From the NCBI GenBank assembly GCA_018432925.1, contig JAHDSC010000067.1, positions 1 through 46,663 on the forward strand: DNA of 46,663 bases. Direction: 5' to 3'. Shown in pieces: positions 1 to 46,663 of this stretch. The DNA comes from Desulfobacterales bacterium. GTDB taxonomy: Bacteria; Desulfobacterota; Desulfobacteria; Desulfobacterales; JAHDSC01. Position 1 is the first letter of the stretch. Each line of letters opens with the position of its first letter. The notes under the pieces are model-generated. The model did no database searches. It saw only the letters and a list, made by a program, of their open reading frames with translations, and was not told where the DNA came from. The translations under genes were made by a program, and so were the position numbers.

Positions 1-920
1 ATATCAGACTCCGGGATCCCCTCATCGCCGGAAAAAAGGATACGAGCACCATCCTTGGTTTCAAGAACCGGAAATTCGGAAAGATCGAGCGCGATATCTG
101 TTCCGCCTTGGCCGGGGAAAAAGTAAACACCTTTATCGAAAAGTTTCGCGTCTAAAACCGAAGCAGCCGTTTTAAAAGCAGAATCCCCGGCGACGCTTTG
201 ATCAGAGGGAACAACCGGCCCTTCCGCGGGGAAAACCTCCGGAAGAGGCGGCGAGTCGCTTTCGATCGCCTCCTCCCTGATGTTGCCGGAACCATCAAAT
301 ATTGACTCATACCATGATTGATTTTTAATAGAAGAGTCCGGAAGATAGATCATTTGTCCGGCATAAATACGATTTATATCAGTTACATCCGGATTATTGA
401 GCTTAAACAGTTTGATGCCTTCATTGTATGATTTGGTGCCGTAAGAACCGAACTTTCGGGCAACCAGCTTGGATACGCAGTCTCCCTTTTGCACAACATA
501 GCCGGGTGAATATTTTCTGAGGATATCCGATATTCTTGAAATAGTCACAAATGGAATAGTAATGATTCCAGAGGATTGTCCCGGTAGAGTCCCCGGTTTT
601 AATTGCTTTAAGGGAATAAAAATGTGCTGGCCGGGTCGTATCGTGTTGATATCGTGAACATGAGGATTGATCCGTTTGAATATACTTAGAAATTTAGGAA
701 AATCCTCATGCGCGATTTCTCCTTTCTGTCGGAAAAGCTTAAAAACCCAATCATTTTTCTGGACGATATAGGGATCACAGAGTATATCCATTCCACCGTC
801 TTTTCGAACGATATAGCTTTTATACAGCAGAGCACTATCGGCGGGAAAAGGGAAAAACAGCCCCGAAAAAAGGATAGATATACCCGTTACGGCGGCAAAA
901 AACCAATTGTTTATCTTCAT
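1..920 (-). CDS. LysM-domain secreted protein, 3' end cut by window edge
   Basis: The minus-strand frame is open from an ATG at 920 to the window edge, giving 306 residues with no stop. Residues 5-30 form a signal peptide or membrane anchor (hydrophobic run ending PFPADSA). Two LysM-type peptidoglycan-binding modules follow: about 51-103 (YIVQKNDWVFKL, then INTIRPGQHIFIP) and about 141-194 (YVVQKGDCVSKL, then INRIYAGQMIYLP). An acidic, proline-rich linker follows at about 215-245, then a C-terminal region I cannot assign. The start codon overlaps the thrC stop (ATGA), so it is probably co-translated as the third gene of serS-thrC-lysM. It is likely a periplasmic or cell-wall-binding protein. 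The LysM assignment is firm from the repeated motif; the exact role is unknown. Confidence 0.8.
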   Translation of the reverse strand, partial: MKINNWFFAAVTGISILFSGLFFPFPADSALLYKSYIVRKDGGMDILCDPYIVQKNDWVFKLFRQKGEIAHEDFPKFLSIFKRINPHVHDINTIRPGQHIFIPLKQLKPGTLPGQSSGIITIPFVTISRISDILRKYSPGYVVQKGDCVSKLVARKFGSYGTKSYNEGIKLFKLNNPDVTDINRIYAGQMIYLPDSSIKNQSWYESIFDGSGNIREEAIESDSPPLPEVFPAEGPVVPSDQSVAGDSAFKTAASVLDAKLFDKGVYFFPGQGGTDIALDLSEFPVLETKDGARILFSGDEGIPESD

Positions 921-2428
921 GGCTTCCGCACCTTTTTCAGATCCAAAACCTCGGCTATCTCTTTTGAAATGCGTTTTACAAATTCTCTAAAATCATCACC
1001 TTTTAGCGGTTTTCCGGGAGCCGGTACTTTTTCAAGTCCTTTTGGGTGCAGAAAAACAGGAGAGTTGATCAATTCCGGAACAGGGACGATCTCAAACTCA
1101 GGCGGGAATCGGTTTTCAAAATACATTTCTTGGAAGCCGGAAAATTTGAGTGCATGAGCCGTTGAATCCAGAATGGCGATATCTTTTTTTTCAATAATCC
1201 CCTGGTTTCGTGCCGTTATCAAACCTGCCAGGCATTCCCCTCCGTGCGTACAGGCGATATGACCATTCCGGTTTGCCAATAGACCCCAATTCATAATTTC
1301 TTGTTCCTTGACATCGACAAAGAACACCTTACGGCCTCCAGCGGCTTTGTTGTATCGGTCCACCAGATGGATTACCCTGGGCATTGAAACCGGATTGCCG
1401 ATCATAGCGGCTTGGGCCACACTGGATCTGACCGTAACTGGTATAAATTTTCGTTTTTTAGGGTCTGGTTCCAAATAATAACGAAAAACAGGGTTCGCAT
1501 GTTCGGATTGCACTCCCAGAATTTTTGGAAGTGTATGGATGATGCCGGTTTCATAAAATTTCAAGAATCCACTGATAACAGCCGAAATGTTTCCCGCGTT
1601 TCCGATTGGCAAAACAACGGCCTTATTCTCCATGTCATATTCAAAATCTTGGGCGATTTCATAAGAAAAGGATTCCTGTCCCAGAATCCGCCATGCATTT
1701 TTAGAGTTTAACAGGGCAACATTATATTGTTCCGCCAACGTCTCGACAACTTTCATACAGTCGTCAAACACGCCAGGAATTTCAAACACCAAAGCGCCGC
1801 TGCCTAAAGGTTGAGATAGTTGTTGGGGTGTGACTTTTTTATGCGGAAGGAGAACGGCCGACTGAATATGGGGTTTCAGGTAAGAGGCGTATAACGCCGC
1901 GGATGCAGAGGTATCACCGGTGGAAGCGCATATAGCCAATACATCGGAAACGTAACCTTGATGAATCAGAAAGTTAATATAGCTCAGGGCGCTTGCCATT
2001 CCCCGGTCTTTAAACGAAGCGCTTGGATTCTGGCCATCGTTTTTAAAATAGAAACGAATTCCCGCCTCTTGCTGCAAAAAGGAATTCGCTTCAATGATCG
2101 GCGTATGTCCTTCACCCAGATAGACCGCCGCTTCTAGGGGTATCATCGGGCCAATAAATTCATGATAAAGATAAATGCCCTTTAAAGATGGGACTTTTAG
2201 CATCCTGCGATAATCGAAAATCCGGCGCCACAATTCTCCTGGCACCTTTTTCAGGCGATCAAATTGCAGGTCGTGGATAAGTAGTACCTGTCCGCAATGC
2301 GGGCAGGTATAGAGCAACTGATCAATATCGTATTCTCGAGCGCATCCCAGGCAACGATAGACCAGTCGGCCTTCCAGCTTGGGGATCAGGTAGGGCTGAA
2401 TTTCCCTTGGAAAATCATTAAGCTTCAC
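917..2428 (-). CDS. thrC: Threonine synthase
   Basis: This PLP enzyme converts O-phosphohomoserine to threonine, the last step of threonine biosynthesis. The 503-residue product has an N-terminal zinc-ribbon-like CxxC pair (Cys26/29 and Cys42/45), as seen in one branch of the family. The PLP-lysine motif [10 protein letters not shown] follows, with Lys140 the expected Schiff-base lysine. A glycine-rich phosphate-binding loop ([10 protein letters not shown]) and a long C-terminal domain complete it. The start overlaps the serS stop by four bases, and its stop overlaps the LysM gene start by three, so all three are probably one transcript. The C-terminal third, ending KKVRKP, shows no truncation. 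Family assignment is secure. Confidence 0.93.
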
Positions 2429-3699
2429 CTTTTTATTCTCTCCATCCCTGCCATATAGGGCCGCAACACTTCCGGTAGAACTACGGACCCATCCGCCTGC
2501 TGGTAATTTTCTATGATGGCGGCCACGGTCCGGCCCACGGCAAGACCGGATCCATTGAGAGTGTGCACGAATTCCGCCCCTTTCTTTCCCTGCCTTTTAA
2601 ACCGGATGTTTCCTCGCCTGGCTTGGAAAGTCTCGAAATTGCTGCATGATGAAATCTCTCGATAAACACCCTGGCTGGGCATCCAAACTTCAATATCATA
2701 GGTTTTTGCCGCAGAAAAGCCTAAGTCTCCGGTGCACAAAACAACCACTTGATAAGCCAGGCCTAAGCGCTGTAAGATTGTTTCCGCATCGTTCAGAAGT
2801 TTTTCCAGCTCTTCATACGAGGTCTCGGGCGTTGTGAATTTGACCAACTCCACCTTGTTGAATTGATGCTGTCTGATTAATCCTCTTGTATCTTTTCCAT
2901 AGGATCCCGCTTCTGAACGGAAACACGGCGTATATGCAGTATAACAGACAGGGAGCATGCCTTCATCGAGAATTTCACCCTGATGAATATTGGTAACCGG
3001 AACCTCAGCCGTAGGAACCATGAAATAGTCCCATCCTTCCAATTTGAAAAGGTCTTCCCTGAATTTCGGCAGTTGGCCGGTACTGGTCATGCTTTCTTTA
3101 TTTACGATGAAAGGGGGAAGGGTTTCTCGATAACCGTGTTCAGCTGTGTGCGTATCAAGCATGAAGTTGATCAGAGCCCTTTCCAACCTTGCGCCGGCTC
3201 CGAAATAGAGTGGAAATCTTGCTCCGGTAATTTTAGAAGCTCTTTCAAAATCGAAGATTCCCAGGTCTTCCCCCAAAGTCCAGTGTGGCTTGGGGGCGAA
3301 TTCAAACTCTGGACAATCGCCAAACCGCCTTACAAGAGAATTAAAAGAACTATCCTTTCCTAACGGTACGGTGGGGTGTGGTATATTCGGTAAACCCAAA
3401 ACAATCGTATTGATGTCTTCTTCAATCTGAGAAAGAGACCTTTCCAGTTGCTTGATTCTTGTAGAAACTTCACGCATTTCAACCACTATGCTTGATGCGT
3501 CTTCACCCTTCTGTCTCAAGCTTGCAATTTGATCTGAAACCACGTTGCGGCGATGCCTCAACTCTTCGGCTTCAACAAGAATCAGCCTGTGCTCGGCATC
3601 GAAGTTCTTGAAAGATTCAAGGTTAATTGATTCACCCCGTGTTGAAAGCGCTTTTTCCACCTCGGACAGGTTTTGTCTGATTAATTTGATATCCAGCAT
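2425..3699 (-). CDS. serS: Seryl-tRNA synthetase
   Basis: This class II synthetase charges tRNA-Ser, and tRNA-Sec in selenocysteine users. I place the start at 3699 ([10 protein letters not shown]), which matches the usual N-terminus. The frame extends upstream to 3795, but those 32 residues look non-coding. The N-terminal helical tRNA-binding arm spans roughly residues 1-110. Class II motif 2 is seen as [20 protein letters not shown] and motif 3 as [20 protein letters not shown]. The 424-residue length is normal. It is the first gene of the overlapping serS-thrC-LysM operon. A short hairpin lies about 30 bases upstream (3729-3744). Confidence 0.95.
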
Positions 3700-3728
3700 T
3701 ATGGTACCTGATATTATTAAAAAAATTT

Positions 3729-3744
3729 TTCGATTGGTATCGAA
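3729..3744 (-). other. Short hairpin with T-tract in serS 5' region
   Basis: Read on the minus strand, TTCGAT-ACCA-ATCGAA is a perfect 6-bp inverted repeat followed by AAATTTTTTT, about 30 bases before the serS ATG. It has the look of a weak intrinsic terminator or attenuator, but the stem is AT-rich and short. Nothing else is recognisable between 3745 and 3936. Confidence 0.25.
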
Positions 3745-3936
3745 TAGGCCACAGAAGCCTGAGAATTTTATATGATTGCGGTGAAATATATACAATTATT
3801 AAGAGACCCGATTCGGGCCATCCAACAATTCTTGGCTTTTTGGGGGCGCAAACCTTTGGTGTTTCATAAGCGGCATCGTTGGAAAAATAAAAAAAACATA
3901 ACACCAGGTGGATTTTTAGTCAATGATTATTGCAAG

Positions 3937-3966
3937 TTGACTTTGTTCGACTAATGTGCATATAAG
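3937..3966 (+). promoter_or_regulatory. Candidate sigma-70 promoter for the formyl-THF cyclo-ligase gene
   Basis: TTGACT (3937-3942) and TATAAG (3961-3966) are separated by 18 bases. This would start transcription near 3973, about 30 bases before the ATG at 4002. It is the only good -35/-10 pair I see in the serS-fau divergent region. Confidence 0.4.
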
Positions 3967-4001
3967 AAATATCATGATCTTATTTGCTCTGGAGAACGTT
4001 T

Positions 4002-4586
4002 ATGGAGGAAATTCAAGAAAAAAAGAGTGAGATACGAAGGGATATCGAAAAGATACTGGCTGAATTTTCTGAAGCCGAACTTGTCGAGAAGACCAAAAAG
4101 CTGGAAACCAGACTTTTTGAGTTTGCCAATTTTCTTGAAGCAAAAATTGTTTTGCTTTATATGAATGGCCCTAACGAGGTCGATACTCAAAATATTTTAA
4201 AAAAATGTCTTGAGTTCAACAAAATAGTTGTCCTTCCGGCCTTTGATCCTGAAAAGTATAGAATTAAATTGAGGAAGGTTGATAATGATGCGGACTTAAA
4301 GCAGGGGCTGAAAGGGATTCTCGAACCAGACCCCGATCATTGTAAAATTGTGCCGATTCAAAGTATTGATATCGCAATTATGCCTGGAATTGCTTTTGAC
4401 GAGAAAGGCGGGCGGTTAGGGTCTGGTGAAGGATATTACGACAGGCTTGTCCCCAAGTTATCGATTACAACCAGAAAAGTAGCGCTTGCCTTTGAGTGCC
4501 AAATCATTCAGCAGGTACCTATGGAATCCCATGATAAGCATGTGGACATTATCATTACCGAAGAGCGGACCATTTACAAAATATAA
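4002..4586 (+). CDS. fau: 5-formyltetrahydrofolate cyclo-ligase
   Basis: This cytosolic ATP-dependent enzyme converts 5-formyl-THF to 5,10-methenyl-THF (YgfA/MTHFS family). I choose ATG 4002 (MEEIQEKKSEIRRDI), which has GGAG seven bases upstream, over an in-frame TTG at 3984. The 194 residues include a basic N-terminal helix, a substrate region with MNGPNEVDT in the middle, and the family-typical C-terminal PGIAFDEKGGRLGSGEGYYDRLV, which carries the Gly-rich ATP site. The gene is followed by a probable structured RNA. In many bacteria this gene neighbours the 6S RNA gene. Confidence 0.92.
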   Translation: MEEIQEKKSEIRRDIEKILAEFSEAELVEKTKKLETRLFEFANFLEAKIVLLYMNGPNEVDTQNILKKCLEFNKIVVLPAFDPEKYRIKLRKVDNDADLKQGLKGILEPDPDHCKIVPIQSIDIAIMPGIAFDEKGGRLGSGEGYYDRLVPKLSITTRKVALAFECQIIQQVPMESHDKHVDIIITEERTIYKI

Positions 4587-4603
4587 CAAATGTTCCTTTT
4601 AAA

Positions 4604-4783
4604 GCCCTCCGCTCTAAAGAAAGAATTCGATTGCCTTCCGTATCAGGTCCCGCCTTAAGAGAATATTTTTAAACCCCGAACCGTCATTTTGGCCTGTCCG
4701 ATCAGTGACACCGGTATCGAAATCAAGATCCTTTCCATTTGAGAATCTGCTTCTTTGCAGATAGAGGCGCTTACGGAGCGGCA
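4604..4783 (+). ncRNA. Candidate 6S-like structured RNA
   Basis: A 180-base stretch between fau and pcm folds like a 6S RNA. The closing stem pairs CCGCTC (4609-4614) with GAGCGG (4776-4781), extended by TAA/TTA. A second helix pairs 4632-4637 with 4764-4769. A central open region has a perfect small hairpin on its 3' side, ATCTGC-TTCTTT-GCAGAT (4745-4762). An apical helix joins CGA-ACCG-TCA (4677-4686) to TGA-CGGT-TCG (4706-4719). A 3'-side hairpin in the central bubble and the link to fau both match 6S RNA, though in the familiar case the RNA is upstream of that gene. I folded it by eye only, so it may be another RNA or chance. Confidence 0.42.
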
Positions 4784-4814
4784 GAAAATTTCAAGTAGAA
4801 ATATCCTATGCTTA

Positions 4815-4830
4815 TGGCAGATTAAATGCT
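4815..4830 (+). promoter_or_regulatory. Possible sigma-54 promoter upstream of pcm
   Basis: TGGCAGATTAAATGCT has the GG and GC dinucleotides 12 bases apart, as in -24/-12 promoters (TGGCAC-N5-TTGC), but TTGC is degraded to ATGC. Transcription would begin near 4841. No enhancer palindrome is obvious, so this may be chance. Confidence 0.25.
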
Positions 4831-4879
4831 ATATTCTTGACCTAAGTTTCTCTATTTGATAGCAGCAAAATCATCAGCC

Positions 4880-5542
4880 ATGAATAAAGATTCAATCAAA
4901 TTTGAACGCCTGCGTGAGGACATGGTTAGAAATCAGATTGAAGCACGCGGCATAACGGATCCGAAAGTAGTAGCTGCCATACGTCGGGTTCCGAGGCATC
5001 TGTTTGTAAGCGAGGCTTTACGAGATCAGGCTTACGGTGATTTTCCACTTCCTATCGGAGAGCAACAGACCATCTCACAGCCATATATTGTTGCGGAAAT
5101 GACGCAAGCACTTGAACTCGGAAATGAAGACCGTGTGCTTGAAATTGGAACCGGATCCGGTTATCAGGCGGCTATTCTTGCCGAAATTGTATATCGAGTT
5201 TATACAATTGAAAGAATATATTCTTTATACATCAGCGCTCGCAGGCGTTTTGACAACCTTCGCTACCATAATATCGTAACAAAATATTCCGATGGTACTT
5301 CCGGGTGGGATGAAGAAAGTCCTTTTGATGCGATTATTGTTACGGCAGGCGCCCCGGAAATACCTGAAAAACTGATCGGCCAGCTTGCCATCGGAGGTCG
5401 AATGATTATACCGGTCGGCACTCAATCTTCACAAGAGTTGATTAAATTATATCGGTCCATCGATGGTATTCGCAAAACGAGCCTTGGTGGATGCAGATTT
5501 GTCAAGCTTGTTGGAGAACATGGGTGGAGGAAAAAAATATAG
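4880..5542 (+). CDS. pcm: Protein-L-isoaspartate O-methyltransferase
   Basis: This SAM-dependent enzyme methylates isoaspartyl residues in damaged proteins to start their repair. The product carries the family signature: an N-terminal REDMVRNQIEARGI, a substrate region (FPLPIGEQQTISQPYIVAEMTQAL), and SAM motif I (VLEIGTGSGYQAAILAEI). I use ATG 4880 (MNKDSIKFERLREDM). An in-frame TTG at 4856 would add eight residues, and neither start has a strong ribosome-binding site. The stop is directly followed by the next ATG at 5543, so the two genes are translationally linked. Confidence 0.92.
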   Translation: MNKDSIKFERLREDMVRNQIEARGITDPKVVAAIRRVPRHLFVSEALRDQAYGDFPLPIGEQQTISQPYIVAEMTQALELGNEDRVLEIGTGSGYQAAILAEIVYRVYTIERIYSLYISARRRFDNLRYHNIVTKYSDGTSGWDEESPFDAIIVTAGAPEIPEKLIGQLAIGGRMIIPVGTQSSQELIKLYRSIDGIRKTSLGGCRFVKLVGEHGWRKKI

Positions 5543-6124
5543 ATGTTGCGCCGCCTATATGATTGGGTGCTCCATTGGTCGGAAACTCCTTACGGAATAT
5601 GGGCGTTGTTTCTTCTTGCCTTTTGTGAATCTTCATTTTTTCCAATACCCCCTGACATCCTTCTCATTGCACTGGCCGTTGCCATCCCCGGAAAATCTTT
5701 CAAGTATGCACTTATTTGTTCTCTCGGCTCTGTTTTAGGCGGATGTCTGGGGTTTCTGATCGGATGGCAGTTTATGACGAGCGTCGGAGACAAGATCATT
5801 CATTTTTACAATCTTGCCCCGAAATTTGATTACATCAAAGAACTTTACACAAATTACGATGCTTGGGCAATTGGAATTGCCGGATTCACCCCAATTCCTT
5901 ACAAAGTCTTTACAATCTCTGCTGGGGCGTTTAATATCAACTTCTCTGTATTTTTCGTTGCATCCTTGGTCTCCCGGTCAGCCCGTTTTTTCCTGATAGG
6001 CGGATTAATATATGCATTCGGGCCCAAGATTCATGTTTTCATTGACAAATATTTCAATGTTCTGGTGGTTGCCTTTACACTTCTTCTCATCGCCGGTTTT
6101 GTATTTATCAAGTATATTTTCTAA
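5543..6124 (+). CDS. YqaA/DedA-type inner-membrane protein (VTT domain)
   Basis: This 193-residue membrane protein has about four to five hydrophobic segments (near residues 20-50, 55-75, 105-130, 135-155 and 170-192). Family marks are FCESSFFPIPPDILLIALA near the N-terminus and GFTPIPYKVFTISAGAF in the middle, as in the YqaA branch of SNARE-associated/DedA (VTT) proteins. Such proteins are linked to lipid transport and membrane homeostasis, but this subfamily is poorly defined. The ATG abuts the pcm stop with no gap. A probable terminator follows at 6152. Confidence 0.8.
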   Translation: MLRRLYDWVLHWSETPYGIWALFLLAFCESSFFPIPPDILLIALAVAIPGKSFKYALICSLGSVLGGCLGFLIGWQFMTSVGDKIIHFYNLAPKFDYIKELYTNYDAWAIGIAGFTPIPYKVFTISAGAFNINFSVFFVASLVSRSARFFLIGGLIYAFGPKIHVFIDKYFNVLVVAFTLLLIAGFVFIKYIF

Positions 6125-6151
6125 GACGATTTGTAAGCTTTAAAGCTCAGT

Positions 6152-6180
6152 AAAGCCTCCATGCCGGCTTCGGCTTTTTC
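6152..6180 (+). terminator. Probable intrinsic terminator after the yqaA-like gene
   Basis: AAAGCC (6152-6157) pairs with GGCTTT (6172-6177), and an internal alternative stem GCCG-GCTT-CGGC ends in TTTTT. It lies 28 bases past the stop codon and would end the fau/pcm/yqaA transcript. Confidence 0.5.
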
Positions 6181-6315
6181 CTCTATATGCCCAGGTAAAT
6201 TGCAATCAGGCCTTTGAAAAGCATTACGAATGATGTTTCATGAGTCTTCGAGTTTTAAACCTCAAGAATCCTCGGCTTTTAGGATGATGCTTTTTATCGG
6301 AGTTTCTTGTAACTT

Positions 6316-6379
6316 TTCAAGTCCTCGAATGACATGACCAAAGTTTATCAATAAACCGGGTCGTCCTGAGGCTTTTGAA
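6316..6379. other. Long imperfect hairpin in a gene-free stretch
   Basis: The arms pair in blocks: TTCAA/TTGAA, CCTC/GAGG, GAC/GTC, GACC/GGTC and an inner GTTTA/TAAAC around a 4-base loop. The whole spans 64 bases. A second small hairpin (ATCCT/AGGAT) lies just before it near 6268-6285. The rest of 6181-6633 holds no gene I can support. It may be a structured RNA or a remnant of a small repeat. Confidence 0.3.
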
Positions 6380-6633
6380 TATTTTACAAGCCGATTTCCC
6401 TCCAACAAAAATTTCCGCACCTAATGGGGCCTATCTATCAAAATCACTACAAATAAATATACCAATGAGTACGAAAGATACACGGCATTGATTTTACTTA
6501 ATCTCATTACATTCAGAAATCCTGAATTGTTTTTTTTGTTGAGTGGGTTTTGTACTCTTTAGTAGTTACGAAAAGGTCCGCGCAATACTCGAGATGAAAG
6601 TTTGGGCAATAAGATCATTCAAAAAACGCGGAC

Positions 6634-7542
6634 TCATTGAATTCCCTGGTTAATTTTCTCTTTTTTTAAAAATTTCAAAAATGCCTTGCATAAAGGTGAT
6701 GGCGTTCGGTCTCTGTGCAAAGTCAAATAAAATCTTCGCCTAAGGTTTACACCTGAAATCTCAAGAGCTCTTAGGCTTCCTGACCGAAGTTCTTCAGACA
6801 CTGCAAGCGCGGATAAAATTGAAACACCCACTTTGTTTTTTATCCCCTGAATGACCGCCTCCGTACTCCCCATTTCAGCTACAATTCTTAATTCCTCAAT
6901 TCGGTGATTTTTTGCGCCAAGGCTGTTTTGAATTGATTTCAGGGTTCCTGAACCTTCTTCGCGTGTAATAAAAGGCTCCTTAAGCAACATGTCCAGATCT
7001 AAACTTTTTTCCCCAGCCCATTGGTGATCCTTAGGTACAATAAGCCGCATCTCATCTTCAATGAATTTTTCCTGAAGGATTCTCTTCTCCTCTGTTTTAT
7101 AACCGACAATGCTGAGTTCTAAAACTCCAGAAAGCGTATCTTTTATTATTTTATCCGTATCCCCCACGTGAACGGATATGGTGACCTCCGGATAATTTTT
7201 TGTAAAAGCGCCAACAATTCGTGGGAGTATGTATGCACTTGGAATCGTACTTCCACCGATTACAAGGCGGCCACTGATTTTTCCATGGAATTCGGCTAAA
7301 GCGCTTTCTGTTTCGTCACGCAATGCGATAAGCCTGCGGGCATATTCATAAAGCAGCTCCCCAGCTTTCGTCGGAACCGCTTCTCTGGAAAAACGATCAA
7401 TCAACCGGCAGTTAAAATGATCTTCTAAGTCCTTAATATGGCTACTGATAGTTGGCTGAGACAGATTGATATGTTTTCCAGCCTTGGAAAAACTTTTCAG
7501 TTCAACAACCTTACAAAAAATGTGCAAATGCCACAGGTCCAT
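6634..7542 (-). CDS. LysR-family transcriptional regulator, resembling selenium-metabolism LysR proteins
   Basis: The 302-residue protein has an N-terminal winged helix-turn-helix at about 1-60 (FSKAGKHINLSQPTISSHIKDLE), a coiled linker at about 60-90, and a periplasmic-binding-like effector domain (GRLVIGGSTIPSAYILPRIVGAF onward). The stretch from GKISGRLVIGGSTIP to the VGDTDKII region resembles, from memory, the LysR subgroup found near selenium and selenoprotein genes in anaerobes. This is a recollection, not a search result. It is the last gene of the rsmD-coaD-lysR run, 111 bases after coaD, with no clear promoter of its own. The ligand is unknown. No divergent target gene adjoins it. 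Confidence 0.82.
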   Translation of the reverse strand: MDLWHLHIFCKVVELKSFSKAGKHINLSQPTISSHIKDLEDHFNCRLIDRFSREAVPTKAGELLYEYARRLIALRDETESALAEFHGKISGRLVIGGSTIPSAYILPRIVGAFTKNYPEVTISVHVGDTDKIIKDTLSGVLELSIVGYKTEEKRILQEKFIEDEMRLIVPKDHQWAGEKSLDLDMLLKEPFITREEGSGTLKSIQNSLGAKNHRIEELRIVAEMGSTEAVIQGIKNKVGVSILSALAVSEELRSGSLRALEISGVNLRRRFYLTLHRDRTPSPLCKAFLKFLKKEKINQGIQ

Positions 7543-7653
7543 TTTTTAAGACTTTCTATCCGGTTAACAGAAACTAACTCTAAAAAGACCTCGCCAAAAG
7601 TCTTCACCCTGTAAAAACCGATAACAAACTTAAAAAAATGCTATAAGAATCAA

Positions 7654-8142
7654 TCAAGTGATAAAGCCAAATTTTTCCTTTATCCTCCGATTAACCACGG
7701 GAGGAACCATGTCGCTGATGTCACCTCCAAAACGCGCTGCTTCCTTAATTATGGATGAACTGGTAAAGATCCATTTAAGGTCGGTCATGAGGAAAACAGT
7801 CTGAATTTCGCGATTCAATCGTCGATTCATCAATGCCATTTCAAATTCATATTCAAAATCAGACAAAGCTCGTATCCCGCGTAGTATCGCATGCGCTTTC
7901 CGCAGGAGAGCATAATCTACAAGAAGCCCCTGAAAGGTGTCTATCTCTGTATTTCCACTTTCTTTCAAGCTTTCTCTTAGCATCTCCATTCGTTCTTTGA
8001 CACTAAAAAACGATTTTTTGGAAGGATTATGAAGTATTGCAACAATGATTTTATCAAAGAGCTTAAGTCCTCTTTTAACAATATCTATATGGCCGTTTGT
8101 AACCGGGTCGAACGAACCGGGATAAATGGCGACTTTTTGCAT
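7654..8142 (-). CDS. coaD: Phosphopantetheine adenylyltransferase
   Basis: CoaD transfers AMP from ATP to 4'-phosphopantetheine, the penultimate step of CoA synthesis. The 162-residue product starts MQKVAIYPGSFDPVTNGHIDIV, the nucleotidyltransferase GxFDPxTxGH motif. It ends with FTSSSIIKEAARFGGDIS, the equivalent of the ISSTxVRE signature with Lys in place of Arg. It starts three bases after the rsmD stop, a classic rsmD-coaD pair. Confidence 0.95.
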   Translation of the reverse strand: MQKVAIYPGSFDPVTNGHIDIVKRGLKLFDKIIVAILHNPSKKSFFSVKERMEMLRESLKESGNTEIDTFQGLLVDYALLRKAHAILRGIRALSDFEYEFEMALMNRRLNREIQTVFLMTDLKWIFTSSSIIKEAARFGGDISDMVPPVVNRRIKEKFGFIT

Positions 8143-8145
8143 GAA

Positions 8146-8748
8146 TCAATTATTCCTCTCAACCGGTAAGGCATTGCAGTGATTGAATGATGATTGATAA
8201 TCTAAAAATGAGACGAAGGTTTTTCCATATCGTCTCTGATCTGCGATTGTGAATTCCTGAAGATCATTTGGAATTGGTTCCAAGAGGGAATGTTCAACAA
8301 TAATCAAGGCTCCTTTTTCCAAGCAATTGTTGCGGTAAAGATTAAACAAAACCGGCCTTATTAAATTTTCATTGTAAGGGGGATCCATGAAAACCAGATT
8401 AAAGGCCGGGTGAATAGATTGAATGCATTTTAAATTTCTAATTGCATCCCATTTGATGATTCTTGCCCGGTCCTCGAGTCCGCAATTACTGATATTCCGG
8501 TTGATCACAGAAATCGCCTCGGTGTGTTTGTCTATAAAGGTTGAAAAAACGGCCTTTCTGCTAAGTGCCTCGATTCCAAGCGCCCCGGTTCCGGCAAAAA
8601 GATCCAGCACAATTCTCCCCTTCACGTGGAAGGTCAGTATGTTAAATATCGACTCTCTTAATCGATCTGCTGTTGGCCTTATGATTTTACCAGGAATTGT
8701 GTAAAGACGTTTTCCTCTTAAATCTCCCCCGATAACTCTCAATCTCAT
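8146..8748 (-). CDS. rsmD: 16S rRNA guanine-966 N2-methyltransferase
   Basis: The start at 8748 (MRLRVIGGDLRGKRLYTIPG) matches the usual RsmD N-terminus. An ATG at 8784 would add 12 residues with no ribosome-binding site. The 200-residue protein has SAM motif I (VLDLFAGTGALGIEALSR) and the catalytic motif FMDPPYNE. It methylates G966 of 16S rRNA during 30S assembly. No feature is recognised in 8785-9029, the gap to the next gene. Confidence 0.9.
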   Translation of the reverse strand: MRLRVIGGDLRGKRLYTIPGKIIRPTADRLRESIFNILTFHVKGRIVLDLFAGTGALGIEALSRKAVFSTFIDKHTEAISVINRNISNCGLEDRARIIKWDAIRNLKCIQSIHPAFNLVFMDPPYNENLIRPVLFNLYRNNCLEKGALIIVEHSLLEPIPNDLQEFTIADQRRYGKTFVSFLDYQSSFNHCNALPVERNN

Positions 8749-9029
8749 TTCTCTAAACGCTTTTAGGAGGTAAAACCGCTCCATTAAATTGTTGTACGTT
8801 CCTTAAAAATATGAACGATTATCCATCCACGATTGCAAAATGATCGCCTTGCATTCCAACTGTTTTAAACCCAGATCAAAGCCGCATAGAGGTTTGCCAG
8901 TCAACGGACTTTCTGTATGTTCAGCAGCGAAAATCAAATTTTGGTAAAAAGGACCTTTATGAAAGAAAACCACCCAAATCGACAGCTGTAAACCTGTGAT
9001 CGAGATTTCCGACTCCTGTACATGAAATT

Positions 9030-10388
9030 TTATACATCCAGACTCTTGAGCCTTTTTTGTAAATAACTTGGTTTAACCCCGAGTGTCTCAGCAGTCTTAG
9101 CGATATTACTTTGATTCTGTAAAAGCTTTTTTTTGATAAATAGCTTTTCAAAAGCCTCTTTCGCGTCCTTTAATTGTTCGATCAAAAAAAGCTGCTCTTG
9201 AAATAATTTTTTCCCCTTGGCTGCTATGGGATTATACGGCGCAGGAATATCCGAATCGTCAATCGTATCTTTTCCTACCATTATGTCCAGCCGTTCCACA
9301 AGATTTTTCAATTCTCTGACATTCCCAGGCCACGAATAACGGCGCAACAGGTCTAATGCACTTCCGGTCATCTTTTTTTTTCTACTTCTGTTCTTTTTTA
9401 TACATTCATCAAAAAATATATCAACCAAAAGCGGTATGTCTTCCGAACGATTTCTTAGAGGAGGGACTTCAATGGGTATCACGTTAAGCCGATAGTAAAA
9501 ATCCTCTCTGAAATTTCCTGCTTTTATTTCTTTTTCCAGATTTTTATTGCTGGATGCAATGATCCTTGCATTTAAACTCAATATCCTGCTTCCACCCACC
9601 CGATGGAATCGTTGCTCTTGAAGAACCCGAAGAATCTTTCCCTGGGTCTTCAAGCTCATGTCTCCCACCTCATCTAAGAAAAGGGTTCCTTTGCCGGCCA
9701 ACTCGAACTTGCCTATTTTTTTCATGGGAGAACCTGGAAAAACTCCTTTTTCGTGGCCGAAAAGCTCGCTTTCGATTGAATCCTCCGGAATTGCCCCGCA
9801 ATTAACATCAACAAGCGGATGATCGACACGAGGGCTTAATTGGTGTATGGTGCGGGCTACCATTTCCTTTCCCGTACCGTTTTCACCGGTTATCAGAATC
9901 CAGGCGTCCGTCGGCGCTGTGATTTCTATTTGTTTTTTCAGAGCTTGTGTAATTGGACTGTTTCCATTTATTGAATGCTTTTCTATTGTTTTTTTTCGCA
10001 GAAATCTGTTTTCTTCTTCAAGTCTTCTAAAATTTAACGCATTGTTGATCGTCACAATAACCTTATCAATGGAAAGCGGTTTTTCGATAAAGTCAAAGGC
10101 ACCCAACTTCGTGGCTTTTACTGCGGTTTCAATCGTTCCATGACCGGTTATCATTATAACCTGAACATAGGGATTGTTCTTGTTGATCTCTTTTAATGTC
10201 TCAATGCCATCAATACCTGGCATCCATATATCCAGCAGTACCAAATCCGGAGACTCTGCATCAACGATCTTTAATGCCTCATATCCATTTGTTGCTGTCG
10301 TAACTTCAAAACCTTCATCAGACAGCAAACCGCTTAAAGATTGAAGGATCGTAGACTCATCGTCAACAATTAAAATAGATGGGAACAT
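9030..10388 (-). CDS. NtrX-like sigma-54-type response regulator with altered GAFTGA loop
   Basis: The 452 residues run receiver domain (about 1-120; DD at 9-10, phospho-acceptor Asp in LVLLDIWMPG, Lys in EKPLSID), AAA+ domain (about 145-370; Walker A GENGTGKE, Walker B GTLFLDEVGD) and a C-terminal helix-turn-helix (SNIAKTAETLGVKPSYLQKRLK). The sigma-54 contact loop, normally GAFTGA, reads GVFPGS at residues 215-220, then PMKKIGKF, so the key Thr is replaced by Pro. This may weaken or abolish sigma-54 activation, as in NtrX proteins that lack the motif. It follows the NtrY-like kinase by 123 bases in the same direction and is presumably its partner. Confidence 0.88.
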   Translation of the reverse strand: MFPSILIVDDESTILQSLSGLLSDEGFEVTTATNGYEALKIVDAESPDLVLLDIWMPGIDGIETLKEINKNNPYVQVIMITGHGTIETAVKATKLGAFDFIEKPLSIDKVIVTINNALNFRRLEEENRFLRKKTIEKHSINGNSPITQALKKQIEITAPTDAWILITGENGTGKEMVARTIHQLSPRVDHPLVDVNCGAIPEDSIESELFGHEKGVFPGSPMKKIGKFELAGKGTLFLDEVGDMSLKTQGKILRVLQEQRFHRVGGSRILSLNARIIASSNKNLEKEIKAGNFREDFYYRLNVIPIEVPPLRNRSEDIPLLVDIFFDECIKKNRSRKKKMTGSALDLLRRYSWPGNVRELKNLVERLDIMVGKDTIDDSDIPAPYNPIAAKGKKLFQEQLFLIEQLKDAKEAFEKLFIKKKLLQNQSNIAKTAETLGVKPSYLQKRLKSLDV

Positions 10389-10511
10389 GGATTGTCCTCT
10401 CGTTTATTATATCTTTGCAAAGTAATGCATTTTTTCCTTGTACTTTATCCTGTCGAAGGCTGAGGTTGCTAAATTTCTCATATGCCGTTCTTTAAATTTT
10501 TTCCGCGACCA

Positions 10512-12746
10512 TCAAAGAGGCAGTTCTATAACAAACTTGGCTCCCTGTGGCTGGTTGTCCTGAACGCGTATCATGCCGTTATGGTCCGCAATTATTGAAT
10601 TCACTATTGTCAAGCCCAAACCCATACCTGACTTTTTTTTCGAAAAATAGGGTTCAAAAAGGCGCGTTTTATCCTCATCCGTTATACCCGGTCCATCATC
10701 TGCAACCTCAATTCGTACCCTATTTAATATAGAATCATGGCTTAAAGTGATGAAAATATTCCCCTGCTCTCTAAGTTCCACAATAGCATTATCGATCAGA
10801 TTCGTCATTGCCTGCTTAATTTGCTGCCGATCGAGGTTCATAGGCGGAATTTTCTCTGATATGTTGAGATGAAAATTAATGTTTGGATTACTTTCTCTAT
10901 AAATCGCAGCAGCTTCCTGTATGATCGATTGCAATTCGCATGGTTTTGGATTTGTTGAGGGAAACCTTGCGTAAGAAGAAAATTCACTAACAAGATTTTT
11001 TATCAGATCGACTTGGTCAATTATCATCTGGGTACATTCTGAAAAAACCGGATCATTAATCCGTTCCGAATATTTTCGTTTGAGTCGTTGCGCAGAAAGA
11101 GTTATGGGTGTTAGAGGGTTTTTTACCTCGTGGGCGATTCTTCGCGCCACTTCCCGCCAGGCTGCGATCCGTTGAGCTTTTTCCAGTTCTGTGAGATCGT
11201 CCAGCACGATTATAATCCCCATATGATGACCGGCATCGTTCTTAAGCAGGTTGACATGCACCATAAAGCTTCTATGCCGCCCTTCGATTGTCATTTTAAA
11301 TGGAAATTCGGCGCTTCCATTTCGTGAGAATGAAAGATTTTCCATTACTTCCTTGGCAAGGTCAAGATGCGGACCTTTTAAGATTTTCTTATAACTCTTA
11401 TCCAGAATATCTTCTGCGCGCAGATTCAACATTCTTTCAGCCGCTTTATTGACCGTGGTGATGAAACCTCCTGCATCAAATGTTAATACACCCGTAGATA
11501 CATTTCTCAAAACGATTTCCATATACTGGCGTTTTGCTTCAATTTCCAAATTTTGATCGCGGAGCATACTTGCGGAAAGCTCTAATTGTTCTCTGACCAT
11601 TCGCAAGTCCTTTGTCATTTTGTTGAAAGAATCAACGAGGCTCCCGATTTCATCATCAGCCACCCGACCGATGCTGAAACCCAGATCACCTTCAGCAACT
11701 TTCCGGGTTCCCTCAGCCAGTTCCATGATTGGAATGGTGATTGTTTTTGCCAAGTGAAAGCCCAACCATACGGCGCAAAAGACCACAAGCAACGCTACAA
11801 TTGATAGCGTGATGTAATAGGTGGTCTGGGTAGGCTTTTTCATTAACTGCATCTGCTGGTATTCTTCAAATCCCCTTGAAATGGATGCCATGTATTCGGA
11901 AAGATCCTGGGGGATTAGGTTCGTCAATACGATAAACGCCTCCGTGTCCGTCCGTTTCGCACCAAAGGGCACGCTTCCGATTGTCCTTATAAGTTCGCCC
12001 TCCGCAATACTTTCAATGATTGTTCGAACGCCGGTTGTTTTTTTTTCTTTTTGGAGCTTATCGGTAGAAACAACCCCGGAAGCTTTATCTAAAGATTTTG
12101 TCGCAAAAGAAGAGACGATACGATTTGCATTCGCGGTGTACACTTCAACCCCATGCAGATTAAAGGATCGTTGTACAATCCGGATGTACCGGGAAAGGTC
12201 GTTTCTTTTCGGGGGATCAAGTAACTTTTTTGTTTTTATTTGGTAGGCAATTCTTTCTAGAAAAAAACGATTATTTTCTTCTGCATATTGATAGACGCTC
12301 CTTCCAACGTTTAATGAATTTTCAAGTGCCTGTTCCACAGGAGCATTAAACCAAAATTCGATGCTGGTTGTAATGAAATTGATGGAGAAGAAAAATAAAA
12401 TCGCTGTCGGTAACAGGGTTAACGCGAGAAAAGCAATGACTAGTTTTGAACGGAGCTTAGCCCCCATTACTTTGCGCTTCCTGTCATAAAGAAGTTTTAC
12501 CAGGTTTCTGATGACAAGAAATATTAGCAAAATAAGAAACAGCAAATTGATGTTAATCAAAAGGAACATCAAGATGGTGTTTGAAATTGGGAGATCCGCT
12601 CCGAAGTGGAGGATCCGACTTTCAGCATAAGTCAGAACGGCGACTACAAAAACGATTGAAACGATAAGAAAGACTTCACGTTTCCGTTTTCGACGTTCAT
12701 TTTCGGAGATAAAAGGCTTTGGGCTTTTGACTCTGTTATTTCTCAT
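10512..12746 (-). CDS. NtrY-like membrane sensor histidine kinase
   Basis: This 744-residue kinase has hydrophobic segments near 25-45, 55-80 and 95-125, and another near 300-330. A HAMP linker (KTITIPIMELAEGTRKVAEGDLGF), a PAS domain (about 400-500), HisKA with RRIAHEVKNPLTPITLSAQRL (phospho-His in the HEVKNPLTPI motif) and HATPase_c (DNAIVELREQG, then DDGPGIT and GMGLGLTI) follow. This is the NtrY layout. The DUF4390 gene lies 35 bases upstream and the NtrX-like regulator downstream. The stimulus is unknown; in other bacteria NtrYX links to nitrogen, redox or envelope cues. Confidence 0.9.
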   Translation of the reverse strand: MRNNRVKSPKPFISENERRKRKREVFLIVSIVFVVAVLTYAESRILHFGADLPISNTILMFLLININLLFLILLIFLVIRNLVKLLYDRKRKVMGAKLRSKLVIAFLALTLLPTAILFFFSINFITTSIEFWFNAPVEQALENSLNVGRSVYQYAEENNRFFLERIAYQIKTKKLLDPPKRNDLSRYIRIVQRSFNLHGVEVYTANANRIVSSFATKSLDKASGVVSTDKLQKEKKTTGVRTIIESIAEGELIRTIGSVPFGAKRTDTEAFIVLTNLIPQDLSEYMASISRGFEEYQQMQLMKKPTQTTYYITLSIVALLVVFCAVWLGFHLAKTITIPIMELAEGTRKVAEGDLGFSIGRVADDEIGSLVDSFNKMTKDLRMVREQLELSASMLRDQNLEIEAKRQYMEIVLRNVSTGVLTFDAGGFITTVNKAAERMLNLRAEDILDKSYKKILKGPHLDLAKEVMENLSFSRNGSAEFPFKMTIEGRHRSFMVHVNLLKNDAGHHMGIIIVLDDLTELEKAQRIAAWREVARRIAHEVKNPLTPITLSAQRLKRKYSERINDPVFSECTQMIIDQVDLIKNLVSEFSSYARFPSTNPKPCELQSIIQEAAAIYRESNPNINFHLNISEKIPPMNLDRQQIKQAMTNLIDNAIVELREQGNIFITLSHDSILNRVRIEVADDGPGITDEDKTRLFEPYFSKKKSGMGLGLTIVNSIIADHNGMIRVQDNQPQGAKFVIELPL

Positions 12747-12781
12747 GATAAGCGAGAGGAGGTATTATACAATCGGTACTT

Positions 12782-13351
12782 TTAATAAATAAAATCTATC
12801 GTATACCAACTGGTTTCAAAGTCCCACAGAGAAACGAAAAACAAGACATAATGCAGATAAAAAGGGAGGGTTAATTTGCTCAGCTTTGCCTTGGCTCTGA
12901 TTTGGTACTGTTTGCCTTTTTCTAACTTATCCAAGGAAACAAGCTTTAAGCCATCGATTTCACTCATCAATTTTTGGGCTTTTTTAAAAGATTGAGTAGC
13001 CATCGGTTCAACCTTTTCCCAAGATCGTTCGATCATAAATTCTTTCTTAAGATTGTTGTATCTTATCGTATGGGTTACCTTTAAAGTCGATAGCTTCTTA
13101 TCGAGCCAAAAATTACGAACCTGGTGGAGGTTGATAAAAAATGAAAAGGTTGCAGGCAATCCGCTTAAAATTGCTTCCTTCATTTTTTCTTTAAAAGCCC
13201 CCTCAACATTTAAATAAACCAGAAGATCGTCCCGTGTATTGGTCACAACGATATCTTTTAGCCTAGCATCTTTGGCAAAAGCGTAATTTTGCACGAACAA
13301 AGCTATGCAAACAAAAAGGAGAGCAACTTTCAGTTTCAGGATAATAGTCAT
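12782..13351 (-). CDS. DUF4390 exported protein
   Basis: The 189-residue product has a cleavable signal peptide (residues 1-26, ending NYAFA). The mature part matches DUF4390 in style: FSFFINLHQVRNFWLDKKLSTLKVTHTIRYNNLKKEF and a hydrophobic C-terminus with LHYVLFFVSLWDFETSWYTIDFIY. Genes of this type often precede ntrY. Here the stop lies 35 bases before the kinase start, so it is probably co-transcribed and may act in sensing at the envelope. Its biochemical function is unknown. Confidence 0.75.
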   Translation of the reverse strand: MTIILKLKVALLFVCIALFVQNYAFAKDARLKDIVVTNTRDDLLVYLNVEGAFKEKMKEAILSGLPATFSFFINLHQVRNFWLDKKLSTLKVTHTIRYNNLKKEFMIERSWEKVEPMATQSFKKAQKLMSEIDGLKLVSLDKLEKGKQYQIRAKAKLSKLTLPFYLHYVLFFVSLWDFETSWYTIDFIY

Positions 13352-13707
13352 ATCATCAATATGTTAACGCCGATATTCCAAGAATCGATATTATGCAAAC
13401 TGCATGGTACACGTCATGAATTTATCGTTTTTCACCACCATGACGTGCGTAATGCAGCAGAGGCATTGAAAACGGCGCAAGTGAAAGGTGAAATTTTCGG
13501 ATGATATTATAATTGCGATTAAGGGCACAAACTTTCGAAACTGTTTTTTCTCGAATCGAGTTAAATTTCCAAAATAAGTGCTGCAATCCCAAAATTTCCC
13601 GCAATATTCAGACGAAACGGTTGGTGGCCTTTAAAGGCTCGTCAGATCAAAAAGAAAGACTCGTAAAGAAATTCCAGAATTTCAAATCCAATTTTATAGC
13701 GGATGCC
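13352..13707. other. Gene-free gap between lpxC and DUF4390
   Basis: I see no supported gene in these 356 bases. A short plus-strand frame (13361-13504, 47 codons, MLTPIFQESIL) has no ribosome-binding site and is probably chance. On the minus strand a TATAAT at 13509-13514 could be the -10 of a promoter for the DUF4390-ntrYX genes, but no good -35 accompanies it. A small palindrome CTCGAATCGAG lies near 13550. Confidence 0.3.
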
Positions 13708-14622
13708 TTACAAAATAACAAGCGATTTTGATTCGAAACGGTTGATGGGCTTCATCTCATTGATTGGACGGGTTTCCCATAAATTTCGTTGAGCAAAGAA
13801 TTCCTTTAGAAAGGCATGGTGAAAAGAATGGCCGGATTTGATTGCAACTATATGGCCTAAAATCGGCATACCAAGAAGTGAAAAATCCCCGATGCAGTCC
13901 AGAATCTTGTGCCGTACAAACTCATCTTGATATCGTAAACCGTCCTTGTTTAGGATGGCCTGTTTATCAATTACAACGGCATTTTCAAGAGAACCTCCTC
14001 GTGCGAAACCGTATTTTTTCATATATTCGATTTCATGCAAAAAGCCAAAAGTCCTGGCACGGCATATTTCATCCTCAAATGCTTTTTCACTCAAATCCAA
14101 GGAATAGGATTGCTTATTAATCATCGGGTGGTCAAACTCAATGGTGCATGTTATTTTTGAGGTTGAGCAAGGGTAGAGGGCAACAGATTTGTTCCCTTCT
14201 TTCAACTCAATCGGTTCTTTTATCACAAAAAAATATCTCAGGCCTTTCTGTTCCTTAATACCTGCTGCTTTTATCAGCGCGGTAAACGGATAAGCACTGC
14301 CATCCATGATGGGTACTTCATAGGAATCCATTTCAATCAAGACGTTATCAATGGAAAGACCGGCAAAACATGCCATAATGTGCTCGATTGTTGATACAAT
14401 AAAACCTTCATTGCCGATTACGGTTGCGAGGCTGGTATCCACCACCAAATTGAAATGGGCGGATACAGATGGGCGGTCCGGCAAATCCATCCTTCTAAAC
14501 TTTATTCCATGATTGACCGGTGCCGGTTTAATCGCCAACCGAACCTTTTTACCCGAATGAAGGCCAATGCCTGAACATCGGACGGTACTCGCAACGGTTC
14601 TCTGTCGAAAATGCATGCTCAT
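13708..14622 (-). CDS. lpxC: UDP-3-O-acyl-N-acetylglucosamine deacetylase
   Basis: LpxC is the zinc hydrolase for the committed step of lipid A synthesis, so the organism makes LPS. The 304-residue product begins RQRTVASTVRCSGIGLHSGKKV. The catalytic/zinc residues are visible: Glu80-His81 in STIEHIMACFAG, His238 and Asp242 in VRHKILDCIGD, and His265 in KSGHSFHHA. Length is normal. It may head the transcript that continues into DUF4390-ntrYX, although a 355-base gap separates them. Confidence 0.95.
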   Translation of the reverse strand: MSMHFRQRTVASTVRCSGIGLHSGKKVRLAIKPAPVNHGIKFRRMDLPDRPSVSAHFNLVVDTSLATVIGNEGFIVSTIEHIMACFAGLSIDNVLIEMDSYEVPIMDGSAYPFTALIKAAGIKEQKGLRYFFVIKEPIELKEGNKSVALYPCSTSKITCTIEFDHPMINKQSYSLDLSEKAFEDEICRARTFGFLHEIEYMKKYGFARGGSLENAVVIDKQAILNKDGLRYQDEFVRHKILDCIGDFSLLGMPILGHIVAIKSGHSFHHAFLKEFFAQRNLWETRPINEMKPINRFESKSLVIL

Positions 14623-14785
14623 TTTTTCATCTCAGAAAAATTATCTAAAAATTGGTCGCGCGCAATTAAAAATCGCGAAAATTTTATTTAATGAATCAAG
14701 AAAAACATCAATAAGGCTTTTCGCAATAAATCGCAAACTCTTTGCCTCGAAATCAAGACCCAATCTTAAATAAATTACCATAACT

Positions 14786-14815
14786 TATATATTTTATTCA
14801 ACAATGCTTTTGCAA
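14786..14815 (-). promoter_or_regulatory. Possible sigma-70 promoter for lpxC
   Basis: On the minus strand TTGCAA (14815-14810) and TATATA (14791-14786) are 18 bases apart. This would start transcription near 14779 and leave about 155 bases of leader before lpxC. The region is AT-rich, so confidence is low. Confidence 0.28.
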
Positions 14816-15265
14816 CAAAATCTTAATAAAAGTTTAGCATCGTCGGAACCCAAGCGAACCGGTATAAGCATAACCTTTTGTTATAATGCAGAAAACTATG
14901 ATCCTCTGTTTGTGCTTTTGGATTATGAAAAGGATATTTTTCCAAAAAATTGTAAATCTCAGCATAGCGGCACCGAAAGCGAAGTTTTCTTTCCACTGCC
15001 TTTGCCGTAATCGGATTGATCGGCTCTGCTCTCCCGCCGCTTTCTTTGTGAAAAACATTGCTCATTGAATCGGGGGTTTTAAAAATCAAGAAAACATTCT
15101 TTTATGTTGTCCAAGTTGCCGAGCTACCAACGTATCCGGTGATTTCATGGAATATCAATTTGTGAAATCGCATCTTCCATCTTTTGCATTTAATCTTTTT
15201 GTCCGGTGACCGATATATGCCACAGGAGCGTATGTCAACAGATTGACCGATAGAAGAGAGGGAAT
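14816..15265. other. Gene-free stretch upstream of comM
   Basis: I see no supported gene. Overlapping minus-strand frames around 14823-15089 lack ribosome-binding sites and recognisable motifs. The last 15 bases carry the comM ribosome-binding site (AGAGAGGGAA, 15255-15264). Confidence 0.3.
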
Positions 15266-16801
15266 TTGTTAGCGAAGGTTTTAAGCAGTTCGGTTATCGG
15301 AATAGATGCATATCTGGTTGAGGTCGAAGTTGATATTGCCAGGGGGCTTCCAACTTTTACAACCGTCGGCCTTCCAGAAGCCTCCGTAAAGGAAAGCAAG
15401 GAGCGGGTTAAAGCCGCAATCAACAATTCGGGTTATAGCTTTCCCGATGACAGGATCACCGTAAACTTAGCTCCCGCCAATATAAAAAAGGAAGGAACCG
15501 GTTTTGATCTTCCAATTGCACTGGGAATACTGACCGCGACACAAATTGTTCCTCAGGAAATCATTTCAAAATTCCTCATAATGGGCGAACTCTCTCTGGA
15601 TGGGCGTGTTAAACCGGTTAACGGATCGTTGCCTATGGCACTGGCAGCGAAAAATGCAGCTTATGAAGGAATCATTATACCCCATGACAATCGAAGAGAA
15701 GCATCGGTTGTAAACGGTATTGCAGTCTATCCGGTTGAAACGCTATCACAGGTTGTAAGCTTTTTCAGGGGATATGCCCGAATAAACCCAGAAAAGATTG
15801 ACGTTTCCGGTCTTTTTGAAAAAAATAATCACTATGAGGATGATTTTTGTGAAGTTTTTGGTCAAGAGCATGTCAAACGGGCGATTGAAGTCGCCGCCGC
15901 CGGAGGTCATAACCTGATCATGGTCGGCCCGCCGGGTTCCGGTAAAACCATGTTGTCGAAACGCCTACCGAGTATCCTTCCACCGATGACCTTTGACGAA
16001 TCGATTGAAACTACAAAAATATACAGCGTAGTCGGAATGCTGAACAAAGACCAAGCATTAATTACCAAAAGACCTTTTCGATCTCCACATCACACCATCT
16101 CCGATGCCGGTCTGATCGGTGGGGGGCATATTCCCAGGCCCGGCGAAGTCAGCCTCGCTCACAATGGTGTCCTTTTTCTCGATGAACTTTCTGAATTTAA
16201 AAAGCATGTATTGGAAGTGCTTCGCCAACCCTTGGAGGATCTGAAAGTGACCATTTCGCGGGCTTCGTCTAGCATCACATATCCCTCGAGTTTTATGCTG
16301 GTTGCAGCGATGAATCCATGCCCATGTGGTTATTACTCGGACCCTAAGCACGAATGTAAATGCACTTATAATCAAATCCACCGTTTCAGGTCTAAAATTT
16401 CCGGTCCGCTTATGGACCGTATCGACATTCATGTTGAGGTCCCGGCTGTACAATACAAGGACCTAATGGGAGAATCTTTCGCAGAGTCGTCGGAAACTAT
16501 TCGCCAACGCGTTTCCAACGCCCGTTCTATACAATCCGAAAGATTTTTAAAGGCAAAAATTTTTTGCAACTCCCAGATGAGCAGTCGAAACGTTAAAAAA
16601 TTTTGTCAAATTGATGGAGCATCCTGCAGCCTTCTGGAATCCGCTATTGACAAACTTGGGTTTTCAGCCCGGGCCTATAACCGAATTCTTAAGATCGCTC
16701 GAACCATCGCTGACCTTGAAGGAGAATCGGATATACGGATAGATCACGTTTCAGAGGCGGTTCAGTATCGGAATTTGGATAGAAGCAGACTTTTTATCTA
16801 G
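15266..16801 (+). CDS. comM: ComM/YifB-type Mg-chelatase-like AAA+ ATPase
   Basis: The start is TTG at 15266, preceded by the purine run AGAGAGGGAA, and gives MLAKVLSSSVIGIDAYLVEVEVD, the family N-terminus. The 511 residues comprise an N-terminal Lon-protease-like fold (about 1-170), an AAA+ Mg-chelatase domain with Walker A GPPGSGKTML near residue 218 and Walker B GVLFLDELSEF near 294, a Cys cluster (NPCPCGYYSDPKHECKC) and a C-terminal helical domain (FSARAYNRILKIARTIADLEG). In transformable bacteria ComM helps branch migration of incoming DNA; elsewhere its role is less clear. It is monocistronic here. Confidence 0.92.
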   Translation: MLAKVLSSSVIGIDAYLVEVEVDIARGLPTFTTVGLPEASVKESKERVKAAINNSGYSFPDDRITVNLAPANIKKEGTGFDLPIALGILTATQIVPQEIISKFLIMGELSLDGRVKPVNGSLPMALAAKNAAYEGIIIPHDNRREASVVNGIAVYPVETLSQVVSFFRGYARINPEKIDVSGLFEKNNHYEDDFCEVFGQEHVKRAIEVAAAGGHNLIMVGPPGSGKTMLSKRLPSILPPMTFDESIETTKIYSVVGMLNKDQALITKRPFRSPHHTISDAGLIGGGHIPRPGEVSLAHNGVLFLDELSEFKKHVLEVLRQPLEDLKVTISRASSSITYPSSFMLVAAMNPCPCGYYSDPKHECKCTYNQIHRFRSKISGPLMDRIDIHVEVPAVQYKDLMGESFAESSETIRQRVSNARSIQSERFLKAKIFCNSQMSSRNVKKFCQIDGASCSLLESAIDKLGFSARAYNRILKIARTIADLEGESDIRIDHVSEAVQYRNLDRSRLFI

Positions 16802-17157
16802 GGTTTCGCACAACTTTTTAAAGCAAAAGAAACATACCAATTTGATCCGTTCCGGCATATCGGTTGTTTCTTATCAACCCACGGGCAAGGCCCATTGAAT
16901 TCGTTTGCCGATTTCATCCTTCTCTCAGAAGCCATATCGAGAAAGGAGTTTAAAAACCGCTTCGTTTCACGGATCCGTTCCAAGAGTCTGTTGCTGAATT
17001 CTTTCTAATTCGCCCAACAATTGTGGTTAGCCACAGTTGGATTAATTGCCAACACTGGGGGGATCCTGAGTGGAAAAAGTGCAGCCAAGCGGTACTAAAA
17101 AGATGAAATGGATCCTGTGGAAGGTTTGCCTGCCTCTATGATATGATCATCAGAATT
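16802..17157. other. Gene-free gap between comM and the diguanylate cyclase gene
   Basis: The 356 bases between two converging genes hold no supported gene or clear terminator. A 61-codon minus-strand frame (16798-16983) has no ribosome-binding site and overlaps the comM end, so I do not call it. Confidence 0.3.
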
Positions 17158-18237
17158 TCAACTTGCGGTAACGAGACAGATTTCTTCGCTCGGTTGGGCG
17201 TGGAAATCGCATAGCTTCAGTCTTGGCATTACTGTATTTCGACCGCTTGTTTTTGCCTTATAGAGCATCGCATCGACCTCATTTAACAAGATGTCCTTGC
17301 CGGAGTCGATTCTCAACGAGGCAACACCGAAACTCGCAGTTACTTTGATATCTCGTTCTTCGGATATTTTGATCGGATGGTTTTCAATGGTTTTTCTTAA
17401 TCTTTCGGCAAGCTCCATTGCACGAGTCATCTTCGTATCCGGAAGCACAAGGACGAATTCTTCACCTCCGAACCTAGAAAGATAATCGCCTTTTCTGATT
17501 CCCGAACAGATAACGTGACAGACTTTTTTCAATACGATATCGCCGGCCTGATGCCCATAGGTATCATTGATTTTCTTGAAGTGATCCATATCAAACATGA
17601 TGATGGAGAGGTCCTTGCCATGCCTTTGTGCATTAGCAATATTGTGCTCGATCAACCGACTAAATTCCCTTCGATTATAGCAATTGGTTAAAGGATCGAA
17701 TGCAGCTACATTTTCAAGATTTTTCAGATTCATAAAGTTTGAAACGGCAATGCCCAACGTTTTTACAATTATATTCATTATTTCGCAGTGATATTGAAGC
17801 ATCCGTCTGCCGGTGAGTATGTAAAACCTTACCATGTATTTACCTTCCATCAGGACGTAGGACATCAAATCACCGCTAGGCAGCGTATCCGGATTTCGAA
17901 CATCTTCTTCACCGTCATTCATATGACGGATATTCAACTCTCCATTATAGCCGAAATCTTTTTGAATGATATTCCCTATCGTTTTTTTGTATAGGGTTGG
18001 ATCAATCCACACATCCAGCGAATCTCCATCCTGGACGGCAAATGCAAACAACCGATAATCAAGCATCTCTTTCAAGCACTTTGAAGCTTCATGCAAGATG
18101 CTGTCAAGATCCTGCATTTGATTGATTTCGAGGATATACTGGCTCAGGGTTTTGTAATCTATATTTTTTGCAAAGCTGAAAACGGCATTTATAGCTGCTG
18201 ATGTCTGGTGAAAAAATTTTTTCAACATAAGTTCCAT
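17158..18237 (-). CDS. GGDEF diguanylate cyclase
   Basis: The C-terminal half (about 190-340) is a GGDEF domain that makes c-di-GMP from two GTP. It shows FDPLTNCYNRREF, the metal/GTP region IIMFDMDHFKKINDTYGHQAGD and the active-site motif RFGGEEF near 254-260. An inhibitory I-site RxxD (RKGD) precedes it at the proper spacing, suggesting feedback control by product. The N-terminal 180 residues have no membrane segment and may be a GAF-like sensor; I cannot assign it. AAGGTG before the ATG at 18237 supports this start. A likely sigma-54 promoter lies upstream (18361-18377). Confidence 0.88.
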   Translation of the reverse strand: MELMLKKFFHQTSAAINAVFSFAKNIDYKTLSQYILEINQMQDLDSILHEASKCLKEMLDYRLFAFAVQDGDSLDVWIDPTLYKKTIGNIIQKDFGYNGELNIRHMNDGEEDVRNPDTLPSGDLMSYVLMEGKYMVRFYILTGRRMLQYHCEIMNIIVKTLGIAVSNFMNLKNLENVAAFDPLTNCYNRREFSRLIEHNIANAQRHGKDLSIIMFDMDHFKKINDTYGHQAGDIVLKKVCHVICSGIRKGDYLSRFGGEEFVLVLPDTKMTRAMELAERLRKTIENHPIKISEERDIKVTASFGVASLRIDSGKDILLNEVDAMLYKAKTSGRNTVMPRLKLCDFHAQPSEEICLVTAS

Positions 18238-18360
18238 GGCAGAATCACCTTGTTTCCGTTCAGGATCATCCGAATCGACGGACTCCTCAGGAATTTTATA
18301 AATTGGTGAAAAAAAGTTATTGTTAAATTAGGAGTACTTTTAGGATGTTATTGAAGGTAT

Positions 18361-18377
18361 AAGCAAAAATAATGCCA
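18361..18377 (-). promoter_or_regulatory. Candidate sigma-54 promoter of the diguanylate cyclase gene
   Basis: On the minus strand TGGCATT-ATTT-TTGCTT fits the -24/-12 consensus with GG and GC exactly 12 bases apart. Transcription would start near 18351, leaving a leader of about 114 bases before the ATG at 18237. An upstream inverted repeat (18461-18484) sits near -121, where an activator could bind. Confidence 0.5.
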
Positions 18378-18460
18378 CAATTAATTTTTTAGCAATAAAA
18401 ATGGGTTGCCTGAATAAAAAGTGAAAATTGATCGGAAAAGGTGTCTGTATTTGTTTAGGG

Positions 18461-18484
18461 TTGAATCATTTTCAGGGGATTCAA
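18461..18484. promoter_or_regulatory. Inverted repeat, possible activator site
   Basis: TTGAATC (18461-18467) and GATTCAA (18478-18484) form a perfect 7-bp inverted repeat with a 10-base spacer. It is centred about 121 bases upstream of the predicted sigma-54 start, a fitting place for an enhancer. Confidence 0.3.
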
Positions 18485-18705
18485 CTGGAGAATGGAAAAG
18501 GTGAATAGATATTCAAAAGCGAAAGCCGGGTTTCAACAGGAAAAGTTTTCCCTGATTTTTTAAATACATCAAACGCGATCGCCTTGTTACGGCCGGACAT
18601 TAATTATCCATACCGGCCTGTTTCATCAGTACTGCGGCGAATTTAAAATAATCTGTCTTTCATTCGAAAAAGAGAAATCCTCATTGAGGTTTTTATAAGG
18701 AGCTC

Positions 18706-18730
18706 TGTCATTATTTTGACATTCCTGTCA
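18706..18730. promoter_or_regulatory. Three TGTCA/TGACA half-sites
   Basis: TGTCA (18706-18710), TGACA (18717-18721) and TGTCA (18726-18730) form two overlapping inverted repeats with spacers of 6 and 4 bases. A perfect -35 hexamer TTGACA (18716-18721) lies inside, but only a weak -10 (TAATTT, 18738-18743) follows. This could be an operator on a plus-strand promoter. Confidence 0.3.
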
Positions 18731-18844
18731 CAGAAAATAATTTTTGATAAAATCGAAAATACTTCGTGATTCATGTTTAGGAATTTTATAAACAAGGCAA
18801 CTCGTCGATTGATTTGAATATTCTAAAATAAAGGAGCAAAATAA

Positions 18845-18904
18845 AATGCGGATAAGGCATAAAAATCATGCAAAATCAGACTTACCAAGGAATGATCTTC
18901 GGTG
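18845..18904 (+). CDS. Possible 19-residue peptide
   Basis: AAGGAG (18831-18836) lies eight bases before an ATG that opens a 19-codon frame (MRIRHKNHAKSDLPRNDLR, stop TGA). The peptide is strongly basic. It lies about 100 bases downstream of the TTGACA and half-site cluster. There is no homology evidence, and such short frames arise by chance. The rest of 18238-19134 (about 900 bases) holds no gene I can support. Confidence 0.2.
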
Positions 18905-19134
18905 ATCCACTTTCCGAATAAAAATCGACAAGTAGACAGACAAATGGCTTTTTTTCAATCGGGGCTGAATTTTCGACGGATTGCCGGTTGCGGGATATAA
19001 AACTCCCCTTCAAACTTGAACCAGTCAAAAATTGCTCATTTATGAACTGGGAGTGTTACAGCGCCCATGTACAGATTGACGGGACAAGTGAGAGACAGCA
19101 ATACAGCAGCGGCTTTTATGCAAAATGAGATTTT

Positions 19135-20679
19135 TCAGCTTTCGATCAAAGATGCTCCAGTCATCTGATCCGGCTGTGTTATTCCCATGATATGAAGAAT
19201 CGTAGGGGCAATGTCACCAAGTTTGCCTTCTCTTAACTTTATTTTCCGGCGCGAATCATCAACTATGATAAAAGGAACGGGGTTGGTTGTATGAGCGGTA
19301 TGAGGCTGTCCGTTTTTATCAACCATCTGTTCCGCGTTTCCGTGATCTGCGGTAACCAGAACAACGCCGCCTTGTGCCTTTACCTGAGAAATAATTTTAT
19401 CGACACACCGATCAACTGTTTCGCAAGCCTTGATGGCAGCTTTAAGAACACCGGTATGACCAACCATATCCATATTTGCAAAGTTCAGAACGATTAAATC
19501 ATAGGTGTTGGATTTTATCTTTGAAAGAGCCGCCTGGGTTACTTCATAAGCGCTCATTTCCGGTTTCAGGTCATAGGTCGACACTTCGCGTGGCGATGGA
19601 ATAAGACATCTGTCTTCAAGAGGGAAAGGCGCCTCTTCGCCCCCGTTCAAAAAGTAGGTCACATGTGCATATTTTTCAGTCTCCGCGATCCTCAGCTGCC
19701 TAAGTTCCCGTTTGCTGATGACTTCGCCAAGTATTTTGTCCAAATGAACCGGTGGAAAAGCCACAGGGAGAGCAAAAGTCTCATCATAAATCGTTAGGCA
19801 GACAAAATCGCTAAGTTTCGGAAACGGCCTTCTTAAAAATGCGTCAAATGCCGGGTCGGTAAAAGCCCGGGTGATCTCCCGAGCTCGGTCCGCACGAAAA
19901 TTGAAAAAAATGATTCCGTCTTGGTCCTGCACGATTCCCAGAGGTTTTCTATTCTTATCCGCAATTACGATCGGGCGCACGAATTCATCTGTTTCTTCCC
20001 GATGATAGGCATTCATTACGGCCTGGACGGGGTCTGTTTCGAAAGTCCCTTCTGCATTGACGTAAAGGCGATAAGCTTTTTCGACACGGTCCCATCGTTT
20101 GTCACGATCCATTGAGTAAAATCGTCCGCAAATCGTTGCAATCACGCCGTATTTTTTTGAACGCATATAATTGTTTAAATTCTTGATGTAATTTTTTCCG
20201 CTGGTCGGGGGGGTGTCACGTCCATCGAGAATTGCGTGCACAAAGACGTCATCAAGACCGTGTTTATTGATCATCTCAAGCAGTGCGTGCAAATGATTTA
20301 AGCTGCTGTGGACACCACCATCTGAAACCAAACCGATTAGATGGAGAGCGCGGCGGCTTTTTTTAACTTTATAAATAATTGAATTTAACACATTGTTTTG
20401 AAAAAAGGATCGGTCCTGAATTGCCGAGTCGATCCTTGTAATATCCTGGAAAACGATCCTGCCGGCTCCAATGTTAAGATGCCCCACCTCTGAATTACCC
20501 ATAATCCCCTTCGGAAGCCCCACTGCTTCACCGGAAGATAAGAGGCGGGTGTGGGGATACTTTTTCTTGAGCCCATCCATGCAGGGAGTATCGGCAAGCA
20601 AAACGGCATTTCCTGCCCGCTCGGCACTTATCCCCCATCCATCAAGTATCATTAGCACACACGGTTTTTGATTATTCAT
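19135..20679 (-). CDS. gpmI: 2,3-bisphosphoglycerate-independent phosphoglycerate mutase
   Basis: This two-metal glycolytic enzyme interconverts 3- and 2-phosphoglycerate. The 514-residue product starts KPCVLMILDGWG (metal-binding Asp) and has the phosphoserine motif GNSEVGHLNIGAG. The phosphatase-like residues appear in DGRDTPP and, near the C-terminus, NFANMDMVGHTG and VTADHGNAEQM. Its start overlaps the end of rsfS by eight bases. It is the last gene of the rplU-to-gpmI block. Confidence 0.95.
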   Translation of the reverse strand: MNNQKPCVLMILDGWGISAERAGNAVLLADTPCMDGLKKKYPHTRLLSSGEAVGLPKGIMGNSEVGHLNIGAGRIVFQDITRIDSAIQDRSFFQNNVLNSIIYKVKKSRRALHLIGLVSDGGVHSSLNHLHALLEMINKHGLDDVFVHAILDGRDTPPTSGKNYIKNLNNYMRSKKYGVIATICGRFYSMDRDKRWDRVEKAYRLYVNAEGTFETDPVQAVMNAYHREETDEFVRPIVIADKNRKPLGIVQDQDGIIFFNFRADRAREITRAFTDPAFDAFLRRPFPKLSDFVCLTIYDETFALPVAFPPVHLDKILGEVISKRELRQLRIAETEKYAHVTYFLNGGEEAPFPLEDRCLIPSPREVSTYDLKPEMSAYEVTQAALSKIKSNTYDLIVLNFANMDMVGHTGVLKAAIKACETVDRCVDKIISQVKAQGGVVLVTADHGNAEQMVDKNGQPHTAHTTNPVPFIIVDDSRRKIKLREGKLGDIAPTILHIMGITQPDQMTGASLIES

Positions 20680-21076
20680 CTTCGTAAGATTCGGCTTTCA
20701 TTTCCGCCGCATTGCTGAAAGGAATCAAATTTTCAATTTTAACCCGTTTTGCATCAACCCAAAGCCCTTCCAGATCGTAAATTTTGCGGATCGGTTCATA
20801 AAAAATATGGAAAATGACATGGCCGTAATCAAGCAGAATCCAGTGGCCGTCTGTCATGCCTTCACTGCTAAGCGGCCTTATACCATGTTTTTTAAGGTCC
20901 TCCTGAATAAATTCGGCAATCGCTATAACCTGGCGGTTTGAACGACCGCTGCAAATGATGAAAACATCAGCTACCGAAGTAAGCTTTCTTACATCGAACA
21001 CCACCGGATCCAAAGCTTTTTTCCCCAGGGCGGCTTTTATATACAGGTCCAGAGACGGATCTAGATCATCAGTCAA
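20672..21076 (-). CDS. rsfS: Ribosomal silencing factor RsfS
   Basis: The 134-residue protein has the RsfS/DUF143 core: VVFDVRKLTSVADVFIICSGRSNRQVIAIAEFI and WILLDYGHVIFHIFYEPIRKIYDLEGLW. It binds ribosomal protein L14 and blocks subunit joining when nutrients are short. It overlaps nadD by four bases upstream and gpmI by eight downstream, the usual nadD-rsfS neighbourhood. Confidence 0.92.
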   Translation of the reverse strand: MTDDLDPSLDLYIKAALGKKALDPVVFDVRKLTSVADVFIICSGRSNRQVIAIAEFIQEDLKKHGIRPLSSEGMTDGHWILLDYGHVIFHIFYEPIRKIYDLEGLWVDAKRVKIENLIPFSNAAEMKAESYEDE

Positions 21077-21738
21077 AGATAGAGTCCTTTGGTTTTAATA
21101 TAATTTTCCACCTTTTCGGGCACGAGAAATTTTATTGATCGGCCCTGTTTGATTAAATTTCGGATTTTCGTGGACGAAATATCAAGCAAACTTACATCAA
21201 AGACATAAACCGGTTTCATTTTTTCATGGACAAAACAATTTTGGGAAGGATTGAACTTGTAACCTTCCGATATGTTGGATTGAAGATAGTTTCCGATAAT
21301 CTTCAATTTTTTTTTGCTTTCGCTTCCCGCTGCGCCGGGCCTTGCCATGACAATAAATGGGATAAGCAGAAAAAGATCCATATATGACTTCCATGTCTCC
21401 ATTTGCAAAAAGGCATCAAGTCCCAAGACAAGATTAAGGCTCGTTCCCTTTGTGAGGGTAGATTCAAAAAAGCGAACGGTATCAATTGTGTAGGAAGGCC
21501 CGGAACGTTTTAATTCAACATCGGAAACAATAAAATCCGGATTATTTGAAACGGCAAGGCGAACCATTTCAAAACGATCTCGTGGGTTCGCAATTCCATA
21601 CAATGTTTTGTGAGGCGGAATTGCCGCCGGAATAATGTAAAACCTATCCAGGTGAAAACCCTCTTGAACTTCCAAAGCGGCCCGAAGATGTCCAATGTGA
21701 ATCGGATTAAATGTTCCACCAAACAGTCCTATTCGCAT
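21073..21738 (-). CDS. nadD: Nicotinate-nucleotide adenylyltransferase
   Basis: NadD transfers AMP to nicotinate mononucleotide in NAD synthesis. I start at ATG 21738 (MRIGLFGGTFNPIHIGHL); an in-frame TTG three codons earlier is less likely. The GGTFNPIHIGH nucleotidyltransferase motif is at the N-terminus, and SSTKIRNLIKQGRSIKFLVPEKV, the ISSTxIR signature, is near the end. The 221-residue length is normal. It lies 51 bases after proA and overlaps rsfS by four bases. Confidence 0.93.
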   Translation of the reverse strand: MRIGLFGGTFNPIHIGHLRAALEVQEGFHLDRFYIIPAAIPPHKTLYGIANPRDRFEMVRLAVSNNPDFIVSDVELKRSGPSYTIDTVRFFESTLTKGTSLNLVLGLDAFLQMETWKSYMDLFLLIPFIVMARPGAAGSESKKKLKIIGNYLQSNISEGYKFNPSQNCFVHEKMKPVYVFDVSLLDISSTKIRNLIKQGRSIKFLVPEKVENYIKTKGLYL

Positions 21739-21789
21739 TGCAGTCAACCTGTCTTGTTTTCGATTCGATCATTCGGTTTGTCCAGCTGC

Positions 21790-23046
21790 CTATTGCCGTA
21801 TCTGTCCATCGCCGAACACCACGAACTTGGTCGTTGTCAGTTCCTCAATCCCCATTGGGCCGAACGCATGAAGCTTGGAGGTACTGATGCCGATTTCAGC
21901 GCCCAAACCCAGTTCTCCTCCATCGTTGAATCTGGTTGAAGCATTTACAAGAACAACGGAGGAATCGACTTCGCGAAGAAATCGCCTGGCCCTTCTGTAA
22001 TCGGAAGTTACGATTGTTTCGGTATGGTTGGAACCGTATCTGGCAATATGTGAAATCGCGTGGTCCATGTCTTCAACCACCTTCACTGCGATAATGAGAT
22101 CCAGATACTCAGCGGGCCAATCCGTTTCTTTCGCTAAATGTACGTTAGGTAGAATCCTGCATGTTTCCTCGCATCCTCTGATTTCAACAGATGCAGCGAC
22201 GAAACGTTTTTCCATTCGAGGCAAAAATTCGTGGGCCACCGCCTTATGGACAAGCATCGTTTCCATAGCATTGCACACTCCCGGACGTTGAACCTTTGCA
22301 TTAAAACAGATTTCTTCAGCCATTGGGATCGGAGCGCCTGCATCCACGTAAACGTGACATACGCCTTTGTAGTGCTTCAAAACGGGAATCTTTGAAGCTT
22401 CAACCACAAATCGAATCAGTTCCTCGCCACCCCTCGGGATAACCAGATCAATGTATTCCTCCTGGTTCAAAAGAACTTTTACCGCTTCTCTGTCTCTTAC
22501 AGGAACGACTTGAACGGCTTTTCCGGGAAGACCGGTTTCATTCAGTGCATCGCTGATGGAACTTGCAAGAACCTGGTTCGAATAGAAAGCCTCCGATCCT
22601 CCACGAAGTATGACGGCATTTCCAGCTTTTAAACAGAGACCGGCGGCATCAATGGTAACATTGGGTCGTGATTCATAGATGATACCGATAACCCCTAAGG
22701 GTATGCGCATACGCGATACCGCTAGCCCGTTCGGCCTCAACCATGTCTGACTCAGGGTGCCGACAGGATCGGTCAGCCGGGCGACTTCCCTGAGTCCGGC
22801 GGACATGGATTTGATTGTGGCATCTTTTACGGTCAACCGGTCGATCATAGCATTGGAAAGCCTCATTTCTTCAGCACGAGCAAGATCCTTCTTGTTTTCT
22901 TCCTTGATATCGAAAGCGTTTTTTTCAATTTTATCAGCAATCCTGAGCAATACCTCATTCTTTTGAGAGGTGGAACACCTCGCCATCTCCATTGCAGCCA
23001 CTCGTGCGGATTTTGCCATTTTTTCAATCATCGATTGAACAGACAT
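21790..23046 (-). CDS. proA: Gamma-glutamyl phosphate reductase
   Basis: ProA reduces gamma-glutamyl phosphate to glutamate semialdehyde for proline synthesis. The 418-residue product shows the aldehyde-dehydrogenase-like fold with the catalytic Cys in [13 protein letters not shown], the nucleotide region [28 protein letters not shown], and a C-terminal [21 protein letters not shown]. It follows proB by 130 bases on the same strand, so the two consecutive steps are co-located. Confidence 0.95.
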
Positions 23047-23176
23047 TGATGGACTCCTTAACTACGCGGTAAGATGTTCTTAGAATAGAACAAGGATTTC
23101 TACAAATAATAGTAAGGCGCCAAGTCGTTATTCAACTTGAAAAAAGGATGGGTAAACAGCCGATATGAGCCGGTTG

Positions 23177-25579
<2,403 letters not shown>

Positions 25580-25603
25580 TTATCATCTCCTTACCGTATG
25601 GTC

Positions 25604-25915
25604 TTAGGCTTCAATGCTGTCTATTCGAATTGCAGTATACTGCTGACGATGTCCTTGCTTTCGTCGATATCGTTTGCGACGTTTATACTTGAACACTAAA
25701 ATTTTTTTTGCCTTGCCCTGTTCAACGATATGGCCTCGAACCGCTGCATTTTCTAGAACGGGTTGGCCGATTTCCACTTTATCGCCGTCGGAAAACATAA
25801 GCACCTTGTCAAAAGAAACCGGATTGCCGACCTCCCCCGAGATTTTTTCAAACCTCAAAACGTCGCCTTGCTGAACTTTATATTGTTTTCCGCCTGAAGA
25901 TATGACAGCGTACAT
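25604..25915 (-). CDS. rplU: 50S ribosomal protein L21
   Basis: The 103-residue L21 starts MYAVISSGGKQYKVQQGDVLRFEKI and contains the family motif IVEQGKAKKILVFKYKRRKRYRRKQGHRQQYTAIRI. It binds 23S rRNA. It heads the rplU-rpmA-obgE-proB-proA-nadD-rsfS-gpmI block and has a convincing promoter at 25973-26000. Confidence 0.97.
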   Translation of the reverse strand: MYAVISSGGKQYKVQQGDVLRFEKISGEVGNPVSFDKVLMFSDGDKVEIGQPVLENAAVRGHIVEQGKAKKILVFKYKRRKRYRRKQGHRQQYTAIRIDSIEA

Positions 25916-25972
25916 GGGCTCGCCCCTTTCACTCTATCGAATTTTGTCTTTCTTGCTTACAAAAATTAGAAA

Positions 25973-26000
25973 ATATTAATCTTTTAAAAAAATATGTCAA
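25973..26000 (-). promoter_or_regulatory. Sigma-70 promoter of rplU
   Basis: On the minus strand a perfect TTGACA (26000-25995) is 16 bases from TAATAT (25978-25973). Transcription would start near 25966, leaving about 50 leader bases before rplU. It lies back-to-back with the fdhD promoter; the two -35 boxes are 20 bases apart. Confidence 0.6.
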
Positions 26001-26019
26001 GAAGAAATTTAATTCCCGA

Positions 26020-26050
26020 TTGACAGATAACATAAAATTGGTTTTATTAT
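26020..26050 (+). promoter_or_regulatory. Sigma-70 promoter of fdhD
   Basis: A perfect TTGACA (26020-26025) is followed by TTTATT at 17 bases, or by TATTAT (26045-26050) at 19 bases. Transcription would start near 26056, giving a long leader of about 190 bases before fdhD. Confidence 0.45.
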
Positions 26051-26055
26051 CTCCG

Positions 26056-26243
26056 TTAACCGTTCGGCAAACAAATGGAAGGGCCGTATACGACCCTGTC
26101 GTCGGACATGGCATAGGAGTATAAAAAACTGCATCAATCGGCAGATGATTTTCCATATTTAAATAAAACGATCTTTCCAACACATGGGAATCGCTCGCCG
26201 GCAGCTGAAGCTTTGATTTGGAAATATTTTTTAGGAGTACATC
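26056..26243 (+). promoter_or_regulatory. Long fdhD leader with hairpins
   Basis: The predicted leader is about 190 bases, long for a simple gene. It contains the near-palindrome GGGCCGTATACGACCC (26081-26096; 14 of 16 positions symmetric) and ends with AGGAG (26233-26237) just before the TTG start. A structured regulatory leader is possible. I do not recognise a known riboswitch. Confidence 0.3.
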
Positions 26244-27044
26244 TTGAAATCTCATATCGAGTTTTCCGTTATCCATTGGAAAAACAATTCCAGATGTGAT
26301 GAAACCCTCAAACTTATTGGAGAAGCTCCTCTTGAGATATACATTCAAGGGAAGCTCCATGCCATTGGACTGCGCACTCCCGGCGATGAGATTGAACAGG
26401 CGGCCGGGTACTGCATGGCCGAAGGTATCGTCGATACCTTAGATGATTTTTCTTCCCTTGCTTTTTGTGGTGAAACGGATAAAAACAAGGTGATGGTTAC
26501 GGTCACATCCTCACGTGAACAAAAAATCTCTCATCTTCTTGAAAAGAAGGGTTTCATTAGTCAGGGCGTGCTGAACCGCGGCGGCAAAGACAAGCAAAAA
26601 TTTTCTCGGCAGAACCTTTATCCTTTTACAGAAGACACCGTAATAGATATCAAAAAAGGACTTTCCTTTCTTCAGTCACTACCTGACATTCAACCTCTGC
26701 GGCATAAAACCAGCGCATCGCATGCCGCTGCAATCTATGGCCCGGATTTTGAGCTCTTATCATGTGCAGAGGATGTAGGCCGGCATAACGCCCTGGATAA
26801 AGCGATCGGAAAACTCCTGCTTGAACGCAGGCTTCAAGCAGCCTCTTTACTGATTCTATCTTCCCGTATCAGTTTTGAACTTGTCCAGAAAGCTGCAAGG
26901 GCCCGTATCCCGGCGATCCTTGCCATATCGCGTCCCACTGCCATGGCGGTGAATCTAGCGTTACAACTTAACATGACCTTGGCGTGCCTTGCCAAGGGAT
27001 CCGGCTTGTATATATTTTGCGGGGATGACCGTTTTAAGAGATAA
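26244..27044 (+). CDS. fdhD: FdhD-family formate dehydrogenase accessory protein lacking the CxxC motif
   Basis: The TTG start at 26244 has AGGAG six bases upstream. The 266-residue product carries the FdhD hallmarks HAAAIYGPDFELLSCAEDVGRHNALDKAIGKLL (160-192) and LILSSRISFELVQKAARARIPAILAISRPTAMAV (202-236). FdhD moves sulfur to the molybdenum/tungsten bis-MGD cofactor of formate dehydrogenase through a Cys-x-x-Cys loop. Here that loop region (about 103-117) reads GFISQGVLNRGGKDK with no cysteine at all. It may be a paralogue with a changed role, or use Cys elsewhere (57, 75, 174, 248). No formate dehydrogenase lies in the window. Confidence 0.85.
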   Translation: MKSHIEFSVIHWKNNSRCDETLKLIGEAPLEIYIQGKLHAIGLRTPGDEIEQAAGYCMAEGIVDTLDDFSSLAFCGETDKNKVMVTVTSSREQKISHLLEKKGFISQGVLNRGGKDKQKFSRQNLYPFTEDTVIDIKKGLSFLQSLPDIQPLRHKTSASHAAAIYGPDFELLSCAEDVGRHNALDKAIGKLLLERRLQAASLLILSSRISFELVQKAARARIPAILAISRPTAMAVNLALQLNMTLACLAKGSGLYIFCGDDRFKR

Positions 27045-27291
27045 TATTTCATAGCAGCTTGCTTCAGGGTATCGAGGCGATCTATACCTCACCAAGAACA
27101 AGGCGGTTTTCCGGCAGCCGATCCTACCGCGCTCCAGTGTTCGTATTTAAAATATCGTTTTACAAAAAAGGTAACCATAAAGGCTTTGTGCAGAGGCAAT
27201 TTAGCATTGAAACAGCCTTGTTTGCATTGCAGAAAGGCGAGTGAAAGATCCGAATATAAGCGGATCGAATCGTGACGGATCCAAAGGATGC

Positions 27292-27723
27292 TTATCTTTT
27301 GTCTTTGTCGATGCTGCTTTTTTCGAAAGCTTTCTTTTTCTTTTCGGCATCTGCCAAGGCGAGATAAAAAGCTCCTACCGCCAGTTCCGCGCAGTGATGG
27401 TTTTCCTCCGGCAAAGTTTCAAGGTATTCAATCACATCTTCCGGATAGATTTCCCATGCTTCATCCAGAGTTTTTCCCTCTGACATTTCGGCAACAATGT
27501 TGCAGCATGCGTTTGTGTTAATGCAACCGTCGGTTTGGTAAGTTACCGATTGGATGCGGTTGCTCGGAATCGTCAAAAACATTTCTATGGTATCACCACA
27601 GGTGCCTGTATTTTTACCGTATCCATCTGGATTCTCGGTGATTTTTCGCCTGTTGTAACAAAATGCATTTACAAGGAATTGCTTCGTATGATCCTGCCAA
27701 AAATTAAACTTCTTTTCTTTCAT
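27292..27723 (-). CDS. NifU/IscU-like Fe-S cluster scaffold protein
   Basis: I start at ATG 27723 (MKEKKFNFWQDHTKQF), preceded by GGTGA; an ATG 12 bases earlier is possible. The 143-residue protein has the U-type scaffold's three cysteines and aspartate: TGTCGDTIEMF (Cys42, Asp44), DGCINTNACCNIVAEM (Cys67) and HHCAELAVGAFYLAL (Cys111). The segment after Cys67, NTNACCN, differs from the usual GxAIASSS. It converges on fdhD, 247 bases away. A role in maturing Fe-S or molybdenum enzymes is plausible but inferred from context. The lysine-rich tail (EKKKKAFEKSSIDKDKR) is unusual. Confidence 0.8.
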   Translation of the reverse strand: MKEKKFNFWQDHTKQFLVNAFCYNRRKITENPDGYGKNTGTCGDTIEMFLTIPSNRIQSVTYQTDGCINTNACCNIVAEMSEGKTLDEAWEIYPEDVIEYLETLPEENHHCAELAVGAFYLALADAEKKKKAFEKSSIDKDKR

Positions 27724-27768
27724 CCCTGTCACCATATCTGTTCAAACAACCGTTTTTTTATTGAAATT

Positions 27769-27812
27769 ATGCCTCGTCCGATTTTAGTGAACAATAAAAT
27801 TGGACGAGGCAT
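27769..27812. repeat. 18-bp inverted repeat upstream of the nifU-like gene
   Basis: Arms 27769-27786 (ATGCCTCGTCCGATTTTA) and 27795-27812 (TAAAATTGGACGAGGCAT) pair over 18 positions around an 8-base loop. The only irregular position is G-T, a wobble in plus-strand RNA but an A-C mismatch in minus-strand RNA. No T-tract follows on either strand, so it is not a plain terminator. It lies between the nifU-like start and the terminator of the first sigma-54 RNA. Confidence 0.65.
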
Positions 27813-27872
27813 GTGTCAAGATAGAATCAACTAGGAATGCCGGCAACTTTTTAAGAGGAATTAAAACTTGAA

Positions 27873-27945
27873 TAAAAAACGGCTAACTGAGCAGTTTCAA
27901 TTAGCCGTTAAGGAGGAAAACAGATGAAAAAATTATTAGGGTTGC
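27873..27945 (-). ncRNA. Predicted sigma-54-dependent small RNA, copy 1
   Basis: A transcript of about 73 nt is bounded by a -24/-12 element (GC at 27958-27957, start near 27945) and a terminator. The terminator pairs AACGGCTAATTGA with TCAGTTAGCCGTT (13 bp, one G-U) around a 6-base loop, then runs TTTTTT to 27874. The unpaired 5' part holds CCTAATAATTTTTTCATCTG and TTTCCTCCTTAA, complementary to a strong ribosome-binding site and AUGAAA start. Bases 27903-27940 match copy 2 at 37 of 38 positions. The hairpin pairs fully only as minus-strand RNA. On the plus strand the same block mimics AAGGAGG plus a 31-codon frame (27924-28019). Function inferred: translational repression by blocking starts. 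Confidence 0.65.
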
Positions 27946-27954
27946 TTATTAGTA

Positions 27955-27971
27955 AAGCAATTTGCTTGCCA
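27955..27971 (-). promoter_or_regulatory. Sigma-54 promoter of small RNA copy 1
   Basis: On the minus strand TGGCAAG-CAAA-TTGCTT fits the consensus TGGCAC-N5-TTGCW, with GG (27970-27969) and GC (27958-27957) 12 bases apart. The same element occurs at the same place in copy 2. An IHF-like site GTTCAATTAGTTA (28023-28035, 7 of 9 consensus positions) lies near -84. Confidence 0.68.
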
Positions 27972-28099
27972 AAACATGAAACGATTGGCCGGTTTAATCG
28001 GGTTGTTGTAAATAATTAGTCAGTTCAATTAGTTAAACAGCTGGCAAAAAAATTACTGATTTCCAGCCGGCTTATTTTTCATTTTTTAAAAACAACCTC

Positions 28100-28115
28100 G
28101 TTCATATTTTTGAAC
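28100..28115. promoter_or_regulatory. Enhancer-like palindrome, copy 1 proximal
   Basis: GTTCATATTTTTGAAC is one mismatched pair from the palindrome GTTCAAAATTTTGAAC. Its centre is 162 bases upstream of the predicted start of small RNA 1, matching the proximal palindrome of copy 2 (164). Confidence 0.6.
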
Positions 28116-28178
28116 CATTTTTTGTGCCATGAATTTAAAATACCAATAAATTTAAACTATTATTTTATTTTCGCCCCT

Positions 28179-28194
28179 GTTTAAAATTTTGAAC
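28179..28194. promoter_or_regulatory. Enhancer-like palindrome, copy 1 distal
   Basis: GTTTAAAATTTTGAAC differs by one base from the perfect palindrome. It is centred at -241 from the predicted start and 79 bases from the proximal site. In copy 2 the spacing is 78. The rest of 27736-28316 holds no supported gene. Confidence 0.6.
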
Positions 28195-28316
28195 CCTATT
28201 CGAATGTCCTCGAATCGTCATTGACGAAAGCGGTTTGAATCTCGCGTTCCGTATAATGGAGACACAAAAAAAATCATTCTCTTCACAGTTAAAAACTACC
28301 GGTCCGGTGTTTGAGG

Positions 28317-30332
28317 CTATCGGCCAAACGGCAGATCTCTGATCAATTGCTTTGCCTTTTCCTCCATGGATTTTTTTAAATCTTCCTTTTCGATGGCTCC
28401 CTCTTTGATTTGTTGCTTAAGTTCAGGCAGCACCTCTTTAATGTCCTGCTTTAAAATTCCTTTGAGATCCGGACGGAAGGTGGGAGAGGAAAAAGTTCCA
28501 GTCACCTGCACTGGAACCATTATTCCGACGCGTTCCATGCTGTCCGCCTGTCCCTTGAGAGTTGCCACAAATTTTGGTTCCATCCGCAGATCCAGTATCT
28601 CGCTAACGAGATCTGCCTTGCCGTTTGCCGTCACCCTGAGAAGAGGGGACATGAGTGTCGCGTTGGTGGTGTTCACGACCCCATCCGTGATGGTAAATGG
28701 AAAATTAAGCTCACTGAAATCCGTGCGGATCTCTTCAGCGCCCTTTTCGGCTAGACCGAAGGCAACCTTTACATTGCGAACCATGCCGGCCAAATCGATT
28801 CCCTTGATGGCCCCATCATTAAACAGAAGGTTTCCGCTACCGTTCAGGCTTTTTTTTATCCGATCCGCTTCATCCCCCGTCACGTTGAGTTCTACCTGGG
28901 CCTTTGCGTTCCCTTCCAGGCAGTCTTTGTCCAATACATCGTTCAAAAGCGGTCGCGCCTGAATTCCGTCGGCCTGAAGGCTTATACGGCTTCTTGGGTC
29001 ATCCTGCCGAACATCAAAGGCACCTTTGGCGGAAAGGGTGCCCTGATACAGGTTCAAAGTAATGGGATCCAAGTCAAAGAGTCCTTTTTTTCCGGAAATT
29101 TTCAGATGTACTCCCTGAATCCGCGCTTTTGCAATCTTAAGCTCTCCGAGTTTCACGTCACCATCCAAAACGATTCGTCGCAACGGTGTGTAATCCATTT
29201 TTTTCAGTTCAGAATTTGATGGTTCGGCTTTTTCCGTTTTCTCAGCTGGTTTTGTTTCGCTGGAAGGCGGCAAGTAACGATCCGCATCAATCCTGTCCAG
29301 ATTAAAATCAAAGATCACTGCGGGTTTTGATAGGTCCTTGACATCAAAGGAAAAATCTGCCTTGGAATCATCGATTTCCAACATTCCATCTAAAAGCGAT
29401 ATTTGCTGGAGGTCTCCTTTCAGCCTGGTTCGGAACGCAATTCGCCCAAATGCCTTCGGATCAGCCGTAACTATAGGAAATTTCTCCCCAAGATTATCTG
29501 CCAGTTCACGTGGAGAAAATGGAGAGATATCCACGGCCATGTCGAACTGAAGGCGGGATATTGGATCGACAATTCGGCCTTTCAAATTCATCGCAAGATG
29601 ATCTACCGCTTTTAAGGAAAGATCCAATGGGATGGTTCCCTTGCCTATATCCTTTCCCATCGGCCCGATATGACCGGTCAAGGATAACGGATGATTTTCA
29701 ACACGGGCAAAAAAATCAAGGTGAACGGGTTGATCCAGTGAAATATCCTTTAGGTGGAGACGCATATCGGAAACTTTTTTGCGTTCGTTTTTGGCGTGAT
29801 CGATCCACAGAACAGATCCATCGGATACCTCGAATTCCCCTACCGAGAGGGCTTTGAGCGGAAGTCCTTCAAAGGAATTGCCTGTCTTCGGAATCTCCCT
29901 CTGAGTTTCGGAAGGCAATTCTTTCAATGTTTTTTCTTTAAATTCCCAGTTCACTCGACCGTCCCTGGTCTTTTCCAGCACCACCTGAGCTCCTTGTACC
30001 ACAAAGCGCTTGATCTGTATGTCTTTTGAAAGCAGCGGAAGCAGCTTTACCCTGACATCAAAGGAATGAATGGATACGAAGTCTTTTTCCTCGAAACCCG
30101 AAGGGTTTCCTAATTTTAAATCGTTGAATGATAAGCCCGCCCAAGGAAACAGGGAAAATTTAAGATCTCCGCCCAGACTGAAAGGCCTGCCAACAGCTTC
30201 CGATACACGTTTTTCAATATGAGGCTTGTATTGTTGAACATCCACAAACATGGGAATAACAAGAAGGGCTAACACGATAATCAGGATCAGACCTCCTGCA
30301 AGAATCAATATCCATTTGAAAAATTTCATCAT
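28317..30332 (-). CDS. AsmA-family inner-membrane-anchored envelope protein
   Basis: The 671-residue protein has one N-terminal membrane anchor (residues 5-30, FFKWILILAGGLILIIVLALLVI). An AsmA-type periplasmic body follows (PFSLGGDLKFSLFPWAGLSFNDLKLGN), with a conserved C-terminal AsmA region (NLLFNDGAIKGIDLAGMVRNVKVAF and TITDGVVNTTNATLMSPLLRVTANGKADLV). A Pro/Glu/Lys-rich linker interrupts the middle (SSETKPAEKTEKAEPSNSE). AsmA-like proteins are thought to move phospholipid to the outer membrane. GGGAGG before MMKFF supports the start. The gene is bracketed by the two sigma-54 small-RNA modules, and its own start could pair partly with their seeds. Confidence 0.85.
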   Translation of the reverse strand: MMKFFKWILILAGGLILIIVLALLVIPMFVDVQQYKPHIEKRVSEAVGRPFSLGGDLKFSLFPWAGLSFNDLKLGNPSGFEEKDFVSIHSFDVRVKLLPLLSKDIQIKRFVVQGAQVVLEKTRDGRVNWEFKEKTLKELPSETQREIPKTGNSFEGLPLKALSVGEFEVSDGSVLWIDHAKNERKKVSDMRLHLKDISLDQPVHLDFFARVENHPLSLTGHIGPMGKDIGKGTIPLDLSLKAVDHLAMNLKGRIVDPISRLQFDMAVDISPFSPRELADNLGEKFPIVTADPKAFGRIAFRTRLKGDLQQISLLDGMLEIDDSKADFSFDVKDLSKPAVIFDFNLDRIDADRYLPPSSETKPAEKTEKAEPSNSELKKMDYTPLRRIVLDGDVKLGELKIAKARIQGVHLKISGKKGLFDLDPITLNLYQGTLSAKGAFDVRQDDPRSRISLQADGIQARPLLNDVLDKDCLEGNAKAQVELNVTGDEADRIKKSLNGSGNLLFNDGAIKGIDLAGMVRNVKVAFGLAEKGAEEIRTDFSELNFPFTITDGVVNTTNATLMSPLLRVTANGKADLVSEILDLRMEPKFVATLKGQADSMERVGIMVPVQVTGTFSSPTFRPDLKGILKQDIKEVLPELKQQIKEGAIEKEDLKKSMEEKAKQLIRDLPFGR

Positions 30333-30573
30333 GGTCCACCTCCCAAGGGGTTAAATGAAGTCTCATCGAAGTTTTGGCATTCATTACGCTTTTTTGCCCG
30401 GGGTCAGCTTCTTAATGGACTGCAAATCCCTATCTCACTCGTTATTCACAAACCGAATCGGCGCCTCCGGGAAGTCCGGGAAATGAAAATCAAAAACCGG
30501 TACGGCGTCAAGAAAATTATCGGAACCAGAATTTTTTTTAAAAATTACCTAAGATCATTAAAACTGCGATTGA

Positions 30574-30652
30574 TAAAATATAAACGGCCAATCGAAAAAT
30601 TTTCGATCAGCCGTTAAGGAGGAAAGCAGATGAAAAAATTATTAGGTTTGTC
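30574..30652 (-). ncRNA. Predicted sigma-54-dependent small RNA, copy 2
   Basis: A transcript of about 79 nt starts near 30652 and ends in a 15-bp hairpin: AACGGCTGATCGAAA pairs with TTTCGATTGGCCGTT through a tandem G-U step, then TTTATATTTTAT. On the plus strand the tandem step becomes C-A mismatches, so minus is the RNA strand. Block 30609-30646 is identical to copy 1 except one pyrimidine change (CTGCTTTCC here, CTGTTTTCC there), and includes the anti-Shine-Dalgarno run TTTCCTCCTTAA and anti-start TTTCAT. The terminator loop sequence differs entirely from copy 1, while base pairing is kept. On the plus strand the block mimics a start for a 25-codon frame (30630-30707), which I regard as the shadow. 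Confidence 0.65.
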
Positions 30653-30661
30653 ATTATTTAT

Positions 30662-30678
30662 AAGCAACATTCTTGCCA
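30662..30678 (-). promoter_or_regulatory. Sigma-54 promoter of small RNA copy 2
   Basis: On the minus strand TGGCAAG-AATG-TTGCTT has GG (30677-30676) and GC (30665-30664) 12 bases apart. A perfect IHF consensus TATCAAATTGTTA lies at 30731-30743, near -85, between promoter and palindromes. The layout equals that of copy 1. Confidence 0.68.
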
Positions 30679-30808
30679 TATTGAACAAAGAAAAACCATC
30701 CGATTGATCGTGTTCAATGAATTGTAATAATATCAAATTGTTAATCCCAATAAAAAATTTTTTGCCGTTTTTTAGTATCCATGATGATATTTTTACTCGA
30801 AGCTATCG

Positions 30809-30824
30809 GTTCAAAATTTTAAAC
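30809..30824. promoter_or_regulatory. Enhancer-like palindrome, copy 2 proximal
   Basis: GTTCAAAATTTTAAAC differs by one base from GTTCAAAATTTTGAAC. It is centred 164 bases upstream of the predicted start of small RNA 2. Confidence 0.6.
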
Positions 30825-30886
30825 GAGTTTTGTTCCAAATTAATGTATCTATTTGGTTTAATTGATTTATAGCGCATAGCTAGCAA

Positions 30887-30902
30887 GTTCAAATTTTTGA
30901 AC
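30887..30902. promoter_or_regulatory. Enhancer-like palindrome, copy 2 distal
   Basis: GTTCAAATTTTTGAAC differs by one base from the perfect palindrome. It is centred at -242 and 78 bases from the proximal site. No supported protein gene lies in 30333-31071. Confidence 0.6.
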
Positions 30903-31071
30903 TCAAAATCCGGTACACGCGCGTGCAGGCATCCGTCGACATAATCATGGTGATTCGCAAGCCGCGTCAAGGATTAATCGCCAAGCTTCGAAGCTTGAGT
31001 AATTAACTCGCCTGCCGATTTCATCTCCGCAAAGGATTTGTTTATAAAAGTCTTTACAGGATATAAACCTT

Positions 31072-31545
31072 TTATTTCGGAAGAACTTGAATTCGATCCC
31101 GCTGCCGAATAATCCGAGACTCCCACTCCGGGTCATCTCTTAGATATATTTCCGCTATTCTATTAAATTCTTTTGCCTGTTCCTTGTTTTCTTTATGGAG
31201 CCACGCTTCTGCCATGTAGAAATAGTTTCGGCCGTTACCGGAATCGATGCTGATTGCCCTCTCCAGCACTCGAATCGCATCATCGGAACGACCTCTTTCC
31301 AAGAGAATTCGACCCTGCTCGGTTAATTCCATGGATGCCAGTGTGCGTGGACTGAGTTGTTTTGAAGCCTGTCCCGACCCCTCCGATTGAACCGGGGGAA
31401 CAGGCGGAGGAGCGGAGGAAATGATTGATATTTTCTGCATGCAACCAATTTGAGACAGCAAACACCCAACCAGAAAAAGGCTACTTATAGTCTTCCGGTT
31501 GGGTGCTTTGGAAGATTGTTTCCGATTCGTTTGCATAATTTTCAC
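31072..31545 (-). CDS. TPR-containing lipoprotein
   Basis: I keep the GTG start at 31545 because GGAGG lies six bases upstream. The 157-residue protein has a basic N-terminus, a hydrophobic segment (ISSLFLVGCLLSQIGC) and a lipobox cysteine, either LVGC or the following QIGC. A proline-rich stretch (APPPVPPV) follows, then about two TPR-like helical repeats (ELTEQGRILLERGRSDDAIRVLERAISIDSGNGRNYFYMAEAWLHKENKEQAKEFNRIAEIYL). It probably tethers partners at the envelope. It starts 26 bases after the PBP1b gene, so the two are likely co-transcribed and functionally linked. Confidence 0.75.
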   Translation of the reverse strand: MKIMQTNRKQSSKAPNRKTISSLFLVGCLLSQIGCMQKISIISSAPPPVPPVQSEGSGQASKQLSPRTLASMELTEQGRILLERGRSDDAIRVLERAISIDSGNGRNYFYMAEAWLHKENKEQAKEFNRIAEIYLRDDPEWESRIIRQRDRIQVLPK

Positions 31546-31570
31546 GAAAATCCTCCGCTTTCATAAGACA

Positions 31571-33895
31571 TCAGAAAGCTTTGAGAAGCTCTTTTAGTTC
31601 TTTGGTAAGATGATGCAATGGTTTCTCTTTTCGATGAAGCGGGCACTGCAAGGTCGGCAGGTTTTCTTCCAGAAAAATTTCCTCAACCGGGTGCGGACAG
31701 CCGTTCGTAACCGCAAGTAGCCCGCTTTCGGAACATACGGTTTTTTGAGTGATTCCTGGAGGCATATTAAACCAGTTTTCCGAAATATGCTGGGGGATAT
31801 TTTTCATTAGATCGGCCCATATAGGCATGGCTGCCTTTGCCCCCGTAGAATAAATCGAATCGCCGTTGTCAAATCCAACCCAAACCAGTGCCAGAATTTC
31901 CGGCGTGTAACCCAAAAACCATGCATCCCGGTAGTTATTTGTCGTACCCGTTTTTCCGGCAACCGGCCCAAATATCCCCTTTTCCGTCAAAGAACGTGCG
32001 GTTCCTTCAGTTATCACACTTCGAAGCATCGAATTCATGATAAAGGCTTTCGCGGGAGAAATCAAACTTTCAACATTCATGTGCCTTTGCTGAAGAATCT
32101 TTCCGTCTTCATCGGTCACCTCACGCAGAGACAAAGGATAAGGAAGGAAACCATCGGCCGCAAAAACACTATAGGCCCGTGCCAGTTCGATGGGTATCAC
32201 TTCAAATGCACCCAATGCCAGAGAGGGATAAGCTTTGATAGGAGTTGAAAAATGAAATGAGGCTGCGGTTTGGACGATATGGTCCATACCGATTTTCATC
32301 GCGAGATCAACGGTGGCCAAGTTATAAGATTTTTTCAAGGCGGTCCTTAAACTGACGCATTTTTCGGAAACCGGCTCAAAGTTTTCCGGTCGCCAGAAAA
32401 CACCATCTATCTGATATGATGCCAGTTCATTGGACAGCAAAGAAGCCGGGGTAAATCGATCGAGCGCACTGCAAAACACAAAAGGTTTGAATAAACTTCC
32501 CGGCTGCCGGCGAGCCTGAATAACCCGGTTGAACTGGCTTTCACGGTAATTTCGGCCACCCACCATGGCTAGAATATATCCCGTTTTTGGTTGCATTACG
32601 ATAATCGCTCCCTGCAGTTTTTGGGATGGGGCCGTTCGTTTGAGAATCGGAATTGATTTTTCCATGCGATCAAGCCCCTTCTCCAGGGCCTTTTCCGCTG
32701 CCGCCTGAACCTGTGTATCCAAGGTTGTGTAAATGGAAAGACCCATACTGGAAAGGGTTTCCGTAGAATAAAGAGCCTCGAGTTGTTGAGAAAGATAATC
32801 GATGAAATAGGGCGCTTTTTTCCCGTAGTCCGTAAAGCCGGATACATTGACCGGCATTTGGACATCCGTTTGAAGCGCATCGTTGGAAAGCCATCCATTC
32901 TTATGCATGGCTTTCAGCACCATGTTTCTCCGATTCAGGCAACGTTTTTCATCAACATACGGGGAGTAGTGATTTGGAGCCCTGATTAAACCTGCAAGAG
33001 TCGCGGCCTCGATCCTTGAGAGCCGGTTGACCGACTTGCCGAAATAGAAGAGGGAGGCTTCGCCCACGCCGTTAATGGAAACCGATCCGTTTTGTCCGAA
33101 ATAAATTTCATTTAAATAAATTTCTAGGATCTCGTCTTTTTTATAGAGAGCTTCAATGATTAGGGAGATGATCATCTCTTTAAGCTTACGAGGTAAGGTT
33201 CGATCCGCTGTCAGAAAATAGTTTTTTGCCAACTGCTGGGTTAAGGTGGATCCTCCCTGACGAAGGGCACCTTGGCGAAGATTGGTGTAAAAGGCTCGCA
33301 GGATTCCCAAAGGATCGATACCAAAGTGCCGATAAAAGCGACTGTCTTCGGCCGCTAAAACCGCAGATATGAGATGCTGAGGAACTTGATCAATTGAAAC
33401 AAGTGTTCGACGTTCCCTCTCCGTCCCGAAGAACAGCATGATTTCCTCAGGTTCCAGCTCCAGGAGCGGTATCGGTTTTTCTGTATCTGCTCTCAGGATG
33501 GATTCGATTCGATTACCCGTAAACCGGATGTTCACCAGAAATCCTTCACGCTCCAAGGAAGGCATCTTAAGGTCATGAAGGAAAAGCAACAGCGAATTTC
33601 CAGAAATTTCAAACTCGCCTTTTTCTCTTGGCTTATGGGGAACTAGGTGGTAACCGAGTTGTCGAAGCTTTTCATCGAAGGAATCTCGGTTAAGTTTTTG
33701 TCCGGGGTACAATATCGTAATATCGGAAAAAACCTTCGAAGGAATGCTCCAGCGTCTGGAAGAAAATCGCTGGTCAATCCGTTCCGAAAGATTCCAGCTG
33801 TAAAGGAATAAAATCGCTATCAGCAAAAAAAAGGCCAAGAAGAGTACTTTTAAAAGCCCTTTCCACTTTATGCGAATTGAAGATTTTCTTTTCAT
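31571..33895 (-). CDS. mrcB: Bifunctional peptidoglycan synthase, PBP1b type
   Basis: I start at ATG 33895 (MKRKSSIRIKWKG); a TTG at 33943 would add 16 residues. A membrane anchor (about 15-35) is followed by a UB2H-like domain (about 65-140), which marks the PBP1b group. The glycosyltransferase GT51 domain has the catalytic Glu in AAEDSRFYRHFG and RQGGSTLTQQLAKN. The transpeptidase domain has the nucleophile Ser in QPGSLFKPFVF, SYN in KKSYNLATVDL and KTGTTNNYRDAWF. The C-terminal tail has two cysteines around a Pro-rich turn. It polymerises glycan strands and cross-links peptides at the membrane. The downstream TPR lipoprotein could be an activator, as LpoB is for enterobacterial PBP1b, though the folds differ. 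Confidence 0.92.
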   Translation of the reverse strand: MKRKSSIRIKWKGLLKVLFLAFFLLIAILFLYSWNLSERIDQRFSSRRWSIPSKVFSDITILYPGQKLNRDSFDEKLRQLGYHLVPHKPREKGEFEISGNSLLLFLHDLKMPSLEREGFLVNIRFTGNRIESILRADTEKPIPLLELEPEEIMLFFGTERERRTLVSIDQVPQHLISAVLAAEDSRFYRHFGIDPLGILRAFYTNLRQGALRQGGSTLTQQLAKNYFLTADRTLPRKLKEMIISLIIEALYKKDEILEIYLNEIYFGQNGSVSINGVGEASLFYFGKSVNRLSRIEAATLAGLIRAPNHYSPYVDEKRCLNRRNMVLKAMHKNGWLSNDALQTDVQMPVNVSGFTDYGKKAPYFIDYLSQQLEALYSTETLSSMGLSIYTTLDTQVQAAAEKALEKGLDRMEKSIPILKRTAPSQKLQGAIIVMQPKTGYILAMVGGRNYRESQFNRVIQARRQPGSLFKPFVFCSALDRFTPASLLSNELASYQIDGVFWRPENFEPVSEKCVSLRTALKKSYNLATVDLAMKIGMDHIVQTAASFHFSTPIKAYPSLALGAFEVIPIELARAYSVFAADGFLPYPLSLREVTDEDGKILQQRHMNVESLISPAKAFIMNSMLRSVITEGTARSLTEKGIFGPVAGKTGTTNNYRDAWFLGYTPEILALVWVGFDNGDSIYSTGAKAAMPIWADLMKNIPQHISENWFNMPPGITQKTVCSESGLLAVTNGCPHPVEEIFLEENLPTLQCPLHRKEKPLHHLTKELKELLKAF

Positions 33896-34188
33896 TGACA
33901 AGCTGTTTCTGGAATCTCCGGGTTTATTTTGATGAGATTGCAAATTTCAAAAGGCTTCAATCTGAATCGAAACCCATTTAAAATCCAAACAGAAAAGGTT
34001 TTTTTCAAGGTATTTTACATATAAGCAAATCGGTTTGCAACCAGAAGAATGGAGATCTGTTTTTGAACCGAAACTGCGAGTCCATCCTCAATGAAACGCT
34101 GAACGGACGAATTGAAAGATCAATGAAAAGTCCTTGTCGTCGAAAATTCTCCGAGATCTGAAGCGCAGAGCTTCAATTTCTTGCGATA

Positions 34189-35442
34189 ATGTTATATACA
34201 GAAACATATTCGTTTGGTTCGATGGCTGGAAATCAACGAAATGGATTGAAAAAATTAAAAATCGTGTTTGCGGTAAGATCACCAGTGGATAAAAAAAAGA
34301 GTTGCCAATACAATTTTGAGCAAGGCCCGATTCGACCGCCGAGTGAGGCGAAAAGCCTGCTGGTCCGTGTAACCCGAAATTGCCCCTGGAATCGTTGTAC
34401 CTTCTGTCCATTATATAAAGACACCAGTTTTTCCATTCGCCCGCTTGCCCATGTAAAAAAAGATATCGATACCGTCAGCAGACATGTTTCAGTCTTGCAA
34501 AAAATGACTTCCAAAGGTGAAAGAATTTATTGGAACCAGCTCGAAGGTAATTTAAAATTTATTGAACCGGATGAAATGCAGGCGTTTTACGTCGCATTGA
34601 ACTGGTTCAACAACGGAATGAAATCTGTATTTCTCCAAGATGCAAACAGCCTTATATTAAAAACCGAAGATCTTGCCGAAATTCTGTTACACCTGAAAAT
34701 CCGATTCCCGATGGTGGAAAGAATAACTTCTTACGCCCGTTCCGATACCCTTGCCCGGATGAATATCGACGACCTGAAACCTCTAAGGGATGCCGGTTTG
34801 AACAGGATTCACATCGGTCTTGAATCAGGATCCGACAAGATTCTTAAAATGGTGAAAAAGGGTGCTACAAAGGCCATACATATTGAAGCAGGGCTCAAGG
34901 TTAAAATGGCGGGGATTGAGATTTCGGAATATTATATTCCCGGATTGGGGGGAAAACATCTGTCAGTGGAAAATGCCGCGGAAACAGCTGACGCAATGAA
35001 TCAAATAAATCCGGATTTCATTCGAATCCGGACGCTTGGCATTCCTCAAAAAACCCCGCTCTCCGAAGATTATAAGGCGGGACGTTTTGAAAAATGCACC
35101 GATCTGATGACGGCCGAAGAGATTTTGCTGTTTATAAACAACTTAACCGGAATAACCAGTGTCATTCAAAGTGATCATATTCTGAATCTTTTTGGTGAAC
35201 TCCAAGGCAGACTACCCGGAGAAAAAGTGTCTATGATGAAAATGATTATCGACTTTCTTGACATGACACCGGAAGATCAATGGCTGTATCAGGCAGGAAG
35301 ACGGTTGGGACTATTTTCCGGACTCGATGATTTGAAAAATCCCCACAGGCTTAAACGCGTGAAAAAGGCATGCATGGAACTCGGTCTTAGTTTGAAAAAT
35401 ATCGATGGATTCATAGAAGCGCAGCGTGCCAAGTTTATTTAA
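34189..35442 (+). CDS. Radical SAM protein with CX4CX2C cluster motif
   Basis: The 417-residue protein has a cluster motif RVTRNCPWNRCTFCPLY near residues 60-76. The spacing is Cys-x4-Cys-x2-Cys, one residue longer than the common CX3CX2C. A B12-independent radical SAM barrel follows (VFLQDANSLILKTEDLAEIL, GLNRIHIGLESGSDKILKMVKKG, YYIPGLGGKHLSVENAAETADAMN), and an uncharacterised C-terminal helical region from about 300. An N-terminal extension of about 50 residues is of doubtful origin; Met12 at 34222 could be the true start. The substrate is unknown. It is divergent from mrcB, with 245 bases between. Confidence 0.8.
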   Translation: MLYTETYSFGSMAGNQRNGLKKLKIVFAVRSPVDKKKSCQYNFEQGPIRPPSEAKSLLVRVTRNCPWNRCTFCPLYKDTSFSIRPLAHVKKDIDTVSRHVSVLQKMTSKGERIYWNQLEGNLKFIEPDEMQAFYVALNWFNNGMKSVFLQDANSLILKTEDLAEILLHLKIRFPMVERITSYARSDTLARMNIDDLKPLRDAGLNRIHIGLESGSDKILKMVKKGATKAIHIEAGLKVKMAGIEISEYYIPGLGGKHLSVENAAETADAMNQINPDFIRIRTLGIPQKTPLSEDYKAGRFEKCTDLMTAEEILLFINNLTGITSVIQSDHILNLFGELQGRLPGEKVSMMKMIIDFLDMTPEDQWLYQAGRRLGLFSGLDDLKNPHRLKRVKKACMELGLSLKNIDGFIEAQRAKFI

Positions 35443-35464
35443 TTTTTCAATATTCAGGTTGAAG

Positions 35465-35490
35465 AGGCAATTTACAGGCGCAAATTGCCT
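35465..35490 (+). other. Hairpin downstream of the radical SAM gene
   Basis: AGGCAATTT (35465-35473) and AAATTGCCT (35482-35490) form a perfect 9-bp inverted repeat with an 8-base loop, 22 bases after the stop codon. There is no T-tract, so it may protect the mRNA end or stop transcription weakly. A second inverted repeat GATTCG/CGAATC follows near 35532-35551. Confidence 0.4.
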
Positions 35491-35617
35491 GCCGCCTGCC
35501 AATAGAGAAATAAAAATGTGAAAGGGCAAACGATTCGATAAGAAACGAATCATTGGCGCAGAAGATCGGAATCATGAGAGTTGTAATTATTCGCAACGGG
35601 GGGAATCTTGATTGAAG

Positions 35618-35863
35618 ATGGAAAAGTATTTTACATTCAATATCACCATTGAGCCGACCGGTCTTGTTGCCAAAGCAAAAAAAGCAGCGGAGGAAAGCGG
35701 GGCAACATTTTCCGGAGATTCAAAAAAAGGTCGTTTTCAAGGAAAAGGTATTGCTGGAAAGTACACGATTGAGGGCGAAACAGTGGGGGTCACCATCACC
35801 CAAAAACCATTTCTTGCCCCCTGGTCACTTATTGAAACCAAAGTCAAAGAGTTTTTTGCCTAA
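35618..35863 (+). CDS. Small conserved-looking protein
   Basis: This 81-residue protein (MEKYFTFNITIEPTGLVAKAKKAAEESGATFSGDS) has alternating strands and one helix and ends ITQKPFLAPWSLIETKVKEFFA. The pattern of a small basic beta domain, then LAPWxxIExKVKEFF, resembles the polyhydroxyalkanoate-granule-region small proteins (PF09650-like) in shape only. A TTG at 35612 with GGGGGG eight bases upstream is an alternative start. Function unknown. Confidence 0.6.
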   Translation: MEKYFTFNITIEPTGLVAKAKKAAEESGATFSGDSKKGRFQGKGIAGKYTIEGETVGVTITQKPFLAPWSLIETKVKEFFA

Positions 35864-35945
35864 AACGAATCCGTCGGAACCCTGTAAAACACCCCTTATG
35901 CATGCATGAAAAGAACTTCGGTTTCCGGTTGAAAGCGATGATGGA

Positions 35946-37604
35946 TCAAACTCCCGCCGATCGGAAAACTTGCTGGATCATCGTTTGGGCTTCTTCCTGT
36001 ATTTGCACAAGATGCGATTTGCCCTGAAAACTCTCTGTATAAATTTTATATATATTTTCGGTGCCCGAAGGACGAGCGGCGAACCATCCGTTTTCGGCAA
36101 CCACCTTGAGTCCCCCGATTTTTTGTTTGTTTCCGGGAGCTTCCGTCAATTTCGACAGGATCTTTTCTCCAGCCAGCGTTGTTACTTTGATATGATTCGG
36201 TGAAAGATTCTGAAGAACGGCTTTTTGTTCCGGCGTCGCGGCGACATCGATTCGTTCATATATCGGGTTCCCAAGCATTTCTACAAGGGTCTGATAATGG
36301 TGTCCCGGGTCATTTCCGGTTTTGGCGGTAATTTCAGCCGATAGCAGATCCATGATAATTCCGTCTTTATCCGTCGTCCACACGGTTCCATTTTTCCGCA
36401 AAAAAGACGCGCCGGCGCTTTCTTCTCCTCCAAATCCATAGGATCCATCGATCAGACCATTCACAAACCATTTAAATCCGACTGGTACCTCGCATAGTTG
36501 TCTTCCGAGGCGCTTTGCCACTCGATCGATCATGCTGCTGCTAACCAGAGTCTTACCTACCATGGCATCCTTTCTCCAACCGGATCGGTTCCGGAAAAGA
36601 TACCAGATGGCCACGGCCAGGTAATGATTCGGATTCATGAGTCCATGGCTGGGGGTAACAATACCGTGCCGATCACCATCCGGATCATTACCGAAGGCGA
36701 TGTCGTATTTATCCTTCAAGCGAATCAAGCGAGCCATGGCATAAGGAGAGGAACAATCCATTCGTATCTGTCCGTCATTATCCAGAGTCATAAAACCGAA
36801 GGTGGGGTCTACTACCTTATTCACTACATTGATATTCAACCGGTATTTTTTTCCAATGGGTTCCCAAAAAGGAAGAGCGGCTCCGCCCATGGGATCAACC
36901 CCGATCTTCAATCCGCAAGACCTTATTGCCTCCATATCCACAATGTTTTCGAGGTCCTCCACGTATGATCCGATATAATCATATTCATGGGTTGTGTCGG
37001 CGACAAGGGATTTTTCATATGGAATTCTTTTAACGTCCCTGCCGTCGTTACTTAAAAGATCATTGGCTCGGTTTTCAATCCACCCGGTTGTCGCAGTGTC
37101 GGCCGGACCACCATGAGATGGATTATATTTAAATCCACCATCTTCGGGAGGATTGTGAGAAGGTGTGATGACGATTCCATCCGCGATCCCGGATATTCTT
37201 TCCCTGTTGTAACCAAGAATGGCATGGGAGATAACCGGTGTCGGTGTATAGCTGAAATTTTTTTGAATCATTACCTCAACACCATTGGCGGCCAAAACCT
37301 CCAACGTCGTTACATAACATGGTTCTGAAAGCGCGTGGGTGTCCATTCCCAGAAATAGCGGGCCATTGATACCATTTGCAGCCCTGTAGTCACAAATTGC
37401 CTGGGCAATTGCAAGGATATGGTTTTCATTAAAACTGTTTTTGAAGGAAGAGCCTCTGTGGCCGGAAGTCCCAAATGAAACCCTCTGTGATTTTTCCGCT
37501 GCATCGGGATATTGTGAATAATAGGCGCTAACCAGCTTCGCGACATTGATCAACATGCTTTTCGGTGCCGGCTTTCCTGCCAACTTATGCGGTTTCATTC
37601 GCAT
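35946..37604 (-). CDS. pgm: Phosphoglucomutase
   Basis: Pgm interconverts glucose-1-phosphate and glucose-6-phosphate, joining the nearby glycogen genes to glycolysis. The 552-residue length matches the bacterial Pgm group. The phosphoserine loop is [24 protein letters not shown], the metal loop [12 protein letters not shown], the sugar-specificity loop [13 protein letters not shown], and the phosphate-binding [16 protein letters not shown] near the C-terminus. GGAGGAAAG lies just before the ATG at 37604; Met3 at 37598 is an alternative start with more usual spacing. Nine bases of this site (GGAGGAAAG) are complementary to the seed of small RNA 2. Confidence 0.93.
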
Positions 37605-37731
37605 CTTTCCTCCACGGTTTTCTTTTTAAAATGACAGTTTTTCTTAAAACAACCAATCGATTGAAACGGATGAAGCCCGATGACCTGAAAAGGACTTGAC
37701 CTCCGTTGATCTTCGATCACCGAGGGGATGA

Positions 37732-38598
37732 TTAAAAATGCTGCTGGATCTTCGACCCTCCGCGGAGGCGGGCGATCCGCTCCTCCAGGGATGGATGAGT
37801 GGAAAAAAGGTTCATAAGGCCATGTCCCGACAAAGGATTTACAGTAAACATGTGAGCAGTAGAAGGACTGGCATTCATAGGCAATCTTCCCGAATAGGTT
37901 CCGAGCTTTTCAAGGGCGCTGGCAAGGCCTTCCGGATTGCCGGTAAAACCGGCACCGGTGGAATCGGCCAAATACTCCCGAGACCGGGATATTGCCATCT
38001 GAATCAACGTGGCCGCAATGGGAGCCAAGATTGACATAGCGACAAGACCGATAATACCCAAACCTCCCCCTTCATCGTCTTCCCTGCTTCCTCCGCCCAA
38101 AAATGCAGACCACCGTGCCATGGTAGCCAGCATCATGATAGCTCCGGACATGGTGGCAGCAATTGAACCGATCAGGATGTCCCGATTTTTTACATGAGCC
38201 AACTCGTGAGCCAAAACCCCCATTAGCTCTTTTCTATCCATGAGCTTGAGCAATCCTTCGGTAACCGCCACGACGGCGTGCTCCGGATTTCTCCCGGTAG
38301 CAAACGCATTGGGTGTTTCCTGGGGAATTAAATAGATTCTCGGCATCGGAAGACCGGCGCGTTGAGTCAAGCTGTTGATCATCTCATGGAGTTCCGGGGC
38401 ATCTTGAGGGGTTACTTCCCGGGCACGGTACATTCTCAGTACCAGCTTGTCCGAAAACCAATAGCTGAAAAAATTCATTCCCGCAGCCAGGACAAACGCA
38501 ATCATCAAACCCTGGCGTCCGCCTAGAAGCTGACCAATCCATAGAATTAAAGCGGTCATGACCGCCAGTAAAATTGTCGTTTTGATCTGATTTCCCAT
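37732..38598 (-). CDS. htpX: HtpX-type membrane zinc metalloprotease
   Basis: HtpX is an inner-membrane M48B protease that degrades misfolded membrane proteins. The 288-residue product has two N-terminal membrane segments (about 5-22 and 28-48), the zinc motif HELAHVKNRD (131-140), two further hydrophobic segments (about 141-165 and 177-200), and a downstream SREYLADSTGAGFTGNPEGLASALEKL with the third zinc ligand Glu. The C-terminus, STHPSLEERIARLR, is typical. It is separated from pgm by 127 bases. Confidence 0.95.
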   Translation of the reverse strand: MGNQIKTTILLAVMTALILWIGQLLGGRQGLMIAFVLAAGMNFFSYWFSDKLVLRMYRAREVTPQDAPELHEMINSLTQRAGLPMPRIYLIPQETPNAFATGRNPEHAVVAVTEGLLKLMDRKELMGVLAHELAHVKNRDILIGSIAATMSGAIMMLATMARWSAFLGGGSREDDEGGGLGIIGLVAMSILAPIAATLIQMAISRSREYLADSTGAGFTGNPEGLASALEKLGTYSGRLPMNASPSTAHMFTVNPLSGHGLMNLFSTHPSLEERIARLRGGSKIQQHF

Positions 38599-38941
38599 GA
38601 GGTTAAACTCCTTTTCAAATCTTCAGCCGCCATAGGATGTTAGCCGGCGCGACCAAAACCTTCCGGAGGGCTGAATACATTTAAAATAAAATCGAATCCA
38701 AAAAACGCAAGTTTTTTTCTTTCAAGAGATCGGATGATGGGCAATAAGCGATTTTATGATATGTTTAATGCATCAGATTTGTAAATGTTTTGACAACTCA
38801 GGCAGTTTTAATTAGTTTTTGATGTTGGGATTCTACCTTGCTTTCCTTGAATTGCCCGATGAAGAGATATTTTTTATTTGAATTTAACTTCCTGTTTTTT
38901 GACGCCAATTTTTATATAAATATTACTGTTTCAGGCCGCAA

Positions 38942-39336
38942 ATGATCGGAGAATGGGCGAAAGTAATCACCGCTGGATTTTGTTTCATTTTATCCATTCA
39001 TGGGATCTTAGACTTTTTACCGTTTCCGAAAAAGCGCAAATACAAACGCAGTAAAAATATTATATCTCAGGAAAAATTACAAGCCCCTACCCCCGGGTGC
39101 TGTTTCATGGATGGGATAAAAAGGGTAAGGTTTCAGGCTGCGGAATTCAGAAAGTATACCTCACCGAAAACCCGGGCGCGGCAGTGATTCGGGAGAAAAT
39201 ACTCATTGATGAAAATGGAAATGCATGGCGTCCATTTCTCTCTGCCTTTTCGGTTGACATGCCGATCCCCTTTTTCTATAATTTCTGCAAATTCTATCAT
39301 CCCTCTTTGAAAACTCGTTCGATCCTTCCCTTTTAA
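38942..39336 (+). pseudogene. Possible frameshifted small gene
   Basis: An ATG at 38942 opens a frame with one membrane segment (VITAGFCFILSIHGILDFL) and a basic stretch (KKRKYKRSK). After about codon 52 the second frame gives a more protein-like run ending at 39336 (VLFHGWDKKGKVSGCGIQKVYLTE, then VIREKILIDENGNAWRPFL). A single-base slip near 39080-39095 would join them into about 131 residues. I recognise no family. There is no strong ribosome-binding site. The remainder of 38599-39451 is AT-rich and holds only a possible promoter at 39340-39368. Confidence 0.25.
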
Positions 39337-39339
39337 GAT

Positions 39340-39368
39340 TTGCGTGGCCAATCAATTTTTTTTATTAT
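39340..39368 (+). promoter_or_regulatory. Possible sigma-70 promoter of the glycogen cluster
   Basis: TTGCGT (39340-39345) and TATTAT (39363-39368) are 17 bases apart. Transcription would begin near 39375, about 77 bases before the debranching enzyme gene. Confidence 0.4.
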
Positions 39369-39451
39369 AATATGGAAATATAAAGAAATTCAGCTGACAA
39401 TCGGGATTGAACTCCGAGCCAGTTTATCGACGCAATTAACATAAAACGATC

Positions 39452-42400
39452 ATGCATATGTTAAATCGGTTTCAACAAAATCCTGCCCCGGGAGTGCGAT
39501 TACTGAAGTTTCGGGGAGACACCCTGACCTTTACCCTTTCCTTGCCCGAATTTTATCCGGGAAATGCCTGGCTTCGCACCAATATTGGAGCAGCGGATAT
39601 ACTGAGGGATGAAATTATAAAAGCAGTCAATCAAAACGAACCTCCCCTTGCAAGAGACTGGTTCGATATTCCCATGAACCGGGTCGATGACCGGAAATTT
39701 CAGGTAACTATCCCCCTTTGCGAGGTAGGGCATTTTGATGCCAAGTGCTATTTTTTGGAAAAAGGTAAAGACACGCCTCTGTGGCCTCCGGGGGGCAATA
39801 CCGCAATCAACGTGGAACCGACCGATACCTGTTGCGCAAATATAATTTACAATACCTTTGTCCGGCAGTTCGGCTCCAAAAAAAATCATGGTTATCTTCC
39901 TGATTCAAGGGAAGAACATTGGATCGAACTTTTAGATAAGGCGGGCTATACGGTCATCCCTCCATCCGGAACTTTTCGGGATCTGGTGAAAGAACTCGAT
40001 TTTATCATGGGAGAACTCGGTTGCCGTATCATTCAGTTGCTTCCGGTCCATCCAACCCCGACAACCTACGCACGCATGGGACGATATGGCAGCCCTTATG
40101 CCGCACTCAGTTTTACGAGTGTTGATCCTGCCCTTGCGGAATTTGATCCGCGTGCGACTCCTTTGGAGCAATTTGTTGAACTGGTGGATGCCATTCATGA
40201 GCGTCATGCCAAAATATTTATCGATATCGCCATTAACCACACCGGATGGGCTTCCAGCCTTCACGGAACCCATCCGGAGTGGCTTGTCCGGGACCCGGAA
40301 GGCCGGATCGAGGTTCCCGGAGCATGGGGAGTCCTCTGGGAAGACCTGACGCGGCTTGATTACAGGCATAAAGGTTTGTGGCAATACATGGCCAATATCT
40401 ACCTGACTTGGTGTCGGCGGGGAGTGGACGGTTTTCGGTGCGATGCAGGTTACATGATTCCGGTCCCGGTTTGGAAATATATTGTCGCCACGGTTCGAGA
40501 ACAATATCCAGACACGATTTTTCTTCTTGAAGGACTGGGTGGAAAGATTTCCGTTAACCGGGATATTTTGAACACGGCCAATTTTAACTGGGCCTATTCA
40601 GAGCTTTTTCAAAATTATGATCGGAGCCAGATTGAAAACTATCTCCCCCAAACCATCGAAATTTCTCAAGGTGAAGGAATCATGGTCCATTTTGCGGAGA
40701 CGCACGACAACATCCGCCTGGCGGCTCGATCAAACACCTTTGCCCGTATGCGCACCGCACTGTGCGCGCTGTGTTCTTTCAATGGTGCTTTTGGTTTCGC
40801 CAATGGGGTGGAATGGTACGCTACCGAGCGAATCGACGTCCATGATTGCCCTTCTCTGAACTGGGGAGCGAAAATCAACCAGGTAAATGAAATCCGCCGT
40901 CTCAATCTCCTTCTCAAGAACCATCCGGTTTTCCACGATCAGGTAAAGTTGACAATGATTCAACAAGACGGAGGAAACCATATCGCATTACTGCGCCATC
41001 ATGTTGGTTCAGGAAAGAAGCTTCTGATTCTTGCAAATCTTGATGATCAAAATCAAACCTTCGCCTCATGGGATTTTCGACGAGCGGGAATGGAAGGCCA
41101 TGTGCTGGTGGATCTTCTGACGGAAAAAGATATCGTAACCGCCAGAACAGGCACGATAGATACCTATCGGTTGGATGCCGGTCAGGTTCTCTGCTTATCT
41201 TCCGACCCCACTGACATCGAACTGATCAGGCAAGTCGTACAGAAAACTTCGTTGCTTCCGGATCGGATAAAAACGCAGCGCCTTCGCGCAAAAGCACTCG
41301 ATGTATTCCGGTTTTATCGTGGGACCTGCGATCTGGGCGATTATAATGTGGATACATCGGCGCGGCAGCTGGCGGAAAATCCCGGGCAGTATTGCCGCAA
41401 CCTCAATCCGCTAAGCGAAGAGACCAGGGTGATTTCCTGGCAGTGGCCTTCCGACGAGCACCGGGAGGTGATGGTGCCGCCGGATCATTTTTTGCTGGTT
41501 AAAGCCGAAACCCATTTTCATGCCCGGATAATGGACGGAAATCGGTGTTTGGCACATGAAGACAGCCTGCCCCGCTCAGACGGGACATTTTTCGCTCTTT
41601 TCAAGCCGCTTCCTCCTCCTGAGGTTCATCATTGTTGCAACTTGAAAATGTCGATATATACTCCCGGTCAATGCGAACATGCGGATGGACCCGTTCTTTT
41701 CCTGTCCAGGCCGGAAAATGCCGGAGTGAAAAGAGTCTTCCACCGATCCGAACTGCTGAACCGATCGCTTCTTTTTTTGGGGACGAATGGGCATGGCGGA
41801 ATGCTTCGGGCACCCGTTTCCTGGGGAAAGCTGGGAAGTCGATACGATGCCTTGCTTGCCGCAAACCTGAATCCGGATTTTCCGGAAGATCGATGGATCA
41901 TGTTTTCAAGATGCCGGGCGTGGATCGTATTTCAGGGATATTCCCAGGAAGTCAGCCCCGATTGCCTGGATTCGTTTTGTTTTGACAACCCTTCCCGGGG
42001 TTTTTGGCGTTTTCATGTTCCCACGGGTCAGGGGCAGTATATTCTTTTTTCTGTCGGGGTGGAAATGCTTTCCGGTGAAAATGCCATGAGAATCATTTTT
42101 TTCCGTCATCCGGCAACAAAACAATCGGGGAAGCTGGAAGACACCAAACCGGTCAAACTCATCCTTCGGCCGGATATCGAGGATCGCACCTTTCACGCGG
42201 TTACCAAAGCGTACATGGGTCCGGAAAATCACTGGCCCGGATCGGTGAAGGCGTCTTCCAACGGTTTTGTGTTCTCCCCGTCATCGGAACACAGGCTCGA
42301 TGTTCGAATATCGCAGGGGGCCTTTACATCAGAGCCGGAATGGAATTACATGGTATATCGTCCGGTTGAGGCGGATCGAGGCTTGGACCCTGATTCGGAT

Positions 42401-43777
42401 TTATTCAGCCCGGGTTATTTTGCTGCCCATCTGAAAGGGAATCAAGCGGTTGAGCTTGCGGCCCGAATCCTGCCTTCAACAGACCGGAAATCAGCAGTCT
42501 CCGAATCTCTGAAACGCTACATGCAATCCGCCCGATTTGAAAAAGATATATGCTTAGAACCGTGCGACATCCTCAGGCAGGTGCTTGATTGCTATGTGGT
42601 GAAACGAGGCGACTTAAAATCCGTTATTGCGGGATATCCTTGGTTTCTTGACTGGGGACGCGACGCCCTTATTTTTGTCCGAGGTCTGATCGCGGCTCAA
42701 AAAACGCAAGATGCCCGAGCAGTGTTGAAACAGTTCGGCCAGTTCGAAGAAGACGGAACGTTGCCGAATATGATCCTTGGACAAAATGCGGGTAATCGTG
42801 ACACTTCCGATGCTCCCCTGTGGTTTTTCGTATCCACCGCCGATCTGCTTCATGCAGAGGGAAACGATGCTTTTCTCGATGAAGACTGCGGCCATCGGAC
42901 GGTTCGGGAGGTTCTTATTTCCATCGGGCGAGCCTTCGAAAGAGGAACCTTCAACGGTATTCGAATGGATCCTGAATCCGGTTTGATTTTCAGCCCTCCC
43001 CACTTTACCTGGATGGACACGAATCATCCGGCGGGAACTCCGCGAGGAGGATATCCAATCGAGATTCAGGCATTATGGCACTTCGCATTATCATTCCTGG
43101 CCCGGATCGATACCTCGGAAGCGAGGCGATGGAAAAACATTGCCCGACGTGTGAAGAAGTCGATCATCGAATATTATTTGATAAAAAAGGAGGGGTACCT
43201 CTCCGACTGCCTTCACGCCGGTTCAAATGAATCGGCCGGACAGGCAGAACCCGACGACGCCCTTCGACCCAACCAGCTTTTCGCCATAACAATGGGAGCC
43301 CTTACGGATGCCGGGGTATGCCGAAAAATCGTGACCTCATGTGAAGAGCTCCTGATTCCCGGTGCCATTCGGAGCCTCGCTGATCGACCGGTACGTCGGG
43401 CCCTGGCAGTCATTCATCACGGGCATGTCATCAACGACCCGCATCATCCTTACCGTGGAAGATATGAAGGGGATGAGGATACGAGCCGCAAGCTCGCTTA
43501 CCACAATGGCACCGCCTGGACATGGTTGTTTCCCAGCTTTTGCGAGGCCTGGGTCAAGGCATATGGAGAAGGAGGGAAAGAAACCGCTTTGGCATGGCTT
43601 TCCAGCAGCAGCCGGCTTGTCAGCGAGGGATGTGTCGGGCATGTGCCTGAAATTCTGGATGGAAATTATCCTCACAAACAAAGAGGCTGTGACGCACAAG
43701 CTTGGGGGGCGAGCGAGTGGTTGCGGGTCTGGTTGAAACTTTCGACTTCGAACCCGACGGCAACCAAGATCGGGTGA
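39452..43777 (+). CDS. Fused glycogen debranching enzyme (GH13 glucanotransferase + GH133 amylo-1,6-glucosidase)
   Basis: The 1441-residue protein combines both debranching steps. The N-terminal GH13 domain (about 190-600) shows region I DIAINHTG (about 256-263), region II GFRCDAGYM with nucleophile Asp near 331, region III LLEGLGG with acid/base Glu near 360, and region IV FAETHDN (about 413-419). The C-terminal GH133 domain (about 1030-1430) has GYPWFLDWGRDALIFVRGL near 1060 and YHNGTAWTWLFPSFCEA near the end. The middle (about 620-1020) is beta-rich and unassigned. Such a fusion recalls eukaryotic debranching enzymes and would make short branches fully accessible to the phosphorylase next door. 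Met3 is an alternative start. Confidence 0.88.
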   Translation: MHMLNRFQQNPAPGVRLLKFRGDTLTFTLSLPEFYPGNAWLRTNIGAADILRDEIIKAVNQNEPPLARDWFDIPMNRVDDRKFQVTIPLCEVGHFDAKCYFLEKGKDTPLWPPGGNTAINVEPTDTCCANIIYNTFVRQFGSKKNHGYLPDSREEHWIELLDKAGYTVIPPSGTFRDLVKELDFIMGELGCRIIQLLPVHPTPTTYARMGRYGSPYAALSFTSVDPALAEFDPRATPLEQFVELVDAIHERHAKIFIDIAINHTGWASSLHGTHPEWLVRDPEGRIEVPGAWGVLWEDLTRLDYRHKGLWQYMANIYLTWCRRGVDGFRCDAGYMIPVPVWKYIVATVREQYPDTIFLLEGLGGKISVNRDILNTANFNWAYSELFQNYDRSQIENYLPQTIEISQGEGIMVHFAETHDNIRLAARSNTFARMRTALCALCSFNGAFGFANGVEWYATERIDVHDCPSLNWGAKINQVNEIRRLNLLLKNHPVFHDQVKLTMIQQDGGNHIALLRHHVGSGKKLLILANLDDQNQTFASWDFRRAGMEGHVLVDLLTEKDIVTARTGTIDTYRLDAGQVLCLSSDPTDIELIRQVVQKTSLLPDRIKTQRLRAKALDVFRFYRGTCDLGDYNVDTSARQLAENPGQYCRNLNPLSEETRVISWQWPSDEHREVMVPPDHFLLVKAETHFHARIMDGNRCLAHEDSLPRSDGTFFALFKPLPPPEVHHCCNLKMSIYTPGQCEHADGPVLFLSRPENAGVKRVFHRSELLNRSLLFLGTNGHGGMLRAPVSWGKLGSRYDALLAANLNPDFPEDRWIMFSRCRAWIVFQGYSQEVSPDCLDSFCFDNPSRGFWRFHVPTGQGQYILFSVGVEMLSGENAMRIIFFRHPATKQSGKLEDTKPVKLILRPDIEDRTFHAVTKAYMGPENHWPGSVKASSNGFVFSPSSEHRLDVRISQGAFTSEPEWNYMVYRPVEADRGLDPDSDLFSPGYFAAHLKGNQAVELAARILPSTDRKSAVSESLKRYMQSARFEKDICLEPCDILRQVLDCYVVKRGDLKSVIAGYPWFLDWGRDALIFVRGLIAAQKTQDARAVLKQFGQFEEDGTLPNMILGQNAGNRDTSDAPLWFFVSTADLLHAEGNDAFLDEDCGHRTVREVLISIGRAFERGTFNGIRMDPESGLIFSPPHFTWMDTNHPAGTPRGGYPIEIQALWHFALSFLARIDTSEARRWKNIARRVKKSIIEYYLIKKEGYLSDCLHAGSNESAGQAEPDDALRPNQLFAITMGALTDAGVCRKIVTSCEELLIPGAIRSLADRPVRRALAVIHHGHVINDPHHPYRGRYEGDEDTSRKLAYHNGTAWTWLFPSFCEAWVKAYGEGGKETALAWLSSSSRLVSEGCVGHVPEILDGNYPHKQRGCDAQAWGASEWLRVWLKLSTSNPTATKIG

Positions 43778-43869
43778 AAAATTGCTAATTTATGGGTGGA
43801 AAATCCGCGGTGTTGTTCTACAATCGCAGGTACAAAATAACACGGAAATTATACCGGAGATTTTGAAAA

Positions 43870-46419
43870 ATGGATCATTTGCAAACTTATCAGGTATTTC
43901 CTCGCATTCCGGAGCCTCTTTCATTTCTTGAAATACTATCCAGGAACTACTGGTGGTCGTGGCAGCATGATGCCAAAGAGCTTTTTCGTCGCATCAGTCC
44001 TCAGCTATGGATGGATACAAGAAGAAATCCGATCGCTTTTTTGACATATGTGCCCCAAAAGCGCTTTGAGGAACTTTTGACGGATGACAGTTTCCTGGCC
44101 CATTTAAACCGGGTGAAAGAACGATACGAAAAAACCGTCCGATCTTATGATTCCAGGCATGAATCCGCGTTTGGCACGGAAGGAAAGATCGCCTATTTTT
44201 CAATGGAATTTGGAATTCATGAAAGCCTGCCTCTCTTTGCCGGAGGTCTCGGGGTACTTGCAGGTGATCACCTGAAGGCATCTTCCGATTTGGGACTTCC
44301 TCTATGCGGGGTAGGGCTTCTTTATCGAAAGGGTTACTTTCGACAGTTTCTGAATCAAGACGGATGGCAGCAGGAAGAGTATCCGGAAACCGATTTTTAT
44401 TATCTTCCCTTAAAGAAGGCCAAGGATCAATCTGGAAACCCGGTTCGTATATCCATAACCGGGCCGGATGGCGAAATCTTTGCCAGTGTCTGGGAGATTG
44501 AGGTCGGCCGTATCCCCCTGTACCTGCTCGACACCAATCTTCAGGAAAATTCCCCTGAAATCAGAGATATTACCTCCACCCTCTATTCCGGAGAACCAAA
44601 AACTCGTCTTGCGCAGGAAATTCTTTTGGGAATCGGCGGGATGCGCGCTCTTGAAGCCATGGGAATTTTTCCCCTCGTATGCCACATGAACGAAGGCCAT
44701 TCCGCTTTCGCCAGTCTTGAACGACTGGCTCAGACCATGTCGAGATATCGAGTCGATTTGAAGACCGCTCTTGAGATTGTCCCCCGCTCAACGGTATTTA
44801 CCACGCATACGCCGGTGGCAGCCGGACTTGATGAGTTCCCGGCACATTTTGTCAGACCGTATTTAAAGGAACTGCAGCCGAGGTTGGGTGTTACGATGGA
44901 AGAGATCCTGTCGCTCGCCCAGCAAACAGGACGCCAGCCGGATGAGTCGGTGTCCATGTTTATACTCGGACTGCGGATGGCTCAGTACCGTAACGGAGTC
45001 AGTCACTTGCACGGAAATGTGGCACGGCGCATGTGGAAACATGTATGGCCGAATCGACCCGAGGACGAGATCCCCGTCTCTCATATTACAAACGGCGTGC
45101 ATATCCCTTCGTATATTTCTCTTGAACTGTCTCAACTATTCGAACGATATCTTGAGCCCGAGTGGCGGGAGCATCCCTGGGATCCGAAAATAATTAAACG
45201 GATTGATGAAATTTATGATGATGAACTGTGGCGGGCTCATGAAATCGGCCGGTCTCGCCTTATTCGTACTTGCCGGGAATTGATGACACAGCAGTACGAA
45301 CGTCGCAGTGCCTCCAAGGCAATGATGAAGGAAGTGTCATCGGTCCTCGATCCGGGAATCTTGACCATCGCTTTTGGCCGTCGGTTTGTGACATACAAGA
45401 GGGCCAATCTATTACTCAGCGACCCGAAAAGATTTGAAGCGATCGTCACTTCGGAGAAATACCCTGTGCAGTTTATTTTTGCGGGTAAGGCGCATCCAAA
45501 GGATAACGAGGGGAAGGAGCTGATCAAACGCATTTTTCAGTTCGGAAATAAACCGCATTTGCGTCACCGCGTCGTCTTTCTCGAAAACTACAATATTTAC
45601 ATTGCAAGACGTTTGGTACGAGGAGCGGACGTCTGGCTCAACACCCCCAGGCGACCATACGAGGCATGCGGCACCTCGGGCATGAAAGCAGCTGCGAACG
45701 GGGCACTGAATGTCAGCATCCTTGATGGCTGGTGGTGCGAAGGGTATTCCGATGAAAGAGGATGGCGAATCGGCAACGGAGAAGAGTATTCGGATTGGGA
45801 ATACGGAGATTCCGTGGAGAGCCAGGCCCTCTATAACCTTTTGGAAGACGACGTGATTCCCTGTTTTTATGAAAGGAAAAACGGACATATTCCAATGAGG
45901 TGGATCCGAATGATGAAAGAGTCGATGAAAATGGCGATGCGGGGGTTTTCCAGCCACCGAATGGTTGGCGACTACGAACGCAGATTTTACAACCCTGCAG
46001 CAAATCGAATAAATGTACTGACGGCAAACGATGCGGTTGAGGCCAGAAATCTGGTTGTTCAGCACGAACGCCTCCATTCCTTGTGGAGTAATATCCGGAT
46101 TGAGCCTCCCGTGAGAGAGACCGAAGGACCTTTTCGAGTAGGAGAACGCTTTCGCGTGACGACCGTGGTACACCTCGGAAAAATCAGCCCGGTGGAGGTA
46201 CAGGTGGAGCTTTACTTTGGGCATATGAAATCTTTGAATTCCGTATTCCCCAGTTTTACTGAAAAAATGGATGTTGTCGAAGACCGAGGAGGGGGACAAT
46301 ATCTTTATGCCTGCACCATAAACTGCCGGGATTCAGGCAGGTATGGTTTTACGGTCCGCGTCAAGCCCCGGGGGGATGATCAGATGAAATTTATCCCTGA
46401 ATTTATTACCTGGGCCTGA
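43870..46419 (+). CDS. glgP: Alpha-glucan (glycogen) phosphorylase
   Basis: This PLP enzyme releases glucose-1-phosphate from alpha-1,4-glucans. The 849-residue product starts with a DUF3417-like domain (about 1-120; YQVFPRIPEPLSFLEILSRNYWWSWQ), typical of the alpha-glucan phosphorylase group found in many anaerobes and Thermus. It continues with GKIAYFSMEFGIHESLPLFAGGLGVLAGDHLKASSDLG, ITNGVHIPSYIS and the PLP-lysine region RRPYEACGTSGMKAAANGALNVSILDGWW. The last 110 residues form a beta-rich tail. It follows the debranching gene by 92 bases and precedes the glycogen synthase by 28, suggesting one operon. Confidence 0.93.
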   Translation: MDHLQTYQVFPRIPEPLSFLEILSRNYWWSWQHDAKELFRRISPQLWMDTRRNPIAFLTYVPQKRFEELLTDDSFLAHLNRVKERYEKTVRSYDSRHESAFGTEGKIAYFSMEFGIHESLPLFAGGLGVLAGDHLKASSDLGLPLCGVGLLYRKGYFRQFLNQDGWQQEEYPETDFYYLPLKKAKDQSGNPVRISITGPDGEIFASVWEIEVGRIPLYLLDTNLQENSPEIRDITSTLYSGEPKTRLAQEILLGIGGMRALEAMGIFPLVCHMNEGHSAFASLERLAQTMSRYRVDLKTALEIVPRSTVFTTHTPVAAGLDEFPAHFVRPYLKELQPRLGVTMEEILSLAQQTGRQPDESVSMFILGLRMAQYRNGVSHLHGNVARRMWKHVWPNRPEDEIPVSHITNGVHIPSYISLELSQLFERYLEPEWREHPWDPKIIKRIDEIYDDELWRAHEIGRSRLIRTCRELMTQQYERRSASKAMMKEVSSVLDPGILTIAFGRRFVTYKRANLLLSDPKRFEAIVTSEKYPVQFIFAGKAHPKDNEGKELIKRIFQFGNKPHLRHRVVFLENYNIYIARRLVRGADVWLNTPRRPYEACGTSGMKAAANGALNVSILDGWWCEGYSDERGWRIGNGEEYSDWEYGDSVESQALYNLLEDDVIPCFYERKNGHIPMRWIRMMKESMKMAMRGFSSHRMVGDYERRFYNPAANRINVLTANDAVEARNLVVQHERLHSLWSNIRIEPPVRETEGPFRVGERFRVTTVVHLGKISPVEVQVELYFGHMKSLNSVFPSFTEKMDVVEDRGGGQYLYACTINCRDSGRYGFTVRVKPRGDDQMKFIPEFITWA

Positions 46420-46447
46420 GAAAAATGAAAAGGAGCACGGACAGGTA

Positions 46448-46663
46448 ATGACCGATTCCACGAAGAATCCTCGGATATTGATTGTGACGCCGGAGGTAAC
46501 GTATTTGCCGGAGGGGATGGGTTATGCGGTCAGTGGTATGACGGCCAAGGCCGGGGGGCTTGCCGATGTTTCGGCGGCATTGATCAGTGCGTTGTTTGAA
46601 GAGGGAGCGGATGTTCACGTGGCGCTTCCGAATTACCGGTCGCTGTTCACCGCGAAGCTGGCC
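46448..46663 (+). CDS. glgA: Glycogen synthase, N-terminal part (cut by window edge)
   Basis: The ATG at 46448 opens 72 codons to the window edge: MTDSTKNPRILIVTPEVTYLPEGMG, then KAGGLADVSAALISALFEEGADVHVALPNYRSLF. The KAGGLADV motif, the ADP/UDP-glucose-binding loop of GT5 synthases, marks glycogen/starch synthase. An insertion of about ten residues (PEGMGYAVSGMTA) precedes the loop. An AGGAG lies 12 bases upstream. The codons look more GC-rich than in the 1-35 kb half of the window. Confidence 0.85.
   Translation, partial: MTDSTKNPRILIVTPEVTYLPEGMGYAVSGMTAKAGGLADVSAALISALFEEGADVHVALPNYRSLFTAKLA

Follow-up and report, generated by a model that had tools for sequence, protein, structure and literature searches.

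The window analysed here, a stretch of 46,663 nucleotides from a Desulfobacterales bacterium, carries two copies of a gene for a small RNA. We consider it probable (about 0.8) that this RNA acts in trans, is activated by a two-component system through sigma-54, and pairs with the start sites of porin mRNAs, blocking ribosome binding. A 22-base core, TTTCATCTG(T/C)TTTCCTCCTTAA, was found exactly twice in the window (27908-27929 and 30614-30635, both minus strand) and never in 100 dinucleotide shuffles of it with up to three mismatches allowed. At both positions the core is exactly complementary to a strong ribosome-binding site together with a start codon. The sequence-only reading had called it a mirror image of a translation start site; the complementarity is real, while the proper term is reverse complement.

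On the evidence of sequence and predicted folding, the core belongs to the single-stranded 5' part of a minus-strand small RNA of about 75 nt with an intrinsic terminator. Each copy has the same order on the minus strand: a sigma-54 promoter, the probable transcription start about 12 nt further on, an unpaired stretch of about 36 nt, a stem of 13-15 bp and a T-rich tail (Table 1). The conserved unpaired stretch reads (A/C)AACCTAATAATTTTTTCATCTGYTTTCCTCCTTAA; it is unpaired in the minimum free energy (MFE) structure of the three members folded and is the most conserved part across 64 members. Copy 1 folds with an MFE of -18.1 kcal/mol and copy 2 with -19.5 kcal/mol (z -5.5 for both), and in each of them the block stays single-stranded 5' of the terminator stem, as had been proposed from the letters alone. 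The limits proposed at that time, 27903-27940, overlap part of the stem; the single-stranded block runs from about 27908 to 27945. An AsmA-family gene (28317-30332, minus strand) is flanked by the two copies. Between a NifU-like gene and the terminator of copy 1 there is also a near-perfect inverted repeat (27769-27812), with 21-nt arms 2 nt apart and 90% complementary.

Table 1. Positions of the two small RNA copies and their predicted elements in the window.
Feature	Positions	Strand	Remarks
sRNA copy 1	27872..27945	-	about 74 nt, predicted ends; single-stranded target-binding region, terminator stem, U-run
Copy 1 conserved target-binding block	27908..27945	-	GCAACCCTAATAATTTTTTCATCTGTTTTCCTCCTTAA; unpaired in MFE structure
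Copy 1 intrinsic terminator stem	27878..27909	-	13 pairs, then TTTTTTATT
Copy 1 sigma-54 promoter (-24/-12)	27957..27972	-	TTGGCAAGCAAATTGC
Copy 1 activator (UAS) palindrome at -144	28100..28115		GTTCATATTTTTGAAC
Copy 1 activator (UAS) palindrome at -223	28179..28194		GTTTAAAATTTTGAAC
sRNA copy 2	30574..30652	-	about 77 nt, predicted ends
Copy 2 conserved target-binding block	30614..30652	-	GACAAACCTAATAATTTTTTCATCTGCTTTCCTCCTTAA; unpaired in MFE structure
Copy 2 intrinsic terminator stem	30583..30615	-	15 pairs, T-rich tail
Copy 2 sigma-54 promoter (-24/-12)	30664..30678	-	TGGCAAGAATGTTGC
Copy 2 activator (UAS) palindrome at -146	30809..30824		GTTCAAAATTTTAAAC
Copy 2 activator (UAS) palindrome at -224	30887..30902		GTTCAAATTTTTGAAC

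A pattern scan of the genomes of the 96 nearest relatives gave many loci of the same architecture. When promoter and seed were both demanded in an exact pattern, the genomes of 84,980 species yielded 55 named loci, all in records labelled Deltaproteobacteria or Desulfobacterales/Desulfobacteraceae, the latter with Desulfosarcina, Desulfatitalea, Desulfonema, Desulfococcus and Olavius-associated delta symbionts. The cultured Desulfosarcina alkanivorans and Desulfatitalea alkaliphila are among the carriers. In the 64 alignable distinct members, 11 of 11 stem pairs had changes on both sides and 96.6% of cells were paired; none of 500 shuffles was as good, and pairing was lost when the partner was slid by 1-3 columns. 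The strand is also indicated by the stem, since about 41 cells are G-U when read on the minus strand, versus 5 that are A-C and so correspond to G-U in a plus-strand reading. The T-run stands 3' of the stem on the minus strand only.

A covariance model built without the promoter found two strong matches, and no third, across the window's genome, and these lie inside the window: 27869-27945 (minus strand, 86.2 bits, E 1e-15) and 30574-30651 (minus strand, 88 bits, E 4e-16). It was positive in 198 of 291 sampled Desulfobacterales genomes, with one to four copies each. In the sample of the phylum 11 of 297 genomes were positive, ten of them Desulfobacterales, and the match outside this order was a single weak one. 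No Rfam 15 family reached its gathering threshold in the window or in five relative loci, where only sub-threshold chance matches appeared, and the RybB and MicA models had no match at threshold. We regard these loci, by their sequence conservation, as a new RNA family that is widespread in Desulfobacterales and almost nowhere else. Some divergent relatives (L295, L297, L298, L301, L304, L305) have sigma-54 promoters with altered seeds and were missed or weakly scored by the strict model, so the family is wider than the given counts. A role as CsrA sponge was rejected, because the seed has no GGA motif on the RNA strand.

Tandem copies about 500-570 nt apart were seen at L077 (186-1382, three copies, uncultured Desulfococcus) and L020 (about 1450-2060, two copies, G011), which suggests that copy number changes by local duplication. 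In the named loci (L034-L088) a few neighbourhoods recur: the small RNA lies beside the kinase-regulator pair or, in 20 loci, beside an amidohydrolase-like gene. In 16 loci an MFS-type transporter and in 10 loci htpG is found nearby, and a NifU-like gene accompanies the RNA in four loci and in the window.

The promoter motif TTGGCA-N6-TTGC stands at constant spacing in every listed member. The searches behind that list required the promoter, and it is found also 5' of divergent members recovered by the promoter-free model. Further upstream the palindrome GTTCAAAATTTTGAAC is repeated in phase, at about -146, -225 and -301. The dyad GTTCA-N6-TGAAC was present in 49 of 69 upstream regions versus none in shuffles; 44, 47 and 35 of the 69 members had palindromes within 6 nt of the three positions, respectively, with a spacing of 77-79 nt. 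The 400 nt upstream contained 171 sites versus 2 in stretches taken 3 kb downstream as a control, which lacks some loci on account of their short length. Such positions are typical for sites of enhancer-binding proteins.

In 13-14 of the 55 named loci the small RNA directly follows a co-oriented gene for an NtrC-family response regulator, and in many of these the gene of its sensor kinase comes before it. Because the regulator adjoins the small RNA in relatives, it is most likely the protein that binds the GTTCAAAATTTTGAAC palindromes. Its ortholog in the window's genome is part of a kinase-regulator pair at G000:C76 (73% identical, 744 bits versus 407 for the next homolog) and has a receiver domain, a sigma-54 activation domain and a Fis-type HTH. 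In the window's genome this regulator gene lies apart from the RNA, and no binding site was found beside it. The window itself encodes a second NtrC-type response regulator (9030-10388, with receiver and sigma-54 activation domain), which shares 43% identity with the candidate activator; it showed no link to the small RNA.

For the targets, the 96 nearest relatives were scanned with the complement of the RNA and the small RNA genes themselves were set aside; beta-barrel porins recurred among the remaining matches. An HMM built from six of the matched porins recognised 14 porins among the 63 coding matches of the real complement. A control pattern that kept the Shine-Dalgarno sequence and ATGAAA but had its spacer permuted gave 0 of 37 (Fisher p 0.0017), and when the unpermuted pattern was run on the phylum sample, 2 of 45 were porins (p 0.012). 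When the six seed proteins were excluded, the real complement kept 8 of 57, still different from 0 of 37 (p 0.02) but not significantly from 2 of 45 (p 0.18). As this exclusion weakens the contrasts, the frequency of porins is by itself a moderate argument.

The coevolution of RNA and porin start site is stronger evidence. In a cognate-swap test with one porin per genome (12 pairs, 23 sRNAs), duplexes between porin and own-genome RNA were stronger than swapped ones (permutation p 5e-5, mean -34.0 kcal/mol; a first version gave p 3e-4), whereas 17 non-porin matches gave p 0.12. Most cognate porin pairs in relatives had -32 to -44 kcal/mol; three of the 12 (G061, G067, G025) were weaker than with most swapped RNAs. 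In several cases unusual changes in the RNA recur in the porin site of the same genome. In G023/G084 the RNA TTTTTCTCC is matched by porin GGAGAAAAA, and in G044 the RNA ...CTAAA by porin TTTAG...; G019 shares an inner T; and in G038 the RNA CTCCGTAA goes with porin TTACGGAG, including TTACGG, and pairing continues into codons 2-5. In G087 the RNA TTCTCCTCC goes with GGAGGAGAAC of a MipA-family protein. Porin-like start sites also match in genomes without a detected small RNA (G058, G012/G077, G074). Outer-membrane porins are, on this comparative evidence, the best-supported targets.

In the window's own genome the scan covered 40 stretches, a part of the genome, with 647 start regions taken from mechanically predicted start codons. 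An LbtU-family siderophore porin (NF033652, 257 bits, cutoff 90) surfaced from this unbiased scan at rank 3 of 647 with -30.6 kcal/mol (median -14.7). Rank 1 was a TonB-dependent receptor with a doubtful start, and the ranking also holds non-envelope genes, for example a flavin-reductase-like protein. A pattern search found the start of an Lpp/OprI-like alanine-zipper lipoprotein, a protein just under its family cutoff, with one mismatch and -28.0 kcal/mol. A protein search for the L012-type porin gave no match in this genome.

The sequence-only reading had proposed an RNA acting in trans over the region from Shine-Dalgarno to start codon. Comparison of genomes agrees with this and extends the pairing to codons 2-5, with an RNA that covaries with porins; absent from the earlier reading were the sigma-54 promoter with its phased activator sites, the NtrC-type two-component system adjacent in relatives, the order-wide family and the porin targets. 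It had named the pgm and asmA starts as targets in the window, and these do have complementarity. But among 71 start regions (the window and other stretches of its genome) they ranked 12th and 9th, with -19.2 and -21.4 kcal/mol, like ordinary genes, and are unlikely as main targets. On average the real segment paired more strongly with these regions than 100 shuffles of it did. The caution that good start sites partly match anyway was sound, because much of this mean pairing is anti-Shine-Dalgarno content. It is therefore the controls with permuted spacers and swapped cognates that are informative.

We propose the following mechanism. The sensor kinase and NtrC-family response regulator, encoded at G000:C76 here and beside the small RNA in some relatives, would act at the phased palindromes, the bound regulator activating the sigma-54 promoter of each copy. 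The inducing signal may be envelope stress or nutrient state. RNA polymerase would then make an RNA of about 75 nt ending at the intrinsic terminator, and its unpaired 5' 35-38 nt would pair with outer-membrane porin mRNAs from the Shine-Dalgarno sequence through the spacer and start codon into the first codons, possibly with a role for Hfq. Other abundant envelope proteins, such as the Lpp/OprI-like lipoprotein, are probably paired too in the window's own genome. Pairing would block ribosome binding and so repress the porins.

The same block could also be read on the other strand, as the start of a short gene (MKKLLGL...) with its own Shine-Dalgarno sequence, the hairpin upstream being a regulatory leader. 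The plus strand indeed reads TTAAGGAGGAAAACAGATGAAAAAATTATTAGG, a textbook start, and is followed by open frames of 31 and 25 codons in the two copies. But in 78 members this frame ends at 4 to 64 codons, mostly after 6 (MKKLLG stop), has no conserved C-terminal part, and is shifted by the varying length of the T-run, while the sigma-54 promoter, the T-run and the G-U wobbles all favour the minus strand. With its frame not conserved, this gene is largely refuted and we hold it for extremely improbable; its appearance on the plus strand is best understood as the shadow of an RNA complementary to gene starts.

If the minus-strand RNA is accepted, its targets could be wider or different. It might down-regulate translation globally as a mimic of the 16S rRNA 3' tail (CCUCCUUAA), catching porins through their high expression and strong sites. 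The core CCTCCTTAA equals the usual anti-Shine-Dalgarno tail, and the better average pairing than in 100 shuffles over the 71 start regions is in agreement with such a role. However, conservation spans about 36 nt, far past the anti-Shine-Dalgarno part, the permuted-spacer pattern keeps the same Shine-Dalgarno and ATGAAA and yet finds no porin among its 37 matches, and the preference for the RNA of the own genome is seen in porin sites only, so that a global mimic seems quite unlikely. It is also unlikely that a real sigma-54 RNA has its main targets among other mRNAs (transport, nitrogen or carbon metabolism), the porin complementarity being a by-product of shared optimal start sites. The matches in some genomes do include glnA, a P-II gene and various binding proteins, and the flavin-reductase-like protein and other non-envelope genes in the own-genome ranking point the same way. 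Against this stand the cognate preference, present in porins and not in non-porins, and the porin sites of G038, G044, G019 and G023/G084, which carry the changes of their own RNA. We thus prefer a sigma-54-dependent RNA that pairs with porin start sites.

In enterobacteria, MicA, RybB, MicL and OmrA/B are envelope-stress sRNAs that repress porins or lipoproteins and depend on sigma-E or on OmpR/sigma-70. They resemble the Desulfobacterales RNA as short, terminator-ended RNAs pairing at or near the start of outer-membrane protein mRNAs. The latter, in contrast, has a sigma-54 promoter and an unrelated sequence, and spans the Shine-Dalgarno sequence, start codon and first codons together. Since it had no Rfam match and has a sigma-54 promoter in place of a sigma-E one, it is not MicA, RybB or MicL. 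Other sRNAs under sigma-54 and enhancer-binding proteins are Qrr1-5 (LuxO), GlmY (GlrR) and CrcZ/Y (CbrB). They share with it upstream activator sites, multiple copies in some genomes and probably control by a response regulator of this type, but differ in sequence, targets and structure; CrcZ titrates Hfq-Crc and GlmY titrates RapZ, and neither acts by pairing with porin mRNA. ChvR of Caulobacter, which is activated by ChvI and represses the TonB receptor ChvT, is a two-component-activated sRNA repressing an outer-membrane channel through pairing near the start, as is proposed here, but it is alphaproteobacterial, not sigma-54 dependent and unrelated in sequence.

The closest arrangement on record is in the same phylum. 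In Desulfovibrio vulgaris a sigma-54-dependent ncRNA lies just downstream of each of the NtrC-type regulators DVU0653 and DVU0679 and is under its control, and the accessible text of these reports gives no target or seed for Dv_sRNA2 (PMC3333781, PMC4641369). Dv_sRNA2 and the DVU0653 ncRNA are likened to the Desulfobacterales RNA here by their arrangement; in the phylum sample the covariance model was nearly empty outside Desulfobacterales (one weak match). As the D. vulgaris ncRNAs are likened by arrangement and have no reported targets, we file the Desulfobacterales RNA as a new sigma-54 sRNA family which works like the porin-repressing envelope-stress sRNAs, with repression as its putative function. 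The searched literature held no functionally studied sRNA of Desulfobacterales and no match for sigma-54 sRNAs in this order, the precedents being in Desulfovibrio.

Desulfobacterales are major sulfate reducers of marine sediment, and almost no RNA regulation is known there. It is an evenly balanced speculation that sensor kinase, NtrC-type regulator, triple-phased enhancer and whole-start-site antisense RNA together form an order-wide envelope-stress response replacing the sigma-E/MicA-RybB logic, in which the RNA tracks fast-evolving porin start sites by coevolution. The same logic, a stress-induced sRNA silencing porins, would run under another sigma factor, and the RNA would clearly exemplify a target-binding region that covers the whole translation start site and coevolves with it. 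Because the family is widespread and has a defined promoter, enhancers, a candidate activator and candidate targets, post-transcriptional control becomes directly testable in Desulfobacterales.
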